This document shows, one piece after another, positions 1-64,000 of a stretch of DNA of 64,000 bases. The stretch's first letter is position 1. Every line of letters starts with the position of its first letter. The stretch is from Arthrobacter sp. B1805 (GTDB lineage Bacteria; Actinomycetota; Actinomycetes; Actinomycetales; Micrococcaceae), in assembly GCF_002929745.1 (NCBI RefSeq), contig NZ_PJIQ01000004.1, forward strand, positions 124,001 to 188,000, given 5' to 3'. The notes under the pieces were generated by a model that did not search any database, was not told where the DNA came from, and was given only the letters and a program-made list of their open reading frames with translations. Both the position numbers and the translations under genes were made by a program.

Positions 1-330
1 AAGCCGGTCCAGTACCTCGTCCACCTGGTCCATCCGGTAGCCGCGTAGCCCGAGGCCGAACCGCACGGCGTCGACGTCCCGGGCCGAGGGAGGATCGGGC
101 AGGAGGACGGGCGGGAGGGAGGCTACGGGCTCCACGAGGCCGAGGCTCAGGGACGGCCCAGAGTGCCCATCGGCCGGTTCATCGGTGGTTCCCGGAGCTC
201 TCCCGATCCGATCCGAGGATCCTGATCCGCTCCCGAGTCGCTGGAGTGGCGCCGGCAGCGCGCGCCCGGATGCAAGCAGCGCGGTTCCCCCGACCAGCAG
301 GATGGCGAGGATCACCAGGAAGATAGTCAC
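1..330 (-). CDS. DivIVA-domain membrane protein, C-terminus beyond window
   Basis: Reading leftwards from a GTG at 330, the frame stays open to the window edge for 110 residues. The first 25 or so residues form one hydrophobic membrane segment (starting TIFLVILAI). A polar Gly/Ser/Pro linker follows, then FGLGLRGYRMDQVDEVLDRL. That last stretch is the characteristic start of a DivIVA domain, in which GYR..QVDEVLDRL marks the beginning of the coiled coil. Single-membrane-pass DivIVA-domain proteins of unknown exact role are common in Micrococcaceae and probably act in cell-wall or division-site organisation. It lies 35 bp downstream of the LOG-family gene on the same strand, so the two probably share a transcript. 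No clear ribosome binding site is seen. The C-terminal part is outside the window. Confidence 0.8.
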   Translation of the reverse strand, partial: MTIFLVILAILLVGGTALLASGRALPAPLQRLGSGSGSSDRIGRAPGTTDEPADGHSGPSLSLGLVEPVASLPPVLLPDPPSARDVDAVRFGLGLRGYRMDQVDEVLDRL

Positions 331-365
331 ACGGCAATGGTGCCAGAGTCGTCCCGGCGCACCGC

Positions 366-1244
366 TCAGGAAGCGTGCTCGTGACCCGCGGAGGCCGCCA
401 CGATCCGCACCGCTTCCTCGGCGGTGTCCACGAGCTGCAGCAGCGACAGGTCCTTGGCCGAGATGGTGCCCTCCGCGAGCAGGGTGCCCTCGATCCAGTC
501 CAGGAGCGGTCGCCAGTAGTCGACGCCGATGAGCACGATGGGAAAGGAGGTCACCTTGCCGGTCTGCACCAGTGTCATCGCCTCGAAGAGTTCGTCGAGG
601 GTTCCGAAGCCGCCCGGCAACACGACGAAACCGCTGGCGTACTTCACGAACATGGTCTTGCGGGCGAAGAAGTACCGGAAGTTGATGCCGAGGTCCACCC
701 ACTCGTTCATGCCCTGCTCGAACGGCAGCTCGATGCCGAGTCCCACAGAGGTCCCGCCCGCCTCGCAGGCACCTTTGTTGGCAGCCTCCATGGCTCCCGG
801 TCCTCCTCCGGTGATGACGGCGTAGCCGGCTTCGACGAGCCGGCGGCCCACCTCCTCACCTATGGCGTAGAAGGAGGAATCCCGGGCCGTCCGGGCCGAC
901 CCGAAGACACTGATGGCGGGACCGAGGTCGGCCAGGGTTCCGAAGCCCTCCACGAACTCACTCTGGATACGCAGCACGCGCCACGGATCGGTGCGGACGA
1001 ATCCGCCCGTATCGTCGGCATCGAGCAGCATGTTGTCCGACTGCGGGGTCGCGGCCTGGCTACGCCTCAGCTCGACCGATCCCCTGCGCCGGGCCGGCTG
1101 TCCCGCTGCGGTCCTGGTCGGGCGGTCGCCGCCCGTGCCGTTCGCACTGCCCGCGGGAAGCCGATCGGAGCCCGCGGGGACGTCGTCGTGCGTGGTGGAG
1201 GGCCGGACATCGTCGTTGGCCGCCGGGTGCTGGGAGGGAGACAT
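366..1244 (-). CDS. LOG-family (TIGR00730) Rossmann-fold protein
   Basis: This 292-residue protein belongs to the LOG / lysine-decarboxylase-like family, whose characterised members hydrolyse nucleoside 5'-monophosphates such as cytokinin ribotides to free base and ribose phosphate. The core begins near residue 108 (AISVFGSAR). It contains the phosphate-binding GGGPGAME at 146-153 and the family hallmark PGGFGTLDE at 210-218. The first 75 residues are polar and low in complexity, an extension not needed for the fold. A TAGCCT hexamer lies exactly 6 bp before the ATG, so a leaderless transcript is likely. The substrate in this organism is unknown; PGGxGTxxE proteins are often called lysine decarboxylases in error. 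Confidence 0.9.
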   Translation of the reverse strand: MSPSQHPAANDDVRPSTTHDDVPAGSDRLPAGSANGTGGDRPTRTAAGQPARRRGSVELRRSQAATPQSDNMLLDADDTGGFVRTDPWRVLRIQSEFVEGFGTLADLGPAISVFGSARTARDSSFYAIGEEVGRRLVEAGYAVITGGGPGAMEAANKGACEAGGTSVGLGIELPFEQGMNEWVDLGINFRYFFARKTMFVKYASGFVVLPGGFGTLDELFEAMTLVQTGKVTSFPIVLIGVDYWRPLLDWIEGTLLAEGTISAKDLSLLQLVDTAEEAVRIVAASAGHEHAS

Positions 1245-1250
1245 CCACCT

Positions 1251-1256
1251 AGGCTA
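1251..1256 (-). promoter_or_regulatory. -10-like element, leaderless promoter of the LOG-family gene
   Basis: On the minus strand TAGCCT is followed by AGGTGG and then the ATG at 1244. The 6-bp spacing places transcription initiation at or next to the start codon. No good -35 is visible. Confidence 0.45.
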
Positions 1257-1327
1257 ACCAACCGGGCGCGCCGCGGGGATCTTTGATTGCTCTTGAATCA
1301 CAATCCCCGCCATTCCGCTGCTTCGTA

Positions 1328-1355
1328 TTGCTGGGAAGGAATAGTTCGCTACATT
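1328..1355 (+). promoter_or_regulatory. sigma-A-like promoter of gluA (leaderless)
   Basis: TTGCTG (1328-1333) and TACATT (1350-1355) are separated by 16 bp. The -10 ends 6 bp before the ATG at 1362. This supports that ATG over an in-frame upstream ATG at 1287 and suggests a leaderless mRNA for the glutamate operon. Confidence 0.5.
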
Positions 1356-1361
1356 TCTCCC

Positions 1362-2138
<777 letters not shown>

Positions 2139-2196
2139 CCCCCACTCATCACCAGCACCCATCAGGCCCTCGAAGGCCGCAACACAAGGAGAACCC

Positions 2197-3039
2197 ATGC
2201 AGAAGACCCGATACGCAGCAGCCGCGGTGGCCGCGGTGGCCGCACTGACACTGTCCGCCTGTGGCGGCGGCGACAGCGCCGAAGGAGAGAGCGGTGGCGA
2301 GGCCGGCGGTGAGACCGTCCGCATCGGTATCAAGTTCGATCAGCCCGGGCTCGGTTTCGACGAGGGCGGCTCCTACTCGGGCTTCGACGTCGACGTCGCG
2401 AAGTACGTCGCGGGCGAACTCGGCTTCAGCGAGGACCAGATCGAGTTCGTGGAGGCCCCCTCCGCCAACCGCGAGAACCTGCTGTCCAACAACCAGGTGG
2501 ACATGATCTTCGCGACCTACTCCATCACGGACACCCGCAAGGAGACGGTCGATTTCGCCGGACCGTACTTCGTAGCAGGCCAGGACCTCCTCGTCCCCAC
2601 CGACAGCGACATCGCGGGTCCCGAGGACCTCGAGGGCAAGAACCTCTGCTCGGTGACCGGCTCCACCTCGGCCCAGAAGATCAAGGACCAGTACCCGGGC
2701 GTGCAGCTCGTCGAGCAGCCGGGCTACGCCGAGTGCGTCACCGCGATGGGCGGCGGCCAGATCGACGCCGTCACCACCGATGACATCATCCTCGCCGGCC
2801 TGGCCGCGCAGGAGTCCAACGCAGGCAAGTTCAAGGTCGTCGGCAACACGTTCTCCGAGGAGAACTACGGCGTCGGACTGCCGAAGGGCAGCACCGAGCG
2901 TTGCGAGCAGATCAACGAGGCCATCACCAAGATGATCGACGACGGTGCATGGGAAGAGGCGATCACCAAGAACACCGAAGGTGCCGACTACACCTTCAAC
3001 GCGGAGCTCAACCCGCCCACCCCCGCACCCTGCGCCTAG
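2197..3039 (+). CDS. gluB: Glutamate-binding lipoprotein of the ABC importer
   Basis: This 280-residue periplasmic-type solute-binding protein is membrane-anchored through a lipobox: after a 20-residue hydrophobic signal comes LSAC, followed by a Gly/Ser/Glu linker. The mature part has the family-3 solute-binding pattern, with IGIKFDQPGLGF near the start, then YSGFDVDVAKYVAGELG, and FVEAPSANRENLLSNNQVDMIFATYSIT cut into its two halves by NRENLL. An AAGGAGAACCC ribosome site precedes the ATG. The gene lies 58 bp after gluA. It is followed by a perfect 17-bp inverted repeat before gluC, probably setting a higher level of this subunit than of the permeases. Confidence 0.92.
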   Translation: MQKTRYAAAAVAAVAALTLSACGGGDSAEGESGGEAGGETVRIGIKFDQPGLGFDEGGSYSGFDVDVAKYVAGELGFSEDQIEFVEAPSANRENLLSNNQVDMIFATYSITDTRKETVDFAGPYFVAGQDLLVPTDSDIAGPEDLEGKNLCSVTGSTSAQKIKDQYPGVQLVEQPGYAECVTAMGGGQIDAVTTDDIILAGLAAQESNAGKFKVVGNTFSEENYGVGLPKGSTERCEQINEAITKMIDDGAWEEAITKNTEGADYTFNAELNPPTPAPCA

Positions 3040-3049
3040 CATCGCTTCC

Positions 3050-3085
3050 ATTGGTGGGGTGGTCCGCACGGACCACCCCACCAAT
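3050..3085 (+). repeat. Perfect 17-bp inverted repeat between gluB and gluC
   Basis: The arms ATTGGTGGGGTGGTCCG (3050-3066) and its exact complement (3069-3085) are separated by only 2 bp. In RNA this gives a very stable hairpin with a tetraloop. It begins 10 bp after the gluB stop and ends 31 bp before the gluC start. There is no T-run after it, so it looks more like an mRNA-stabilising or attenuating hairpin than a full terminator. Confidence 0.85.
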
Positions 3086-3116
3086 GCCATGTTCCCCACC
3101 ACGAAAGAGGTGAACC

Positions 3117-3794
3117 GTGGAGAACTACCTGTCTCTGTTCGAGACGTACAACGTGCCCGCGGCCTTCTGGGTCAACATCCAGCTGTCCTTCTGGGCAGCC
3201 ATCATCGCCCTGGTCATCGGCACGGTGCTGGCACTGTTCCGCATCTCCCCGATCGCGAGCCTGCAGTGGTTCGGCGCGGCATACGTCAACATCTTCCGCA
3301 ACACGCCCCTGACGATCATCCTCGCGTTCGGTTTCCTCGGTCTGTTCTCCGTCATGCAGATCAGTCTCGCGGCCGACCTGAACGTCAGCCTCTTCCGGAT
3401 CGCGATCGTCGGGCTGGCGCTCTACCACGCGGCCTTCGTGTGCGAGGCGATCCGCAGCGGCGTCAACACCGTCCCGCTCGGCCAGGCGGAAGCGGCCCGG
3501 GCCATAGGCCTGAGCTTCCTCCCGGCAGCGCGCCTCATCATCCTGCCGCAGGCCTTCCGCGGAGCCATCGCACCGCTCGGCAACGTGCTGATCGCCCTCA
3601 TCAAGAACTCGACGGTGGCCGCCGCGGGCTCCGTCGCCGCCGAGTCGTCGAGCCTCATGAAGACCATGATCGAGTTCCGCTCTGACCTCGTGATCCCGAT
3701 CTTCCTCACCTTCGCCCTGGGCTTCGTGGTCCTGGTGATCCCCATCGGGCTCCTCACCACCTGGGCCTCACGGAAACTGGCGGTGGCACGATGA
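3117..3794 (+). CDS. gluC: Glutamate-type ABC transporter permease
   Basis: This 225-residue inner-membrane permease has about five membrane segments (for example FWAAIIALVIGTVLALF near 24-40 and FGFVVLVIPIGLLTTW near the C-terminus). It carries the HisM/GlnP-type sequence FRNTPLTIILAFG and the ATPase-contacting EAA loop EAARAIGLSFLPAARLIILPQAFRG cut across residues 123-147. It starts with GTG after an AGAGGTGAACC ribosome site. It overlaps gluD by 4 bp (ATGA), which implies translational coupling of the two permease subunits. Confidence 0.92.
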   Translation: MENYLSLFETYNVPAAFWVNIQLSFWAAIIALVIGTVLALFRISPIASLQWFGAAYVNIFRNTPLTIILAFGFLGLFSVMQISLAADLNVSLFRIAIVGLALYHAAFVCEAIRSGVNTVPLGQAEAARAIGLSFLPAARLIILPQAFRGAIAPLGNVLIALIKNSTVAAAGSVAAESSSLMKTMIEFRSDLVIPIFLTFALGFVVLVIPIGLLTTWASRKLAVAR

Positions 3795-4657
3795 GCGCGC
3801 AGCAGGTCCTCTTCGATGCGCCCGGCCCCCGCGCCCGGCGCATCATCCTCATCGGCAACATCATCGGTGTGCTGATCGTCCTCGCGATCGTCGCCTGGAT
3901 CATCTCGGCTCTGGCGGACAAGGGCCAGTTCGCCGGCAGCATGTGGGCCCCCTTCCTGGAGTCGCGGACCTGGGAGTTCTTCATCCTGCCCGGACTGCTC
4001 AACACGCTGAAGGCCGCCGGCATCTCGATCGTGACGTCGGTCCTGTTCGGACTGGTCTTCGGCGTCGGTCGCCTGTCGCACTCCGCCCCCATCCGCTGGG
4101 TAGCGGGCGTCGTCGTCGAATTCCTCCGCGCCGTGCCCGTGCTGCTGATGATGATCTTCTTCTGGCTGGCGCTCGGCAGCTCCGGGTCGGTCAAACCCCA
4201 GGATGCACCGCTCATCGCGGTGGTCGTCGCCCTGACGCTCTACAACGGGTCGGTCATCGCCGAACTCGTGCGCTCCGGCGTGCACGGGCTGCCCAAGGGC
4301 CAGCGCGAGGCGGGGATGGCCATCGGCCTGACGAGGAACCAGTCACTGCGGAACGTCGAGGTGCCGCAGGCGCTGATCGCGATGCTTCCTGCCCTGATCA
4401 GCCAGTTCGTGGTGATCCTCAAGGACTCCGCGCTCGGCTTCATCATCACCTACCCTGAGCTGCTGCAGTACACGCGCCGCCTCGGGGTCGGGGAGGGCAA
4501 CGTGATCCCGTCCCTGTTCGTGGCTGCGGCGATCTTCATCATCATCAATTTCGCCCTGTCGACGCTCGCCACGCGGCTCTCCGTCCTGCTGAGTTTCAGG
4601 ACGAAGGCGAAACCTGCAGCGAAGGGGTCCATCGTCATGGACGCCGCGTCGACCTGA
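3791..4657 (+). CDS. gluD: Glutamate-type ABC transporter permease
   Basis: The second permease of the importer (288 residues) is longer than gluC because of an N-terminal cytoplasmic segment and an additional first helix (IILIGNIIGVLIVLAIVAWI). It contains the VEFLRAVPVLLMMIFFW sequence typical of GluD and the EAA loop around GQREAGMAIGLTRNQSLRNV. It is translationally coupled to gluC by an ATGA overlap and ends the operon; a strong hairpin follows 26 bp later. Confidence 0.92.
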   Translation: MSAQQVLFDAPGPRARRIILIGNIIGVLIVLAIVAWIISALADKGQFAGSMWAPFLESRTWEFFILPGLLNTLKAAGISIVTSVLFGLVFGVGRLSHSAPIRWVAGVVVEFLRAVPVLLMMIFFWLALGSSGSVKPQDAPLIAVVVALTLYNGSVIAELVRSGVHGLPKGQREAGMAIGLTRNQSLRNVEVPQALIAMLPALISQFVVILKDSALGFIITYPELLQYTRRLGVGEGNVIPSLFVAAAIFIIINFALSTLATRLSVLLSFRTKAKPAAKGSIVMDAAST

Positions 4658-4683
4658 TCCACGCATAACGCAGGTACGGCACG

Positions 4684-4721
4684 ACGACGAAGGGCCCGGC
4701 AGCCGCCGGGCCCTTCGTCGT
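4684..4721. terminator. Bidirectional terminator between gluD and dapE
   Basis: A 17-bp perfect stem (ACGACGAAGGGCCCGGC, 4684-4700, with 4705-4721) encloses the 4-base loop AGCC. It lies between the convergent ends of gluD (4657) and dapE (4816). T-runs are short on either side. Confidence 0.75.
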
Positions 4722-4751
4722 TCCGCCTTCGTCGTTTCGCCTTCGTCGTCT
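4710..4751 (+). repeat. Three 14-bp tandem copies overlapping the terminator arm
   Basis: Copies at 4710-4723, 4724-4737 and 4738-4751 share the core CCTTCGTCGT with one or two variable bases at the ends. The first copy is part of the right arm of the gluD terminator, so the array looks like duplication of that arm. Confidence 0.7.
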
Positions 4752-4815
4752 CCCGTGGTGCCGGCCGCTCGTGCCGGCCGGTGCCGGCGTCGACCCGGCC
4801 GTCACAGCTGCGAGG

Positions 4816-5907
4816 TCACGACAACCAGGTGACCATGGCCTGAAGGCACGCCCGTACGGCGCCGGCATGCACGTGCTCGTCGTCCGTGTGTGCGAGGAGC
4901 GGATCGCCCGGGCCGAAGTTGACCGCGGGCACGCCGAGGGCGCTGAAGCGCGCAACGTCCGTCCAGCCGTATTTCGGTTTGGGCTCGGCGCCCACAGCGG
5001 CGACGAAGGCGGCCGCTGCAGGGTGGTGCAGCCCCGGCCGGGCTCCGGCAGCAGCGTCCGTGCGCTCGACCGCGAAACCCTCGAGCAGCGCACGGACGTG
5101 CTCCTCGGCCTGCTCGGGAGACTTGTCCGGTGCGAAACGGTAGTTCACCTCGATGACCGTGCCGTCCGGGATCACGTTGCCGGCCGTACCGCCCGAGATC
5201 CTCACCGCGTTGAGGCTCTCCCGGTAGTCGAGGCCATCAACGTGAACGGTGGCGGGCTCGTGGTCGCGCAGCCGCACCAGCACCTCGGCGGCGCCGTGGA
5301 TCGCGTTGACACCCATCCAGGCGCGGGCGGAGTGGGCGGCCTTGCCGGCTGTCCGCACCTCGAACCGGGCGGTTCCGTTGCAGCCGCCCTCGACCGTACC
5401 GTCCGTCGGTTCCAGGAGGACCGCGAAATCGGCCCTCAGCCACTCCGGCTGGGAGCGTGCAACCCGCCCGAGGCCACTGAGGGACGCTTCCACCTCCTCG
5501 TGATCGTAGAAGATGAAGGTGATGTCGCGCGTGGGCTCGGTCAAGGCCGCGGCAAGTGCCAGCTGCACGGCCACCCCGCCCTTCATGTCGGTGGCACCCC
5601 GGCCGAACAGGGTCTCCCCCTCCCACGACGACGGCACGGTCCCGCGGGATCCGGGAACACCCGGCAGCGGCACCGTGTCGATGTGTCCCGCGAGGATGAC
5701 CCTCTCGGAACGCCCGAGATGCGTCCTCGCCATGACGCAGTCGCCGTCGCGGATGACCTCGAGGTGTTCCAGCGGACGCAGCGCACGTTCGATGGCGTCG
5801 GCGATGCCCACCTCGTTCCCGGAGACGCTCTCGACGTCGATCAGTCGGGCGGTCAGGTGGGCGACGTCGGAGGTGAGATCGAGCTCCAGCGGGGGTGTCT
5901 GAATCAT
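4816..5907 (-). CDS. dapE: Succinyl-diaminopimelate desuccinylase
   Basis: This 363-residue zinc peptidase-family (M20) enzyme hydrolyses N-succinyl-LL-2,6-diaminopimelate to LL-diaminopimelate in the lysine and peptidoglycan pathway. The metal and active-site residues are visible as GHIDTVP (H75, D77), GATDMKGG (D107) and YDHEEVE (E137/E138). The small dimerisation domain lies in the middle, from about residue 180. It is transcribed divergently from dapD, the enzyme acting two steps earlier, across 33 bp that hold both promoters. Length and motifs fit the actinobacterial DapE family well. Confidence 0.92.
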
Positions 5908-5913
5908 GCTGCA

Positions 5914-5919
5914 ACACTA
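5914..5919 (-). promoter_or_regulatory. -10-like element of dapE (leaderless)
   Basis: On the minus strand TAGTGT is followed by TGCAGC and then the dapE ATG. It shares the 33-bp divergent space with the dapD element at 5928-5933, so polymerase binding at the two promoters should be mutually exclusive. Confidence 0.45.
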
Positions 5920-5927
5920 TCCCTCGG

Positions 5928-5933
5928 TAGACT
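5928..5933 (+). promoter_or_regulatory. -10-like element of dapD (near-leaderless)
   Basis: TAGACT ends 7 bp before the dapD ATG at 5941. No ribosome binding site lies between them. Confidence 0.45.
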
Positions 5934-5940
5934 GCTGCCC

Positions 5941-6918
5941 ATGACTTCTCACCTGCCCAGCTCATCCCTGCCCGCCTCCCAGCGCGTCGCCGGCGGTACC
6001 GGCCTCGCCACCGTGGCTGCGGACGGCGTCGTCCTGGACACCTGGTTCCCCGCGCCGTGGCTCGGGGAGGACACGCTGGGCGACGGCGGGAAGCAGGAGC
6101 TGCGCGACACCCTCGTGGCCCTCGCCCAGCAGGGAGTGGACAACGCGCGGAAGGTCACGCAGCGTGTCGTGGACGTCGAGCTGGACCTCGACGCCGCCCC
6201 GGCGGGCACCGAGGATGCCTACCTCAGGCTCCACCTCCTCTCCCACCGGCTCGTGCAGCCCAACACGATCAACCTCGACGGCGTCTTCGGGCTCCTTGCC
6301 AACGTCGTCTGGACGAATCACGGTCCGGCGGCCGTGCAGGGCTTCGAGACCGTTCGGGCGGCCCTCCGGGCACGCGGGCCCGTCGCCGTCTATGGGGTGG
6401 ACAAGTTCCCCCGCATGGTGGACTACGTCGTACCGACCGGCGTGCGGATCGCGGACGCCGACCGCGTGCGCCTCGGAGCGCACCTGGCCGACGGCACCAC
6501 GGTCATGCACGAGGGATTCGTGAACTTCAACGCGGGAACGCTCGGTCACTCGATGGTCGAGGGCCGCATCTCGGCGGGCGTCGTCGTCGGCGACGGCTCT
6601 GATGTCGGTGGTGGCGCCTCGATCATGGGCACCCTCTCCGGCGGCGGGAAAGAGCGCATCACGATCGGCGAGCGCTGCCTGCTGGGAGCCGAATCGGGCG
6701 TGGGCATCTCCCTCGGGAACGATTGCGTCGTCGAGGCGGGCCTGTACCTGACGGCGGGAACGAAGGTGACGCTGCAGGACGGCACGCTCGTCAAGGCAAA
6801 GGACCTCTCCGGCGAGCACGGCATCCTGTTCCTGCGCAATTCCGTCACGGGAGCGGTCGAGGCCCGCCCGCGCACCGGCGAGGGCATCGCGCTCAATCCG
6901 GCCCTGCACGCCAATTAG
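5941..6918 (+). CDS. dapD: Tetrahydrodipicolinate N-succinyltransferase
   Basis: This 325-residue acyltransferase moves succinyl from succinyl-CoA to tetrahydrodipicolinate, the first step of the succinylase branch of diaminopimelate synthesis. The actinobacterial DapD pattern is visible: an N-terminal alpha/beta domain, then a left-handed beta-helix with hexapeptide repeats running through [38 protein letters not shown] and [15 protein letters not shown]. The start is the ATG at 5941: homology begins there, and the upstream open frame is antisense to dapE. A small membrane-protein gene follows after 3 bp, presumably on the same transcript. Confidence 0.93.
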
Positions 6919-6921
6919 GGC

Positions 6922-7800
6922 ATGACCCGGTACCCGCCCTCCGCTGCCGTTCGCCGTCGTCGCCGACGGCTACGCAGCGCAGCCATGCTCACGGCACTCG
7001 CGGCCGTCGTCGTCGGCGGGGCCGTGGTCGCCGTTCACCAGCTCGAGGACAGCGAGGTCCTGGTCCGGGAGCGCTGCAGCGCCACCGTGGGCTCGGACAC
7101 CTTCGAACTCACGCCCACCCAGGCCGGGAACGCGGCTCTCATCTCCGGCGTGGCCGTCAGCCGCGGCCTTCCCGCGCGGGCTGCCTCGATAGCCATCGCG
7201 ACCGCCATCCAGGAGTCGCGGCTCGAGAACATCGACTACGGCGACGACGCCGGGCCGGATTCCCGCGGCCTGTTCCAGCAGCGCCCCTCGCAGGGTTGGG
7301 GCACGGAGGAGCAGGTCATGGCACCGCTCTACGCCACCGGCGCGTTCTACGACGCGCTCGTGCAGGTACCGGGCTACGAGGCCCTGCCCATCACCGAGGC
7401 GGCCCAGACCGTGCAGCGGTCGGCCTACCCAGAGGCGTACGCGGATCACGAGCCGGAGGGCCGTGCGTTCGCCTCTGCCCTGACGGGAAACTCCCCTGCG
7501 GCACTCAACTGCACGCTGCGCGAACCGGACGGGTCCGGGGACGTCCTGGCGGTCTCATCCGCCCTGGACGAAGTGTTCGGACCGCTCGGTGGCGTGGCCG
7601 ACGGCCACCGCCTGACGATGCAGGTCACCGGCACCACGGGGTGGGCGGCCGCTCAATGGGCGGTGGCCAATGCCTCGACCCACCACATCACGTCGGTGGC
7701 CTACTCGGGCCTCGAGTGGGTGCGGGAGGACGACGGCTGGACGCCGACGACGTCCGCCGACGGCACGCTCACTGTCACTGTCGCAGCAGCCACGCCCTGA
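6922..7800 (+). CDS. Membrane-anchored lysozyme-like-fold protein, unknown role
   Basis: This 292-residue protein has an Arg-rich N-terminus (RRRRRRLRS), one membrane helix (residues about 20-40) and a large extracellular part. The block AIATAIQESRLENIDYG, followed about 10 residues on by SRGLFQQRPSQGWG, resembles the catalytic-glutamate and GLxQ regions of lytic-transglycosylase/lysozyme-like proteins. The glutamate in QESR would be the candidate acid. Relatives are often labelled heavy-metal transporters, which nothing here supports. The gene starts 3 bp after dapD, so co-expression with a cell-wall precursor gene fits a wall-related role. The function is inferred, not established. Confidence 0.7.
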   Translation: MTRYPPSAAVRRRRRRLRSAAMLTALAAVVVGGAVVAVHQLEDSEVLVRERCSATVGSDTFELTPTQAGNAALISGVAVSRGLPARAASIAIATAIQESRLENIDYGDDAGPDSRGLFQQRPSQGWGTEEQVMAPLYATGAFYDALVQVPGYEALPITEAAQTVQRSAYPEAYADHEPEGRAFASALTGNSPAALNCTLREPDGSGDVLAVSSALDEVFGPLGGVADGHRLTMQVTGTTGWAAAQWAVANASTHHITSVAYSGLEWVREDDGWTPTTSADGTLTVTVAAATP

Positions 7801-7851
7801 GGACGATGCCCGCAGAGGGCCGCAGCGGTGCCGTGGAAGCCCGAACGGGCC

Positions 7852-8466
7852 TCAGGCCAGCATCCTGACCACGGGCTCCACGTAGCTCCGGAAGGAGCGC
7901 TCGTCGTCGAACAGTTCCTGACACATGAGGAGCTTGTCCGGTTCCACCCACCACGCGCGGTGGACGCCCAGCGGCAGCTCGATGACCTCGAGGGTGAAGC
8001 GCCGCGCCGCGCGGCCGAGTTCCAGTTCACGTTCATGCACCATCCGCGCCAGCAGGTACTCGACGGTCTCCACCCCGCGGGCACCGACGTGCAGCGCATA
8101 CTCGGCACACCGTTCCTCCGCCCACTGCATTGCCGCGCCGACGTGCGCCCTCAGCAGCGCCTTCAGCGCATCCATCCCGTCGAGGGCCTCGAACAGCGGG
8201 GGCATGGGCAGCACGGCGTCGCTGATGCGGTGCCGTAGGAGCCCGTGCCACCATGCGTCCCACTCGACCCTCAGTGCGGCCGGACCCCCCACGGGTCCGG
8301 TGAGGCGCCGGGTGTCGACGACCCGCACCGGAGGGATGACCGGCGGGAGCGCCGGGCGCCCCACCCCCCGCAGCCCCGCACAATCGCGCAGGTAGAGCGC
8401 CACGAGGAGGACCTCGGACGTGTCCACCGTGAAATGTGCGCCGTAGCCGGGCTCGGAGTACGACAT
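7852..8466 (-). CDS. Conserved hypothetical protein (204 aa)
   Basis: I do not recognise a named family. The protein is soluble, Arg/Leu/Glu-rich and without membrane segments or a signal peptide. It contains a PPVIPPVRVVDTRRLTGPVGG segment, broken by no glycine loops typical of nucleotide binding, and an aromatic WDAWWHGLL stretch. The start at 8466 is chosen because GAAGGAGG lies just before it; an in-frame ATG 18 bp upstream lacks such a site. It is convergent with the dapD operon and divergent from galE. Confidence 0.65.
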   Translation of the reverse strand: MSYSEPGYGAHFTVDTSEVLLVALYLRDCAGLRGVGRPALPPVIPPVRVVDTRRLTGPVGGPAALRVEWDAWWHGLLRHRISDAVLPMPPLFEALDGMDALKALLRAHVGAAMQWAEERCAEYALHVGARGVETVEYLLARMVHERELELGRAARRFTLEVIELPLGVHRAWWVEPDKLLMCQELFDDERSFRSYVEPVVRMLA

Positions 8467-8579
8467 GGGCCTCCTTCGGACCACTCAGGCTGCTCCTACA
8501 GTAATCCCCGGGCGGGCTCCGCTCCAGAGCCGCGCCGCCGCCGCAGGAGCGTCGGAGGAGCGCAGGCAGGACACCGACC

Positions 8580-8585
8580 TAGGAT
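8580..8585 (+). promoter_or_regulatory. -10-like element of galE
   Basis: TAGGAT is followed by GGAGGA and then ATG at 8592. The six spacer bases look like a ribosome site, but they directly abut the ATG. That spacing is too short for normal SD use, so a leaderless start is more likely. Confidence 0.4.
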
Positions 8586-8591
8586 GGAGGA

Positions 8592-9617
8592 ATGAGAATC
8601 CTCGTTACCGGTGGAAGCGGCTATATCGGCTCGCACACCGTCCTGACCCTCCTCGACCACGGCCATGACGTCGTCGTGGTCGACAATCTCCTGAACTCCA
8701 CGCGGACCTCGCTCGAGCGCGTCGCCGCTCTTGCCGGCCGCACCCCGACGTTCCACCAGGCGGACCTCCTCGACGAGCCACGCCTGCGGGCAATCTTCGC
8801 GGAGGAGCAGGTGGACGCCGTCATCCATTTCGCGGGACTTAAGGCAGTGGGCGAGTCGGTCGAGAAGCCGCTGTATTACTACCACAACAATGTGGGCGGC
8901 ACGTTGAACCTGCTGCGCGTGATGGATGACGCCGGCGTCCGAACCCTCGTCTTCAGCTCTTCCGCGACGGTGTACGGCGCTTCGGAGGAGGTGCCGCTGA
9001 CCGAGAAGCTACCGCTGGATGCCACCAACCCGTACGGACGCACCAAGGAGCAGATCGAGGACATCCTCTCCGATCTCGGAGCAGCGGACGGCCGCTGGAA
9101 CATCGCGCTGCTGCGGTACTTCAACCCGGTGGGCGCGCACGCCTCGGGCACGATCGGCGAGGACCCGACCGGTATCCCCAACAACCTCCTGCCCTTCGTG
9201 GCGCAGGTCGCGGTGGGCCGGCGCGAGAAGGTCTTGGTCTTCGGCAATGACTACCCGACCCCGGACGGCACGGGCGTCCGCGACTACATCCACGTCGTCG
9301 ATCTCGCCGAGGGTCACCTCGCCGCTCTCGACTACCTCGTGTCGCATGGCGGCGTGCACACCTGGAACCTGGGCACCGGGAACGGCTCCTCGGTCCTCGA
9401 GGTCCTCTCCGCGTTCTCCGCCGCCGTCGGCCGCGACATTCCCTACGAGTTCGCGCCCCGCCGTCCAGGAGATGCCGCGGTGAGTTACGCCGATCCGTCG
9501 TCGGCCCTCGCCGACCTCGGCTGGTCAGCGACACGCACTCTCGCCGAGATGTGCGAGGACCACTGGCGCTGGCAGAAGAACAACCCGCAGGGCTACGCGA
9601 AGGCTACCGGCGAGTAG
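8592..9617 (+). CDS. galE: UDP-glucose 4-epimerase
   Basis: This 341-residue short-chain dehydrogenase-type enzyme interconverts UDP-glucose and UDP-galactose using bound NAD. The Rossmann loop TGGSGYIGS is at residues 6-14. The catalytic Ser/Thr and Tyr-Lys pair is in FSSSATVYG and NPYGRTKEQIE. The substrate-binding RYFNPVGAH and GDGTGVRDYIHV-type (here TPDGTGVRDYIHV) motifs are also present. The gene stands alone and ends at a strong bidirectional terminator shared with gltA. It probably supplies UDP-galactose for cell-wall polymers. Confidence 0.95.
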   Translation: MRILVTGGSGYIGSHTVLTLLDHGHDVVVVDNLLNSTRTSLERVAALAGRTPTFHQADLLDEPRLRAIFAEEQVDAVIHFAGLKAVGESVEKPLYYYHNNVGGTLNLLRVMDDAGVRTLVFSSSATVYGASEEVPLTEKLPLDATNPYGRTKEQIEDILSDLGAADGRWNIALLRYFNPVGAHASGTIGEDPTGIPNNLLPFVAQVAVGRREKVLVFGNDYPTPDGTGVRDYIHVVDLAEGHLAALDYLVSHGGVHTWNLGTGNGSSVLEVLSAFSAAVGRDIPYEFAPRRPGDAAVSYADPSSALADLGWSATRTLAEMCEDHWRWQKNNPQGYAKATGE

Positions 9618-9688
9618 ACGCGCCGGCTCCCGGTAGGTAGCCGGTAGTCGGCGACCCCGCCGCCGTCACAGGCCTCCGCAGGTACGGA

Positions 9689-9722
9689 AAAGGCCGCCCA
9701 TCCGGCAGGATGGGCGGCCTTT
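9689..9722. terminator. Bidirectional terminator between galE and gltA
   Basis: AAAGGCCGCCCATCC (9689-9703) pairs perfectly with 9708-9722 around the loop GGCA. The A- and T-flanks serve both strands. Confidence 0.85.
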
Positions 9723-9745
9723 CGCGTTCAGACCCTCGACGGGGG

Positions 9746-11029
9746 TCAGTTCGCCGGGTAGTGGCGTTCTCCCTCGCCCGTGTACAACTGCCGCGGGCGG
9801 CCGATCTTGGTCTGCGGATCCTGCATCATCTCGCGCCACTGGGCGATCCACCCGGGCAGGCGGCCGATGGCGAAGAGGACGGTGAACATCTTCTCCGGGA
9901 ACCCCATGGCCTTGTAGATGAGGCCGGTGTAGAAGTCGACGTTCGGGTACAGCTTCCGCTCGATGAAGTAGTCGTCGGCGAGGGCCTTCTCCTCGAGCCG
10001 CATGGCGATGTCGAGGAGCTCGTCGTTCCCTCCGAGCTTCGAGAGGATGTCGTGTGCGGTCGCCTTGACGATCTTCGCGCGCGGATCGTAGTTCTTGTAG
10101 ACGCGGTGCCCGAAGCCCATGAGCTTCACGCCGTCTTCCTTCTTCTTGACCTTTTCCATGAAGTCCTCGGGCTGCATACCCTTGGCCTGGATGTCGCGGA
10201 GCATGTTCAGCACGGCCTCGTTCGCACCGCCGTGCAGCGGGCCGAAGAGCGCGTTGATACCGGCGGACACCGATGCGAACATGTTGGCGTTCGAGCTTCC
10301 GACAAGACGCACCGTCGACGTCGAGCAGTTCTGCTCGTGATCCGCGTGCAGGATGAGCAGCAGATCCAGCGCCTTCACCATCATGGGATCGAGGTCGTAG
10401 GGCTCGGCGGGCAACCCGAAGGAGAGCCGCAGGAAGTTCTCCACCAGGTTCATGGAGTTGTCCGGGTAGAGCATCGGCTGGCCAATGGACTTCTTGTGGG
10501 CGTAGGCCGCGATGACGGGGAGCTTCGCCATGAGGCGGAAGGTGGAGAGCTCCACCTGCTCGTCGTCGAACGGGTCCAGCGAGTCCTGGTAGAAGGTCGA
10601 CAGCGCGGAGACGGCGGAGGACAGCACGGGCATGGGGTGCGCGTCGCGCGGGAAACCGCCGAAGAAGCCCTTGAGCTCCTCGTGCAGGAGGGTGTGGCGC
10701 CGGATGCGGCCGTCGAACGCGCTCAGTTCCTCGGGCGTCGGCAGGTTGCCGTAGATGAGCAGGTAGGACACCTCGAGGAAGCTCGAGTTCTTGGCGAGCT
10801 CCTCGATGGGATACCCGCGATAGCGGAGGATACCGGCGTCACCGTCGATGTAGGTGATCGCGGACGTCGTGGCCGCCGTGTTCATGAAGCCGGGGTCGAA
10901 CGTGACCTGGCCCGTCTGCTTCAGCAGTTTCGACACGTCGTAGCCGTTGTTGCCTTCGACAGCGGGCACCAGCGGCAGGCTGAGTTCCCCGCCGTCATAG
11001 TGGAGGGAAGCAGCATTCTGCTCGGTCAT
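9746..11029 (-). CDS. gltA: Citrate synthase (type II)
   Basis: This 427-residue enzyme condenses acetyl-CoA and oxaloacetate into citrate, the entry step of the TCA cycle. Active-site regions are FGPLHGGANEAVLNML and GFGHRVYKNYDPRAKI with their catalytic histidines; the expected Asp lies further C-terminal. The length and the N-terminal beta domain (LPLVPAVEGNNGYDVSKLL) are typical of the hexameric, NADH-sensitive-type family. The ATG at 11029 is chosen because AAGGAGA stands 5-6 bp before it; upstream in-frame ATGs have none. The gene is separated from dapC by a 154-bp gap. Confidence 0.95.
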   Translation of the reverse strand: MTEQNAASLHYDGGELSLPLVPAVEGNNGYDVSKLLKQTGQVTFDPGFMNTAATTSAITYIDGDAGILRYRGYPIEELAKNSSFLEVSYLLIYGNLPTPEELSAFDGRIRRHTLLHEELKGFFGGFPRDAHPMPVLSSAVSALSTFYQDSLDPFDDEQVELSTFRLMAKLPVIAAYAHKKSIGQPMLYPDNSMNLVENFLRLSFGLPAEPYDLDPMMVKALDLLLILHADHEQNCSTSTVRLVGSSNANMFASVSAGINALFGPLHGGANEAVLNMLRDIQAKGMQPEDFMEKVKKKEDGVKLMGFGHRVYKNYDPRAKIVKATAHDILSKLGGNDELLDIAMRLEEKALADDYFIERKLYPNVDFYTGLIYKAMGFPEKMFTVLFAIGRLPGWIAQWREMMQDPQTKIGRPRQLYTGEGERHYPAN

Positions 11030-11183
11030 TGATTCTCCTTCAGGAGCCGGAGCGAGGTTGTCGCCACGAATCATCGCTGCGCAGGGGGACACGGGTCACT
11101 CCGGCGCTCGCACAGTCAGCAAGAACGCTACCGCCCACGGTGCCCTGATCACTAATCCTCCTGCCTTTCGCAGGAACCTGCGC

Positions 11184-12338
11184 TCAGCGCCTCGCGCCGT
11201 CGAGTCGGGCGACGGCGGCTTCTATCCTCTCGTCGCTGCCTGTCAGCGCAACACGGATGAAGCCCTCACCCGCGTCGCCGTAGAACGTGCCCGGCCCGGC
11301 GAGGATCCCGAGCCCGGCGAGCCACCCGATGGTGTCCCACGTCGGCCTGCCGTCGGACGCCCAGAGGTAGAGACCCGCCTCGGAACCACTGATCGTAAAG
11401 CCCGCGGCTTCCAGGGCCGGGATGAGCAGGGCACGACGACGGCGGTACAGGTCCTTCTGCTCCGCCACGTGCACATCGTCCCCGAGCGCCACACGCATCG
11501 CTTCCTGGACGGGGTAGGGAACGATCATGCCGGCGTGCTTGCGGGTGTTGACGAGATTTGCCACGATCTTCGGATCGCCGGCCGTGAAGGCCGCGCGGTA
11601 GCCCGCGAGGTTCGACTGCTTGCTCAGGGAGTACACGGCGAGCAGGAGGTCGTGGGTTCCACCGCACACTCTGGGGTCGAGCACACTGGGCACGGCTTCG
11701 CCGCCGTCCGCGGGGTCCCACCGACCCCACCCGAGTTCGCCGTAGCATTCGTCGGAGGCGACCACGGCGCCGAGGGAACGGGCATCGGCGACGATGGCGC
11801 GGAGGGCATCGACGCCGAGCACCTCGCCCGTCGGGTTGCCCGGCGAGTTGATCCACACGAGGCGCACGCGCGCGCGGAGGTCCGGAGGGAGGTCGGCCAG
11901 CGAATTGGCGGCGACCGGCGTCGCACCGGCGAGGTGAGCACCGATGTCGTAGGTCGGGTAGGCGACGGAGGGGCGGACGACGACGTCCCCCTCACCCAGC
12001 CCGAGCAGCAGGGGCAGCCACGCAACCAGTTCCTTCGACCCCACGGTGGGCAGGATGTCCTTCGGGTCCAGCCCGGGGACCCCCCTGCGTCGCGCGAACC
12101 AGGCGCTGATCGACTCGCGCAGCGCGGCCGTCCCGTGCGTGGTCGGGTACCCGTGGGCGTCGGCTGCGGAGGCCAGGGCCGACCTGATGAGCTGGGGTGT
12201 CGGATCGATCGGCGTGCCGATGGAGAGGTTGACCACGCCGTCGTCGTGCCGTGAGGCGATCTCCTGGTAGGGCGCCATCGCGTCCCACGGGTAATCGGGC
12301 AGATGCAGGCCGAACGCGGTCGGCTCCCCGTCCGCCAC
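11184..12338 (-). CDS. dapC: N-succinyldiaminopimelate aminotransferase
   Basis: This 384-residue fold-type I PLP aminotransferase is expected to convert N-succinyl-2-amino-6-ketopimelate to succinyl-diaminopimelate, between the DapD and DapE steps. Visible motifs are PTVGSKELVAWLP, NSPGNPTGE, SDECYGELGW and YSLSKQSNLAGYRAAF, whose Lys would bind PLP. The start is a GTG that shares one base with the fdxA stop (TAGTG), so the genes are translationally coupled. The fdxA-dapC pairing is a conserved actinobacterial arrangement and is the main reason to prefer DapC over a generic aminotransferase. Confidence 0.88.
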   Translation of the reverse strand: MADGEPTAFGLHLPDYPWDAMAPYQEIASRHDDGVVNLSIGTPIDPTPQLIRSALASAADAHGYPTTHGTAALRESISAWFARRRGVPGLDPKDILPTVGSKELVAWLPLLLGLGEGDVVVRPSVAYPTYDIGAHLAGATPVAANSLADLPPDLRARVRLVWINSPGNPTGEVLGVDALRAIVADARSLGAVVASDECYGELGWGRWDPADGGEAVPSVLDPRVCGGTHDLLLAVYSLSKQSNLAGYRAAFTAGDPKIVANLVNTRKHAGMIVPYPVQEAMRVALGDDVHVAEQKDLYRRRRALLIPALEAAGFTISGSEAGLYLWASDGRPTWDTIGWLAGLGILAGPGTFYGDAGEGFIRVALTGSDERIEAAVARLDGARR

Positions 12339-12664
12339 TAGGCGGGCTGGTTCTGGGGCGGCAGGGCGGCGATGATCGGGTGGTCGAACCCGGTGTTGCC
12401 GACCTTGGCCGCTCCGCCGGGTGAACCGAGGTCGTCGAAGAACTCCACGTTCGCCTTGTAGTACTCGGCCCACTGCTCCGGGGTGTCGTCCTCGTAGTAG
12501 ATCGCCTCGACGGGGCACACGGGCTCACACGCGCCGCAGTCCACGCATTCATCCGGGTGGATGTAGAGCGATCGCTCGCCCTCATAGATGCAGTCAACAG
12601 GGCACTCCTCGATACAGGCCTTGTCCTTGACATCCACGCATGGCTGCGCGATTACGTAGGTCAC
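12338..12664 (-). CDS. fdxA: Seven-iron type ferredoxin
   Basis: This 108-residue electron carrier has two Fe-S sites near the N-terminus. The pattern is CVDVKDKACIEECPVDCIYEG cut at its centre, then DECVDCGACEPVCPVEAI. This is the FdxA pattern, with one 3Fe-4S/4Fe-4S and one 4Fe-4S centre. It starts at a GTG preceded at some distance by AAGGAAAGG; the open frame upstream of it is not conserved-looking. It is the first gene of the fdxA-dapC pair. Confidence 0.92.
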   Translation of the reverse strand: MTYVIAQPCVDVKDKACIEECPVDCIYEGERSLYIHPDECVDCGACEPVCPVEAIYYEDDTPEQWAEYYKANVEFFDDLGSPGGAAKVGNTGFDHPIIAALPPQNQPA

Positions 12665-12796
12665 TTCCCACGCCTTTCCTTGTGACTGGGTCCGCTGCCG
12701 CACCCGCGGTGCGGTTTCCAGCTTAACGCAACGGCCCACCACGGCAGGACGACGGACCGCCGGCCGGCCACGGACCACGATCGGCGCGGATGGGCC

Positions 12797-12802
12797 TACC
12801 CT
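12797..12802 (+). promoter_or_regulatory. -10-like element of the SH3-domain gene (leaderless)
   Basis: TACCCT, then TGATGC, then the GTG at 12809. The promoter geometry of the parent gene appears preserved. Confidence 0.4.
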
Positions 12803-12808
12803 TGATGC

Positions 12809-13066
12809 GTGCAGACACCCGCCGCCCTCCTCGCATCGCTCCCCCTGATGACGAGGGTCGTCGTCCGCCGGCGCCTCGAGAACGGAGCGACCGACTCGCT
12901 CGGTGACCTCGTCTCGCTCGACGCGACCTCCTGTACCGTGCGCACCCGCAGGGGTGACGACGTCGTCCTGCTCGCCGACGTCCTCGCAGCGAAGCCCGTG
13001 CCGCCTGCTCCACCGCGACGGGCTCCACGAAGGCCTACGTCAGGTTCTGAGCCAGGAGACCAGTGA
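12809..13066 (+). pseudogene. N-terminal SH3-like domain of an Rv0428c-type acetyltransferase; GNAT domain missing
   Basis: The 85 residues contain TRVVVRRRL..GATDSLGDLVSLD and VRTRRGDDVVLLADVLAAKPVPP. This strongly resembles the N-terminal SH3-like domain found in Rv0428c-type histone-acetyltransferase-like GNAT proteins of about 300 residues. Here the frame ends soon after in a Pro/Arg-rich tail (PAPPRRAPRRP). The next 18 bp lead straight into a gene on the opposite strand, and no GNAT domain is found in any frame. I infer a 3' deletion leaving the first domain with its promoter. It could still make a small stand-alone protein, so a functional mini-gene remains possible. Confidence 0.6.
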
Positions 13067-13083
13067 CACGCAGGTGCAGCCGC

Positions 13084-13389
13084 TCAGTCGGTCGGCGCCT
13101 CCGATACAGGCGCCTCCCCTACACTGGCCTCCCCTATAGGGGCCTCCGCGTGACGCATGACGAGCGCCGCACCGATCAGGACGGCGGAGAAGAGCGGGAG
13201 CGCCGTCATCAGCGCCGAGTAGCCGGTAGTGACCATGGTGGCGACGGGCGCACTCTGCGCAGGATCGGACGACCCGACGTTGGCGAGAATCAGTGGCCAC
13301 GCCATCATGAGCACGACAGCCGCGACTCCCAGGCCGACCCCCCACCGGAACGTGCGTCTCCTCAGGCTCACTGCGTCGCTGCGGTCCAT
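13084..13389 (-). CDS. Small two-helix membrane protein with repeated acidic tail
   Basis: The 101-residue protein has two membrane helices (WGVGLGVAAVVLMMAWPLIL and ALMTALPLFSAVLIGAALVM) and a C-terminal tail of repeated five-residue units (EAPIG, EASVG, EAPVS, EAP). The tail is encoded by 15-bp imperfect tandem repeats at about 13086-13145. The start at 13389 has GGGGGA upstream; an ATG 27 bp earlier is the alternative. No family is recognised. Variation in repeat number between strains would be expected. Confidence 0.6.
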   Translation of the reverse strand: MDRSDAVSLRRRTFRWGVGLGVAAVVLMMAWPLILANVGSSDPAQSAPVATMVTTGYSALMTALPLFSAVLIGAALVMRHAEAPIGEASVGEAPVSEAPTD

Positions 13390-13554
13390 ACGATCCCCCG
13401 TTGATTCATCCGCCACTGGTCCATGCCTACCGAAGCACGATCGGCCCGGGAGGGCAACGCCTGGGAGCGGAACTTGCCTGGTCTGCCATGGACCCGTCCC
13501 GCAGCGAGACCCTTCAGTGATTGGGACCTGTCAATGGGGGAGGCCGTTTCCCCG

Positions 13555-13560
13555 TACAAT
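13555..13560 (+). promoter_or_regulatory. -10 element of the winged-helix regulator gene (leaderless)
   Basis: A near-consensus TACAAT is followed by CGACGG and the ATG at 13567. This fixes the start despite a longer upstream open frame. Confidence 0.55.
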
Positions 13561-13566
13561 CGACGG

Positions 13567-14061
13567 ATGGAAAGAGACGAGGACCTCCAGGCACGGAGCC
13601 GGGCGCTCAGCTCCCCCGTCAGGCTCCGCATCCTCCGACTGTGCCTCCACAAGCCGAGGACCAACAAGGAGATCGCGGGACTCCTCGACCTCAATCCGGC
13701 GACGGCACTGCACCACGTCCGCACCCTGCTGTCCACCGGGTTCCTCGCCGCCGAGGACGCCAGGACCGGTAACCGCGGCGCGAAGGAGATCCCCTACCGG
13801 GCAACGGGTCTCTCCTGGGGGAGCCGCATGCCCAACGCGGCTCCCGTCCTCGTGGAGACGTTCCTCCAGGAGATCGAAGGACTGCAGCCGTCCGAGATCG
13901 ACGTGTGGCGACTGGGAGTCAGGCTCAACGACGAGCACCGCGCAGAGATGATGGGGCGGATCCGGGAGGTCTTCGAGGACTACGTCCAGCGAGGGCCTGA
14001 CGACGACGGCACGGCCACCTCGATCATGCTGGCCCATCACCTCGACCGGACGGCCGACTGA
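13567..14061 (+). CDS. ArsR-type winged-helix transcriptional regulator
   Basis: This 164-residue DNA-binding protein has an N-terminal winged helix at about residues 8-80. It includes ALSSPVRLRILRLCLHKPRTN, then KEIAGLLDLNPATALHHVRTLLSTGFL, which holds the recognition helix, and a wing at GNRGAKEIPYRAT. No metal-binding ELCVCDL-type cysteine motif is present, so it is not a metal sensor of the ArsR kind. The C-terminal half is helical and probably dimerises or binds a ligand. It may control itself or the convergent membrane-protein gene; the target is unknown. Confidence 0.8.
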   Translation: MERDEDLQARSRALSSPVRLRILRLCLHKPRTNKEIAGLLDLNPATALHHVRTLLSTGFLAAEDARTGNRGAKEIPYRATGLSWGSRMPNAAPVLVETFLQEIEGLQPSEIDVWRLGVRLNDEHRAEMMGRIREVFEDYVQRGPDDDGTATSIMLAHHLDRTAD

Positions 14062-14071
14062 GGCCTCCCGG

Positions 14072-14557
14072 TCAGGGACGCCGCAGGGGGCGTAGCACGA
14101 CGGCGGCGAGCGCGACCGCCCCGAGCGTCACCACCAGGACGCCGAAGAGCCAGATGTTCCCTGCAAGGGCCAGGCCCGGCGCGGCTTCGGACGAGCCCGT
14201 GAGGATCAGCGTCTTCGACGACGTCGACAGCAGCGCCACCACACTGTAGGCGATCGCTCCGGCGACCGCCGCCAGAATGACGTTCCGCGCCCAGAGTCCG
14301 CACAACAGGAACAGGCACCCTGCAAGCACCAGCGCCGCGAGGGAACCGACCGGCAGCGCGGCTCCGCCCGCGTACAGCACGTGCCCGTGCAGGAGGGTGC
14401 CGAGCACCCCCGCAGCGATTCCCGCTCCGACGGCGGCCAGCACTGCGGCCAACCGCCGGGGTGGGGACGCACCCGCGTATCCCGCAGCCCTCCGGTCCGC
14501 AGACGACGAACGCCGACCCTTCCCCACTGGGAAGGTGCCGGCGTCGTCGTCTACCAC
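14072..14557 (-). CDS. Four-helix integral membrane protein, unknown
   Basis: After a polar N-terminus of about 33 residues, the 161-residue protein has four to five hydrophobic helices, for example LAAVLAAVGAGIAAGVLGTL, LAALVLAGCLFLLCGLWA, VILAAVAGAIAYSVVALL and WLFGVLVVTLGAVALAAVVL. It ends in a basic RPLRRP tail. It starts with GTG 13 bp after the typA stop on the same strand, so it is probably co-transcribed with typA. It resembles small DUF-type membrane proteins that accompany typA in related genera; the role is unknown. Confidence 0.7.
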   Translation of the reverse strand: MVDDDAGTFPVGKGRRSSSADRRAAGYAGASPPRRLAAVLAAVGAGIAAGVLGTLLHGHVLYAGGAALPVGSLAALVLAGCLFLLCGLWARNVILAAVAGAIAYSVVALLSTSSKTLILTGSSEAAPGLALAGNIWLFGVLVVTLGAVALAAVVLRPLRRP

Positions 14558-14570
14558 GTGCAGCTGGTCG

Positions 14571-16487
14571 TCAGGCGCGGGCGCGCGAACGCGATGCTCG
14601 CATGCGCTCGTTGGCGTCGAGGATGACCTTGCGGATACGGATGGACTCGGGCGTCACCTCGACGCACTCGTCCTCGCGGGCGAACTCGAGGGATTCCTCG
14701 AGCGTCAGGTTGCGCGGCGGGGTCAGGTTCTCGAAGGTGTCGGAAGAGGCCGCACGCATGTTGGTGAGCTTCTTCTCCTTCGTGATGTTGACCTCCATGT
14801 CGTCGGCGCGGGAGTTCTCGCCGACGATCATGCCCTCGTACACCTCGGAGGTGGGCTGGACGAAGAACGAGCCGCGCTCCTGCAGGTTGATCATGGCGAA
14901 CGGCGTGACGACGCCGGCGCGGTCGGCGATCATCGAACCGTTGGTGCGGTACTCGATGTCACCGGCCCACGGCTCGTAGCCCTCGGAGATCGACGCAGCG
15001 ATACCGGCACCCCTGGTGTCGGTCAGGAAGCGGGTACGGAAGCCGATCAGGCCACGGGCGGGAACGATGAACTCCATGCGGACCCAGCCGGTGCCGTGGT
15101 TCGCCATGTTGGTCATGCGGCCCTTGCGTGCGGCCATGAGCTGGGTGACGCCGCCGAGGTACTCCTCGGGCACGTCGATGGTCATGTGCTCCATCGGCTC
15201 GTGGATCTTGCCGTCGATGGTCTTGGTGACCACCTGCGGCTTGCCGACCGTGAGCTCGAAGCCTTCGCGGCGCATCTGCTCGACAAGGATGGCGAGGGCG
15301 AGCTCACCACGGCCCTGGACCTCCCAGGCGTCGGGACGCGCGGTGGGCAGGACACGGAGCGAGACGTTGCCGATGAGCTCCTTGTCGAGGCGGTCCTTGA
15401 CCTGGCGGGCCGTGACCTTGGCACCCTTGACCTTGCCTGCGAGCGGCGAGGTGTTGATACCGATGGTCACGGAGATCGCGGGATCGTCGACGGTGATGAG
15501 CGGCAGCGGCTGGGGGTTGTCGACATCGGTGAGCGTCTCGCCGATGGTGATGCCCTCGATACCGGCGACGGCGACGATCTCGCCGGGTCCGGCGGACTCG
15601 GTGGGAACACGGTCGAGCGCCTTGGTGGCGAGGAGCTCGGTGATCTTCACGGACTTCAGTTCGCCGTTCTGGCGGGCCCAGGCGACGGTCTGTCCCTTAC
15701 GGAGGGTTCCGTTGAAGATGCGGAGCAGTGCGAGGCGGCCGAGGAACGGCGAGGCGTCGAGGTTGGTGACGTGCGCCTGCAGAACACCCTCGGGGTTGTA
15801 CCGGGGCGCGGGGATGTGCTCGATGATCGTCTGGAACAGCGGCTCGAGGTTGTCGTTCGCGGGCACGGTGCCGTCCGCGGGCTGCTCGAGCGACGCGGCA
15901 CCGGCGCGGGCCGCGGCGTAGACCACGGGCACGTTGAGGATCGCGTCGAGATCGAGGTCGGGAACCTCGTCCGCGAGGTCCGAGGCGAGTCCGAGGAGGA
16001 GGTCCATCGATTCGCTGACGACTTCCTCGATGCGGGAGTCGGGACGGTCGGTCTTGTTGACCAGCAGCACCACGGGGAGCTTGGCCGCGAGGGCCTTGCG
16101 CAGCACGAATCGGGTCTGGGGCAGCGGACCCTCGGACGCGTCGACGAGGAGGACGACGCCGTCGACCATGGACAGTCCGCGCTCCACCTCGCCGCCGAAG
16201 TCCGCGTGGCCCGGGGTGTCGATGACGTTGATGGTGATGGTCTCGCCATTAGCCGAGGGGCCGTCGTAGAACACCGTGGTGTTCTTCGCGAGGATGGTGA
16301 TGCCCTTCTCCCGCTCGAGGTCGCCGGAGTCCATCACGCGGTCGGCGACGTCGCCGTGCGCCGCGAACGAGTTGGTCTGCTTCAGCATGGCGTCGACCAG
16401 GGTGGTTTTTCCGTGGTCAACGTGAGCCACGATGGCTACGTTGCGGAGATCGCTGCGGACAGCGGTGTTGCCTGTGGTTTCAGACAT
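14571..16487 (-). CDS. typA: Translational GTPase TypA/BipA
   Basis: This 638-residue ribosome-associated GTPase, related to EF-G and LepA, helps ribosome function under stress and in the cold. The G domain shows AHVDHGKTTLVDAML (G1), the G3 motif DTPGHADFGGEVERGL and NKTDRPDSR (G4). EF-G-like domains and the TypA-specific C-terminal domain follow. The start at MSETTGN is chosen by homology to other family members; the first 19 residues of the longer frame are unlikely. A promoter with -10 at 16556-16561 lies about 70 bp upstream. Confidence 0.95.
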   Translation of the reverse strand: MSETTGNTAVRSDLRNVAIVAHVDHGKTTLVDAMLKQTNSFAAHGDVADRVMDSGDLEREKGITILAKNTTVFYDGPSANGETITINVIDTPGHADFGGEVERGLSMVDGVVLLVDASEGPLPQTRFVLRKALAAKLPVVLLVNKTDRPDSRIEEVVSESMDLLLGLASDLADEVPDLDLDAILNVPVVYAAARAGAASLEQPADGTVPANDNLEPLFQTIIEHIPAPRYNPEGVLQAHVTNLDASPFLGRLALLRIFNGTLRKGQTVAWARQNGELKSVKITELLATKALDRVPTESAGPGEIVAVAGIEGITIGETLTDVDNPQPLPLITVDDPAISVTIGINTSPLAGKVKGAKVTARQVKDRLDKELIGNVSLRVLPTARPDAWEVQGRGELALAILVEQMRREGFELTVGKPQVVTKTIDGKIHEPMEHMTIDVPEEYLGGVTQLMAARKGRMTNMANHGTGWVRMEFIVPARGLIGFRTRFLTDTRGAGIAASISEGYEPWAGDIEYRTNGSMIADRAGVVTPFAMINLQERGSFFVQPTSEVYEGMIVGENSRADDMEVNITKEKKLTNMRAASSDTFENLTPPRNLTLEESLEFAREDECVEVTPESIRIRKVILDANERMRASRSRARA

Positions 16488-16555
16488 GCGTAATGACTCA
16501 ATTCGGTATCTACTGCGGGGAAAGTGGCGGCGGCTGCACTGCACGCCCTCTCACC

Positions 16556-16585
16556 AGTCTAGGTGCTGGACAAAAACAGACCTAA
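16556..16585 (-). promoter_or_regulatory. Candidate sigma-A promoter of typA
   Basis: On the minus strand TTAGGT (16580-16585) and TAGACT (16556-16561) are separated by 18 bp. This would give a 5' leader of roughly 60 bases for typA. Confidence 0.4.
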
Positions 16586-16628
16586 TGCGCGCTGTCAGCG
16601 GTGGTCCGAATCAGCGGTGGGCGCACAA

Positions 16629-16659
16629 CGACGGCCCTCCGTAGGGAGGACCGCCGTCG
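16629..16659 (-). terminator. Hairpin ending the first Opp operon
   Basis: CGACGGCCCTCC (16629-16640) pairs with GGGAGG (16644-16649) and, after a 4-base bulge, with CCGTCG (16654-16659). It lies 37 bp after the stop of the double-ATPase gene and before the typA promoter. Confidence 0.55.
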
Positions 16660-16695
16660 TCGCTGTGTCATCACCGTCCGGTGCAGGGCGGCGTG

Positions 16696-18459
16696 CTAGG
16701 CGACCTCGGGTGGGAGGACGAGCCCGGCGCCGGGGATAGCCGCGAGCAGGGCCTGGGTATACGCCGTCCGCGGGTTGTCGAACACCTCGTCCGTCGTGCC
16801 CTGCTCCACGAGCCTGCCCTTCTCCATGACGGCCACGTGGTCGGCGATCTGCCGGACCACCGCGAGATCGTGCGTGATGAAGAGGTAGCTCAGGCCGAGT
16901 TCGGACTGCAGATCGGCGAGCAGGTTCAGGATCTGGGCCTGGACCAGCACGTCGAGTGCCGAGACCGCCTCGTCGCAGATGACCACTTCCGGATCCAGCG
17001 CCAGCGCACGGGCGATCGCCACTCGTTGGCGCTGGCCGCCGGAGAGTTCGTTCGGGAAGCGCTGCATCATCGAGGACGGCAACGCCACCTGCTCGAGCAA
17101 CTCGCGGACCTTCTTCTCCCGGCTCTTCGCGTTGCCCACCCCGTGGACGCGGAGCGGCTCCTCGATGGTGCGGTAGATGTTGTACATCGGGTCGAGCGAA
17201 CCGTAGGGATCCTGGAAGATGGGCTGCACGCGGCGCCGGAAATCGAACATCTCCTTCCGTCCGAGCGTGGTGATGTCCACGCCGTCGAAGCGGATACTGC
17301 CCGACGTCGCTCCTTCCAGGCCGAGCACCATCTTCGCGACGGTGGACTTGCCCGAGCCGGACTCCCCCACGACGGCGGTGGTCGTGCCGCGCGCGATGGA
17401 GAAGGACACCTTGTCCACGGCGGTGAAGTCCGTGGACTTCCCCCAGCTGCCGCGGATCTTGAAGACCTTCGTCAGGTCCTCGACCTCGATCACCTTGTCC
17501 GCCACAGCACCGTGAGGCGTCGCCGGAGCGAGCAGGTCCCCGGTCTCGACACCGGCGCGCTTCGCCGATGCGATGCGGCGCGAGGCGATCGACGGAGCCG
17601 ACGCCACGAGCTTCTGCGTGTAGGGGTGGCGGGGGTTGGTCAGCAGTTCGAGGGCCGGCCCTGCCTCGACGACCTGCCCCTTGTACATCACGATCACCTT
17701 GTGGGCGCGCTCGGCGGCGAGGCCGAGGTCGTGCGTGATGAGCAGCACCGCGGTGCCGAGCTCCTCCGTCATGGTGTCCAGGTGGTCGAGGATCTGTCGT
17801 TGGACGGTGACGTCCAGGGCGGACGTCGGTTCATCGGCGATCAGCAGTCGGGGTCGGCATGACAGGCCGATCGCGATCAGGGCGCGCTGGCGCATGCCCC
17901 CCGAGAATTCGTGCGGGTACTGGTTGGCCCTCGACGCGGCGTCCGGGAGCCCCGCCTCGGAGAGCACCTTCGCCACGTCCTGAGGAGTGCTCGCGAGTCC
18001 GTTGGCCTTCAGGGTCTCCTTGACCTGGAAGCCGATCTTCCACACCGGGTTCAGGTTGGACATCGGGTCCTGCGGCACCATGCCGATGGAGGATCCCCGG
18101 AGCTCGACGATGCGCTTCTCCGAGGCGTGTGTGATGTCCTCGCCGTCGAAGATGATGCTGCCGTTCGAGACACGCCCGTTCGCGGGCAGCAGTCCGATGG
18201 CGGCCAGCGCCGTCGTCGACTTGCCCGAGCCGGACTCCCCCACGATCGCGACGGTCTCCCCCGGCATCACGGTCAGGTGCGCGTTGCGCACCGCCGGGAC
18301 GTCCCCGTTCGACGTCGAGAAGGTGATGGCGAGGTCGCGGAGTTCGAGCAGCGGCCGCGGAGCGCCGGACGACGCCGGGATTCCCCCGGTGCGCGCTGCC
18401 CGGCGCCGGCCGTCGCTGCCCTTTCCGGCATCCACTTCGTTGCCCATGCTGTGGCTCAT
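16696..18459 (-). CDS. Fused double ATPase of peptide ABC transporter (system 1)
   Basis: The 587-residue protein fuses DppD- and DppF-like ATPases. The first half has Walker A GESGSGKS at 74-81, signature SGGMRQRALIA and Walker [17 protein letters not shown]. The second half has [25 protein letters not shown] and VVICDEAVSALDVLVQ. The Walker B acidic residue of the second half is D-E-A rather than D-E-P, a common variant in this subfamily. The N-terminal 35 residues are polar. It overlaps the upstream permease by 4 bp (ATGA) and is the last gene of the operon. It energises import of oligopeptides or similar solutes. Confidence 0.92.
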   Translation of the reverse strand: MSHSMGNEVDAGKGSDGRRRAARTGGIPASSGAPRPLLELRDLAITFSTSNGDVPAVRNAHLTVMPGETVAIVGESGSGKSTTALAAIGLLPANGRVSNGSIIFDGEDITHASEKRIVELRGSSIGMVPQDPMSNLNPVWKIGFQVKETLKANGLASTPQDVAKVLSEAGLPDAASRANQYPHEFSGGMRQRALIAIGLSCRPRLLIADEPTSALDVTVQRQILDHLDTMTEELGTAVLLITHDLGLAAERAHKVIVMYKGQVVEAGPALELLTNPRHPYTQKLVASAPSIASRRIASAKRAGVETGDLLAPATPHGAVADKVIEVEDLTKVFKIRGSWGKSTDFTAVDKVSFSIARGTTTAVVGESGSGKSTVAKMVLGLEGATSGSIRFDGVDITTLGRKEMFDFRRRVQPIFQDPYGSLDPMYNIYRTIEEPLRVHGVGNAKSREKKVRELLEQVALPSSMMQRFPNELSGGQRQRVAIARALALDPEVVICDEAVSALDVLVQAQILNLLADLQSELGLSYLFITHDLAVVRQIADHVAVMEKGRLVEQGTTDEVFDNPRTAYTQALLAAIPGAGLVLPPEVA

Positions 18460-19532
18460 CGTTTGCGTGCCTTCGGATCGAGAGCGTCACGCAGGGCATC
18501 GCCCAGCATGATGAAGCTCAGAACAGTGATCGACAGTGCGAGTCCCGGCCAAAAGATGGCCATCGGATTGCTCCGCAGGGACGGCTTCGCCGAGAAGATG
18601 TCATTGCCCCAGGACATGACGTCCGGCGGGAGGCCGATGCCGAGGAACGACAGCGTCGACTCCGCGACGATGAACGTTCCGAGGGAGATCGTCGCGATGA
18701 CGATGACCGGCGCGAGGGCGTTCGGGATGACGTGCTTCACTAGGGCGCCGAGGGGTGAGACCCCGAGCGACCGGGCCGCGGTGACGAAGTCCGCATTCCG
18801 GACCTCGATGACGGCCGCGCGCGTGATGCGTGCGATCTGCGGCCAGCCGAACGCCACGAGGATGACGACGAGCGTCCACACGTTGCGGTTCTGCTGGAAC
18901 ACCGGAAGCTGCACGACGACGATCGCGCCGAGGATCAGCGGCAGCGCGAAGAAGATGTCACCGATGCGGGCGAGGACGGCGTCGATCCAGCCCCCGAAGA
19001 AGCCGGCCAGCGCACCGATCAGGCCGCCGATGAGGACGACGCCGATGGTCGCGAACAGGCCGACCGTCAGCGACGACTGCGTGCCGTGGACGACGCGGGA
19101 CAGGATGTCGCAGCCCTGCACCGTGAAGCCGAGCGGGTGCCCGGGGGCCGGTCCACCGTCGGAGTTCTCGAGCAGGCAGTTCTCGTTCGGCGGCTCGCTC
19201 GTGAAGAGGCCCGGGAACAGCGCCACGAAGATGACCGCGAGGATCAGGACGGCGCTGATGATGAACAGCGGCTGGCGCCTCAGGCTGCGCCACGCCTCGC
19301 CCCACAGGCTGCGCGGAGCGGCATCGGAGACGGCACTGTCGGTTGCCCGGACGGGGGTCTCGTCGGGGTCCGCCACGAAGTGCTCGATCGGGTAGGCGGA
19401 CTTCTTGGTGCGGCCGACGGGCGTCGGTGCCTCTGTCGCCAGGGGGGCCTGCGGCTCCGACCCGACCAGTCCTTCCGCCGACATCGGGGTCGAGGTCGAG
19501 GCCGGAGCGTTTGATGATGTTGGTTCAGGCAT
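18456..19532 (-). CDS. Peptide ABC transporter permease, DppC/OppC type (system 1)
   Basis: This 358-residue permease has a long polar cytoplasmic N-terminus (about 85 residues, Ser/Thr/Pro rich) before the first helix (LFIISAVLILAVIFVALFPGLF). About five more helices follow, with the ATPase-contacting loop AARSLGVSPLGALVKHVIPN. The LGIGLPPDVMSWGN and LGDALRDALDPKARKR end pieces are diagnostic of OppC. The start at 19532 has AAGGA upstream and overlaps the DppB gene by 8 bp. Confidence 0.92.
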   Translation of the reverse strand: MPEPTSSNAPASTSTPMSAEGLVGSEPQAPLATEAPTPVGRTKKSAYPIEHFVADPDETPVRATDSAVSDAAPRSLWGEAWRSLRRQPLFIISAVLILAVIFVALFPGLFTSEPPNENCLLENSDGGPAPGHPLGFTVQGCDILSRVVHGTQSSLTVGLFATIGVVLIGGLIGALAGFFGGWIDAVLARIGDIFFALPLILGAIVVVQLPVFQQNRNVWTLVVILVAFGWPQIARITRAAVIEVRNADFVTAARSLGVSPLGALVKHVIPNALAPVIVIATISLGTFIVAESTLSFLGIGLPPDVMSWGNDIFSAKPSLRSNPMAIFWPGLALSITVLSFIMLGDALRDALDPKARKR

Positions 19533-20451
19533 ATCGAATCCTTGGGTCCAGCCACGCATACAGGAGATCCACCAGCAGGTTGGCGAGGCAGAAGATGAGG
19601 ATCAGGAACGTGACGATCGAGACGACCATCGGTCCGTCACCGTTCAGTACGGCGCGGTAGAGGGTGTTGCCGACGCCGTTGACGTTGAAGATGCCCTCGG
19701 TGACGATCGCGCCGCCCATGAGTGCGCCGAGGTCGGCGCCCAGGAAGGTGACGACCGGGATCAGTGAGTTGCGGAGGACGTGCACGACGACGACGCGCCT
19801 GCGGCTCAGGCCCTTGGCCGTGGCCGTCCGGACGTAGTCCGCATTGACGTTCTCGATGATGCTCGTGCGGGTCAGGCGCAGGACATAGGCGAAGGACACC
19901 AGCCCGAGCACCACGGCCGGCAGGAGGAGTTCCGCGAACGTCGCGTCACCGCTCACCGTCGGGTTGGTCCACTGCAGCTTGACTCCGATCAGGAACTGCA
20001 TCAGGAAGCCCAGCACGAAGATCGGCACGGCGATGACGATCAGGGACAGGACGAGGACCGACGAATCGAAGATCTTCCCCTTGCGGAGACCCGCGACGAG
20101 GCCGAAGACGATGCCGAAGACTGCCTCGATGACGAGGGCCATGACGGCGAGCTTCGCGGTGGTCGGGAAGACCTCGGCGATGATCGTCGCGATCGGACGG
20201 CCGGAGAAGTTCGTGCCCAGATCGAAGGTCAGGACGCCCTTGAGGTACAGCAGGTACTGGATCCAGAAGGGCTGGTCGAGGTTGTACTGCTCGCGCAGGC
20301 CAGCGACGACGGCCGGGGTGCAGCCGCGCTCGCCGCAGATGGCAGCGGTGGCATCACCGGGCAGGCTGAAGACCAGGAAGTAGACGAGAAGCGTCGCGCC
20401 GAGGAACACGGGGATCAGCTGCAGGAAGCGTCGGACGATATACCAGGCCAT
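19525..20451 (-). CDS. Peptide ABC transporter permease, DppB/OppB type (system 1)
   Basis: The 308-residue permease begins MAWYIVRRFLQLIPVFLGAT, the classic DppB N-terminal helix. It continues with the extracellular loop between helices 1 and 2 (CGERGCTPAVVAGLREQYNLD), five further helices and the EAA-like loop TATAKGLSRRRVVVVHVLRNS. It ends in YAWLDPRIRYA. The start at 20451 is preceded by GGGAGGTG. The loop contains two Cys residues (CGERGC) that could form a disulfide outside the cell. Confidence 0.92.
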   Translation of the reverse strand: MAWYIVRRFLQLIPVFLGATLLVYFLVFSLPGDATAAICGERGCTPAVVAGLREQYNLDQPFWIQYLLYLKGVLTFDLGTNFSGRPIATIIAEVFPTTAKLAVMALVIEAVFGIVFGLVAGLRKGKIFDSSVLVLSLIVIAVPIFVLGFLMQFLIGVKLQWTNPTVSGDATFAELLLPAVVLGLVSFAYVLRLTRTSIIENVNADYVRTATAKGLSRRRVVVVHVLRNSLIPVVTFLGADLGALMGGAIVTEGIFNVNGVGNTLYRAVLNGDGPMVVSIVTFLILIFCLANLLVDLLYAWLDPRIRYA

Positions 20452-20544
20452 CAGCGCGCACCTCCCGGCGCGGCGAGCGCCCGGACCGGACGCAAAGAGG
20501 GGTTGCTCATGAGGTGTTGAACCTTTTCGTGGGAGCACGGAAAA

Positions 20545-20572
20545 GGGGCCTGCCCTGTGCCGGGCAGGCCCC
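20545..20572 (-). terminator. Rho-independent terminator after the system-1 binding protein
   Basis: GGGGCCTGCCC and its complement (20545-20555 / 20562-20572) form an 11-bp stem with a 6-base loop. It is followed on the minus strand by TTTTCC. It lies between the lipoprotein gene and its permeases, so partial termination would favour the lipoprotein. Confidence 0.75.
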
Positions 20573-20586
20573 GAGACCGCTAGGGG

Positions 20587-22224
20587 TTACTTGCCGGTGA
20601 TGGCGTAGTAGAGCGGAACACCGTTCCAGCCGAACTCGACGTTGTCCACGTTGTTGCTCCAGCCGCCCTGGGCGACCTGGTACCACAGCGGGATGGCCGG
20701 GAGGTCTTCCAGAAGCTGCTCCTGGGCCTTGTTCATCGCCTCGTTGCCCTCCTCGACAGAGCTGGCGGCGAGTCCGTCGGTCAGCTGCTGGTCGAACTCG
20801 GGGTTGCTGTAGCGCGCGTCGTTCGATCCGGCGCCCGTGGCGTAGATCGGCCCGAGGAAGTTGTACAGCGACGGGTAGTCGGCCTGCCAGCCGGCACGCA
20901 GGGCGCCGGTGAGGGTCTCCTCGGTGGCTTCGGTACGTGCTTCCTTGAACGTCGCGTACGGCTTGCCCGCGACGTCGATGCCGAGGTTGTTCTTGATGTT
21001 GTTGACGACCGCCTCGACCCACGTCTTGTGGTCACCCTTGTCGGCGTTGTAGCCGATGGTCAGGGGCTGCGATTCGTCGTAGGGTGCGATCTTCTCGGCA
21101 TCGGCCCAGAGCTGCTTAGCCTTCTCGGGGTTGTAGTCGAGGTTCTCGCTGCCCGGGAGGTCCTCGCTGAAGCCCTCGAGGACGGGAGCCGTGAAGTCCT
21201 TCGCGGGGGTGCGGCCGTTGTTGAAGATCACCTCGGTGATCTCCTCCCGGTTGATCGCCATCGAGATCGCCTGGCGGCGCAGCTTGCCGGCCTCGCCTTC
21301 CCAGTTCGGGAGGTAGTACGGGATCGCGATGGTCTGGTTGCCTGCATAGGGCGATTCGATCGAGCGCTCGCCGAGGTCGTTCTTGAAGTTCTTGATGTCG
21401 CTGGTCGGAATCGTCTTCAGGACGTCCAGGTTGTCCGAGATCAGGTCCTGGTAGGCCGTCGTGTCGTTCTGGTAGATCTTGAAGGTCACGCCGGCGTTCT
21501 GCGCGGCCTGCGGGCCCTCGTACTCGTCGTTGGGCACGAGTTCGATCTGCTGGTTGTGCTGCCAGGCGCCCTCGGAGGCGAACTTGTACGGTCCGTTGCC
21601 GATCGGGTTCTCGCCGAAAGCGGCGGGATCCTCGAAAGCCACGGCGGGCAGCGGGAAGAACGCGCTGTAGCCGAGGCGCAGGGGCCAGTCGGATTCGGGC
21701 TGGGAGAGCTTGACGGTGAACGTCAGGTCGTCGACGACGGTGAGGCCGCTCATGGTCTCCACCGTGGAGCCTTCGGCGCTCGCCTCGTCGTAGCCTTCGA
21801 TGCTCTCGAAGAAGTAGCTCGAGAGCTGCGCGTTCTTCGCGGCAGCACCGTAGTTCCAGGCGTCGACGAAGGAGCTCGCGGTGACGGGGTCGCCGTTGGT
21901 GAACGTCTTGCCTTCCTTGAGCTTGATCGTGTAGTTCTGGGCGTCCTCGGTCTCGATGGACTCGGCCATCTCGTTCTGGGACGCGCCGTGCGCGTCGTAG
22001 CTCACGAGACCGGCGAAGATCAGGTCGAGGATCGCTCCGCCGCCCACCTCGTTGGTGCTCGTGGGGATCAACGGGTTCTGGGGCTCGGAGCCATCCACCA
22101 CGATGACGGCATCTGTGGTGCCCTCGCTCGTGCCGGACTCACTGCTTCCGCCGCCGCATGCACTCAGTGACAGAACGGCGATGGCCGCGACGCTGAGCAT
22201 TTTGGAAGTGCGCGTGAAACGCAT
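20587..22224 (-). CDS. Peptide-binding lipoprotein (system 1)
   Basis: This 545-residue family-5 solute-binding protein is exported and lipidated (MRFTRTSKM..., then LSAC within the first 25 residues). The mature part shows AILDLIFAGLVSYDAHG, then YTIKLKEGKTFTNGDPVTA and SFVDAWNYGA, the standard family-5 elements. The ATG at 22224 follows AGGAGGCGGA. Its signal peptide and ribosome site are nearly the same as those of the system-2 lipoprotein at 29773, which points to an old duplication. The likely ligands are oligopeptides; nothing in the sequence fixes the specificity. Confidence 0.92.
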   Translation of the reverse strand: MRFTRTSKMLSVAAIAVLSLSACGGGSSESGTSEGTTDAVIVVDGSEPQNPLIPTSTNEVGGGAILDLIFAGLVSYDAHGASQNEMAESIETEDAQNYTIKLKEGKTFTNGDPVTASSFVDAWNYGAAAKNAQLSSYFFESIEGYDEASAEGSTVETMSGLTVVDDLTFTVKLSQPESDWPLRLGYSAFFPLPAVAFEDPAAFGENPIGNGPYKFASEGAWQHNQQIELVPNDEYEGPQAAQNAGVTFKIYQNDTTAYQDLISDNLDVLKTIPTSDIKNFKNDLGERSIESPYAGNQTIAIPYYLPNWEGEAGKLRRQAISMAINREEITEVIFNNGRTPAKDFTAPVLEGFSEDLPGSENLDYNPEKAKQLWADAEKIAPYDESQPLTIGYNADKGDHKTWVEAVVNNIKNNLGIDVAGKPYATFKEARTEATEETLTGALRAGWQADYPSLYNFLGPIYATGAGSNDARYSNPEFDQQLTDGLAASSVEEGNEAMNKAQEQLLEDLPAIPLWYQVAQGGWSNNVDNVEFGWNGVPLYYAITGK

Positions 22225-22619
22225 TCCGCCTCCTAGGTATCTGGGTCGTTCCGGCGCTGTTGTGGCCGGGATAGCGGCTCCGCAGAGAGCGAGAGCCAAC
22301 TCACACCGGAAGATCATATGCCCATTCCGTTGCTTCCCTGAACATCTTGGAGGACGGCGCTTCCAGGCGGTTTTCAGGATGCCCGCCCGATGACCGTGAT
22401 TCCGCGGGCGACGGCCTGCGACTGCGGCACGTCACGCTTCGATAACGGGAGCGTGGGGGCTTCCGGCGTGGGGAGGCCGACGTGGCGTACATGCCCCGGT
22501 CCGGTCCCGGGTTCCACAGTGGCACGTGGCGTCGGAACCGGACACAGCGACGTAGCCCGCCCTGCCTCAGCAGGACGGGCTACGTCGGGTGCAACCCCCT
22601 ACAGGGGACGCGACCGCAC
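22225..22619. other. 395-bp gap between the two Opp systems
   Basis: This holds the promoter region of the system-1 lipoprotein (right after 22224 on the minus strand) and the terminator-like hairpin at 22550-22585. No coding frame with convincing protein character was found. Short plus-strand frames here are Arg/Pro/Ser-rich and run antisense into the next gene. Confidence 0.6.
22550..22585. terminator. Hairpin after the system-2 ATPase gene
   Basis: ACGTAGCCCGCCCT (22550-22563) pairs with 22572-22585 with one mismatch and an 8-base loop. It lies 35 bp after the stop of the system-2 double ATPase and should end that operon. Confidence 0.6.
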
Positions 22620-24449
22620 TCAGTCGGTGGACGCCATCAGCTTCGCTCGCAGCTCGCGGCGCTCTCTCTGCTTGGCCGGATCCGGCAAGGGCACGGCCGC
22701 CAGCAGACGCTGGGTGTAGGGGTCCCGGGGGCTGCGCAGGATCTGGTCACGCGTGCCCTGCTCCACGATCCGCCCACGCTTCATCACGCAGATGTAGTCC
22801 GCGAGCACGTCGACGACGGCGAGGTCGTGCGTGACGAACAGGCAGGCGAATCCGAGTTCGCGCTGCAGGTTCTGGAAGAGTTCCAGGACCTTCGCCTGCA
22901 CGGACACGTCCAGGGCGGACGTGGGCTCGTCAGCAACCATCAGCTTCGGTTTGAGCGACAGCGCTCGCGCGATGCCGACTCGCTGCTTCTGGCCTCCGGA
23001 CAGCTCGTGCGGGTACCGGTTGCGATAGGAACGCGGCAATTCGACCTGGTCCAACAGCGTCTCGATGCGCTTCTGCAACTCGCCACCCTTGGCCTCGCCC
23101 GCCAGGAACATGGGCTCACCGATGCTCTCACCGATCGGGAGCCGGGGGTTCAGGGACGACGACGGGTCCTGGAAGACCATGCCTACGTGCCGCCGCACCT
23201 GCACGAGTTCCTTCGACGTGGGCCGGAAGCCCGAGATGTCCGTTCCCACGACCTTGAGCGAACCGTGCGCGACCGGCAACAGCCCGACGGCGGCCCGCCC
23301 GATCGTGGTCTTCCCGGAGCCCGACTCCCCCACCAGTCCGATGACCTGGCCTGGATAGACGGTGAGGTTCGCACCCTCGACAGCCCGGAACGCCGGGACG
23401 CGGCCCTGCTTCGGATACTCGATCGCCACGTCCACCAGCTCGAGGACCGGCTCCGCAGCGGGCGACGCCGTGTGCGCTTCCTCGTGGAGCTGCGCGAGTA
23501 CCTGCTGCTCGCGCCGCTCCAGCTCGTCGTGGTCGACGGTCTGCAACTCCGTGTGGGTCGCTGCCGCCAGGGCGGCGGTGATGTCGACGTCGTCGTTCCC
23601 GTCCCCCTGCCCGAGGTGCGGCACGGCGGCGAGGAGCGCCCGCGTGTACTCGTGCTGCGGGTTGTTGAAGATCTGCTCCGCCGTGCCCGTCTCCACGATG
23701 CAGCCCTTGCGCATCACGGCGATCCGGTCCGCGAGGTCTGCCACCACTCCCATGTCGTGCGTAATGAGGACGATCGCGCTGTTCAACTGGGTGCGCAGGT
23801 TGCGCATGAGGTCTAGGATCTCGGCCTGAACGGTCACATCCAGGGCCGTCGTCGGTTCGTCGGCGATCAGGAGCTTCGGATCGCACGACAGTGACTGGGC
23901 GATCATGGCGCGTTGGCGCTGCCCTCCCGACAACTGGTGCGGGTAGGAGCGGAACGCCTTGTCGGGATCTGGCAACTCCACCATCTGCAGCAGGCGCAGC
24001 GCACGCTGCTTCGCCTCGTCCGGCGAGATCTCGTTGTGCAGGCGCAACGTCTCCACGATCTGGAAACCCACGGTGTAGACGGGGTTCAGTGCGGTCATCG
24101 GCTCCTGGAAGATGACGGCGACGTCGTTGCCGCGGATCTGCCGGAGCTTCGCCGGCGACATCGTCAGGACGGACTTGCCGTTCAGCAGCACCTCGCCGGT
24201 GACCCGGCTGTTGGACGGCAGCAACCCGAGAAGCGACATGGAGCTGGCACTCTTGCCGGAACCGGACTCGCCCACGATGGCGAGGACCTCGCCGGCACGC
24301 ACCTCGTAGTTGAGGTCGATGGCGGCAGGGACCCACTTCTTGTCGACACCGAAGTCGACGCTGAGGTTCCGGACCTCGAGCACGGGACCCTGGAACGCCG
24401 GCCGGTCCGGGCCGGCGCCGCCTGTGCCACCGATTACCTGAGTACTCAT
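22620..24449 (-). CDS. Fused double ATPase of peptide ABC transporter (system 2)
   Basis: The 609-residue protein fuses two ATPases. The first has [11 protein letters not shown], signature [16 protein letters not shown] and [16 protein letters not shown]; the second has [35 protein letters not shown] and [17 protein letters not shown] charged linker of about 60 residues (around [17 protein letters not shown]) joins the halves and is longer than in system 1. The ATG follows AAGGAGACCCCCCTC. It is separated from the permeases of the same system by an inverted PH-domain gene, so it may have its own promoter within or beyond that gene. Confidence 0.92.
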
Positions 24450-24523
24450 GAGGGGGTCTCCTTCGTGATGGAGGCGCGAGACTGCCCGCGCTCCGGGATT
24501 GCCGTGGTCGGCCGCACTGCTGG

Positions 24524-24529
24524 GACTAT
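24524..24529 (+). promoter_or_regulatory. -10-like element of the PH-domain gene (leaderless)
   Basis: GACTAT, then TGAGCC, then the ATG at 24536. It lies between the divergent ATPase gene and the PH-domain gene. Confidence 0.4.
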
Positions 24530-24535
24530 TGAGCC

Positions 24536-25162
24536 ATGGAAAGCTCGAGGGATGTGGCCGGGGCCACCGTTTTCAAACCGCGGACCAGCGTCTGGTTCAC
24601 GGGTATCGCGGTCATCGTCGCGTTGGCCGGGCTTGTGTCGATCCTCGCCACCGAGGGTCCGGCCGGCCTGCTCGCGGGATGGCCGCTGGCAAGCATCGGC
24701 TATGTCGGCTGGTGGCTCTTCTGGTATCCCGCCGTCGTCCTGTCCGACGACGCCGTGACGCTGCGGAACCCGCTGGCGACCATCAGGGTCCCCTGGGCCG
24801 CCCTGATCGACGTGGATACGAGGTACGCCCTGAAGCTGGTGACGCCGACAGGCTCGTTCACCGCCTGGGCCGCACCCGCTCCCGGGGTCTGGGGAACCCA
24901 TGCCGGCAAGCCCGAACACGTGACGAACCTGCCGTCCACGAGCTACGGCCCCGGCGGGTCCATCCGTCCGGGGGACCTGAAGAACACGGACTCGGGACTG
25001 GCGGCCTACCTCGTGCGTTCCCGCTGGCAGGAGCTGGTGGAGTCCGGCGCCATCGACGTCGACTCCCCCGACCGTGCGCGCCGCGCGTGGAACTGGCCGC
25101 ACATCGCCGTGGCGGTGCTGCTGGCCTCGGCGGCTGCCGCGTCGCTGACTCTCGGCTCCTAG
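24536..25162 (+). CDS. PH-domain membrane protein embedded in the Opp operon
   Basis: The 208-residue protein has two N-terminal helices (WFTGIAVIVALAGLVSILA and ASIGYVGWWLFWYPAVVL). A compact beta-rich domain follows, starting LSDDAVTLRNPLATIRVPWAALIDVDTRY cut near its middle, which is the pattern of bacterial PH domains of the bPH_6 type. It ends in one C-terminal helix (IAVAVLLASAAAASLTL). It is transcribed against its neighbours and is convergent with the DppC gene only 8 bp away. The role is unknown; an accessory or sensory role for the transporter is possible but unproven. Confidence 0.75.
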   Translation: MESSRDVAGATVFKPRTSVWFTGIAVIVALAGLVSILATEGPAGLLAGWPLASIGYVGWWLFWYPAVVLSDDAVTLRNPLATIRVPWAALIDVDTRYALKLVTPTGSFTAWAAPAPGVWGTHAGKPEHVTNLPSTSYGPGGSIRPGDLKNTDSGLAAYLVRSRWQELVESGAIDVDSPDRARRAWNWPHIAVAVLLASAAAASLTLGS

Positions 25163-25170
25163 CGGTCCGG

Positions 25171-26205
25171 TCACGCGGCTGCGGGCTTCTCTGCGTCCTT
25201 CGCCCGGCTGGCGTTGAATTTCTTCTGCCGAGGGTCGAAGGCGTCACGCAGGCCGTCGCCGATGAAATTGATGCAGAGGCAGATCAGCACGATGAACAGG
25301 CCGGGGAACCAGAACAACCAGGGCCGCGTCTGGAACGCCTCCTGGTTCTGGCTGATGATCAGGCCCAGGGACACATCGGGAGCCTTCACACCGAATCCGA
25401 TGTAGCTCAGCGCCGTCTCGAGCAGGATGCCCGCGGACATCAGCAGCGTCGTGTTCACGATGATGACGCCGACGGCATTCGGCAGGATGTGCTTGAAGAT
25501 GATGCGTGCGTTGGACGCACCGGCGATCTTCGCCGCATCCACGAACTCACGCTCACGCAGCGTCAGGAACTCGCCTCGCACGAGGCGTGCCAGACCGGTC
25601 CAGGCGACCAGCCCGAGGAAGATGCCGAGCAGCCACACCTGCGCGCCGCTACCGACGAAGCGGTTGACGGACTCACCCAGCGTCGCTGCGATGAGGACGA
25701 GCGGGATGATGATGATGACGTCGGTGAATCGCATCAGCACGGCCTCGGTCCAGCCGCGGAAGTAGCCGGAGCTGGCACCTATGACCACTCCCACGAGGCA
25801 CGCTAGCGCTCCGATGAGGAACATGATGATGATGGAGTTCTGAGCTCCGCGCATCGTCATCGCAAAGTAGTCACGGCCGATCGAATCCTGCCCGAACGGG
25901 TGCTCTCCCCAACTGAACGGTCCGGTGACGGTCGGCGCACCACCGTTGAGCAGTGGGACGAACTCGGTGTGGTTGTACTTCCACCAGCCCGGAATCCCGG
26001 CGAACCCCACCGAGGTGAAAGCCAGTACGAAGATGACGACGAACACGATAAGGCTGACGATCGCGGCGGTGTTGTCGAAGAACTTCCTGCGGACGATCTG
26101 GCCCTGCGACAGGCCCTTCGCCTCGGCCTCGGGAGCCGGATGCGTAGGACCGGTGACGGTCGCTGCCTCACCGCCGGGAAGGTCGGAGGGAGTCTGAGTG
26201 GTCAT
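25171..26205 (-). CDS. Peptide ABC transporter permease, DppC/OppC type (system 2)
   Basis: The 344-residue permease has a 45-residue polar N-terminus, a first helix (AAIVSLIVFVVIFVLAFTSV) and a periplasmic loop with GEHPFGQDSIGRDYFAMTMRG cut by its Gly. The last is the standard OppC element FGTDxxGRD. The cytoplasmic loop AAKIAGASNARIIFKHILPN contacts the ATPase. It ends DAFDPRQKKFNASRAKDAEK. It overlaps the DppB gene by 4 bp (ATGA). Confidence 0.92.
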   Translation of the reverse strand: MTTQTPSDLPGGEAATVTGPTHPAPEAEAKGLSQGQIVRRKFFDNTAAIVSLIVFVVIFVLAFTSVGFAGIPGWWKYNHTEFVPLLNGGAPTVTGPFSWGEHPFGQDSIGRDYFAMTMRGAQNSIIIMFLIGALACLVGVVIGASSGYFRGWTEAVLMRFTDVIIIIPLVLIAATLGESVNRFVGSGAQVWLLGIFLGLVAWTGLARLVRGEFLTLREREFVDAAKIAGASNARIIFKHILPNAVGVIIVNTTLLMSAGILLETALSYIGFGVKAPDVSLGLIISQNQEAFQTRPWLFWFPGLFIVLICLCINFIGDGLRDAFDPRQKKFNASRAKDAEKPAAA

Positions 26206-27743
26206 GCTTTCACCCTTACGCGAGGATCGAGGAACGAGTACACGATGTCGGCCACCAGGTTGAAGACCAGCGCCAGGATGCCGGCCACCAGGAAGAAGCC
26301 CATGATCGGATCCGGGTCGGTGCGCTGCAGCGCCTGGACGAAGAGCTGTCCCATCCCCGCGAAGGCGAAGACCTGCTCTGTGATGATCGCGCCGCCGATC
26401 AGGGCGCCGATGTCGAAGGCCACCAGGGTCGCGAGGGGGATGAGCGCGTTGCGGAAGGCGTGCCGCATCACGACGGTCCGCTCGCTCAGGCCCTTGGCCC
26501 GGGCGGTGCGGATGTAGTCCATGTTCATGATCTCCAGCATGGAGGCGCGCGAATACCGGCTGTAACTGGCGAGGGATGCGAGGAGCAGGGCCAGCGTTGG
26601 CAGCAGCAGGTGCGTGAACGTGTCGAGGCCGTTCACCCAGAACGTGCCGTCGAGGCCCGGCGTCTCCGCCCCCACCGTCGCGATCGGCCTGCCGCGGACA
26701 CGCGAGTTGTTGACGTAGGAGGGCCAGGTGACCATGAAGCGGTCGACGACGATCAGGAGCCCCATCAGCAGCCCGGTCAGGGCCGCCGCACGCATGCTCT
26801 GGCCGCGGTCGTAGCCGCCCATGAAGTATCCGACCGTGACACCCACCAGAACCGTGATGACCGCGAAGATGACGATCATCCAGGCGGTTGCCGCATTCAG
26901 GATCGGGTTCACGACGTAGTAGGCGACGAGGCCGATGGCCACCATGATCAGCGACGAGTACAGCGCCTTGCGGTTGCGGAGACCCGCGGTGAGCAGCACG
27001 ATGCCGAAGGCGATACCGACACCCGTCACAAGGATCACGATGGGTCCCAGGCCCGGCCGGGTGAACCAGTCCACAAGGTCCAGGACGAACAGGAGCGCCG
27101 CGGCGACGACCGCGCCGAGGACGAAAGCGATTCCTTTGCTCCGCCAGGACCTGCTCGCGAACAGCGCCCAGATGAGCCCGCTCGCTATCGCGACGACCAG
27201 GATCGTCGAACCCGGGATCTGCGGGTTCGCGAGGAAGTTGTTGAACCCGATGGCGCCGAATTCCTTCAGCAGGACAGCCAGCCAGAAGATCGGCAGCGAA
27301 AAGAACAGGAACGACATGAACGTCACGCCGTAATCGAGTCCGCTGTACTGGCGCAGTGCCGTGATGATGCCGAGCGAGATGCCGATGATGATGGCAAGCA
27401 CCGTTGCGGTGGTGACGAGCGTGATGGTGTTACCCATGGCCCTCACGAGCGCTGTGGTCACCGCCTCGCCCTGGATGCTCGCGCCGAGATCGCAGGTCGC
27501 CGCGAACGGGACGAGGCACTTCGCCGCTCCGGCGAGCCACCCGAAGTACCTGAGCGGTGCCGGCGTGTTGAGGTCGAGGAGTTCCGTCCGGGCCTGGATC
27601 AGCTGATCGCGGTTCGGCGCGTTGCTCGCGCGCAGGTCCTCGAGCGGGTCACCCGAGAGGGCGGTGAGCTGGTACACGACGAATGACGCGCCGATCAGGA
27701 TGAGGACGGCCGTCACCAGACGCCGAACGATGTAGGTCACCAT
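26202..27743 (-). CDS. Peptide ABC transporter permease with large inserted membrane domain (system 2)
   Basis: This 513-residue protein begins (MVTYIVRRLVTAVLILIGAS) and ends (ARAKGLSERTVVMRHAFRN, then YSFLDPRVRVKA) as a DppB/OppB permease, but such proteins are usually 310-340 residues. The extra length lies between about residues 180 and 350. It consists of roughly six additional hydrophobic helices, for example GIAFVLGAVVAAALLFVLDL, IVILVTGVGIAFGIVLLTAG, MIVIFAVITVLVGVTVGYFM and AALTGLLMGLLIVV. The two canonical halves flank it intact, so it is an in-frame insertion and not a frameshift. Similar long OppB forms are known in Actinobacteria; the function of the insert is unknown. Confidence 0.9.
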   Translation of the reverse strand: MVTYIVRRLVTAVLILIGASFVVYQLTALSGDPLEDLRASNAPNRDQLIQARTELLDLNTPAPLRYFGWLAGAAKCLVPFAATCDLGASIQGEAVTTALVRAMGNTITLVTTATVLAIIIGISLGIITALRQYSGLDYGVTFMSFLFFSLPIFWLAVLLKEFGAIGFNNFLANPQIPGSTILVVAIASGLIWALFASRSWRSKGIAFVLGAVVAAALLFVLDLVDWFTRPGLGPIVILVTGVGIAFGIVLLTAGLRNRKALYSSLIMVAIGLVAYYVVNPILNAATAWMIVIFAVITVLVGVTVGYFMGGYDRGQSMRAAALTGLLMGLLIVVDRFMVTWPSYVNNSRVRGRPIATVGAETPGLDGTFWVNGLDTFTHLLLPTLALLLASLASYSRYSRASMLEIMNMDYIRTARAKGLSERTVVMRHAFRNALIPLATLVAFDIGALIGGAIITEQVFAFAGMGQLFVQALQRTDPDPIMGFFLVAGILALVFNLVADIVYSFLDPRVRVKA

Positions 27744-27899
27744 AGATTTCGAACCTCAATGTTTGATTTCGGGTGGGTGTTCCCGTGCTATCGCAGAGTG
27801 TAGTGCAGCCTCCGTAGCCGGAGGAACGCCGGGGCCGGCAGCCACCGCGGGTCCTCGCCATGGCGCCGAAGCGGAACATCGTCCTTCCGCGACCTGCAC

Positions 27900-27946
27900 A
27901 AAGAGAGGCGCCGGAACGGGCGAGTTCCCCTGTCCCGGCGCCTCTT
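27900..27946 (-). terminator. Terminator after the system-2 binding protein
   Basis: A 13-bp stem formed by AAAGAGGCGCCGG and its complement encloses a loop of about 19 bases. Its A/T ends serve as the terminal T-run on the minus strand. As in system 1, it separates the lipoprotein from its permeases. Confidence 0.7.
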
Positions 27947-27976
27947 TGCTACTGACGTGCGTTACTCAGTGACGGA

Positions 27977-29773
27977 CTACTGGACGACTTCCCAGTCCCA
28001 GAAGTTCCACCAGACGCCCGTCTGGTTCGGCATGTATTCGATGCCGGTGATGTTGTCGCTGTAGGCGTCGACACCGGGAACCTGGAACAGGGGCAGTCCG
28101 TACTTGGAATCCCAGATCAGCTTGTCGATCTGGATCTGCAGGTCGTCCTGCGCATCCGGATCGGTCGTCACGATCAGTTCGTCCATGAGCTCGTCGGCCT
28201 CGGGGCTGGAGAACCCGTTGAAGTTCGAGCCGTTGCCCGTCTTGAAGATCTGCGGCACGCCGGACACGCCGACGCCCGAGTTGATCCAGCCGAAGATGGT
28301 GGCATCGTAGGTGCCGTTGCCCAGAGCGGCGCTCCAGTCAGAGGCACCGAGACCGCCGTCGATGACCTTGAATCCTGCCTTCGCGGCGGATTCCGCGATC
28401 AGCGTGTAGGAGTTCAGGCGATTCGGGTTGTCACGGTTGTACATGATCCGGACCTCTGGAGTCGCTCCGGCGAGCAGCTCCTTCGCACCCTCGATGTCGA
28501 CCTCGGCGTAGGCTTCCGAACCGTTGTTGGCGGCCGACTCCTCGTAGGGTTCCTGGTCCGTCAGGAAGAGCTGCGAGTCGAGAGGCTCGGCGTCGGGGTT
28601 CAGCTTCTTGACGATCGTCTCGACCAGCTGCTGGCGAGGCACCGTCTTCATGAAGGCTTCGCGGACACTCTCCTCGGCGAAGACTCCGCTGAAGTTCAGG
28701 TCGAGGTGGTCGTAGGAGAGCTCGTTGCCGCGAGAAACGGTCACGCCCTCGATGGCTTCCAGCTGCTCGACGGTGTCAGCGGACGCCTGCGGAGCGATGA
28801 TGTCCGCTTCGCCATTCTGAAGCGCCTGGACCTGGGCCGGTGCCTCGCCGATGTAGCGGACGGTGATTTCGTCCACCTTCGGCATCGGGCCCCAACTGTA
28901 GTCCTCGTTGCGGGTCAGCGTCATGGACTGGTCCGGCGTCATCGCCGAAGCGATGAACGGGCCGTTGGACAGGTAGAGCGACGGATCGCTCGGCAGCGAC
29001 TTCGTGTCGAAACCGGCGTTCCAGAAGTCGGCGACCGCCTGGAGTTCAGGGCGCTCCACCGGCTTCTCGGGGTCGCCCTCCGGCGAGGTCTGAATGAGTT
29101 CGATCAGCGCGTCCTCATCAGCGAGGCCACCCTTCTCGGCGACGACGTGGGCGGGCGTGGAGATGCCGCCCTCACTCATGAGGCCGAAGGCTACCTGGTA
29201 GTCGGCAAAGGGCTCCGAGTAGTTCAGGGTGATGGACCGGCCGTCATCGCCGATCTCGGGAAGCTCGGTGAGACCGAGTCCGCCGGTGTCGCCGGCGTAG
29301 TCGAAGTAGGTGGCACCCGATACGACTTCACCCGCTTCATCGGTCTTCGCGTCGTTGAAGTGTCCTGAACCGATGGCCCACGAAAGCAGCAGGTCGCCGC
29401 CGTCCACGGGCTCGCCGTCGGACCAGTTAACGCCCTCGTTAACTGTGTACTTCACGCTCAGGGGATCCTCGGAGAGGACCTCCATCGAACCGAAGTCCTC
29501 GTTCTCGACCACCTCGAGATCGTTGTTGATGTAGACGAAACCGGAGTGGGTTGCATAGGCAATCCTGCCGTTGATGTCCGAGTTGCCCTCTGAGCTGTTC
29601 GAGTTGAACGAGCTGAAGCCGTTGACCTCGACAACACGGACGTTTCCGCCCGTTGCTTCGCCTTCAGCGCTTTCCTCGGGTGTCTCGGCACCCGTGTTGG
29701 CAGCGCAGGCGCTCAATGCGAGCGCTGCTACAGCAGCGACCCCCACAGCTTTGGAAGTACGTCCGAAACGCAT
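27977..29773 (-). CDS. Peptide-binding lipoprotein (system 2)
   Basis: This 598-residue family-5 solute-binding lipoprotein starts MRFGRTSKAVGVAAVAALA and has LSAC as lipobox at about residues 20-23, then an acidic linker. Family elements include YTVNEGVNWSDGEPVDGGDLLLSW (split by its Gly pair) and VSRGNELSYDHLDLNF. The start at 29773 follows AGGAGGCGGA. It is the first gene of system 2. A terminator-like hairpin and about 200 bp separate it from the permeases, giving it room for differential expression. Confidence 0.92.
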   Translation of the reverse strand: MRFGRTSKAVGVAAVAALALSACAANTGAETPEESAEGEATGGNVRVVEVNGFSSFNSNSSEGNSDINGRIAYATHSGFVYINNDLEVVENEDFGSMEVLSEDPLSVKYTVNEGVNWSDGEPVDGGDLLLSWAIGSGHFNDAKTDEAGEVVSGATYFDYAGDTGGLGLTELPEIGDDGRSITLNYSEPFADYQVAFGLMSEGGISTPAHVVAEKGGLADEDALIELIQTSPEGDPEKPVERPELQAVADFWNAGFDTKSLPSDPSLYLSNGPFIASAMTPDQSMTLTRNEDYSWGPMPKVDEITVRYIGEAPAQVQALQNGEADIIAPQASADTVEQLEAIEGVTVSRGNELSYDHLDLNFSGVFAEESVREAFMKTVPRQQLVETIVKKLNPDAEPLDSQLFLTDQEPYEESAANNGSEAYAEVDIEGAKELLAGATPEVRIMYNRDNPNRLNSYTLIAESAAKAGFKVIDGGLGASDWSAALGNGTYDATIFGWINSGVGVSGVPQIFKTGNGSNFNGFSSPEADELMDELIVTTDPDAQDDLQIQIDKLIWDSKYGLPLFQVPGVDAYSDNITGIEYMPNQTGVWWNFWDWEVVQ

Positions 29774-30141
29774 TCCGCCTCCTATTTCATAGTGTGGATC
29801 CAGCTTCACGCGGTCTTGCATGACAGCCGATACGCAACCCAAAAGGGTGACGCTACTCACGTGAGCAAAAGCCTAAGTGCACTTTGTTACCAATAGGTAT
29901 CCAATGCCACGCCGGTTCGGTGTTGTTATCGAGCTGCAACCAAAGTTCACCGAACGTTCCGAGGTCCTCTCCAGCGGTACGGGCGGTGGCGCCGTCCGAC
30001 CAGCCCTGCGCTGGAATCAGCGCTTGATCAGGGGCGCCGCGCGGTGTTTCGTTAAGAGACCCGGCCGCCCGCTGGTGCGGCCGGAGTGCCGCTGACCGCA
30101 CCTGGTCCGCGGCGGAACCCGCAGGGCAGGCGAGGAGCACC
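29774..30141. other. 368-bp intergenic region with two symmetric elements
   Basis: No convincing gene is present. The 10-bp palindrome CTCACGTGAG (29856-29865) lies about 83 bp upstream of the system-2 lipoprotein start and could be an operator. A second element is a perfect 8-bp stem (CCGGCCGC, 30061-30068 with 30077-30084) with an 8-base loop, 58 bp before the next plus-strand gene. The stretch 29860-29960 is relatively AT-rich for this genome, as in promoter regions, but I cannot assign a -35/-10 pair with confidence. Confidence 0.55.
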
Positions 30142-30456
30142 ATGGCTTGGCTTTTCGTGGACAGGCACGCGGCGATCTGGGACGACGACGCAGACGTGCA
30201 GGCTGCGATCGGGGCGATCAAGGCCCGGCTCGACCAGCACGCCGAAGTGCACCTGTCGATCCAGAGCAGAGGCTTGAAGGGCCCGGTGTTCGTCATTACG
30301 AAGGAGACCGCCCTGACGTCCCCGGAGCTCAGCAACCGGTTCAACGCGGATCTGTTCTCCGATCTCACGACGCCGACGGCGCGGAACAGTCCGACCATCC
30401 ACTGGTTCTCGGACGGGCGGGGGTTCGTGTCGGAGACCAACAGCCGCATGTGGTGA
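30142..30456 (+). CDS. Small conserved-looking protein (104 aa), unknown
   Basis: The protein is soluble and mixed alpha/beta in character (MAWLFVDRHAAIWDDDADVQ...). It has no signal or membrane segment and ends in ETNSRMW. A good ribosome site, GAGGAGCACC, directly precedes the ATG, which supports a real gene. No family is recognised. It is convergent with the glycosyltransferase gene; a hairpin separates them. Confidence 0.6.
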   Translation: MAWLFVDRHAAIWDDDADVQAAIGAIKARLDQHAEVHLSIQSRGLKGPVFVITKETALTSPELSNRFNADLFSDLTTPTARNSPTIHWFSDGRGFVSETNSRMW

Positions 30457-30464
30457 CCCTCGCC

Positions 30465-30496
30465 GGCGTCCATGTCGGCAGGCGTCCATGTCGGCA
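30465..30496 (+). repeat. Exact 16-bp tandem duplication
   Basis: GGCGTCCATGTCGGCA occurs twice without spacing (30465-30480, 30481-30496), just after the stop of the 104-aa gene. The second copy runs into the left arm of the following hairpin. Confidence 0.85.
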
Positions 30497-30519
30497 GGAG
30501 CGACGCGGCGCTCCTGCCG
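30492..30519. terminator. Bidirectional hairpin between convergent genes
   Basis: CGGCAGGAGC (30492-30501) pairs with GCTCCTGCCG (30510-30519) across an 8-base loop, between the 104-aa gene and the glycosyltransferase stop at 30534. Confidence 0.6.
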
Positions 30520-30533
30520 GACGAGGGCCTACG

Positions 30534-32069
30534 TCAGGGCTGCGTCCACAGGGTGACGGTGTGCGCAGGGCCGCTCGAGGACGACGTCGGACGGAACCCC
30601 AGGTTGTTGAGCTGGGCAGCATAGGCGCTGTCCTGCTCGTTCTTGGCCACAAGCCAGACACGCCGCGGTACGGCGCGTTCCGCGATGTCGACCACCGGAG
30701 GATCCGAGGCGAACACCCAGCCGAGCGGCGGGCGTTCGGGCTGGGCTATGTCCACCAGCCGATCGAACTCCTGCGGGTACAGGTCGACGGCGTTGCGGGC
30801 GGAGTCGATGGAACCGACACCCGGTTCGATCAGTAGGCCGTCCCCGTTCTCCGCCTGGTCGTGCAGGGCCGAGGCGATGAAGGAGTAGTCGTAGCCGGGA
30901 ATCTTCGCGTACGGCTGGCGCTGGGCCACGATGAGGACGATGCATCCTGCGACCAGTAGCGACGCCAGGATCTGCTTGGCGTAAGGCCGGAGCACCATGA
31001 TGCACTCCGCCAGCAGCATCGCGACGAACGGCGACGACGACGTGAAGTAGCGGCCCAGCAGCATGGGTTCATGCGCGATTGAGATGCCCCACAGAACGGC
31101 GACGGCCAGCGCCGGCGGCACCGCGGCCATGAGCAGGCGGTCCTTCGGCAGCGGACGGCCGATGATCACCGCGAGTGCAATGGCCACCGCGGCCAGACCG
31201 GCCACCGCGACTGCGACGTACTGCAGCGGCACCTCGGAACCGGCGGGCTCGATGTTCCAGCGCGAGGTGAACCAGGACTCCACCAGCGCCTGGTCGGCGA
31301 TATTGTACCCTCCGTCCCCGATCCAGCTCACCTGGGACTGCTGCGGAAGCGCGGCGAGGGCGAGCGGGAGGCACACGAGCCCCGCCACTACCGAGGTCAC
31401 GAGCAGTGCCAGCCGGGACTTCCCCTGGAAGAGGATGAGCGCGACAGCCACCAGGCCGACGACGGGCAGCGCGGCGAAGAGGTGCGCGCCGACGGCGCCG
31501 ATCATCGACGCCCCCAGCAGTAGCCAGTACCCGATCGAACTCCTCTCGCGGAGCTTGACGACCGCGAGCAGGGCGAATGCCATGAACATCGACGTGAGCG
31601 CATAGGGTCTGGCCTCGATTGCCATCGCGGTCATGCGGGGCAACAGGGCGAACGCCGCGGCGTAGAACAGTTGCGCCCTGCGACCGCCGACGGCACGGCC
31701 CGCGGCTGCCATCGCAGCCGTGCCTGCTCCCACAGCCAGCAGGCTGGGCATCCGCAGCCAGAGCGGCGTAACCCCGGTCACGCTCACCCAAGCGCTCATG
31801 AAGACGTAGTACGGAGCGAACACGGCGTCGGTCTGCTGCCACAGGACCGCCATGTCGGCGAAGGGATAGCTGATGATGTGGGCTGTCGCTGCCTCATCCA
31901 GCCACGGCGAAGGAATCCATGCACCCGCGAAGCTGATCAGGAAACCGAGCACTCCCAGGAAGAGGCTGCTTCGGACGGAAGCGGAAAACCCCGACGAAGC
32001 GCCCCTCCCAATCCCTCTTCGGGAGGGGTACCTTGCCTTGGAATGCCGGGCCGGAAGCTGCGAAGTCAC
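30534..32069 (-). CDS. GT39-like integral membrane glycosyltransferase
   Basis: The 511-residue protein has about ten or more membrane helices. After the first one comes the acidic loop WIPSPWLDEAATAHI, the DE-type motif expected for GT-C enzymes that use lipid-phosphate sugars, with the Asp-Glu near residue 50. The C-terminal 120 residues form an extracellular soluble domain (GLLIEPGVGSIDSARNAVD). It is probably a polyprenol-phosphate-sugar-dependent transferase acting outside the membrane on wall polymer or protein. The start is GTG at 32069, 6 bp after TATAGT; the frame continues upstream through repeat DNA that I regard as non-coding. Confidence 0.8.
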   Translation of the reverse strand: MTSQLPARHSKARYPSRRGIGRGASSGFSASVRSSLFLGVLGFLISFAGAWIPSPWLDEAATAHIISYPFADMAVLWQQTDAVFAPYYVFMSAWVSVTGVTPLWLRMPSLLAVGAGTAAMAAAGRAVGGRRAQLFYAAAFALLPRMTAMAIEARPYALTSMFMAFALLAVVKLRERSSIGYWLLLGASMIGAVGAHLFAALPVVGLVAVALILFQGKSRLALLVTSVVAGLVCLPLALAALPQQSQVSWIGDGGYNIADQALVESWFTSRWNIEPAGSEVPLQYVAVAVAGLAAVAIALAVIIGRPLPKDRLLMAAVPPALAVAVLWGISIAHEPMLLGRYFTSSSPFVAMLLAECIMVLRPYAKQILASLLVAGCIVLIVAQRQPYAKIPGYDYSFIASALHDQAENGDGLLIEPGVGSIDSARNAVDLYPQEFDRLVDIAQPERPPLGWVFASDPPVVDIAERAVPRRVWLVAKNEQDSAYAAQLNNLGFRPTSSSSGPAHTVTLWTQP

Positions 32070-32075
32070 CCCGCG

Positions 32076-32081
32076 ACTATA
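32076..32081 (-). promoter_or_regulatory. -10 element of the glycosyltransferase gene (leaderless)
   Basis: On the minus strand TATAGT, then CGCGGG, then the GTG at 32069. It is near consensus and decides the start codon. Confidence 0.55.
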
Positions 32082-32253
32082 GATGATCCGCTTCGGCCCT
32101 CCACCATTCCTCCGCGTCGCTGGACTCGAGCTCCCCGACGTGGCAGGGCCGATCACGTCCGCGCTCCCTCCAGGACGGGGCATCGGCAACGATCGCTCCA
32201 CGACGGGCGGTGCTTGCGACCCGTTGCCATCCACATCGCAGCACCAGCCACTC

Positions 32254-32325
32254 CTTATATACGGGGGACACGCCTTCGTCCCCTGCCCCGCCGTATATTT
32301 CGTCCCCTGCCCCGCCGTATATAAG
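32254..32325. repeat. Compact element: inverted 11-bp arms around a 24-bp tandem duplication
   Basis: CTTATATACGG (32254-32264) and its exact complement (32315-32325) bound a segment with two identical 24-bp units (32275-32298 and 32299-32322) sharing the core CCCCTGCCCCGCCGTATAT. The left arm and the bases after it (GGGACACG) look like a shortened inverted third unit. The TATATA cores stand out from the GC-rich surroundings. It lies in the gap between the lipoprotein gene (32355) and the glycosyltransferase promoter. Confidence 0.8.
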
Positions 32326-32354
32326 AAGGGGTCCACGCCGGCGGGTCCTCCTGC

Positions 32355-32816
32355 TCAGTCACCGGTCACGGGCTCCAGGACGAGCGAACCCCTGTCATTC
32401 GAGAGGGTGAGTGTCGTGCCGTCCAGGGTGTAGCTGATCGGAAGTTCGGCAAAATTGTGGATCCACGCGTCGTACTCGTGCTGCGGAGAGTCGCAGGCGA
32501 CAGCTGCTATCTGCATGGTTGAGCGGTCGATCGTCATCTGCTCGTCCGTGACCTCAACTCCGGCCTCGAATCCCGCGCAGGGGGTCCCGACGCGGACGAC
32601 GCGGCGGTTGTCACGGGTGCCCACCCACCAGGTGACGCGGTCAGTCGTCAGCCACGCGAGTTGGCCGGCAGTGCCTGAGCCCGACACTGCCACGAACTGG
32701 ATCCCGTTCAAGGGAGTTGCCTCAGGTGTTGCGCATCCGCTCAGCAGAGCGGCGGACAGCAGCGCTGACATCACCCTGAACGACCGTCGAGCAGCACCTG
32801 CGAGCACGTCGCGCAT
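32355..32816 (-). CDS. Small META-like lipoprotein
   Basis: The 153-residue protein has a lipoprotein signal (VMSALLSAALLSGC, lipobox LSGC). A domain of about 110 residues follows, with the end TLDGTTLTLSNDRGSLVLEP, which resembles the META/HslJ fold. Two further cysteines (in GTPCAGFEAG and VACDSPQ) may be paired. The start at 32816 lies 4 bp after the stop of the upstream gene; the internal ATG at 32771 is an alternative that still leaves a full signal. It is co-transcribed with the secreted protein upstream and belongs to the left arm of the divergent surface-protein locus. Confidence 0.65.
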   Translation of the reverse strand: MRDVLAGAARRSFRVMSALLSAALLSGCATPEATPLNGIQFVAVSGSGTAGQLAWLTTDRVTWWVGTRDNRRVVRVGTPCAGFEAGVEVTDEQMTIDRSTMQIAAVACDSPQHEYDAWIHNFAELPISYTLDGTTLTLSNDRGSLVLEPVTGD

Positions 32817-32820
32817 CTCC

Positions 32821-33399
32821 TCAGATAACGTTCCGACAGTTGCCGCCGAGGCCGGCAACCAGACCCGGGTTGGTCACCGTGGAGACGGGTGTGGAGGTCC
32901 ATCCGTGCCTGCTCATGACAATCGACAGCTCTAGCTCGGTTCCCAAGCCGAGAAGTCCGCCCAGGAGATTCGTTGGAACCGTCGTGACGTACTGTCCCGG
33001 CGTAGCGGCAGGACGGGTGTTCTGCGCGAGGTTGTAGCCGGTGAGGGGCGCCAACGCAGACCCAAGGCCCGAGGTCGATGCCCACAACTGGCTTTCTGAG
33101 AGCTGGTATCCCGACGGCAGCGCCCAGTACATCTCGACCCGGGAACCAATGCCGAGAACGGCAGGAAAGTATCGGCACTGGGCAGTAAGTCGCGCCGGGG
33201 AGATGGCGATTGCTGTGAATGATCCGGCAGTGACCTGGTTCTGATGCCACGCAGCATCGGTCATCCCGGCGCGCAGGCCTGTACCGGCGGTTGGCAGGAC
33301 CAGGAGCCCAACCAGCACCGCCGCCCACACGCCTGAACGGAGCCGGAAATTCTGCGCCCCCTGACCGATACCAGGCAACTCAGGATCGTGCTCTCTCAT
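32821..33399 (-). CDS. Secreted protein with SipW-type alternate signal signature
   Basis: The 192-residue protein has a cytoplasmic head of about 22 residues, a hydrophobic stretch (GVWAAVLVGLLVLPTAGTGL) and then DAAWHQNQVTAGSF. That last block matches the A-[AS]-W-x-x-x-x-x-[TAS]-GSF block directly after the signal in the two TasA-like proteins encoded divergently at 33587 and 34183. The mature part is rich in Gly, Leu, Thr and Pro, with Cys at GQCRYF-like (AQCRYF) and GGNCRN positions. I infer a third substrate of the ER-type signal peptidase at 34869. A ribosome site AAGGAAGG precedes the ATG. Confidence 0.65.
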   Translation of the reverse strand: MREHDPELPGIGQGAQNFRLRSGVWAAVLVGLLVLPTAGTGLRAGMTDAAWHQNQVTAGSFTAIAISPARLTAQCRYFPAVLGIGSRVEMYWALPSGYQLSESQLWASTSGLGSALAPLTGYNLAQNTRPAATPGQYVTTVPTNLLGGLLGLGTELELSIVMSRHGWTSTPVSTVTNPGLVAGLGGNCRNVI

Positions 33400-33529
33400 C
33401 AGCCTTCCTTCCTGAACCGTTTGACGTCACATCACGAGGATTTGGGACTGGTACATGAACGCAGTGTGAACATTCCATTTCGCACAGAAATTGATTTTCA
33501 GCATAAACCGGAGAAATGGGACAACTGGG

Positions 33530-33535
33530 TATAGT
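33530..33535 (+). promoter_or_regulatory. Candidate -10 of the TasA-like operon
   Basis: TATAGT at 33530-33535 lies within GGGTATAGTTT and about 50 bp before the ATG at 33587. The overlapping GGGTAT would also suit an alternative stress-type sigma factor, but no GTTT-type -35 is seen. The 187-bp divergent space also holds the palindrome TGACGTCA at 33422-33429. Confidence 0.4.
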
Positions 33536-33586
33536 TTACGTCGCCGGCGGTCCTAGCCGGAGCGACTCATTACAGGGGGATCCACC

Positions 33587-34180
33587 ATGAACGATGTTCC
33601 GCAGTTGAAGCGCCGCCGCGTCCGCGCCGTCCTGGCAGGAGGCCTGGTCCTCGGGGTCGGTGCTGCTGTGACGCTGGCAGCCTGGAACGACTCGGAATTC
33701 GCGACTGGTAGCTTCGCCGGCGGACAGTTCAACCTCGTCGGCAGCACCGACGGGACGAACTTCACCGACCACGCAACAGCAACCGACGCGGCCGACCTCG
33801 GTTTCGTCGTCGATGCGGACGAACTGACACCGAACGACGTCGTCTACGCGCCATTCGCCGTTGCCTTGGATGGGACCACCTCCTATGGGGCAACCGTCAC
33901 CGTGTCTTCCGAGGCCCTGGCCGGAAGCCTCAAGGACCTCACCTACGAGCTGCTTCAGACGACCGGCTTCGGCTGCACGGCGACCACGACGGGAACCGCC
34001 CTGGTCCCGGCGGGCACCGCTCTGGGTACTGTGCCCGCAGGCGTCACCTTCAGCCTCGAGGAAGCGACCGGGACCGCGCTTGCGCCGGCCAACCTCTGCT
34101 TCAAGGTCACCGCGGGTGACATCGCCCAGGGCATCAGCGGCAGCGCTACCTGGGAATTCGCAGCAGAGTCCCTCTCCTAG
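33587..34180 (+). CDS. TasA-like protein with SipW-dependent signal peptide (first copy)
   Basis: The 197-residue secreted protein starts with a basic head (LKRRRVRA), a hydrophobic helix (VLAGGLVLGVGAAVTL) and the alternate-signal block AAWNDSEFATGSF. This block is the signature of proteins cleaved by SipW-type peptidases, whose Bacillus model TasA forms extracellular fibres. The mature domain is beta-rich, with repeated Thr/Gly/Ala segments and two cysteines (FGCTAT, NLCFKV) at positions shared with the second copy. A ribosome site AGGGGGATCCACC precedes the ATG. It is the first gene of a four-gene coupled operon, with the next start 2 bp after its stop. Confidence 0.85.
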   Translation: MNDVPQLKRRRVRAVLAGGLVLGVGAAVTLAAWNDSEFATGSFAGGQFNLVGSTDGTNFTDHATATDAADLGFVVDADELTPNDVVYAPFAVALDGTTSYGATVTVSSEALAGSLKDLTYELLQTTGFGCTATTTGTALVPAGTALGTVPAGVTFSLEEATGTALAPANLCFKVTAGDIAQGISGSATWEFAAESLS

Positions 34181-34182
34181 CC

Positions 34183-34872
34183 GTGGGCGCGCACAGCGTC
34201 CGACGGCCCGCACGAGCAACACGCGCAGCTCGACCGAAGTCCCTGGCCCGAATCCGCGCGGTACTGGCCGGGGCGCTGGTGCTCGGAGTCGGCGGATCAT
34301 TGACCCTCGCCTCCTGGACGGACACCGAGTACGCCTCCGGCTCCTTCGCAGCGAGTTCCTTCTCGATCGAATCGACCACCTCGAGCCCGTACTCGGCCGA
34401 TGGCCCCTGGACCATCAACGAAACAGCTCCCGGTGCGACGCTTTCCTTCAACGCCACAGGAATGTACCCCGGCAGTACTGCCTATGCGCCGATCGCCCTG
34501 CGCACCCGGACTGGTTCGCTGGCGGGCACGGCGTCCCTGGGACCTGCGGCAGTCACCAATCCCCCAGGGACTGCCGCACCTCTGCTCGGCGATGCCCTGG
34601 TGTACCGCGTCGTGCGCTCGGAAACCTGCTCTGCTGCCGTATTCGCATCCGGTGCCGTGTTCGTGGTCGGCTCTGCGACTGCGGGCCGACCCTTGACTAC
34701 CGGCCAGAATGCCGGTGTGGTGAACAGCCTGGCTCCAGCTACACCGACAGCCCCCGGTGCCAGCACCAGGTTCTGCTTCGAGGTCTCGCTTCCCCCTGGA
34801 GCAGCCAACGCACTGCAGGGGAAGTCAGCGTCGGCGATCTGGCAGTTCTCCGCGGTTTCGACAGCACCGTGA
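34183..34872 (+). CDS. TasA-like protein with SipW-dependent signal peptide (second copy)
   Basis: The 229-residue paralogue of the preceding protein shares the signal region (RIRAVLAGALVLGVGGSLTL, then ASWTDTEYASGSF) and the paired cysteines (SETCSAAVF, TRFCFEV). The basic head is longer (25 residues). It starts with GTG 2 bp after the stop of the first copy and overlaps the signal-peptidase gene by 4 bp (GTGA), so the set is translationally coupled. In Bacillus such pairs are major and minor fibre components; here that division of labour is only an inference. Confidence 0.85.
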   Translation: MGAHSVRRPARATRAARPKSLARIRAVLAGALVLGVGGSLTLASWTDTEYASGSFAASSFSIESTTSSPYSADGPWTINETAPGATLSFNATGMYPGSTAYAPIALRTRTGSLAGTASLGPAAVTNPPGTAAPLLGDALVYRVVRSETCSAAVFASGAVFVVGSATAGRPLTTGQNAGVVNSLAPATPTAPGASTRFCFEVSLPPGAANALQGKSASAIWQFSAVSTAP

Positions 34873-35483
34873 GCGGGACGCCTAACCCTGCCGTGATTGC
34901 TCCCCTCGGTTCCGCCGATGCATCAGCTCCCCTGAGGAAGCGACACTCCCCCGCCGCCGTCATCCGCGAGTTGCTGATGAATCTTGCCGCTATCGGTGGC
35001 GCAGTGTGCATCCTGCTTGTGGTGGCAGCGCTTGTCTTCGACATCACGCTGATGATGTTCAGGACCGGCTCGATGAGCCCGACCATTCCGGCAGGATCAG
35101 TCGCCGTCGTCCGTGAGATGCCAGCGGCCGGCATCTCCATCGGCGACATCATCACCGTCGACCGACCGGGAGCGCTGCCGATCACGCATCGGGTCACCAG
35201 CGTGACCGATACCGGCGGACCCACGCGGATCATCACCATGAAGGGTGACGCGAACGACGTCGAGGACCCGGCGCCGTACAGGGTCGATACCGTGCGCGAA
35301 GTCCTGTTCTCGGTTCCCGGTCTGGCTCCGGTCATCATCGCGATGTCGAACCCTCCGGTGCTCGGCGGCATCACGCTCGCTGTCGCTGCGCTCGTGACCT
35401 GGAGCAGCTGGCCGACGTCGGACAAGAACGGCAGGCACGGACGCCGCAGTGCCCGCGGCGAACACAACGGGCGCAGCGCGTGA
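34869..35483 (+). CDS. ER-type signal peptidase I (SipW-like)
   Basis: The 204-residue membrane peptidase should remove signal peptides from the TasA-like proteins. One helix (AIGGAVCILLVVAALVFDI) is followed by TGSMSPTIPAGS, with catalytic Ser68. In place of the Lys of ordinary bacterial enzymes it has ITHRVTSV with His107, the mark of the ER/archaeal/SipW type. MKGDANDVED supplies the conserved Asp region. A second helix lies near the C-terminus (GGITLAVAALVTWSSW) and a basic tail follows. The start is the GTG overlapping the previous stop. The much longer open frame upstream is antisense to nothing but overlaps the two substrate genes and is rejected. Confidence 0.9.
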   Translation: MSGTPNPAVIAPLGSADASAPLRKRHSPAAVIRELLMNLAAIGGAVCILLVVAALVFDITLMMFRTGSMSPTIPAGSVAVVREMPAAGISIGDIITVDRPGALPITHRVTSVTDTGGPTRIITMKGDANDVEDPAPYRVDTVREVLFSVPGLAPVIIAMSNPPVLGGITLAVAALVTWSSWPTSDKNGRHGRRSARGEHNGRSA

Positions 35484-36199
35484 GGCGTTTCGCCCTCGGA
35501 CAAGGACTGTCGCTCGCGGCTTGCGCACTTGCCTTCTCCGCTGCGCCTGCGGCTGCTGTGCCAGCGGAGATACCAGCCACCACCACCGGACCAAACCTGC
35601 TCGACCTCGAGTACTCGGCAGACACCGTGCGCCTTACCCCTGGCGAGACATCGTCCTGGGATGTGCTCGTGACCTTCGTTCCGCATCTCGTCGACGAGCT
35701 CGTACTGGATCTCGATACGCCGCCGAATGCCAGTTCGCTGCTCATGCAGGACCTCGCGGTGCAAGCCAGCGCGTGCTCCGTGGCTTTCAACCCCTCTGGC
35801 TGTCCGGGCACAACCGTCGAGTTGCTGCCAGTGATTCCTTTCACCGACATAGCAGCGTCAGAGGCGACCGTGCTCCGTCCGGTCACCGAGGACCTTCCCG
35901 GTCCCCTGTATGTACGAGTCAACGTCACCCTTGCCGAGGACACTGACGTCTCGGCCGACCACGAGCCTGCCACCATTCATCTCGCGGCCGTTGCCACCGG
36001 AATGGACACGCCACCGGGAACAGCACCTGAGCGGGTGCTCGACGGGGCAGCTGCCGGTCAGGCTCGACCAGGGAACCGTTCCCCTTTGGCCGAGACAGGC
36101 GCAACCATTCTGGGTTACGCGGGGCTGGGCGTGGCCGCAGTCATCATCGGCCTCCTGGTGTCCGGAGTGGCACGGCGGACCAGCGGCGGAGCTGCCTAG
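35480..36199 (+). CDS. Surface protein with LAETG sorting-type tail
   Basis: The 239-residue protein has an ordinary signal peptide (LSLAACALAFSAAPAAA, cleavage after AxA) and a beta-sandwich-like middle with TPGETSSWDVLVTF. It ends in PLAETGATILGYAGLGVAA, then a hydrophobic helix and VARRTSGGAA. LAETG followed by a helix and arginines is the sorting signal used by class E sortases of Actinobacteria. No sortase is in the window. It overlaps the peptidase gene by 4 bp (GTGA) and is the last gene of the operon. I infer that it anchors or caps the TasA-like polymer at the wall. Confidence 0.75.
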   Translation: MRRFALGQGLSLAACALAFSAAPAAAVPAEIPATTTGPNLLDLEYSADTVRLTPGETSSWDVLVTFVPHLVDELVLDLDTPPNASSLLMQDLAVQASACSVAFNPSGCPGTTVELLPVIPFTDIAASEATVLRPVTEDLPGPLYVRVNVTLAEDTDVSADHEPATIHLAAVATGMDTPPGTAPERVLDGAAAGQARPGNRSPLAETGATILGYAGLGVAAVIIGLLVSGVARRTSGGAA

Positions 36200-36295
36200 C
36201 TTGCTCTGCCCCCGAATCTGGATGCGCCCCATTGGTTCGCTCCGGCATCAGTTCCACGGTATGGACGTACCACGGTGACATGGAAGGCTGGTGGG

Positions 36296-36811
36296 ATGAC
36301 CGGCACAGCGTGGCAGCAGAAGATCGATCGCTTCTACGAGCAGGACTTCGACGACGACGATCCGCAGGGCTCCATCGCGAAGATGGGCGAGCTGCTCGCC
36401 GAGCGTCCCGAGGATGATGCAGAGGCCTTGTTCGAGTTGGCCGGTGTGCACGATGCCCTGGGTTTCGAGAACGAAGCGATCCCGCTGTACAGGCGAGCCA
36501 TCGCAGCAGGGCTGAAGGGCACGAGCGCGCTACGGGCGTCCATCCAACTCGCGAGTAGCCTGCGCAACGTAGGCGCGTCCGCCGAGGCTCTGACGATCCT
36601 CGAATCCATGCCGGATGGCGGCATCGACGAAGGGGCGCGCCAGGCCTTCCTCGCCCTGGCGCTGCATGACGAAGGCAGACACGGCGACGCACTGAAGACC
36701 GCGCTCCTCGCCCTCATTCCGACCCTCGATGGCTACAAGCAGTCCCTCACCGCTTACGTGACAGAACTGCCAAGCACCGCCACGAAGCCCCAAAGCGGGG
36801 AGCCCAGGTAA
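36296..36811 (+). CDS. Tetratricopeptide-repeat protein
   Basis: The 171-residue soluble protein contains helical repeat pairs around residues 22-150. Examples are AEALFELAGVHDALGFENEAIPLYRRAIAAG (cut by its central Gly), RASIQLASSLRNVGASAEALTIL and FLALALHDEGRHGDALKTALLAL. All match TPR spacing, with Ala/Gly at positions 8 and 20. Similar small TPR proteins in Actinobacteria are of unknown function. The start at 36296 has GAAGG upstream; a longer in-frame ATG is 21 bp earlier. Confidence 0.75.
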   Translation: MTGTAWQQKIDRFYEQDFDDDDPQGSIAKMGELLAERPEDDAEALFELAGVHDALGFENEAIPLYRRAIAAGLKGTSALRASIQLASSLRNVGASAEALTILESMPDGGIDEGARQAFLALALHDEGRHGDALKTALLALIPTLDGYKQSLTAYVTELPSTATKPQSGEPR

Positions 36812-36842
36812 GGGATCCCCCAGCCGGGACGACCACAGATGC

Positions 36843-37034
36843 TCAGGGTCGCTCGGATCTTGCCTGCCCGATCTTGCGTGACGTCATCCGTGCAGCAGTC
36901 CTGCCAACCCCGTGACTCGCACGCAACACCTGCATCACCTCGCGCAGCGGAACCGCGCCATCGTCAGTCGTAGTGGGTTGATCGATGACTTCGAGGGTCC
37001 AACCGCGTCTACCGAGTGGTGGTATGCAGCACAA
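36843..37034 (-). pseudogene. Possible small gene or remnant with helix-hairpin-helix-like end
   Basis: A 63-residue minus-strand frame reads WTLEVIDQPTTTDDGAVPL and then VMQVLRASHGVGRTAARMTS. The SHGVGRTAA block resembles a DNA-binding helix-hairpin-helix, as in mIHF-like proteins. The protein is too short for a known family, and no ribosome site or clear promoter is visible. It may be a fragment of a lost gene. It is recorded because the gap between the TPR and DinB-like genes is otherwise empty. Confidence 0.25.
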
Positions 37035-37047
37035 GAAAAGGATGAAA

Positions 37048-37671
37048 ATGATCAGCGATTGGCAGACAGTGCACCAGGAACGGCAGGCCCTTGCAGATGA
37101 TCTGGCATCGCTGACGGATGCGCAGTGGGCGACGCCCTCGCTATGCCAAGGCTGGGACGTTCACGACGTCGTCGCGCACCTGACAGGTTCAGCAAAGACC
37201 ACCCGCCGCAGCTTCTGGCTGTCCCTCATCAGGTCGGGCTTCGACTTCGACCGCGCAAATGCCCGGGAGGTAGAAACCGAACGAGCTCCCACTCCTGCCG
37301 AGACCCTCCAGCGATTCAAGTCCACCATCACCAGCACCAGAACCCCTCCCGGGCCCTTCATCACTCGTCTCATCGAAATCGTCGTGCACGGCGAGGACAT
37401 AAGGCGCCCGCTCGGTATAGAACACGCAGCCCTGCCGTCGAAGCTGCGAGAGGCTGTGGCCTACTTAGCCCAAGACCGCCTGTCAGGTGGGAAGAAGCGG
37501 CTGAGCGGCCTGGAACTCACCGCGACCGACGAGGGATTCACGATCGGCTCGGGCCAGGTGATTGCGGGGCCGGCGCTGTCGCTTCTACTTGCGGCGTCCG
37601 GACGGCCGGCCGCCCTTTGCGACCTCCGAGGGCCCGGCCTAGCGCTTCTCCGGAGCCGCTTGACCCTATGA
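37048..37671 (+). CDS. DinB/MDMPI-like (TIGR03083) protein
   Basis: The 207-residue helical protein belongs to the mycothiol-dependent maleylpyruvate isomerase N-terminal (DinB-like) group. Residues LCQGWDVHDVVAHLTGSAK contain the first metal-binding His, and IEIVVHGEDIRRPLG the second conserved His region. Members are metal-binding and often mycothiol-linked; most have no proven reaction. The start is chosen at 37048 because AAAAGG lies 6 bp upstream; ATGs at 37042 and 37024 are alternatives. Confidence 0.75.
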   Translation: MISDWQTVHQERQALADDLASLTDAQWATPSLCQGWDVHDVVAHLTGSAKTTRRSFWLSLIRSGFDFDRANAREVETERAPTPAETLQRFKSTITSTRTPPGPFITRLIEIVVHGEDIRRPLGIEHAALPSKLREAVAYLAQDRLSGGKKRLSGLELTATDEGFTIGSGQVIAGPALSLLLAASGRPAALCDLRGPGLALLRSRLTL

Positions 37672-37701
37672 TACGAACAAACCTGAGCGTCAACGGCACG
37701 A

Positions 37702-37707
37702 TATCGT
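37702..37707 (+). promoter_or_regulatory. -10-like element of the broken acetyltransferase gene
   Basis: TATCGT, then GGGCGC, then the ATG at 37714. Confidence 0.35.
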
Positions 37708-37713
37708 GGGCGC

Positions 37714-38307
37714 ATGGCCGACATTCGAGGTCTCGACGAACTCCTGGCCGCTCTCAACGCCGGGGAGACAATCCCCGGAGGTTCGGCGCACCATGAGGCC
37801 ATGCACGCCGTGAGCCAGGAGTCCCTGCGCATCACCGCCGAGCTCAACGGACGGTACCACTCCCCCATGGAGGTGAGGGCCCTGATGGGCGAACTGACCG
37901 GGCGCGAGGTCCCGGAGTCCTTTCAACTTTTCCCGCCGTTCAGCGCTGACTTCGGCAGGAACATCCGCTTCGGCGCGGAGGTGTTCGTCAACAGCGGCTG
38001 CCGATTTCAGGACCAGGGGGGCATCGACATCGGTGACAGGTCCCTTATCGGCCACAATGCGGTGATTACGACCTTGAATCACGATATGGCGCCTGGCCGA
38101 CGAGCAGACATGCACCCGGCTCGCGTCGTGATAAGGGTGTGTGGTTCGGGGCCAACGTGACGGTCCTGCCCGGGGTGACCGTCGGCGATGGGGCTGTAGT
38201 GGGAGGGGGTGCAATCGTCACGAGGAATGTTCCCGCGGGGGCACTGGTCGTTGGGGTGCCGGCACGGCGTGTCGGCGCGGCGTGTCGGCGCGGTCCCGGA
38301 AGGGTAA
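37714..38307 (+). pseudogene. Sugar O-acetyltransferase (Maa/NodL type), broken by two indels
   Basis: The first 135 residues (to PARVVI) match maltose/galactoside O-acetyltransferases: an N-terminal helical part, then hexapeptide repeats NIRFGAEVFVNSGCRFQD and [19 protein letters not shown]. The frame then stops at 38158-38160. The expected continuation, [19 protein letters not shown] and [17 protein letters not shown], lies in another frame from about 38117. Restoring one A in the run at ATAAGGG (about 38130-38136) joins them. Further on, an exact 13-bp tandem duplication (CGGCGTGTCGGCG, 38265-38290) shifts the frame again before the likely original stop TAA at 38305-38307. The two changes together restore the downstream frame. 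Sequencing error could explain the single-base loss but not the duplication. Confidence 0.8.
38265..38290 (+). repeat. 13-bp tandem duplication inside the acetyltransferase pseudogene
   Basis: Two exact adjacent copies of CGGCGTGTCGGCG occupy 38265-38277 and 38278-38290. Removing one copy restores a normal C-terminus ending [12 protein letters not shown]. Confidence 0.85.
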
Positions 38308-38388
38308 TGACCGGCGCTGACGCTGCTGTTCTGGCTGATCACCCTGCCCAAGCGCTATGCGAAGACGGCCCCGAAGACTGCCCGACAC

Positions 38389-38631
38389 ATGTACCAGGTC
38401 CGGCAGTCCATCCGGGTGAACCCCCTGGTGATCAAGATCTTCTGGGGCTTCAGTGCGCTGCTGGCTATCACCACGCTCGTCCTGCCCTTCGTGTCGTCCG
38501 GACAGTCCTCGCCGGAGCTGGTTCCCCTGAGCGCATTCTTCGCCGTGTTCTTCGCCGGGCTCGCATACGGGCAGTCCCACCAGCTACGGCACCTCGCCGC
38601 GGCCACGGAGACATCTGTGGACGTCAGGTGA
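38389..38631 (+). CDS. Small membrane protein, possibly 5'-damaged
   Basis: From the ATG at 38389 the 80 residues contain two helices ([20 protein letters not shown] and [17 protein letters not shown]). The same frame is open back to 38311 and reads [20 protein letters not shown], which looks like a real first helix and loop. No ATG, GTG or TTG opens it, and a TGA lies just before. A start codon may have been lost, or a small indel near the ATG at 38307 may have cut the gene off. No family is recognised. Confidence 0.5.
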
Positions 38632-38746
38632 GAGGACTTCACGATGATGGTTAGGGCTACCGGAGGAAGGTTCCGGCTGCGCTCAAGCAGTAGGGGTGGT
38701 TCGGTATGGGAAGCTACGTAGCGTGCGTGATGACCTGGGTGGCAGG

Positions 38747-39307
38747 CTAACGAGTTGCGACCCGTTGGTGCGCACTGACCCGACGATCACGGGTGAATTC
38801 CTTGACGCCGAAGGAGGCGAGCAGCACCACGGTGAACCACGCTCCGATGACGGAGGACGAGGGGAACAGCAGTCCGACGGCTACGCCGGTGACGATCATC
38901 GGAATCGCCAACAGCAGGAACGAGCGCATGCCGTAGAGGAAGACGAACGGCAGGTAGTGCGCCCCGACGAGCACCATTGCTGCAGGGAAGAAGAGGTCCG
39001 CGTCGAACGCAGCAAGCGTCAGGGCCACAAGGAATCCCAGGGGCACCTGCATTGCAGTCTGGAAAGCCAGCGCTGACATCGGGTGTCCAGCCGGCAACGC
39101 GGAGGGCCCACCGAGGAGGCCGAGACCGAGGGTCGTGAGCGGGAAGATGAGCATCCCGCCGACGAACAGGACGAACGGAGCGATACCAGCGAGCCCGCTC
39201 GAGGCGGCAGCTGCCGAAGCAGCCCACATCAGTGCCGTCACGATCTGTCCGACCGAACCGCGTCTGTAAACGCGCCGAATGTCCGTCTGAGCTGCAGAGA
39301 TGTCCAT
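38747..39307 (-). CDS. Multi-pass membrane protein (186 aa), unknown
   Basis: About six helices are visible, including IVTALMWAASAAAASSGLAG, APFVLFVGGMLIFPLTTLGL, FLVALTLAAFDADLFFPAAM, YGMRSFLLLAIPMIVTGVAV and VIGAWFTVVLLASFGVKEFT. A GLLGGPSALPAGHPM loop follows the second helix. It resembles small DUF7010-like membrane proteins, but I am not sure of the family. A CAGAAT hexamer 6 bp before the ATG supports the start and a leaderless transcript. No neighbour suggests a role. Confidence 0.65.
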   Translation of the reverse strand: MDISAAQTDIRRVYRRGSVGQIVTALMWAASAAAASSGLAGIAPFVLFVGGMLIFPLTTLGLGLLGGPSALPAGHPMSALAFQTAMQVPLGFLVALTLAAFDADLFFPAAMVLVGAHYLPFVFLYGMRSFLLLAIPMIVTGVAVGLLFPSSSVIGAWFTVVLLASFGVKEFTRDRRVSAHQRVATR

Positions 39308-39313
39308 AGTCAG

Positions 39314-39319
39314 ATTCTG
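39314..39319 (-). promoter_or_regulatory. -10-like element of the 186-aa membrane-protein gene
   Basis: On the minus strand CAGAAT, then CTGACT, then the ATG at 39307. Confidence 0.35.
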
Positions 39320-39453
39320 TCAGTTCGCGCCGCGGTGTCGAACTGGCTCGGCGTTACTGTGAGCTCGACGACGACTGGATTCCTCACGTCCTGGCTGAGC
39401 CACAGCCTGGCCATTAGCGGGCGATACGTCGGGCCGGGCGACAGGTCGAGGAC

Positions 39454-39800
39454 TTGAGCGCGGCTGCCCTGCATCTACGGCCCCTACGGCGCGAGGGGCA
39501 GGTGTTCTTGCCGGATGGGGTAAGGACCGCCTCTTCTGCTTTCATGCGGGATGGAGCGCGACCTCCCATACGGCGTTGCACGCTTTCTTGGTCCGCCAGG
39601 TCGAGGATCCCCCCCGCCGAACTGACCCGTCTGGCCGCTAAGACGTCGACAGCGGGGTTGGTCGGATACGTCGATCTTCACGGCCTGAACCCGGGCGAGG
39701 AAGAGCTCGGGTTCGTCACTGAGCCCTCGAACCGCTGGACAGGGACTTGGGCGGTAGTCCGCGGAAGCTGGAGTCTCGGACGGCTTCAATGAACCTCCGG
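39454..39800 (+). pseudogene. Decayed GNAT acetyltransferase
   Basis: Within a 112-residue frame only GYVDLHGLNPGEEELGFVTE and PSNRW are recognisable, corresponding to the central strands before the acetyl-CoA loop of RimJ-like GNAT enzymes. Right after them the expected GQGLGR and AEAGVSDGFNEP appear in the next frame, which also contains an in-frame TAG. The N-terminal third matches nothing. At least one frameshift plus a stop mean the gene is dead. Confidence 0.6.
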
Positions 39801-39971
39801 TGCAACAGGCTTCTCCTCCTGCGTCCAGGTAGCGAAAGCTATCGCACCCGAAACCACCCCGAGGATGAGGAAGACCAACATCGGAGTTCTACCTGAAGCC
39901 AGCCCGCCGGAGAGGCCGATGATGCCACAGCTGCCGGCCGAGGCCAGACACGCCAACGTCGTGTCCTCCAT
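39786..39971 (-). CDS. Small membrane protein (61 aa)
   Basis: The frame codes for two hydrophobic stretches (LACLASAGSCGIIGLSGGLA and PMLVFLILGVVSGAIAFATW) and a charged end EEKPVAPEVH. It starts 2 bp after the stop of the Gly/Ser-tailed membrane protein upstream, which suggests an operon. No family is recognised, and its reality rests on composition and spacing only. Confidence 0.45.
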   Translation of the reverse strand: MEDTTLACLASAGSCGIIGLSGGLASGRTPMLVFLILGVVSGAIAFATWTQEEKPVAPEVH

Positions 39972-39973
39972 GC

Positions 39974-40291
39974 CTACTCTCCCCCGCCGCCAGCGCCGCC
40001 CCCACCGTCGAAGCCTCCCCCACCCGAGGATGAGGATGAGTCGCCGCCGGAAGGGCCCCCGCCAGGGTGCGACTCGTGACCGCCCATGAGCGCTGCCCCA
40101 CCCAGGACAGCCGCGGAGGATCCGCCCCCGCTGTCGGGCTGACTTGCGGCTCTCGCCGTACGCCTGCTCGCCTCCTGGTTACCCTGGCTCGTCTTCGGTG
40201 AGGATCTTCGGGCGATCGCCAGCAATGCGAGGACGATAACCACCGCCGCCACCAAAATGAAGGCGAAGATCAGTGCACCAGATAGGTCCAC
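39974..40291 (-). CDS. Membrane protein with Gly/Ser-rich tail (105 aa)
   Basis: One N-terminal helix (ALIFAFILVAAVVIVLALLAIA) is followed by a polar segment and a C-terminal tail of runs of Ser and Gly (DSSSSSGGGG, GGGGAGGGGE). Such tails are common in TPM/DUF2207-like membrane proteins, but the catalytic domain is absent. The GTG at 40291 is favoured by AGGAGTC upstream; the longer frame has no such site. It may be coupled to the 61-aa protein that follows. Confidence 0.6.
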   Translation of the reverse strand: MDLSGALIFAFILVAAVVIVLALLAIARRSSPKTSQGNQEASRRTARAASQPDSGGGSSAAVLGGAALMGGHESHPGGGPSGGDSSSSSGGGGFDGGGGAGGGGE

Positions 40292-40573
40292 GGTCAGACT
40301 CCTGTCGGCTCGATGAGGTTGCACGGGTGCTGTGCGGGGATTGCCCCTCACAGCCCAGCAGCAACGAGCCGGCACCGAAACAGCCCTTGGGATGATATTC
40401 AGGGGACCAGCATCGGTGCCGGTTCGTCGCCTCCTGGCACAAGGACATTCACCGAGGCAGAGCACTTCGATCTCTCAGCTGGGTATTCAGCAGTGCGGTC
40501 CCGCTGAAATCTTCGAGTTACGACAAATCACGATTCCGCGGGATTACCTCAGAACGGAAGCAATCACGCCGAC

Positions 40574-41659
40574 TCACACATTGAAGCGGAACTCCACCAC
40601 GTCGCCGTCGGACATGACGTACTCCTTGCCCTCGATCCGGACCTTGCCCCGTGACTTCGCCTCGCTCATCGAGCCGGCATCGACCAGGTCGTCGAAGGAC
40701 ACCACCTCGGCCTTGATGAAGCCGCGCTGGAAGTCGGAGTGGATGACGCCCGCGGCCTCAGGCGCCGTTGCACCCTTCCTGATCGTCCACGCGCGGCTCT
40801 CCTTGGGGCCCGCCGTGAGGTAGGTCTGCAACCCGAGGGTGTGGAAACCGACGCGCGCCAGCTGGTCGAGGCCGGACTCCTCCTGGCCGTTCATCTCGAG
40901 CATTTCGCGAGCCTCCGCCTCGTCGAGTTCCACGAGGTCGGCTTCGAGTTTGGCATCGAGGAAGATGGCGTCGGCGGGCGCCACGAGCTCGCGCAACTCC
41001 GCCTGACGCTGCGGATTGCCGAGAACGGCGTCGTCGACGTTGAAGACGTAGATGAACGGCTTGGCCGTGAGCAGGCTCAACTCACGAAGGTGCTCCATCT
41101 CGAGCTTGTCGCTCGCTACGGACGAGAAGATCGTGTCCCCGCGTTCCAGGACGGATTGCGCCGCCTGCATCGCGCTGAGCTGCGCCGCTTCGCGCTTCTT
41201 GATCTTCACTTCCTTCTCGACGCGAGGGATGGCCTTCTCGAGCGTCTGCAGGTCGGCGAGGATCAGTTCGGTGTTGATGGTCTCCATGTCCGACCGCGGA
41301 TCGACCTTGCCGTCCACGTGGATGACATCGGGATCATCGAACACGCGGATGACCTGGGCGATGGCTTCGGCCTCACGGATGTTCGCGAGGAACTGGTTGC
41401 CGAGCCCCTCCCCCTCGGACGCGCCCTTGACGATGCCTGCGATGTCGACGAAGGACACGGTTGCCGGCAGGATGCGCTGCGAACTGAAGACCTCGGCGAG
41501 CTTCGCAAGGCGTGAATCGGGCAGGTTGACCACACCGACGTTTGGCTCGATGGTCGCGAACGGATAGTTCGCGGCCAGCACGTTGTTGCGCGTCAGCGCG
41601 TTGAAGAGGGTTGATTTGCCGACGTTGGGCAGTCCGACGATGCCGATAGTAAGAGCCAC
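40574..41659 (-). CDS. ychF: Redox-regulated ribosome-binding ATPase YchF/Obg-like
   Basis: The 361-residue P-loop protein of the Obg-related family prefers ATP. It has G1 GLPNVGKSTLFNALTRN, the G2 region NYPFATIEPNVGVV, G3 FVDIAGIVKGASEGEGLGNQ, a coiled-coil middle (KAIPRVEKEVKIKKREAAQL) and a C-terminal TGS domain ending KEYVMSDGDVVEFRFNV. The family contacts ribosomes and responds to oxidative stress. The start is GTG at 41659. TAGACT lies 8 bp upstream and there is no ribosome site, so a near-leaderless transcript is likely. Confidence 0.95.
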   Translation of the reverse strand: MALTIGIVGLPNVGKSTLFNALTRNNVLAANYPFATIEPNVGVVNLPDSRLAKLAEVFSSQRILPATVSFVDIAGIVKGASEGEGLGNQFLANIREAEAIAQVIRVFDDPDVIHVDGKVDPRSDMETINTELILADLQTLEKAIPRVEKEVKIKKREAAQLSAMQAAQSVLERGDTIFSSVASDKLEMEHLRELSLLTAKPFIYVFNVDDAVLGNPQRQAELRELVAPADAIFLDAKLEADLVELDEAEAREMLEMNGQEESGLDQLARVGFHTLGLQTYLTAGPKESRAWTIRKGATAPEAAGVIHSDFQRGFIKAEVVSFDDLVDAGSMSEAKSRGKVRIEGKEYVMSDGDVVEFRFNV

Positions 41660-41743
41660 GGGAGACAAGTCTACCGGGCAGGGAGGACCCGCTTCGCGGT
41701 GTCGCCACCCCTGAATGTCGGAGGGTGCTGCAACAGTGTGGGC

Positions 41744-43081
41744 ATGAGCACCACCACGCTTCTTCTCGTCCTCCTCGCCTTCGTCCTCGGGTGCGCACTC
41801 GGCGCGTTCCTGGTGGCGCGCCCACTGCGGCATCGTGCGGACGAGCTCCGCTCCGAGCTCGACGACGCCGCAGCGCGCCTGGGGAGCACGACGACGGACC
41901 TCGCGGCAGCAGTGGCCCAGCGCGATATCCTGCAGCAGCACAACCGTGAGTTGTCCGGTAAGACCTCGACGGACAACGACGTCCTGCGCGCCCTGGCTCC
42001 GGTAGCAGAGAAATTGACGCAGGTGCAACGGCAGGTGGGCCTTCTCGAACGTGATCGCGTGGAGCAGTACGGACAGCTTGCGCGGCAGCTCGAGGAGTCG
42101 CGCGAGGCCGACGCGCGCCTCCTGGCGACGACCCACTCGCTGGCCGGCGCGCTGCGTAGCAACAGTGCGCGCGGCCAGTGGGGCGAGGTCCAGTTGCGGC
42201 GGGTGGTCGAGGCGGCAGGCATGCTCTCCCGTGTCGACTTCCTGGAGCAGGTCTCGATTCCGACGGGTAGTGACGGCGAGCGCGCACGCCCGGACATGGT
42301 GGTCCAGCTCCCGGGCGACAAGCAGCTCGTCATCGATGCGAAAGTACCCTTGACGGCGTTCCTCGCCGCGCAGGAGCTGCAGGGAACGGCCGAAGGGCAG
42401 GCTCAGGCCGACGGCGGCACGGAGTTCCGCCGGGACGAACTGCTGCGGCAGCATGGAAAGGCTCTCCGCGCGCACATCGACGCGCTGGCCCGCAAGAAGT
42501 ACTGGGAGGGCGTGGCCAATTCGCCGGAGCTGGTCATCTGCTTCATCCCTGTCGAGTCCGTCCTCTCGGAAGCTCTGCGAGCGGACCCCGAACTGCTGGA
42601 CTACGCCTTCAGCCGGAACGTCGCGCTCGCCTCACCGGTGTCCCTGCTCGGCATCCTCAAGGGCGCTGCCTTCAGCTGGCGCCAGGCCGTCCTCACCGAC
42701 AATGCCCGCGAGCTCTTCGATCTGTCCAAGCAGCTGTACGAGCGCCTCGGCACGATGGGCGGACACGTCACCCGGCTCGGGGCCTCGCTGAAGACGTCCG
42801 TCGAGCGTTACAACTCGTTCGTAGGGGCACTCGAATCGAGGGTCCTGCCCACCGCGCGCCGTATCGGTGCCTTTGACTCCGCATCGCTGGACGTCGTCGA
42901 CGCTGCGGTCGGGGGAACGGACGGCCTGCACGACTCGCAGGGCGCCGACGTCAGTCTGCTCGGCGCAGCTCGCGCTCAAAGGGCCGGCAGCCCGGCATCG
43001 CCCGGTTACTCGGGAGCTGCCATCGATGCCACGCCCCGCTCACTCACCGCCCACGAGCTCCTCGACGGCACTGACGGCTAG
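41744..43081 (+). CDS. rmuC: DNA recombination protein RmuC
   Basis: The 445-residue protein is anchored by an N-terminal helix (LLLVLLAFVLGCALGAFLVA) followed by a coiled coil (about 25-120). It then has the RmuC nuclease-like domain, with SARGQWGEVQLRRVVEAAGM and VVQLPGDKQLVIDAKVPLTA. The PD-(D/E)xK-like Asp/Lys in VIDAKVPL are visible. RmuC limits inversions at short repeats in E. coli. It is divergent from ychF across 84 bp; AACAGT ends 6 bp before the ATG. Confidence 0.92.
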   Translation: MSTTTLLLVLLAFVLGCALGAFLVARPLRHRADELRSELDDAAARLGSTTTDLAAAVAQRDILQQHNRELSGKTSTDNDVLRALAPVAEKLTQVQRQVGLLERDRVEQYGQLARQLEESREADARLLATTHSLAGALRSNSARGQWGEVQLRRVVEAAGMLSRVDFLEQVSIPTGSDGERARPDMVVQLPGDKQLVIDAKVPLTAFLAAQELQGTAEGQAQADGGTEFRRDELLRQHGKALRAHIDALARKKYWEGVANSPELVICFIPVESVLSEALRADPELLDYAFSRNVALASPVSLLGILKGAAFSWRQAVLTDNARELFDLSKQLYERLGTMGGHVTRLGASLKTSVERYNSFVGALESRVLPTARRIGAFDSASLDVVDAAVGGTDGLHDSQGADVSLLGAARAQRAGSPASPGYSGAAIDATPRSLTAHELLDGTDG

Positions 43082-43095
43082 CCGCAGCACTGCGG

Positions 43096-44193
43096 TCAGT
43101 TCAGTGCCGTACGGTCCTGCCGCTGGCCGCGACCCCCGCGGCCCTGCGACGAATCGCCCATGGCCTTCAGCGCTGCGCGGATCTCCTTGGGCAGGGAGAA
43201 GATGATGTCCTCCTGCGCCGTCACGACCTCCTCGACCTCTCCATAGCCGTACTCGGCGAGCAGCCGGAGCACGTCCTGCACGAGGTTCTCGGGTACGGAT
43301 GCACCGGAGGAGATACCGACCGTGCGCACGCCCTCGAACCAGGACTCATTCACCTCGTTCGCGAAATCGACGCGATGCGCTGCTTTCGCCCCGTACTCCA
43401 GCGCCACCTCGACGAGGCGCACGGAATTCGAGGAGTTCGCAGAACCCACGACGATGACGAGGTCGGTCTGTGGTGCGATCTTCTTGATCGCTGCCTGGCG
43501 GTTCGACGTGGCGTAGCAAATGTCGTCGCTGGGTGGGTCCTGCAGTGTCGGGAAGCGTTCCTTGAGCAGGTTCACGGTCAGCATCGTCTCGTCCACACTG
43601 AGCGTGGTCTGCGACAGCCAGATGAGCCGCTCCGGATCGCGGACCTGGACCTTGTCGACGTCCTCAGGACCATTGACGATCTGGATGTGGTCCGGAGCCT
43701 CTCCCGCCGTGCCCTCTACTTCCTCATGGCCTTCGTGGCCGATCAGGAGGATGTCGAAGTCGTCGCGGGCGAACCGCTGCGCCTCCTTGTGCACCTTGGT
43801 GACGAGCGGGCAGGTGGCGTCGATCGTGCGCAGTCCCCTGTCCTCGGCGGACTGCACGACTGCGGGTGAGACACCGTGCGCCGAGAAGACCACGAGCGCT
43901 CCCTCGGGAACCTCGTCGGTTTCCTCGACGAAGATGGCACCCTTCGCCTCGAGCGTCGAGACGACGTGCAGGTTGTGCACGATCTGCTTGCGCACGTACA
44001 CCGGCGGGCCGTAGTGCTCGAGGGCCTTCTCGACGGCGATGACCGCGCGGTCCACGCCGGCACAGTATCCGCGGGGGGCAGCGAGCAGTACCTTTTTCTC
44101 ACCCAGGACCGGCGCTGCTGCCAGCACGTCCTCGGGAGAGCGACGCCTGCGCGGAATGGTGGGCATGGGGACCTGAACGGTGGTACTGGTCAT
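43096..44193 (-). CDS. ispH: 4-hydroxy-3-methylbut-2-enyl diphosphate reductase
   Basis: This 365-residue Fe-S enzyme of the MEP pathway makes IPP and DMAPP. The three cluster cysteines are in [27 protein letters not shown] and [25 protein letters not shown] and [10 protein letters not shown] supply substrate-binding residues. The N-terminal 30 residues are a polar extension. The start at 44193 is supported by TAGAAT 6 bp upstream. It is convergent with rmuC, 14 bp away. Confidence 0.95.
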
Positions 44194-44199
44194 ATCCCA

Positions 44200-44205
44200 A
44201 TTCTA
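44200..44205 (-). promoter_or_regulatory. -10 element of ispH (leaderless)
   Basis: On the minus strand TAGAAT, then TGGGAT, then the ATG at 44193. Confidence 0.55.
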
Positions 44206-44254
44206 CCGGGTCGCAACGTTCGGGCCGGGTGTTCCGGCGCTGCTCGGCTGTGAG

Positions 44255-45097
44255 CTAGGCCCTACGGCGACGCTCGAAACCGATCCGGAGAACGACGCCG
44301 ATCACGACCGCGATCGATCCCGCGACGATGACAGGGACGCTGGAGCCTGCGATGTTCGATCCCGCTCGTTCAGCAAGTCCCCGGATGAACACGTCGGCTA
44401 TGGCACTCGTTCCCGGCGCCTGGGCGGCAATCCCCGGCACCCACTCTCCTGCGAGATAGCCGATCACGCCGAGCCCGGCCACGCCGAGACCCAGCAGCGC
44501 GAGCGTCGTGCCCCTCCGCCGTGCGATGACGAGCGCGAGTAGCGCCAGGACTCCCGCTCCCGCGAGGTAGAGCCGCCAGCTCTGCACCCCATCGGCGAGA
44601 CCGCTCAGAAGCCCGCCACGCTCGATGGATCCGACGTCGATCGTGGTGTCCTCAGGCACCGGCACATCCACCCCCAGGCTTTCGCTGACGCTCTCCGCCA
44701 CGAGCCCCACCACCGGACCGACGTCGAGGGTCAGGATGGCCGGAGCCGGCTCGGACGGTTGGGGCGCCTGCGCGAAAGTGAATGCATGGGACAGTCGCAG
44801 TGTCTCCCGCCATGCTGCCGGATAGCCGGAGGAGCCGGTCACTGCTCCCGCGGCGTCCCGGACCAAGGGTTCGACGAAGGAGTCGAACTGCTCCGGCAGC
44901 CCCGTGGTCGCCGTGACCTCCTGCGCCAGCGAGTCGGTGAGCGCCGCCTGGAAATCGGCATCGTCAGCCAGCGGTGCTGCAAGCGCCACGAACCCGGACT
45001 CCTCCACGAGGTTCTCGTCGATCCAAGCAGACGTGAGACCGGCAGCAGCGACGGCAAGGGCGAGGAGTGCCAGGAGGGCAGAGACGAGGGTCCGCAT
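44255..45097 (-). CDS. Membrane protein with large extracellular domain, unknown
   Basis: The 280-residue protein has a first helix at residues 5-25 (VSALLALLALAVAAAGLTSA) and an external domain of about 150 residues with ENLVEESGFVALAAPLADD. Three helices follow in the second half (LYLAGAGVLALLALVIA, TLALLGLGVAGLGVIGYLAG and VPVIVAGSIAVVIGVVLRIG), then a basic end. AAAGGA precedes the ATG. Similar proteins sit near ispH/xseA in related Micrococcaceae; the role is unknown. Confidence 0.75.
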   Translation of the reverse strand: MRTLVSALLALLALAVAAAGLTSAWIDENLVEESGFVALAAPLADDADFQAALTDSLAQEVTATTGLPEQFDSFVEPLVRDAAGAVTGSSGYPAAWRETLRLSHAFTFAQAPQPSEPAPAILTLDVGPVVGLVAESVSESLGVDVPVPEDTTIDVGSIERGGLLSGLADGVQSWRLYLAGAGVLALLALVIARRRGTTLALLGLGVAGLGVIGYLAGEWVPGIAAQAPGTSAIADVFIRGLAERAGSNIAGSSVPVIVAGSIAVVIGVVLRIGFERRRRA

Positions 45098-45296
45098 GGA
45101 ATCCTTTGATGGAGATCGGATGCACGATTATGCCCGGAGTGCGTTGCCGGGCATAACCAGCAGGCAGCGAACCACCCTGCGGCTTCCACAGACATAAGCT
45201 GGGCTCCGCGCCTGTGGGTCCGGGATGGTACAGATGGACAATGCCCGAACGACGTGCGGAACCGGAGGCAGTTGCCTCCCGAAGGACAGGACAGGA

Positions 45297-46592
45297 ATGA
45301 CGAGCGAGGGAAGCCGCGCCCAGCCGATGGCCCAGATTCCGCAGCAGAGGTCATCCGTCCCGGCGACGGCGGCCGAGACGTCTCCTGAAACCCCGTGGCC
45401 GCTGCATCTTCTGTCCGAGAAGCTCAAGGCCCACATCGATCGTGCACCTGCGGCATGGGTGGAGGGACAGGTCATCGAACTCAACCGTCGATCGAGCATG
45501 TGCTACATCACCCTGCGGGACGTCGATTCGGAGGTCTCTCTGTCGTTGTCCGTGTACGGAACCGTGATGGATCGGGTCTCGTCCCCCTTGGACCGCGGGT
45601 CGCGGGTGGTGGCCCGCCTGAAGCCGGACTTCTGGGTCAAGACGGGTCGCTTGTCGATGCAGACGATCGACATCCGGCCTGTGGGCATCGGGGACCTCCT
45701 GGCGCGGATCGAGCGACTCAGGCAGGCGCTGGCGGCGGAGGGGCTGTTCGCCGCGAACCGCAAGAAGCAGCTCCCCCTCCTCCCTCATCGGATCGGCCTG
45801 ATCACCGGTCGCGATTCCGATGCGATGAAGGACGTGATGCGTAACGCGGCCCTGCGGTGGCCCGCCGTCGAATTCGAGGTACGGGAGGTCGCGGTGCAGG
45901 GCGTGAACAGCGTCGCCCAGGTGACCGCGGCGCTCGCGGCGCTGGACGCAGATCCCCGCGTCGACGTCATCATCATCGCGCGCGGTGGTGGGGCGCTCGA
46001 GGATCTCCTCCCCTTCAGTGACGAATCCCTGGTCCGGGCGGTTGCGCTTGCCATCACTCCGGTGGTGAGCGCGATCGGGCACGAGGCGGACCGCCCGCTC
46101 CTGGACGAAGTGGCAGACCTCCGCGCGTCGACCCCGACGGACGCAGCGAAGCGGGTGGTGCCCGATGTGTCCGAGGAGCTGGCTCGCATAGGCCAGGCTC
46201 GTGCTGCCCTCGAGCGATCGATCCGCGTGCTCGTCCACCGCGAGACCGAGAGCCTCGCGAATCTCCGTTCCAGGCCGTCGCTGTCCAAGCCCGAGGGGAT
46301 GATAGACGTCCGTGAGGCCGACATCGGGCGCCTGAGGTCGCGGGCGCTGCGGTGCACCACCGCTGCCGTGGAGCGCGAGGCGGATTCGATTCATCACCTG
46401 CGTGAGCGTGTCAGGTCGCTTTCGCCCCAGAAGACTCTGGACCGCGGATACGCCGTGGTCCAGACACGGGACGGTCATGTCGTGACGAATCCGCAGGAGG
46501 TACAGGGCGGGGAAGCCCTGAGAATCCGCGTAGCCGGCGGCCGGTTCGGGGCAGTCGCCCAGAGCCTGTCAGACGGCGAACCCCGTCCATGA
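45297..46592 (+). CDS. xseA: Exodeoxyribonuclease VII large subunit
   Basis: The 431-residue catalytic subunit degrades single-stranded DNA together with XseB. The N-terminal OB-fold begins about residue 55 ([20 protein letters not shown]). The nuclease core has [36 protein letters not shown] and [20 protein letters not shown]; the C-terminal part is a coiled coil followed by [13 protein letters not shown]. The start at 45297 follows AGGACAGGA and is preferred to a longer frame with ATG 72 bp upstream. xseB lies 124 bp downstream. Confidence 0.93.
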
Positions 46593-46716
46593 GGGCGGAG
46601 TTCCCCGGGTTCCACCTGGATCCCGGGCGTGTCCGGCCGCAGGTTCGCCACCGTCGGTCACACCTCGAACGATTCCGGCCGGAACACCTTGGCCACCAAC
46701 AGATGAGGACAACGAA

Positions 46717-46953
46717 ATGACCGAGACCAACCAGCCGGAACCGGGACAGGCAGACGTCGCCGCACTGTCCTACGAGCAGGCCCGCGAGGAGCTCGTGGCC
46801 GTCGTGTCTCGGCTCGAGGCGGGTGGTGTGAGCCTCGAGGAATCGCTGGCGCTGTGGGAACGTGGCGAGAGCCTCGCGGATCGCTGCGAGGCATGGCTGG
46901 AGGGCGCGAAGGCGCGGCTCGCGGCTGCCCGGGACAAGGCCGAGGGCCAGTAG
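46717..46953 (+). CDS. xseB: Exodeoxyribonuclease VII small subunit
   Basis: The 78-residue helical protein contains the family pattern [20 protein letters not shown], then [20 protein letters not shown] and [12 protein letters not shown]. Several small subunits bind each XseA. GAGGACAACGAA before the ATG contains a weak ribosome site. The adjacent xseA confirms the call. Confidence 0.93.
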
Positions 46954-46992
46954 CGCCCTGTCGGCGGGCAGCACGGCGCCATGACCCGCGGG

Positions 46993-47367
46993 TCAGTCCG
47001 CGCGGACAGGCAGCTCCTGCAACGCCCACTGGTTTCCGTCCGGGTCGGCGAAGTAGACGAAACTACCCCAGGGCTGCACGTCCACCTCGCTCGCCTCGAC
47101 TCCTCGGTCCAGCAACTCCTTGCGGGCCCCGGCGGCGTCGTCCACGACCACCTGGATCCCGTGCAGCGATCCGGGCGCCATGGTGCTGATTCCCTCGCCG
47201 AATGCGATGGAGCAGGCGGACCCGGGCGGCGTGAACTGGACGAAGCGAAGCCCGTCCTCGACCCGGTGGTCGTGATCCAGGGTGAATCCCGCCCTGTCTC
47301 GGTAGAAAGCGATCGCCCTGTCCACGTCGCTGACGGGTAGTGCGATGAGTTCGATCTTCCAGTGCAT
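46993..47367 (-). CDS. VOC-family (glyoxalase-like) protein
   Basis: The 124-residue protein has the two beta-alpha-beta-beta-beta modules of the VOC fold: IELIALPVSDVDRAIAFYRD and LHGIQVVVDDAAGARKELLD, ending FVYFADPDGNQWALQELP. The FADPDGN turn and the alternating metal-side residues are typical. The substrate is unknown; relatives include lactoylglutathione-lyase-like and resistance proteins. The start at 47367 follows GGAGGTACAC. Confidence 0.85.
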   Translation of the reverse strand: MHWKIELIALPVSDVDRAIAFYRDRAGFTLDHDHRVEDGLRFVQFTPPGSACSIAFGEGISTMAPGSLHGIQVVVDDAAGARKELLDRGVEASEVDVQPWGSFVYFADPDGNQWALQELPVRAD

Positions 47368-47457
47368 GTGTACCTCCGTCGTGTCCGGTGCCTCCACCCT
47401 AGGAGGTATCGCGGACGGGTTCGGTCCTTGTTCCTGACCGTACCGACGGCACGATGG

Positions 47458-48312
47458 TCAGGACGCAGAGAGCCGCTGCTTCTCCAGCTTGACGTCGAAG
47501 GTAGCGCGTGGCCAGGTCAGCTGCATGTCCTCGAGTGTCGCGGTGAGCAGGTGCTGGACGGCGAGCCGGGCGAACCACTTCCGATCTGCGGGCACTACGT
47601 ACCAGGGGTTGTCGGGCGTGCTCGTCCGCTCGACCGCGAGCTGGTACGCCTCCTGGTACTGATCCCAGTAGCCGCGTTCGTCGACGTCCCCCGGGTTGTA
47701 CTTCCAGTACTTGTCCGGGCGCTCGAGCCTTTCCGCCAGTCTGGCTTTCTGCTCGTCCTTGCTGATGTGCAGCATGACTTTGAGCACCCGGGTGCCCGAT
47801 GCCACCACTTCGTTCTCGAAGGACCTGATCGCGCCGTACCGTTGCTCGATCTCCTCGGGTGCGGACAGTCCGCGGACCCGGTGGATCAGCACATCCTCGT
47901 AGTGTGATCGGTCGAACACACCGATCATGCCGGGCTTGGGAAGCTCCCTGTGAATACGCCAGAGGAAGTCATGGCTCTGTTCCTCGTCCGTCGGCGCTTT
48001 GAATGCGTGGTGCTGCACACCCTGCGGATCCACGAGTCCCACCACGTGCCGGACTATGCCGCCCTTGCCCGACGTGTCCATGCCCTGCAGGACGAGGAGG
48101 ACTGAAATCTCGCTTCCGGCCCGGCTCTCGGCGAACAGCTTCTCCTGGAGCCCCGACAGCGCCTTCGCGCCGGCCGCGAGTGCGGCCGTGCCTGCTTTCT
48201 TCCCGCCGTCGAACCCGGGGGTGGAGCGAGGGTCGACGGCGTCCAGCGAGAAGTCCGGTCCGGCCAGGAGAAGACGCCGCATCTCGGCAGAGCTGTCGGT
48301 CTTCGGTGCCAT
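47458..48312 (-). CDS. PPK2-family polyphosphate kinase
   Basis: The 284-residue P-loop kinase transfers phosphate between polyphosphate and nucleotides. Walker A is LQGMDTSGKGGIVRHV, the acidic Walker-B-like part GVFDRSHYEDVLIHRVRG, and the lid region lies near RLERPDKYWKYNPGDVDERG (cut). The KWFARLAVQHLL C-terminus is typical of class I/III enzymes. The start follows AGGAGGAATA exactly. The gene lies 44 bp after the aminotransferase gene on the same strand and may be co-transcribed. Confidence 0.88.
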   Translation of the reverse strand: MAPKTDSSAEMRRLLLAGPDFSLDAVDPRSTPGFDGGKKAGTAALAAGAKALSGLQEKLFAESRAGSEISVLLVLQGMDTSGKGGIVRHVVGLVDPQGVQHHAFKAPTDEEQSHDFLWRIHRELPKPGMIGVFDRSHYEDVLIHRVRGLSAPEEIEQRYGAIRSFENEVVASGTRVLKVMLHISKDEQKARLAERLERPDKYWKYNPGDVDERGYWDQYQEAYQLAVERTSTPDNPWYVVPADRKWFARLAVQHLLTATLEDMQLTWPRATFDVKLEKQRLSAS

Positions 48313-48356
48313 TATTCCTCCTGCTGTCGAAGTGCTGTCGAGAACGTCCCGTCGGG

Positions 48357-49574
48357 TCAGGGCTTGTAGGTCGAGAGGAAGTCGGCGAGCCTGCCGATGG
48401 CGTCCTCGATGACCTCGACGCTGGGCAGCGTGACCATGCGGAAGTGATCGGTGGCGATCCAGTTGAAGGCGCTGCCGTGCGAGATCAGGATCTTCTGCTG
48501 CTTCAGGAGGTCGAGGGCGAACTTCTCGTCGTCCTTGATGGGGTAGACCTCGGGGTCGAGCTTCGGGAAGAGGTACAGGGCGCCCTGCGCCACCTCGCAG
48601 CTCACGCCCTCGATCGCATTGAGCATCTGGGCGGCCTTGTCGCGCTGCTGCTTGAGGCGCCCGCCCGGCAGGATCAGGTCGTTGATGCTCTGGTATCCGC
48701 CGAGGGCCGTCTGGATGGCATGCTGGGCCGGCACGTTCGCGCACAATCGCATGTTCGCGAGGAGGTTGATGCCCTCGATGTAGTTCGCCGCGTCGCGCTT
48801 CGGCCCCGAGATCGCCATCCAGCCGCTACGGAATCCGGCGATGCGGTATGCCTTCGAGAGGCCGCTGAACGTGAGGCACAGGACGTCGTCCCCTGCCACC
48901 GACGCCGCGTTGATGTGGACGGCGTCGTCGTACAGGATCTTCTCGTAGATCTCATCCGCGAACAGGATGAGCCCGTGCTCGCGCGCGAGCCTGACGATGC
49001 CCTCGAGGATCGACCTCGGGTACACCGAGCCCGTCGGGTTGTTCGGATTGATCAGGACGATGCCCTTGGTGTTGGGCGTGATCTTCGACGCCATGTCCTC
49101 GAGGTCCGGCCACCAGTGGTTGTCCTCGTCGCACAGGTAGTGCACGGGAGTGCCGCTGGCAAGGGCAACGGACGCCGTCCAGAGCGGGTAATCGGGCGTC
49201 GGGATCAGCACCTCGTCGCCCGCGTTGAGAAGGGCCTGCATCGAGAGGGTGATGAGTTCGCTGACGCCGTTGCCGAGATAGACGTCGTCGACATCGATCG
49301 AGTTGATGCCGCGGCTCTGGTAGTACTGCACGACGGCGGTACGCGCGGAGAAGATACCGCGGGAGTCGCTGTAGCCCTGCGACCTCGGGAGATTGCGGAT
49401 CATGTCGACCAGGATCGCGTCCGGTGCTTCGAAGCCGAACGGGGCCGGGTTGCCGATGTTGAGCTTGAGGATGCGGTGGCCCTGGGCCTCCATGGTCATG
49501 GCGTGTTCGAGCAGCGGCCCCCTGATGTCGTAGAGGACGTTACGGAGCTTTTCCGACTGCTTGTAGGTGGCCAT
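48357..49574 (-). CDS. Alanine-type aminotransferase (AlaA-like)
   Basis: The 405-residue PLP enzyme resembles AlaA, which forms alanine from pyruvate and glutamate. Motifs are LNIGNPAPFGFEAPD, GNGVSELITLSMQALL, LINPNNPTGSVYP, FADEIYEKILYDD and FSGLSKAYRIAGFRSGW, whose Lys holds PLP. The start at MATYKQSEK is chosen by homology and lies only 20 bp after a large hairpin at 49595-49636. Substrate assignment rests on family similarity. Confidence 0.88.
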   Translation of the reverse strand: MATYKQSEKLRNVLYDIRGPLLEHAMTMEAQGHRILKLNIGNPAPFGFEAPDAILVDMIRNLPRSQGYSDSRGIFSARTAVVQYYQSRGINSIDVDDVYLGNGVSELITLSMQALLNAGDEVLIPTPDYPLWTASVALASGTPVHYLCDEDNHWWPDLEDMASKITPNTKGIVLINPNNPTGSVYPRSILEGIVRLAREHGLILFADEIYEKILYDDAVHINAASVAGDDVLCLTFSGLSKAYRIAGFRSGWMAISGPKRDAANYIEGINLLANMRLCANVPAQHAIQTALGGYQSINDLILPGGRLKQQRDKAAQMLNAIEGVSCEVAQGALYLFPKLDPEVYPIKDDEKFALDLLKQQKILISHGSAFNWIATDHFRMVTLPSVEVIEDAIGRLADFLSTYKP

Positions 49575-49594
49575 TGGATCAGGATGCCACAGCA

Positions 49595-49636
49595 GGGGCC
49601 CGTTACGCGGCATCGAAATGCGGCTTAACGGGCCCC
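49595..49636 (-). terminator. Hairpin ending the osmoprotectant operon, also in the aminotransferase leader
   Basis: GGGGCCCGTTA (49595-49605) pairs with TAACGGGCCCC (49626-49636), and GCAT/ATGC closes an inner CGAA tetraloop (49610-49621). It lies 30 bp after the stop of the binding-protein gene and 20 bp before the aminotransferase ATG. There is no T-run after it on the minus strand. Confidence 0.65.
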
Positions 49637-49666
49637 GGCCTTCCCACGGATTCCGGTGCGGCGGTA

Positions 49667-50635
49667 CTAGCCCGCGAGCCCCTTCTCGGCGAGCCAGTCG
49701 GCGGCGGCGTCGGCGGGGTTCCGCTTCTCGTCGCCACTGACCTCGCGGTTCAGTGCCAGCAGGTCCTCGGTGGTCAGTTGCGCCGACACCTCGTTGAGGA
49801 CCTTCTGGGCCTCCTCGCTCACGGTTTCGGTATTGATCAGCGGCAGCACCTGCTGGGCGATGAAGTTGTTCTCCGGGTCCTCGAGGACCACGAGGTCGTT
49901 GTCGGCGATCGACGGCGTCGTCGTGTAGATGTCGGCTGCCTGCACGTCGTCGTTCAGCAGTGCCTGCAGCGTGATGTCTCCACCGCCGTCGTTGATGGCC
50001 TCGAAGCCGCCGGGCTCGCAGTTGTACTTCTCCTTGAGGCCGGGCAGGCCGTAGGCGCGCTCCTGGAACGTGCTGGGAGCGCCGATCGTGATCTCGCCAC
50101 AGACCTCTGCCAGATCGGCGATGGACGTGAGGTTGTACTTCTCGGCTGTCGCCGCCGTGACGACGAGTGCGTCCTTGTCCTCGGCCTTGGAGGGCTCGAG
50201 CACGCCGAGCTTCACATCGGGCGACTTCGCGGTCAATGCCTCGGGGAGCGCCGCGACGATGTCCTCGGCAGATTCGGCGGTCGCATCGGGATCGGCGAAC
50301 AGCAGCAGGTTGCCGCTGTAATCGGGGATGATGTCGATCGACCCGTCCTCGACAGCGGAATAGTAGATCTCGCGGGAGCCGATGTTGAGTTTGGTAGTGG
50401 CCTCGACACCGGCTGCATTCAGCGCGCCGGCGTAGATCTCGGCGATGATCTGGCTCTCCGCGAAGTCAGCTGAACCGACGACGACGGAGCCGCTCGCCTG
50501 GGTGGCGGTCTCCTCCGGCTGTCCTTGGGGTTCCCTGTTGGCACCGCAGGCAGTCAACGCCAGCGCGGCCGTCAGGCCGCCAGCCAGTCCCATCAAAGCG
50601 CGCCGACCGGCGCGTTGTGCTGACAGGTTCTTCAT
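49667..50635 (-). CDS. Osmoprotectant-binding lipoprotein (OpuC/ProX type)
   Basis: The 322-residue solute-binding protein of the glycine-betaine/choline family is lipidated (ALALTAC within the first 30 residues). The mature domain begins VVVGSADFAESQIIAEIYAG and has the family pieces IIPDYSGNLLLFADPDA and DIYTTTPSIADNDLVVLEDP. Aromatic residues that would cage the quaternary amine are present (YYSA, YSG). It overlaps the permease gene by 4 bp (ATGA) and ends the operon, as in other opuC-like operons. Confidence 0.9.
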   Translation of the reverse strand: MKNLSAQRAGRRALMGLAGGLTAALALTACGANREPQGQPEETATQASGSVVVGSADFAESQIIAEIYAGALNAAGVEATTKLNIGSREIYYSAVEDGSIDIIPDYSGNLLLFADPDATAESAEDIVAALPEALTAKSPDVKLGVLEPSKAEDKDALVVTAATAEKYNLTSIADLAEVCGEITIGAPSTFQERAYGLPGLKEKYNCEPGGFEAINDGGGDITLQALLNDDVQAADIYTTTPSIADNDLVVLEDPENNFIAQQVLPLINTETVSEEAQKVLNEVSAQLTTEDLLALNREVSGDEKRNPADAAADWLAEKGLAG

Positions 50636-51378
50636 GGTGTTCCTCCTTGTGCACTGGCGACGGCCTTCTGCCGGCCAGATCCTTGTGCCTTCCCGGGGCC
50701 CGACGTGCGCAGCCCAGGCGAGATGGCGATTCTCTGCAGCAGTCCCATGAGCAGATCGACGGCGATCGCGAGGACGGTGATGACCACGGCGCCGCCGAAG
50801 AGGCGCCCGTAGTCCGCTAGCTGTGTTCCCTCGACGAGGAAGACCCCGAGGCCGCCGAGGTTGATGAAGGCGACGACGGCTGCGGTCGCGATGACCTGCA
50901 GCACGGCGGCGCGTACACCCCCGAGGATGACCTGCAGACCATTGGGCACTTCGACCCGGAAGAGGATCTGCATCTCGCTCATGCCCATGCTGCGCGCGGC
51001 ATCGACCACCGCACGGTCCACCGAGGAGATGCCGGCGTAGATGCCGCTCAGCAGCGGGGGGACGGCCAGGAGGACGAGCGCCCAGATGGGCGGCATGAGC
51101 CCGAGCCCTGCGAGGAGCACGAACAGGAAGACCATGCCGAGGGTCGGCAGGGCACGCAGTATGCCGACGCCGGACACGATCACGATGCGGCCCCGCCCCG
51201 TGTGGCCGACGTAGAGACCGATCGGTACGGCGATGACGAGTGCGATCAGCATGGTCAGCCCGGTGTAGCCGAGGTGCTCGACGACGCGCGTGGGAATCCC
51301 GCGCTCCCCCGCCCAGTTCTCGGAAGCAGTCAGCCACTCCCACATCTGGATGAGGAGATTGTTGCTCGAGTAGTCCAT
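50632..51378 (-). CDS. Osmoprotectant ABC transporter permease
   Basis: The 248-residue permease has about six helices. It contains ILRALPTLGMVFLFVLLAGL and the ATPase-contacting loop DAARSMGMSEMQILFRVEVP, typical of OpuCB/OpuCD. The ATG shares one base with the stop of the previous permease (TGATG). The last 25 residues are a polar tail. It is part of the four-gene osmoprotectant operon. Confidence 0.9.
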   Translation of the reverse strand: MDYSSNNLLIQMWEWLTASENWAGERGIPTRVVEHLGYTGLTMLIALVIAVPIGLYVGHTGRGRIVIVSGVGILRALPTLGMVFLFVLLAGLGLMPPIWALVLLAVPPLLSGIYAGISSVDRAVVDAARSMGMSEMQILFRVEVPNGLQVILGGVRAAVLQVIATAAVVAFINLGGLGVFLVEGTQLADYGRLFGGAVVITVLAIAVDLLMGLLQRIAISPGLRTSGPGKAQGSGRQKAVASAQGGTP

Positions 51379-52073
51379 CAGGCTCCTGCCACCCTCGCCT
51401 CGAGCGCCACGGTGTCCCGTGCCGGCTTCGCGCCGGCGGCCGTCCTGCGCGTCCACGGCGTCAGCAGGCGCTCGGCCAGCACGAGCACGAGGTCCATGAC
51501 GAGAGCCAGCAGCAGGATGATCACGATGCCGACGGCGATCTCCGTCGGGAACGACCGGAAGAGCCCGTCGGTGAACAGCGTGCCGAGGCTCGGGACCCCG
51601 ATGAGCGCACCGACGCTCACGAGCGAGATGTTCGTGACCGAGACGACGCGGAGTCCGGCGAACAGCACGGGCAGCGATAGGGGGAGGTCGACGGTCAGGA
51701 ACCTGCGCATGGGCTTGTAGCCCATGGCGACCGCGGCCTGCCGGACGCCGTCGTCGATCGAGTTGAGGGCATCCAGCGTGGAGCGGACGAGCAGGGAGAA
51801 GGCGTAGATGGACAGCGCCACGATCACGTTGATCGGGTCGATCACCTTCGTACCGAGGACCACGGGGAGGAACACGAACATCGCGAGCGACGGGATCGTG
51901 TACAGGATGGAGGAGCCGGTCAGCAGGACCGATCCGACGGTGCGGTTGAGCCGCGCGACCTGCGCCATCGGCACGGCGACGAGGACGCCCAGCAGAAGCG
52001 GCACGATCGCCTGGAACAGGTGCAGGCGTGCGTGGAGCCAGATGTAGTCGAGGTTGCCGAGGAACCAGTCCAC
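51378..52073 (-). CDS. Osmoprotectant ABC transporter permease
   Basis: The 231-residue partner permease has MDWFLGNLDYIWLHARLHLF at its N-terminus, about six helices and the loop RQAAVAMGYKPMRRFLTVDL for ATPase contact. It starts with GTG 2 bp after the stop of the ATPase gene. The two permeases differ in sequence and should form a heterodimer. Confidence 0.9.
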   Translation of the reverse strand: MDWFLGNLDYIWLHARLHLFQAIVPLLLGVLVAVPMAQVARLNRTVGSVLLTGSSILYTIPSLAMFVFLPVVLGTKVIDPINVIVALSIYAFSLLVRSTLDALNSIDDGVRQAAVAMGYKPMRRFLTVDLPLSLPVLFAGLRVVSVTNISLVSVGALIGVPSLGTLFTDGLFRSFPTEIAVGIVIILLLALVMDLVLVLAERLLTPWTRRTAAGAKPARDTVALEARVAGA

Positions 52074-52075
52074 GC

Positions 52076-53230
52076 TCAGACCACCGTGTTGTGATCGGCG
52101 CGCCCGCGGTCGAGCCTGGCAGCCTCGATGAGCTCGAAGACCTCCGCGGCCCTCACCACCCCGAGGGCGCGCCCGTCGGCGTCGACCGCTACGCCCAGGC
52201 CCGACGGCGAGGACAGCGCGGCATCCAGCGCGCGGCGCAGGGTGTCGCCGCGCGTATACAGGGAACCTCCGGGAACGGCCTCGGCCTGCTGCGTGATGCT
52301 TTCACGCCGGGCCTGCGGGATCCAGCCGTGGGGACGACCGTCCGCGTCGACGAGCAGCGTCCAGGGCGACCGTACGGAGACCGTCGGATCCCCGAGCCGC
52401 TCCACCTCGATGGTCTCGATCGGGTGGATCACGACCTGGTCCCCCGGCTGGAAGGACAGGTGGCGGAATCCGCGATCCCTTCCCACGAAGGACGCCACGA
52501 AGTCGTCCACCGGCACGCGCAGGATCTCCTCGGGAGTGGCGTACTGGGCGAGCCGCCCCCCGACGGCGAGGACGGCCACCTTGTCGCCCAGGATCGTCGC
52601 CTCGTCGATGTCGTGCGTGACGAAGACGATCGTCTTGGCGAGGTCGCGCTGCAGTCGCAGCAGTTCCTCCTGCAGTTCGGCGCGCACCACCGGGTCCACT
52701 GCGCTGAAGGGCTCGTCCATGAGCAGCACCGGCGGATCCGCTGCGAGGGCGCGAGCGACACCCACCCGCTGCTGCTGGCCGCCGGACAGCTGGCCGGGGT
52801 AGCGCCGGCCGAGGTCCGACGCGAGGCCGACGACGTCGAGCAATTCCTGCGCCCGTTTGCGGGCGTCTGCCTTGCCGACCCCGTTGAGCCGGGGCACGGT
52901 CGCTATGTTGTCCAGCACGGTCCTGTGGGGCAGGAGGCCCGAGGCCTGCATGACGTAGCCCATCGAGCGCCGCAACTCCGCGGCATTCCGCTGCGAGACG
53001 TCCTGCCCGTCGAGGAACACCTGGCCCGACGTCGGTTCCACCATCCGGTTGATCATGCGCATGGACGTCGTCTTGCCGCAGCCCGATGGCCCTACCAGGA
53101 CCGTGATCCTCCCCCTGTCGATGGCCATGGTGAGATCGTTCACCGCGGGGCGCCCGCCGTCGTACGTCTTCGTGACGTGGCGGAACTCGATCATGGGATG
53201 TTGGCTGGACGCCTGCTCGGTGGAAGTCAT
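52076..53230 (-). CDS. Osmoprotectant ABC transporter ATPase with CBS domains
   Basis: The 384-residue ProV/OpuCA-type ATPase has Walker A GPSGCGKTTSMRMINR, signature [16 protein letters not shown], Walker B VLLMDEPFSAVDP and the switch His in VFVTHDIDEA. The last 130 residues form paired CBS modules (IPQARRESITQQAEAV; LGVAVDADGRALGVV), which in OpuA sense ionic strength. The operon runs ATPase, permease, permease, binding protein. A promoter candidate lies about 140 bp upstream. Confidence 0.92.
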   Translation of the reverse strand: MTSTEQASSQHPMIEFRHVTKTYDGGRPAVNDLTMAIDRGRITVLVGPSGCGKTTSMRMINRMVEPTSGQVFLDGQDVSQRNAAELRRSMGYVMQASGLLPHRTVLDNIATVPRLNGVGKADARKRAQELLDVVGLASDLGRRYPGQLSGGQQQRVGVARALAADPPVLLMDEPFSAVDPVVRAELQEELLRLQRDLAKTIVFVTHDIDEATILGDKVAVLAVGGRLAQYATPEEILRVPVDDFVASFVGRDRGFRHLSFQPGDQVVIHPIETIEVERLGDPTVSVRSPWTLLVDADGRPHGWIPQARRESITQQAEAVPGGSLYTRGDTLRRALDAALSSPSGLGVAVDADGRALGVVRAAEVFELIEAARLDRGRADHNTVV

Positions 53231-53367
53231 GGCAGCTGTGCCTTTCGTGGCAGGAGCTTCTCGGCCGGGCTACACCCGCGGGCCGCACATGATGCGGTTC
53301 CGGCTTGCCGTCCGAGTGGTCGATGAGCGGGGCGCTCAGCGGTCAGTTCAAGCTGTCGGAGGTTCTG

Positions 53368-53395
53368 AGTCTAACCATGACTTCGGAGCAGACAA
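53368..53395 (-). promoter_or_regulatory. Sigma-A-like promoter of the osmoprotectant operon
   Basis: On the minus strand TTGTCT (53390-53395) and TAGACT (53368-53373) have a 16-bp spacer. This gives a leader of about 130 bases before the ATPase start. The rest of the 252-bp gap shows nothing further. Confidence 0.5.
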
Positions 53396-53482
53396 GGCCT
53401 CATATGGGTCGCGGCTGCGTCACACTGCGACACCCGCCCCCGGGTGGACCTTGTGCCCGGCTCGGAAACGGTCCCGGCCCGG

Positions 53483-54469
53483 CTACGCCCGCCCTCCGGC
53501 CAGGAACTTCGCCCCCATGACCGGATCCTCGGTGAGGAACACGACCTCGATCACGCCCTCGGCGGTGAGGCGGGCCCGGAGGCGGGCCTGCAGGTCGGGC
53601 TGGTGCATCGCGAGCCCTCCGCCCAGGACGATCGGACCAGGTACTCCGATCACCGTCGCGACATCGAGCACGAGGCGCGTGAGGTCTGCTGCCGCTCGGT
53701 CCACGATCGCCGCGGCGTCCTCGTGTCCGTCCCGTGCGGCGTCGAACACCGCCCGGGACTGTGCTGCCCAGTACGTGCGCCCCGCTCCTGAGTGGAAGAG
53801 TCCGATCAGTTCCGGCACGGTATCCACTCCGTTGAGCGCCAGGACGGCCGTGTCGAGCGTATCGGGACGCATCCCGAGGTCGTGCCGATGCAGCGCACGA
53901 CGGACTGCTTCACGCGCCACCCAGTAGCCGCTGCCCTCGTCCCCGAGGAGGTAGCCCCAGCCGCCCGACCTGGCTTCCCTGCCGTCATCCCCCACGCCCC
54001 AGGCCACCGACCCCGTTCCGGCGATGACCGCGATGCCGGTTCGTGCACCGCCCGCCGCGAGGATGAGCCGTGTGTCATGGACGACGTCGATGGCGGCGTT
54101 CGGCGTGTTCGGGGCGATCAGACCCCGAAGGCGTTCGGCATCGGCTGCCGTGTCCACTCCCCCGGATCCAGCGACGACGAGGCCGACACCGTGCGCCTGC
54201 ATGGGCGGCAGGAGTTCCTCGAACAATGCCCGCAGGTTACGGGCGGCTTCCGCGGGAGTGACGTTCTGCACGTTCGCACTCCCCGCGCGTGCCTCCCGGA
54301 CGAGCGTGCCGCCGACCCACAGCGCACCGTGCGTCTTGGAACCGCCGATGTCGAGCCCGACGACGACCGCTCCGTCACCGTTGCCTCCGACTCCTCCGAG
54401 CGCTCCGTCCTTCCCGTTCCTGCCGGCTCGGATGGTCGGGAGGGACTCGTGCGCGGGCGTGTTCGACAT
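53483..54469 (-). CDS. N-acetylglucosamine-kinase-like BadF/BadG-type protein
   Basis: The 328-residue ASKHA-fold kinase has the phosphate-1 loop VVGLDIGGSKTHGALWVGG, the connect motif GSGGVDTAAD, the phosphate-2 loop AVIAGTGSVAWGVGDDG with GWGYLLGDEGSG, and an adenosine motif VLGGGLAMHQ. These match the BadF/BadG/BcrA ATPase family, which includes N-acetylglucosamine kinases. A 35-residue polar N-terminus precedes the fold. TAGGCT 6 bp before the ATG suggests a leaderless start. The sugar is not fixed by the sequence; wall recycling is plausible. Confidence 0.85.
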   Translation of the reverse strand: MSNTPAHESLPTIRAGRNGKDGALGGVGGNGDGAVVVGLDIGGSKTHGALWVGGTLVREARAGSANVQNVTPAEAARNLRALFEELLPPMQAHGVGLVVAGSGGVDTAADAERLRGLIAPNTPNAAIDVVHDTRLILAAGGARTGIAVIAGTGSVAWGVGDDGREARSGGWGYLLGDEGSGYWVAREAVRRALHRHDLGMRPDTLDTAVLALNGVDTVPELIGLFHSGAGRTYWAAQSRAVFDAARDGHEDAAAIVDRAAADLTRLVLDVATVIGVPGPIVLGGGLAMHQPDLQARLRARLTAEGVIEVVFLTEDPVMGAKFLAGGRA

Positions 54470-54475
54470 GCCTAC

Positions 54476-54481
54476 AGCCTA
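54476..54481 (-). promoter_or_regulatory. -10-like element of the sugar-kinase gene (leaderless)
   Basis: On the minus strand TAGGCT, then GTAGGC, then the ATG at 54469. Confidence 0.45.
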
Positions 54482-54565
54482 CAAACAGCGGAACCCGTCC
54501 GGGTCGGACCCCGAGGACCGACCGGGCGGCCCGCCTACTGAGGGGCACGTTACCGAGTGGCCCGC

Positions 54566-55807
54566 CTACCGGGCGGCTCGGCGGCGGACGATCAGTGAAC
54601 CGATGGCGAGCACCGCGCACACGGCGGACACAGCCGCCGCGAACACCGTGACGGACTCGTTCAGCCCCCATACCCCGGCGGCGGCACCGAGGCCCAGCAC
54701 GGGGACGGCGCTGCCGAGGTAGGTGATGACGTACACGGCACTGACGGTCTGGGCATGCAGGGCCGGGTCGACCTTCACGGACACCTCGTTGAAGACCACC
54801 CGGAAGGCCATGCCCTGCCCGAAACCGGCAACGACGCAGGCTGCGACGAGCAGGGAAACGCTGCCCGTACCCTCGGCGACCGGCAGGAGGCCCACCCCCA
54901 CGGCCATGCCCGCGAGGCCCAGCGGCACCACGAACCGTCCGCGGGGTGACAGCAGCTGACTGACGGCGGACGAGCCGAGCACGAGGGCCGCGAGAAGGCC
55001 GATGAGCGGTCGCGACGACGTACCGGCTATTCCCGCGAACCAGGTGGGAGCAAGGCTCAGCGTGAAGCCGAAGACCGCGAAACTGAGGAAGCCGACGGAC
55101 GACGCCGTCCAGAAGGACCGTCGCGCGTCCGGCGATACCGCAGGACGTCTGGGTCGCAGTGCCGACAACGGATTGTCCGGGGCCCCGGGTTTGATCGCCG
55201 GCCGCGCACGGAGCAGCACGAGAGGCACCAGAAGGCTCGCGAGCACCACCAGGTAGACGAGGAAGGGCGTCCTCGTGGGAGTGGGCAGGAGCGAGAGGAG
55301 CCCGCCGATCACCGGCCCTGCGGCCACTCCCCCGGCGGAGGCCATCAGCGTGAAGCGGGATGCCCAGTCCGGCCGGGTCGGAAGGAGGTCCCGGAGCGCG
55401 GCGGCGCTCGCGCCGGTGGCCAGGGCGACGGCAGCACCCTGCAGGATTCGCCCGGCGGCCAGCATCGGCAATGAGGTGGCGAACCCGAACAGGGCGGCGC
55501 CGAGCAGTCCGAGAACGACGGCGAGGACCAGCGCGGCGCGCCGCCCGATGTAGTCCGACCAGTGCCCAGCCAGGACGAGCCCGACGATCAGCGCCACGAC
55601 GTAGGAGGCGAACGCGACCGTGACGGCGAACGATGTCAGCCCGAGTTCCGCCTGGATGAGCGGGTAGATGGGCGTCGCGAGGTTGGCCCCGATCAGGAGC
55701 GTCGAGATCACCGTCACCGCGAGCGCGAGCCGCACCGCCAGGGACGCGTCCCAGCTGCGGCGCTCAGCGGAGGACGGTTTCATCCGGAGCTCGTTGATGA
55801 CGCTCAT
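54566..55807 (-). CDS. MFS transporter
   Basis: The 413-residue protein has twelve predicted helices and the A-motif loop GHWSDYIGRRAALVLAVVLG between helices 2 and 3, as in drug or metabolite efflux proteins of the DHA1 type. The motif C-like GPVIGGLLS in helix 5 supports an antiporter. The start at 55807 follows AAGGAGAAGCGGTGGG. It is divergent from an AsnC/Lrp regulator; the shared 159 bp contain a perfect inverted repeat. I infer export of an amino acid or related compound under control of that regulator. Confidence 0.88.
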   Translation of the reverse strand: MSVINELRMKPSSAERRSWDASLAVRLALAVTVISTLLIGANLATPIYPLIQAELGLTSFAVTVAFASYVVALIVGLVLAGHWSDYIGRRAALVLAVVLGLLGAALFGFATSLPMLAAGRILQGAAVALATGASAAALRDLLPTRPDWASRFTLMASAGGVAAGPVIGGLLSLLPTPTRTPFLVYLVVLASLLVPLVLLRARPAIKPGAPDNPLSALRPRRPAVSPDARRSFWTASSVGFLSFAVFGFTLSLAPTWFAGIAGTSSRPLIGLLAALVLGSSAVSQLLSPRGRFVVPLGLAGMAVGVGLLPVAEGTGSVSLLVAACVVAGFGQGMAFRVVFNEVSVKVDPALHAQTVSAVYVITYLGSAVPVLGLGAAAGVWGLNESVTVFAAAVSAVCAVLAIGSLIVRRRAAR

Positions 55808-55924
55808 CCCACCGCTTCTCCTTGCTCGCACGCGCTCAGACTATGGCTCTTCCGCGCGCTCTTCCGCCCGGACATCTATAGGATGAGGTTGAGTGCCACC
55901 GTCTAGCAGGACGGGACGGATATT

Positions 55925-55941
55925 TTGCGCAGGATGCGCAA
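55925..55941. promoter_or_regulatory. Candidate AsnC/Lrp operator
   Basis: TTGCGCA and TGCGCAA, perfect 7-bp arms with a 3-bp centre (GGA), stand 25 bp before the regulator start and about 118 bp from the MFS start. Size and symmetry suit an Lrp-type dimer site. Confidence 0.6.
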
Positions 55942-55966
55942 CACAGGCAGCGCCGATTGACCGGAA

Positions 55967-56458
55967 GTGAGCTCCGTGAGCAAGTTGGACAACCTCGACA
56001 TGCGCCTGCTGCTCGAGCTCGTGCGGGACCCCAGGGCCCAGGTCAGTGAGCTCAGCGAACTCCTCGGCGTGGCCCGCAATACGGCGCAGAGCAGGATCCG
56101 CAGGCTGCTCCGGGCGGGGACGCTCCGCAGGAGCGGACGCGAGATCGACCTCGAGGCCCTGGGCTACGACGTCATCGCCTTCATCACCATCGAAGTGTCG
56201 CACCGCGAACTCGATGGCGTCATCGCCGGGCTGCGCACCCTCACCCAGGTGTTGGAGGTCCACGAGATCTCCGGACGCGGCGACGTGTGGTGCCGCGTCG
56301 CGGCGACGGACACGCACAACCTGCAGGTCGCACTGCGCTCCGTGCTCAAGATCAAGGGGGTCATCCGCACCGAGACGGTGCTCGCCCTGCACGAGCACAT
56401 CCCCTACCGCACGGAACCCCTCCTGGAACGACTGGCGCAGCTGCCGGCCGACGCCTGA
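55967..56458 (+). CDS. AsnC/Lrp-family transcriptional regulator
   Basis: The 163-residue protein has an N-terminal helix-turn-helix (LDNLDMRLLLELVRDPRAQV, then ELSELLGVARNTAQSRIRRL). A RAM ligand domain follows, with VIAFITIEVSHRELDGVIAG and RGDVWCRVAATDTHNLQVAL. Family members form octamers and bind amino acids. The start is GTG at 55967; GTG at 55976 with GGAAGTGA upstream is a good alternative. It is divergent from the MFS gene, with the AlaX-like gene 34 bp downstream. Confidence 0.9.
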   Translation: MSSVSKLDNLDMRLLLELVRDPRAQVSELSELLGVARNTAQSRIRRLLRAGTLRRSGREIDLEALGYDVIAFITIEVSHRELDGVIAGLRTLTQVLEVHEISGRGDVWCRVAATDTHNLQVALRSVLKIKGVIRTETVLALHEHIPYRTEPLLERLAQLPADA

Positions 56459-56492
56459 CCCGCCCCAGCACGCCCGAGCACAAGGAGCTCCC

Positions 56493-57365
56493 ATGGTTCT
56501 GCCGACGTCCGACACCCTCGTCACCTATCCCCAGGGAGCCGTCGGATCGGCCTCGCGCGTGATCCACGTCGAGATTCGCGACGACGGTCGACGCGCGGTC
56601 CTGCTCGACACCACCGCGTTCCACCCTGTCGACCACGCCTGGCCCGACCAGGGACCGGACCGCGGCGAGCTGGTTGCCGACGGGAGTAGCTGGCCCGTGG
56701 TCGATTGCGTGGTCGGAGCCACCGACGGGACCACGCTGTACCTGGGCGGGGAGGCGCCCGTGCGCAAGGGCACCGACGGATGGGCGTTCGTCGTCGTGCA
56801 CCTCCTCGACGGCGACGGGCCCGCGGAAGGCGACGACGTCGTCGTACGTGTGGACGCGGCACACCGGGCCGCGCTGTCCGCGGGGCACACGGGGTGCCAT
56901 CTCGCCTCGCTGGCCCTGAACCGCGCGCTCGCCGGGCGCTGGAAGAAGGACGCGGCACCCGATGCTCTCGGCGCCCCGAACTTCGACGCCCTGGCGATCG
57001 ACACCACCGTCATCGGCGAGTTCGGCTCGGTCGACCGGTACCGCCTGGGGAAGTCCCTGCGCCGCAAGGGCTTCGGTACGGAGGGCCTCGACACCGACGC
57101 CACAGCCTCCATCGTCAACGCCACGCTCGCCGTCTGGACGTCGACGGGCGCACCGATAACCATCGGCGCGGACGGGCCGGGCCTCACTGATCGGCGGCGG
57201 TGGATCTGCGACCTTCCCGGCGAGCAGGCCGAGATCCCCTGTGGCGGGACGCACCTGGCGTCGCTGGCGGGCGTCGCGGTGTCCGTCCACCTGGACTTGG
57301 CCGACGTCGACGGGACACCGGTCCTGCGGATGGAGACGCGCGTGGACGTGCCCTCTCCGGCCTGA
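56493..57365 (+). CDS. AlaX-like (alanyl-tRNA editing) metal-dependent hydrolase
   Basis: The 290-residue protein resembles the free editing domain of alanyl-tRNA synthetase. The zinc ligands are present as HTGCH (H132, H136) and CGGTH (C250, H254). The N-terminal beta part has TAFHPVDHAWPDQGPDRG where classical AlaX has TxFYPEGGGQPxDxG, a distinct subfamily form. It probably hydrolyses mischarged Ser- or Gly-tRNA(Ala), or a related aminoacyl compound. CAAGGAGCTCCC precedes the ATG. It is co-oriented with the Lrp-type regulator gene, which may link it to amino-acid status. Confidence 0.8.
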   Translation: MVLPTSDTLVTYPQGAVGSASRVIHVEIRDDGRRAVLLDTTAFHPVDHAWPDQGPDRGELVADGSSWPVVDCVVGATDGTTLYLGGEAPVRKGTDGWAFVVVHLLDGDGPAEGDDVVVRVDAAHRAALSAGHTGCHLASLALNRALAGRWKKDAAPDALGAPNFDALAIDTTVIGEFGSVDRYRLGKSLRRKGFGTEGLDTDATASIVNATLAVWTSTGAPITIGADGPGLTDRRRWICDLPGEQAEIPCGGTHLASLAGVAVSVHLDLADVDGTPVLRMETRVDVPSPA

Positions 57366-57407
57366 GGCCTGCGTTCGAGCCCTCGGGCCGGCACGGGGTC
57401 GCCGACA

Positions 57408-58691
57408 TCAGCGCTCGCCGGCCCTGCCTGGCCGACCGGCGCCCAGCGACCGCGCCTCCGCAAGGAACTGCTCCGCCACCTCCAGTCGGGACAGCGCCTC
57501 CGTCATGCCGCCCTCGTCCCCGGGGCGGCTCCGGGCTCCGGCAACGAGGGTGAGGCTTACGGCGGCGGCGCGACTGCGCAGCGCGGCGGGGTCCACGTGC
57601 CGGTCGAAGACCCGCATGAAGCGCACCAGGGCCTGAGGCACGTGGACGTAACCGTGGTGCAGGCCGGGTAGGACGGCGACGTGGCCGAGGAAGCAGGCGA
57701 GGTCGTCGACGAGGCGGCCCGGTCCGAGCGCGTCGACATCGAGGACACCCGATACGGCAGCGCCGGTGATGAGGAGGTTGCCCTCGTAGAAGTCGCCGTG
57801 CGTAGGGACCAGGGGGCCGCTCTCACTGGCACGGACGGCGTCGTCGATCCCGTGCGCGAGCCGACGGATGCGCTCCGCCTCGGCCGGAAGGACGGCCACC
57901 GCGCCTTCGCCGTAGTCGCGCACGCGGGCGGCCCATGGCGGACGTACCGGCAGCGTGAGGACGGCAGGCGGGAGCGACCTGAGGAGCTGTACGAGCGCCT
58001 CGGGATCGACGTCGGCGGCACCGTCGCGCATGAGCAGCTCGGCGAGCGGAGTCCCCGCGGCCGCGTGCATCGCGACGACGTCCTGCACCGGTTCGCCTGC
58101 GAGCACCGGCGCCGGAACGCCCGCGGACTGCAGCATCCTGTGCCGCTCCGCCAACTGCACGGCCGCGTTCCGGCGCAGCACCTTAAGGTAACGGGCGTCG
58201 TCGCCGTTCCGCGCCATGACGACTGCCCGCCTCAGCGGCCGGTAGCTCTTTAGTTCGACGACGGTGTCCGCGGGATCATGCTGCGGACCGAACGCCCACC
58301 GGGTCATGCCCGCCGGATCCAGTGCAAGGGGAAGCCCGGGCAGCAGTGGATCGGCGGGATGCACCCAGACGAAGAATTCCTGGGTGCCCTGACGATGAGC
58401 AAGTACGGTGCGGCCGCTCAGTCCCGGAGGTGCGCTCGAGGTGATGCAGGCGTGGGTCGGTACGGAAGGAGAGACGCTGCGACGCCGTCCGCCGGGAGCG
58501 GGCTGCACCGCTATCGAGAAGACCCCCGTCACCCCGGCACCGGGCCGATGATGCACCGGTCCGAGCTGCCAGGACACGAGGCCCCAGCCGTCCGGGGCGA
58601 GCACCTTCCGCAGGAGCTCGCCGGGCGCATCCGACTCCAGGTAGGTGATGGCCTCCTGCTCGCGCATGATGCGCGCTTCCCTGGACCTCAT
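57408..58691 (-). CDS. Aminoglycoside-phosphotransferase-like (APH) protein
   Basis: The 427-residue kinase-fold protein has the Brenner-type motif THGDFYEGNLLI and the metal-binding VLDVDALGPGRLVDD at about residues 315-345. An atypical N-terminal third of about 150 residues includes FFVWVHPADPLLPGLPLALD. A specific substrate cannot be given; similar actinobacterial proteins phosphorylate small molecules or are uncharacterised. It is convergent with the AlaX-like gene. Confidence 0.75.
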   Translation of the reverse strand: MRSREARIMREQEAITYLESDAPGELLRKVLAPDGWGLVSWQLGPVHHRPGAGVTGVFSIAVQPAPGGRRRSVSPSVPTHACITSSAPPGLSGRTVLAHRQGTQEFFVWVHPADPLLPGLPLALDPAGMTRWAFGPQHDPADTVVELKSYRPLRRAVVMARNGDDARYLKVLRRNAAVQLAERHRMLQSAGVPAPVLAGEPVQDVVAMHAAAGTPLAELLMRDGAADVDPEALVQLLRSLPPAVLTLPVRPPWAARVRDYGEGAVAVLPAEAERIRRLAHGIDDAVRASESGPLVPTHGDFYEGNLLITGAAVSGVLDVDALGPGRLVDDLACFLGHVAVLPGLHHGYVHVPQALVRFMRVFDRHVDPAALRSRAAAVSLTLVAGARSRPGDEGGMTEALSRLEVAEQFLAEARSLGAGRPGRAGER

Positions 58692-58753
58692 GCGGTGGCT
58701 AGGCAGCGGTTACGGCCATCGTGGCGACGGCGCCGGGCCCTGGCACCGCTGCC

Positions 58754-59761
58754 TCAGGCTCGGCGTCGCTGCAGCACGTCGTCGAGGTTGATGCGCCCCG
58801 TGGCGGGAGCGGACCCGGAGGTCGTGGTTGCGGGATCGGCTGTCGCCGATGCGCTCCGTGCTGCAGCCTCCGCGGCCTTGATGGGGGTCTTCGACGAGGG
58901 CTTCGGTGCCTCGGGCAGATCGAGTGGAGCGGGGGCCTGGCGTTCGGCCTTCACCGAGTCGACGTAGGTGGGACGCGGGACCTCGACCGGCGCCCAGGCT
59001 GTTGCTCCGGCGGGCTGCGTAGCGGTTTCCTCGGTGACCGCCTGGATCCCGCTGTGCACCGACACCGCGGTGGCTCCGTGAGCTACTGCGAGGGCTGCTG
59101 TGCGAAGCTCCATCGCCGTCAGCGGCCGAACCGCCTGGTCCTCGGCGTCGAACAGTGCCGTGGGACGTTGTGGAGCAGCGCGACCGGCGGTTCCGGTCGT
59201 CTCGGACATCTCCGAAGTCTGGGATGTACCGGATGTCTCGGGTGCGGTGGTGCGCACGGGCGCCATCGCAGCGGCGAAAGCGTTGTTGATGCGTGCCCGA
59301 CGGGATCGGATGGCGAGGAACCTCAGCACCCCGACGGCGGCGGCAGTCAGTGCGGCGCAGGCGAGTGGAACGAGCAGGGACACGACGTTCAGCGCCGCGA
59401 GAACCAGCGTGACGGGTACGGCGACCAACGCCATGAGCCCCACCAACGCAACGGCGATGCGTCCCCAGCGGGGCGTGAACGACGTCGTGGGTGCGGACAC
59501 GCCGGGGTGCGCCGGCGCGGGCACTTCCTGGAACGCCGGGGAGTGGGTTCCCTGGATGCTCCACCAGCGACGCGGCGCGCTCTCAGGCTGGGTCATTGCC
59601 ATCGCGCTCCCCCACGCGCCGCGAGTCGAGGCATTCCGCGGAAGAGCCGCGGTTCCGGCTGTGGCCGGCACGTTCGCGCGGAGGACGAACGGGGCTACCC
59701 ACACCAGCCACAATCCGACGATTGCAGCGAGTACCAACGAACTATCCAGAGAGAAGACCAC
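58754..59761 (-). CDS. glpR: Divisome membrane protein GlpR/SepX
   Basis: The 335-residue protein begins SSLVLAAIVGLWLVWVAPFV (first helix). It has two more helices near residues 103-150 (IAVALVGLMALVAVPVTLVL and VSLLVPLACAALTAAAVGVL) and a long polar tail ending GRINLDDVLQRRRA. This layout and its position beside a RimJ-type acetyltransferase, galU and a 5-FCL gene match the actinobacterial cell-division protein SepX of Streptomyces / GlpR of Corynebacterium. In Corynebacterium GlpR recruits the MoeA-like Glp to FtsZ. The start is GTG at 59761 (TACGGT 7 bp upstream). Confidence 0.8.
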   Translation of the reverse strand: MVFSLDSSLVLAAIVGLWLVWVAPFVLRANVPATAGTAALPRNASTRGAWGSAMAMTQPESAPRRWWSIQGTHSPAFQEVPAPAHPGVSAPTTSFTPRWGRIAVALVGLMALVAVPVTLVLAALNVVSLLVPLACAALTAAAVGVLRFLAIRSRRARINNAFAAAMAPVRTTAPETSGTSQTSEMSETTGTAGRAAPQRPTALFDAEDQAVRPLTAMELRTAALAVAHGATAVSVHSGIQAVTEETATQPAGATAWAPVEVPRPTYVDSVKAERQAPAPLDLPEAPKPSSKTPIKAAEAAARSASATADPATTTSGSAPATGRINLDDVLQRRRA

Positions 59762-59868
59762 ATCTAGAACCGTAGGAGCAATCGCCCGCTGGGCGCGGCA
59801 TTGGCACGGGTGTGTCGTGATCGAATATGCCCTTCAGGGCATTGGACATCCAGGTCACCCCAGGCAGG

Positions 59869-60498
59869 TCACCCCAGGCGAGGTGGACTGCCCTCGAGCC
59901 ACGGAGTCAACAGACCGCGGGGCACTTCCTCCGCCGTGAGGGCGAAACTCCTGTGATCTGCCCACTGACCTGCTATGTGCAGATACCTGGGGCGCAGCCC
60001 TTCGTCGCGGAAGTGCAGTTTCTCCACGACCCGGAGGCTCGCACGGTTCTCCGGACGGATGTTGATCTCCATACGGTGCAGCCCGAGGTCACCGAAGCAG
60101 TAGTCGGTAGCAAGAGCCACCGCGGTCGGCGCGATCCCCCGCCCGGCCCGCTCGGAGTCGACCCAGTAGCCCAGCGTCGCCGTCATCGCCGAACCCCAGG
60201 TGATGCCCGAGACCGTCAACTGTCCGACGAGGCGCTCGTGGCCCGAGCCCGGCTGCTGCTCGAGGATGAGGAACGGAAGCGCCGTTCCTGCCCGTGCCTG
60301 TGCCGTCAGCGAGCGCACCATCTGGTGATAGGTGGGCAGGAAGCCCTCCGGGTCGGGGTTCGACGCCTCCCACGGGGCCAGCCAGCGGGCGTTGCGGTGT
60401 CGCAACGCAGTCCACGCCGCCTTGTCCCTGTGGCGAATGGGCCTGAGGACCAGCGAACCAGCCCTCAGGGTCACGGGCCAGCTGGCTGCCGACCACAC
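59869..60498 (-). CDS. rimJ: RimJ-type GNAT acetyltransferase
   Basis: The 209-residue protein has an N-terminal LRAGSLVLRPIRHRDKAAW, the central VGQLTVSGITWGSAMTATLG, the acetyl-CoA loop region ERAGRGIAPTAVALATDY and the C-terminal NIRPENRASLRVVEKLHFRD. All are standard for RimJ/RimL enzymes that acetylate protein N-termini. It begins 6 bp after the galU stop (GTG) and should share its transcript. It is a conserved member of the galU-glpR neighbourhood. Confidence 0.88.
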   Translation of the reverse strand: MWSAASWPVTLRAGSLVLRPIRHRDKAAWTALRHRNARWLAPWEASNPDPEGFLPTYHQMVRSLTAQARAGTALPFLILEQQPGSGHERLVGQLTVSGITWGSAMTATLGYWVDSERAGRGIAPTAVALATDYCFGDLGLHRMEINIRPENRASLRVVEKLHFRDEGLRPRYLHIAGQWADHRSFALTAEEVPRGLLTPWLEGSPPRLG

Positions 60499-60504
60499 GG
60501 CGGA

Positions 60505-61407
60505 TCAGTCCGGGATGTTCTTGCTGAAGTCCTTGATCCAGGCGCAGAGGTCCGGTCCGAGATCCTCGCGTTCGGACGCCAGCGTGACAACCGCCTTCAG
60601 GTAGCTCAGCTTGTCACCCGTGTCGTACCGACGGCCACGGAAGACGACCCCGTAGACGCCGGAGCCCTCTCCCTCGGCCGCAGCCAGGGTCTGCAGGGCG
60701 TCGGTCAGCTGGATCTCGTCTCCCCGACCGGGCTGCGTGGTCTCCAGGACCTCGAAGACCCGGGGGTGCAGCACGTAACGCCCGATGACGGCGAGGTTCG
60801 ACGGCGCGTCCTCCACGGCGGGCTTCTCGACCAGCTGGTTGACGCGGACGTGGTCCTCCCCGTCCAGCTCGGTGATATCGGCGCAGCCGTAGGCGCTGAT
60901 CTGCTGCGGATCGACCTCGATGAGGGCGATCACGGAGCCACCCGTCTTGGCCTGAACCTCGATCATCGTCTCCAGCAGGGGATCACGCTCGTCGATCAGG
61001 TCGTCTCCGAGCAGGACCGCGAACGGCTCGTCGCCCACGTGGAGCTTGGCCCGGAGGACCGCGTGGCCGAGGCCCTTGGGGTCCCCCTGGCGGAGGTAGT
61101 GGATGTCGCCCAGCTCGGACGGGCGCCGCACGGCGGCGAGCTTGTCGAGGTCACCCTTGGCCTCGAGGGTCTGCTCGATGAAAGGAACACGATCGAAGTG
61201 GTCCTCCAGCGCCCGCTTGTTGCGCCCCGTGATCATCAGGACGTCGGACAGTCCTGCGTCCACGGCCTCCTGGACGACGTACTGGATGGCCGGCTTGTCG
61301 ACGACCGGAAGCATTTCCTTCGGCATCGCCTTGGTTGCGGGAAGGAAACGGGTTCCCAGGCCGGCCGCGGGGATAACGGCCTTCGTCACACGTGATCGCA
61401 AAGTCAT
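60505..61407 (-). CDS. galU: UTP-glucose-1-phosphate uridylyltransferase
   Basis: The 300-residue enzyme makes UDP-glucose. The nucleotide-binding signature is AVIPAAGLGTRFLPATKAMP, and VVDKPAIQYVVQEAV, FAVLLGDDLIDE and YGVVFRGRRYDTGDKLSYLK follow. With galE in this window it forms the UDP-glucose/UDP-galactose supply. The start at MTLRSRV is chosen by homology. TAGTGT ends 7 bp upstream, in the 56-bp divergent space shared with fthC. Confidence 0.94.
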   Translation of the reverse strand: MTLRSRVTKAVIPAAGLGTRFLPATKAMPKEMLPVVDKPAIQYVVQEAVDAGLSDVLMITGRNKRALEDHFDRVPFIEQTLEAKGDLDKLAAVRRPSELGDIHYLRQGDPKGLGHAVLRAKLHVGDEPFAVLLGDDLIDERDPLLETMIEVQAKTGGSVIALIEVDPQQISAYGCADITELDGEDHVRVNQLVEKPAVEDAPSNLAVIGRYVLHPRVFEVLETTQPGRGDEIQLTDALQTLAAAEGEGSGVYGVVFRGRRYDTGDKLSYLKAVVTLASEREDLGPDLCAWIKDFSKNIPD

Positions 61408-61451
61408 GGGCACCACACTACATAATGGGCGTGGACTCGCGAGGCAGCGAG

Positions 61452-61457
61452 CACAAT
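61452..61457 (+). promoter_or_regulatory. -10-like element of fthC (leaderless)
   Basis: CACAAT, then GGTGGA, then the ATG at 61464. It lies back to back with the galU promoter within 56 bp. Confidence 0.45.
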
Positions 61458-61463
61458 GGTGGA

Positions 61464-62117
61464 ATGACACGCTCCCGCCGTGCTACGGAAAAGGCCCGCC
61501 TGCGCGCCTCACTGCGGACGACACGCGCCGCCTTCGATCCGACGGAGCGGCAGGACCAGTCGGACGCCCTCGGCGAGGCCGTGGTCGCGCATGTCGGTCG
61601 ACTGTTCGCGGACAGCGCCGGCGCCACCCCCCGCCCCACCGTCGCCGCGTACCTCGGCGTCGACCCCGAGCCACGCACCGCTTCCCTCCTCGGGGAACTG
61701 CACCGGCTAGGGTTCGGCGTCGTCGTCCCCATCTGCGAACCCGCCTACGAGCTGTCCTGGGCCGCATGGACTCCCGGCATCGCCCTCGAGCGCTCGGTGC
61801 GAGCCCCGGTGGATGAACCTGTGGGTCCACGCCGTCGGTTCGGCGACCTCGCCCCGCAGGTCGCGCTCATCCTGGTCCCAGCGCTCGGGGTGGACGTCGA
61901 GGGCAACCGCATCGGCCAGGGCGGCGGGTACTTCGACCGCTTCCTCGCCCGGCATCCCGTCGACGAGCCCGGAGCCGTACCCCGGCTCGGGGTCGTCTAC
62001 CGCTCGGAGATACTGCCGAGCGGAGTGATCCCGACAGAGCCCTACGATCAGCCGCTGACGGGAGCGTTCACCGCGGACGGCCTGCTGCGCTTCGACAGGA
62101 CCCGCGACGCACGATAG
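61464..62117 (+). CDS. fthC: 5-formyltetrahydrofolate cyclo-ligase
   Basis: The 217-residue enzyme converts 5-formyl-THF to 5,10-methenyl-THF with ATP. The family pattern is visible: LRASLRTTRAAFDPTERQ (N-terminal helix), VAAYLGVDPEPRTASLLGEL, and the phosphate-binding VDVEGNRIGQGGGYFDRFLA. ATG at 61464 is chosen over a longer frame by homology and by the preceding CACAAT. It is divergent from galU. Confidence 0.92.
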   Translation: MTRSRRATEKARLRASLRTTRAAFDPTERQDQSDALGEAVVAHVGRLFADSAGATPRPTVAAYLGVDPEPRTASLLGELHRLGFGVVVPICEPAYELSWAAWTPGIALERSVRAPVDEPVGPRRRFGDLAPQVALILVPALGVDVEGNRIGQGGGYFDRFLARHPVDEPGAVPRLGVVYRSEILPSGVIPTEPYDQPLTGAFTADGLLRFDRTRDAR

Positions 62118-62228
62118 TCGGACACGGCGCCCGCGCTCGGGGTGTAGACTGGCACTCGACCCCGGAGAGTGCCAATCGACGGTCCAGAGAGCCATCCGGG
62201 TCCACGACGTTCGTCCAGGAGGATTTCC

Positions 62229-62564
62229 ATGCCGATGTACGCCTATGCCTGCAAGGATTGCGGCCACGCCTTCGATATCCAGCAGTCGTTCTCCGACGAC
62301 TCGCTGACGGTATGCCCCGAGTGCGGCGGCGCCCTGCGGAAAAAGTTCAACAGCGTCGGCGTCGTCTTCAAGGGGACTGGCTTCTACCGCAACGATTCCA
62401 GGGACACCAAGACCAGCGTGGAGGCCGGTTCGTCGTCTGCGACATCCGATTCGGGTACCAAGGCCAAGGTCACCTCCGATTCCTCGGCGGGCACGGGTTC
62501 CTCGTCGAGCTCCCCGTCAACCTCCTCGGCCACCCCGAGCGGTGGAGGCACCGCCTCCTCCTGA
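62229..62564 (+). CDS. FmdB-family zinc-ribbon protein
   Basis: The 111-residue protein has an N-terminal zinc ribbon (MYAYACKDCGHAFDIQQ with CxxC, then CPECGGALRKKF with CxxC) and VGVVFKGTGFYRND, the constant end of the FmdB domain. The rest is a Ser/Thr-rich disordered tail. The family's role is unknown, although members often lie near cell-wall or channel genes. AGGAGGA precedes the ATG. Confidence 0.9.
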   Translation: MPMYAYACKDCGHAFDIQQSFSDDSLTVCPECGGALRKKFNSVGVVFKGTGFYRNDSRDTKTSVEAGSSSATSDSGTKAKVTSDSSAGTGSSSSSPSTSSATPSGGGTASS

Positions 62565-62660
62565 AGGTGCGGGGAGGAACTTCCCTACGTCGCCACCGCG
62601 TCGGGCGCGCTGATGTCCACATACGCCTGATCGCAGGACCACGCACGCGGAGGCCCGGCC

Positions 62661-62666
62661 TACGGT
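62661..62666 (+). promoter_or_regulatory. -10-like element of the SAF-domain gene (leaderless)
   Basis: TACGGT, then CGGTTC, then the ATG at 62673. Confidence 0.4.
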
Positions 62667-62672
62667 CGGTTC

Positions 62673-63344
62673 ATGAACCAGACGAATCACGCCGGACGCC
62701 CCCCGATCCGGTATCGCCTGCGCAGGCGCATCCAGCGACACAGGCGCCTGATCGCCTGCCTGCTGCTCAGTGCCGCCGCGGGTGTCGCCGTTGAAGCCGC
62801 CGTGGGTGAGGACTACGCAACGACCACCGTCGTCAGCGCTGCACACGACCTCCCCGTCGGGAAGGTGCTGAGCGACGCCGACGTCGCACTCATCGACCTT
62901 CCGGAACAAGCGATGGGCGGGCCCGCCTACCAGGACCGGTCCCAGGTGGTCGGCCAGCAGCTGGCTGCTCCCCTGTCCCAGGGGTCGCCGATTCCACCGA
63001 CGGCGCTCGTGGGTGACGGCCTGCTGACGGGTACCGCGCCGGGAACTGTCGCCGTGCCCATCAGGCCGGCCGATCCGGCCACAGTCCAGCTCCTGGCCCC
63101 GGGTCAGATCGTCGACGTCATCCTGAGTACGGGCAACGGCTACGACGTCGCGTCGGAATCGACGGTCCTCGCTCGCTCCGTCCCGGTCGTGTGGGCTGCT
63201 CCGGGCGGCTCGGGAGGCACGTGGCCAGGGGCCGACGACGACGCCGGACTCGTCGTCGTCGCCGCCGGAGCGAAGGAAGCCGCTGCGCTCGCCGGAGCGT
63301 CGAGCTCAGGGGATGTCCACCTCGTGTTGAGAACAGCCCCGTGA
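62673..63344 (+). CDS. SAF-domain membrane protein (CpaB/RcpC-like)
   Basis: The 223-residue protein has a basic head (RYRLRRRIQRHRR), one helix (LIACLLLSAAAGVAVEAAV) and an SAF domain (VVSAAHDLPVGKVLSDADVA, then GQQLAAPLSQGSPIPPTAL). A beta-rich end with VPIRPADPATVQLLAPGQIV follows, as in the pilus-assembly protein CpaB. No other pilus genes are in the window. Stand-alone SAF proteins are common in Actinobacteria and their function is unknown. Confidence 0.85.
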   Translation: MNQTNHAGRPPIRYRLRRRIQRHRRLIACLLLSAAAGVAVEAAVGEDYATTTVVSAAHDLPVGKVLSDADVALIDLPEQAMGGPAYQDRSQVVGQQLAAPLSQGSPIPPTALVGDGLLTGTAPGTVAVPIRPADPATVQLLAPGQIVDVILSTGNGYDVASESTVLARSVPVVWAAPGGSGGTWPGADDDAGLVVVAAGAKEAAALAGASSSGDVHLVLRTAP

Positions 63345-63378
63345 GCCCGGCGGACTCACGGGAGGAGCGTCGACGCGA

Positions 63379-64000
63379 TCAGCCCCAGTGCGGGGGACGC
63401 TGCTCCTGAAGCCAATCGTCGTGATTCTCCTCGGCGTCGCCCCAGGTTCGGGGGTCGTCCTCGCCCGCGGTCGTCGGAAGCGCAGGAGAGGCATCCTCTG
63501 CTGCTCCTGCTTCACGGCCGACGATGATGCCACGTCCCGGGTGCTGCTCGTCCTTCCGCATCCTGGCGGCGTCCTTTCGCGTTCGCGGCTGCTCTGACAT
63601 CTCACGCGGGGGGAGGCCGATGAGGGCCGAAGCCCGCTGGGCGCACCCATCGGGATCGGTGAACACCTCGATCGTCCACAACGGCATGTAGCGCCACCCC
63701 ATACGCTCGAGGACCTGGGGTCGGAGGCGGCTTCGCTCCCTCACGGACATCGACCCGTAGCGGGTTGTACCGTCGGATTCAATCGCGAGCGGCGCCGGGC
63801 GCTCGTCCGACACCGTCGCAGCGCTGCCGTCGGCACTTCCTTCGACACTGACGCCCGGAGGCCGCACCGCGACGATGTCGAGGACGCCTGCGTAGTGGTC
63901 CCACACGTCCGCGCCACGGTACCTCAGGCGGTCCACCAGATCCGCAACCAGTGGATCCTCGTTGCCGCCTGACCTGACCGCGTTGTGTCCCCCGTCGCCC
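63379..64000 (-). CDS. C-terminal part of a large helicase/nuclease-type protein (partial)
   Basis: The frame is open without a stop to the right edge, giving the last 206 or so residues. DPLVADLVDRLRYRGADVWD, PLAIESDGTTRYGSMSVRER and SRLRPQVLERMGWRYMPLWT, followed by a short Asp/Gly/Cys-rich turn, resemble the Vsr/endonuclease-like C-terminal domain of large AAA/helicase-type proteins; IESDG carries the acidic residue expected for such a nuclease fold. The final 75 residues are a polar tail. The N-terminal ATPase part lies beyond the window, so the call rests on the C-terminal motif alone. Confidence 0.6.
   Translation of the reverse strand, partial: GDGGHNAVRSGGNEDPLVADLVDRLRYRGADVWDHYAGVLDIVAVRPPGVSVEGSADGSAATVSDERPAPLAIESDGTTRYGSMSVRERSRLRPQVLERMGWRYMPLWTIEVFTDPDGCAQRASALIGLPPREMSEQPRTRKDAARMRKDEQHPGRGIIVGREAGAAEDASPALPTTAGEDDPRTWGDAEENHDDWLQEQRPPHWG

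Follow-up and report, generated by a model that had tools for sequence, protein, structure and literature searches.

What do two TasA-like proteins, an ER-type signal peptidase and a protein with a sorting-type tail do together, and what could hold their product at the cell? The question is raised by a locus in a 64,000-nucleotide stretch of DNA from Arthrobacter sp. B1805, analysed here as a whole (the window); to our knowledge, little is known of the secreted fibres of these bacteria. The original prediction described four genes, A to D, joined by a 2-bp gap and two GTGA overlaps. The ORF coordinates confirm this coupling, with 2 bp between A and B (34181-34182) and GTGA overlaps between B and C (34869-34872) and between C and D (35480-35483). 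The four genes are as described, but a divergent gene, E, makes the unit one of five genes. Its features are the following:

32821..33399, minus strand: gene E, 192 aa, divergent secreted accessory protein with an alternate-signal-like block
33217..33255, minus strand: block AAWHQNQVTAGSF of E; across 15 E proteins A49 never varies and W51 hardly does
33400..33586, no strand: divergent E-A intergenic region, 187 bp, presumed promoter region by position only
33587..34180, plus strand: gene A, 197 aa, TasA-like secreted subunit with SipW-type signal and no sorting signal
33677..33715, plus strand: block AAWNDSEFATGSF of A, putative SipW cleavage region and donor-strand candidate
34183..34872, plus strand: gene B, GTG start, 229 aa, second TasA-like subunit with SipW-type signal, paralogue of A
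34309..34347, plus strand: block ASWTDTEYASGSF of B
34869..35483, plus strand: gene C, GTG start, 204 aa, SipW/ER-type signal peptidase, Ser68-His107-Asp127
35070..35072, plus strand: Ser68 codon of C (GSM motif), putative nucleophile
35480..36199, plus strand: gene D, GTG start, 239 aa, TasA/camelysin-like domain with LAETG and what by eye seems a Sec signal; candidate base subunit linked to the wall
36086..36100, plus strand: LAETG sorting motif (D residues 203-207), in which all 24 D proteins compared keep T206 and G207

A scan of positions 32700-36500 gave no sigma-70-like promoter match, and nothing exceeded chance in the promoter and terminator scan of the locus. In Pfam, all five proteins stayed below every cut-off.

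Two TasA-like proteins and their signal peptidase

As predicted, an alternate-signal block is present in both paralogues. SipW-type signals are already known to NCBI curators as family TIGR04088, and since A (29.8 bits, E-value 4.5e-7) and B (25.4 bits, E-value 1.2e-5) both pass its cut-off of 19, their blocks are more than chance resemblances. W33 of the A-type block is invariant across 73 aligned rows. Using phmmer, query A recovers the B homologues of relatives and query B the A homologues. No sorting signal is found at the C-terminus of either protein. The predicted structure of A has a beta-sandwich core, with residues 23-44 below a pLDDT of 50 in the monomer model, as would fit an N-terminal strand that inserts into the next subunit. 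Its best structural matches are donor-strand filament subunits, the TasA fibre chain included. The model thus supports a donor-strand-pilin-like, TasA-like predicted fold for A, in agreement with the TasA-like nature first proposed.

Protein C passes the cut-off of TIGR02228 (61.5 bits against 51.85), and its closest PDB relatives by sequence are SEC11C (E-value 2.8e-4) and SEC11A (E-value 3.2e-3). Aligned with these two proteins, it presents a Ser-His and not a Ser-Lys pair, as had been claimed, plus a downstream Asp; all 70 sequences aligned, the one from the window among them, have Ser68, His107, Arg108 and Asp127. The Bacillus SipW equivalog NF046067 requires more than 190 bits and C reaches 40.6; judged by these scores, C is a SipW-like enzyme and not the Bacillus SipW equivalog.

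The same genome encodes a second SipW-like peptidase (L061:8111-9181; C38:41260; TIGR02228 64.7 bits). Its C-terminal extension of about 150 aa, which may be HPt-like, matched no Pfam family; the gene adjoins a response-regulator-like frame, and no A/B homologue was found among the surrounding frames read. About 25 kb away lies P0143 (C38:16299-16900), a camelysin-family protein (Peptidase_M73 30.9 bits) whose SipW-type signal is borderline (TIGR04088 22 and 17.2 bits in two runs, cut-off 19).

Conservation of the gene set and the divergent gene E

The neighbourhood of C was surveyed in 69 loci (11 + 5 + 29 + 24), which are best matches to C only, many of them from few genera; the 29 and the 24 were drawn from the best 30 loci of the family and of the order search, respectively. 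Left out of the 69 were L013-L017 (at most 36% identity) and paralogues of about 30% identity (L032-L048 and L050-L054); L115-L118 stand outside the classification. The survey carries out the check suggested with the original prediction, a search in relatives for the peptidase beside block proteins. Two A/B-type frames lie upstream of C on the same strand in 53 loci (one of which, L090, is a single broken gene counted twice), one frame in 13 (several truncated by the locus end) and none in 3. Loci L097, L102, L103 and L106 end before a first A/B gene could appear, and in L011 and L012 the neighbours differ or are rearranged. The full set of two A/B genes with C, D and E is seen in 38 of the 69.

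At genus level, C finds some match in 22 of 38 genomes but a close one (at least 63% identity) in only four: the window's own, G007, G019 and G032. An A/B profile run on 15 genus genomes detects A and B in exactly these four; among the remaining 11, a signal-block match is seen in one (G013). In the wider samples, which overlap, C is matched at an E-value of at most 1e-20 in 46 of 197 family and 65 of 396 order genomes, and at 1e-15 or below in 7 of 396 phylum genomes. On these counts the system has a patchy distribution; within the samples taken, it occurs most often in the family and order to which the window belongs.

Besides block AAWHQNQVTAGSF, protein E contains a hydrophobic stretch. 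It does not reach TIGR04088 and matches no NCBIfam family at an E-value of 1, no Pfam family, no PDB sequence and neither the A/B nor the D profile; four of its homologues gave no NCBIfam family at an E-value of 0.1 and no Pfam family above cut-off. Counting as a match a score of at least 50 bits that also exceeds the A/B score, we find E no farther than 2.5 kb from C in 57 of the 69 loci, and for two of the 12 misses, L029 and L030, E turns up once the stretch is widened (L056 and L057). In most relatives the homologue is placed after C or after D. It lies directly upstream of C in L093, L097, L102, L103 and L106, and in two genus relatives (L056 and L057) it diverges from A. In L065 (1504-2655) and L031 (1426-2547), C runs on in frame into an E-like secreted protein and not into D, the likeness in L031 being judged by eye.

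The sorting-signal protein D and its fusion to C

The sorting-type tail attributed to D is indeed there: its end consists of LAETG, a hydrophobic stretch and RR. Read by eye, D has the pattern of a sortase substrate (secretion signal, L-x-x-T-G, hydrophobic stretch, basic tail) and is devoid of a SipW-type donor block. None of the NCBIfam sorting-signal families passed, the nearest being NF058582 (13.1 of 27 bits), and D has no Pfam or NCBIfam family above cut-off. The sorting motifs of relatives also include LPXTG and LGXTG. Loci L086-L090 have D homologues with LGxTG and not LPxTG or LAxTG, and one upstream A/B gene (broken in L090).

We compared D with the other proteins by sequence profile after removing the signals, using an A/B profile built from the 73 of 100 A/B rows where the pattern detected the block, and clean D sets chosen by position and sorting signal (31 fused, 14 separate). 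By these profiles, the sorting-signal protein D is itself related to the TasA-like proteins A/B and to a camelysin-family protein, with scores of 38.6 and 46.3, each above all of its own controls. An earlier D profile was discarded as proof of homology, several rounds having made it drift into A/B. A search with the single D sequence found 2 proteins and an alignment-based search 20, mostly fused proteins; six of the 20 are Brevibacterium proteins of 436-473 aa named signal peptidase I by NCBI.

Six sortases were found in the genome, one of class E (NF033747, 234.2 bits, cut-off 160) and five of class F. LAXTG is the target of class E sortases (PMC5148588, in part; papers so marked are cited from part of their text), and the match between the class E sortase of this genome and the sorting signal of D is supported. 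The five class F sortases (loci L022-L026), a seemingly large number, have lipoprotein-like N-termini by eye. No class C sortase is among the six and A and B have no sorting signals, which distinguishes the locus from a sortase-assembled pilus.

Relative to C, D is fused in 33 of the 69 loci, separate in 20 and not seen nearby in 16; L007, L073 and L086-L090 entered these D counts after their sequences were read. The fusions are single open frames running from the peptidase through D to the sorting signal (in L073 the contig ends just past the motif, and in L007 an assembly gap follows it). We rejected an internal restart in place of fusion: a linker start with a ribosome-site match is absent in 31 of the 33 fused frames, and the linker has no in-frame ATG, GTG or TTG at all in 19. 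Because AxA occurs within 45 residues of the internal hydrophobic segment in 29 of 33, albeit as a loose pattern in alanine-rich sequence, the fusions suggest that an ordinary signal peptidase may separate D from C.

On a tree of C built from 70 rows by a quick method, with 26 of its 67 inner branches left open, it takes 10 changes to explain the fused label, and 13 of the 33 fusions fall in one clade of 14. Since the starred branches force at least 4 changes, fusion or fission happened repeatedly. The tree label "none" is arguable for L031, L080 and L093: a D match lies about 1 kb downstream of C in G194, D is on another contig in G495, and G030 has sorting-signal proteins nearby.

A D profile matches 19 of 21 genomes at an E-value of 0.001, but strongly (at most 1e-17) in only 8. 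The other 13, of which G970 and G972 have no match at all, have no full-length D: their top match (E-value 2.4e-7) is partial and mostly sorting signal, and the widest, in G032, covers profile positions 12-176 of 225 (E-value 3.9e-4) with the sorting part absent. G007 and G032, two of the three relatives closest to the window, belong to these 13, and 11 of the 13 have two A/B genes beside C. The expectation that the genes stay linked as a unit in relatives is supported; it is weakened for D, which is not obligatory. A-B-C plus E looks like the core, and D, missing at full length from 13 of 21 genomes, like an accessory in many, though not all, lineages.

A proposed wall-tied fibre, its rivals and known systems

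Taken together, we read the locus as encoding an actinobacterial SipW-TasA-type fibre tied to the wall via D, a proposal whose chances we consider evenly balanced. We infer cleavage, polymerisation, contact of D with A/B, wall linkage and the role of E as follows. A and B would be exported through Sec, and C would cut their signals just before the A-W block. The N-terminal strand set free in this way would close the open beta-sandwich of the following subunit, in the manner of TasA fibres, and since neither A nor B has a sorting signal, polymerisation would proceed without a sortase. D would supply the third TasA-like domain; its Sec signal looks ordinary and it has no donor block. The class E sortase would cut D at LAETG and link it to peptidoglycan. 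Once there, D could accept the still free donor strand of the subunit that begins the fibre and so hold the fibre at the wall. E, with its SipW-type block, may be an accessory, perhaps a starter or tip. A bolder formulation, which we put forward tentatively and lean somewhat against, is that of a donor-strand fibre held covalently on peptidoglycan by a dedicated TasA-like base subunit lacking a donor strand, and that in many lineages the fibre's own signal peptidase would carry this subunit as its C-terminal half, coupling maturation, assembly start and wall anchoring in one polypeptide.

D could instead be a wall-linked assembly factor (a starter or chaperone, like TapA or CapP) and not a tether. 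The C-D fusions, seen in 33 of 69 loci, would then place D where A and B emerge, and there are precedents in TapA, which acts by strand donation, and in CapP, which has a wall-binding domain (PMC13082335, in part). A strand-donating starter is expected to carry a SipW-type donor block, however, which by eye E has and D lacks, and we judge this alternative rather unlikely. That A and B, once secreted, stay unpolymerised, D being a separate small surface protein that shares only the operon and an ancient fold with them, is in our view unlikely. Fibres are predicted here from genes and a structural model, and the genomes that keep two A/B genes beside C with no full-length D fit such independence; yet the structural matches of A are rich in filament subunits, the N-terminal block is conserved, and the D-C fusion was gained or lost repeatedly.

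A distant relation to Peptidase_M73 would be consistent with A and B being camelysin-type metalloproteases, as A scores 12.4 bits against PF12389 (TasA/camelysin, Peptidase_M73), below the gathering score of 22.5, and B and D have no match at an E-value of 1; the zinc motif scanned, HExxH, occurs in 0 of 110 A/B frames, and we rejected this very improbable reading. It is barely credible that A and B are precursors of ribosomally synthesised peptide natural products: JGI names A homologues (P0005, P0009, P0020 and others) "predicted ribosomally synthesized peptide with SipW-like signal peptide", but A and B are about 200 aa with a predicted beta-sandwich core, and the name, explained by the SipW-type signal, is probably a misannotation.

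For the wall-tied fibre, we found no description of an actinobacterial SipW-TasA system, of a D protein or of the fusion in the titles and abstract starts of the open-licence papers listed, and we know of no wall-sorting subunit in the archaeal bundling pilus or in cannulae. How TasA-like fibres attach to the cell is unsettled even in Bacillus, where TapA is thought to be involved (PMC9674648, in part), and CapP is proposed as the fibre holder of Bacillus cereus (PMC13082335, in part). In the present locus, nature combines a candidate covalent tether with a genetic link, the C-D fusion, so that the question of attachment becomes directly testable. If the proposal is true, two principles of surface display, donor-strand assembly and sortase anchoring, would be united.

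The closest comparison is with tapA-sipW-tasA of Bacillus subtilis, whose TasA polymerises via donor-strand exchange (PMC9674648, in part). Both loci have a dedicated SipW-type peptidase beside TasA-like secreted subunits, and the TasA fibre chain is among the structural matches of the model of A. The present locus differs in having a pair of TasA-like subunits, E, and a D that combines a TasA-like domain with a sorting signal and is frequently joined to the peptidase; none of its genes was recognised as a counterpart of TapA. The Bacillus cereus TasA-CalY-CapP system likewise combines two camelysin-type subunits with a third protein able to sit at the wall, and it is stated to be sortase-independent (PMC13082335, in part); the difference is that CapP is held at the wall by its own C-terminal domain whereas D carries a sortase signal. 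In the BsaA-SipW locus of Clostridium perfringens, SipW is also found beside polymer-forming secreted proteins with a sortase gene near; there, according to the portion cited, the sortase is dispensable and BsaA has no predicted sorting motif (PMC7395162, in part), while here D carries one and no class C sortase is among the six. Finally, D resembles class E sortase substrates such as the Streptomyces chaplins in pairing an LAXTG signal with a class E sortase (PMC5148588, in part), and differs from the chaplins in being a TasA-like domain tied to a SipW operon.
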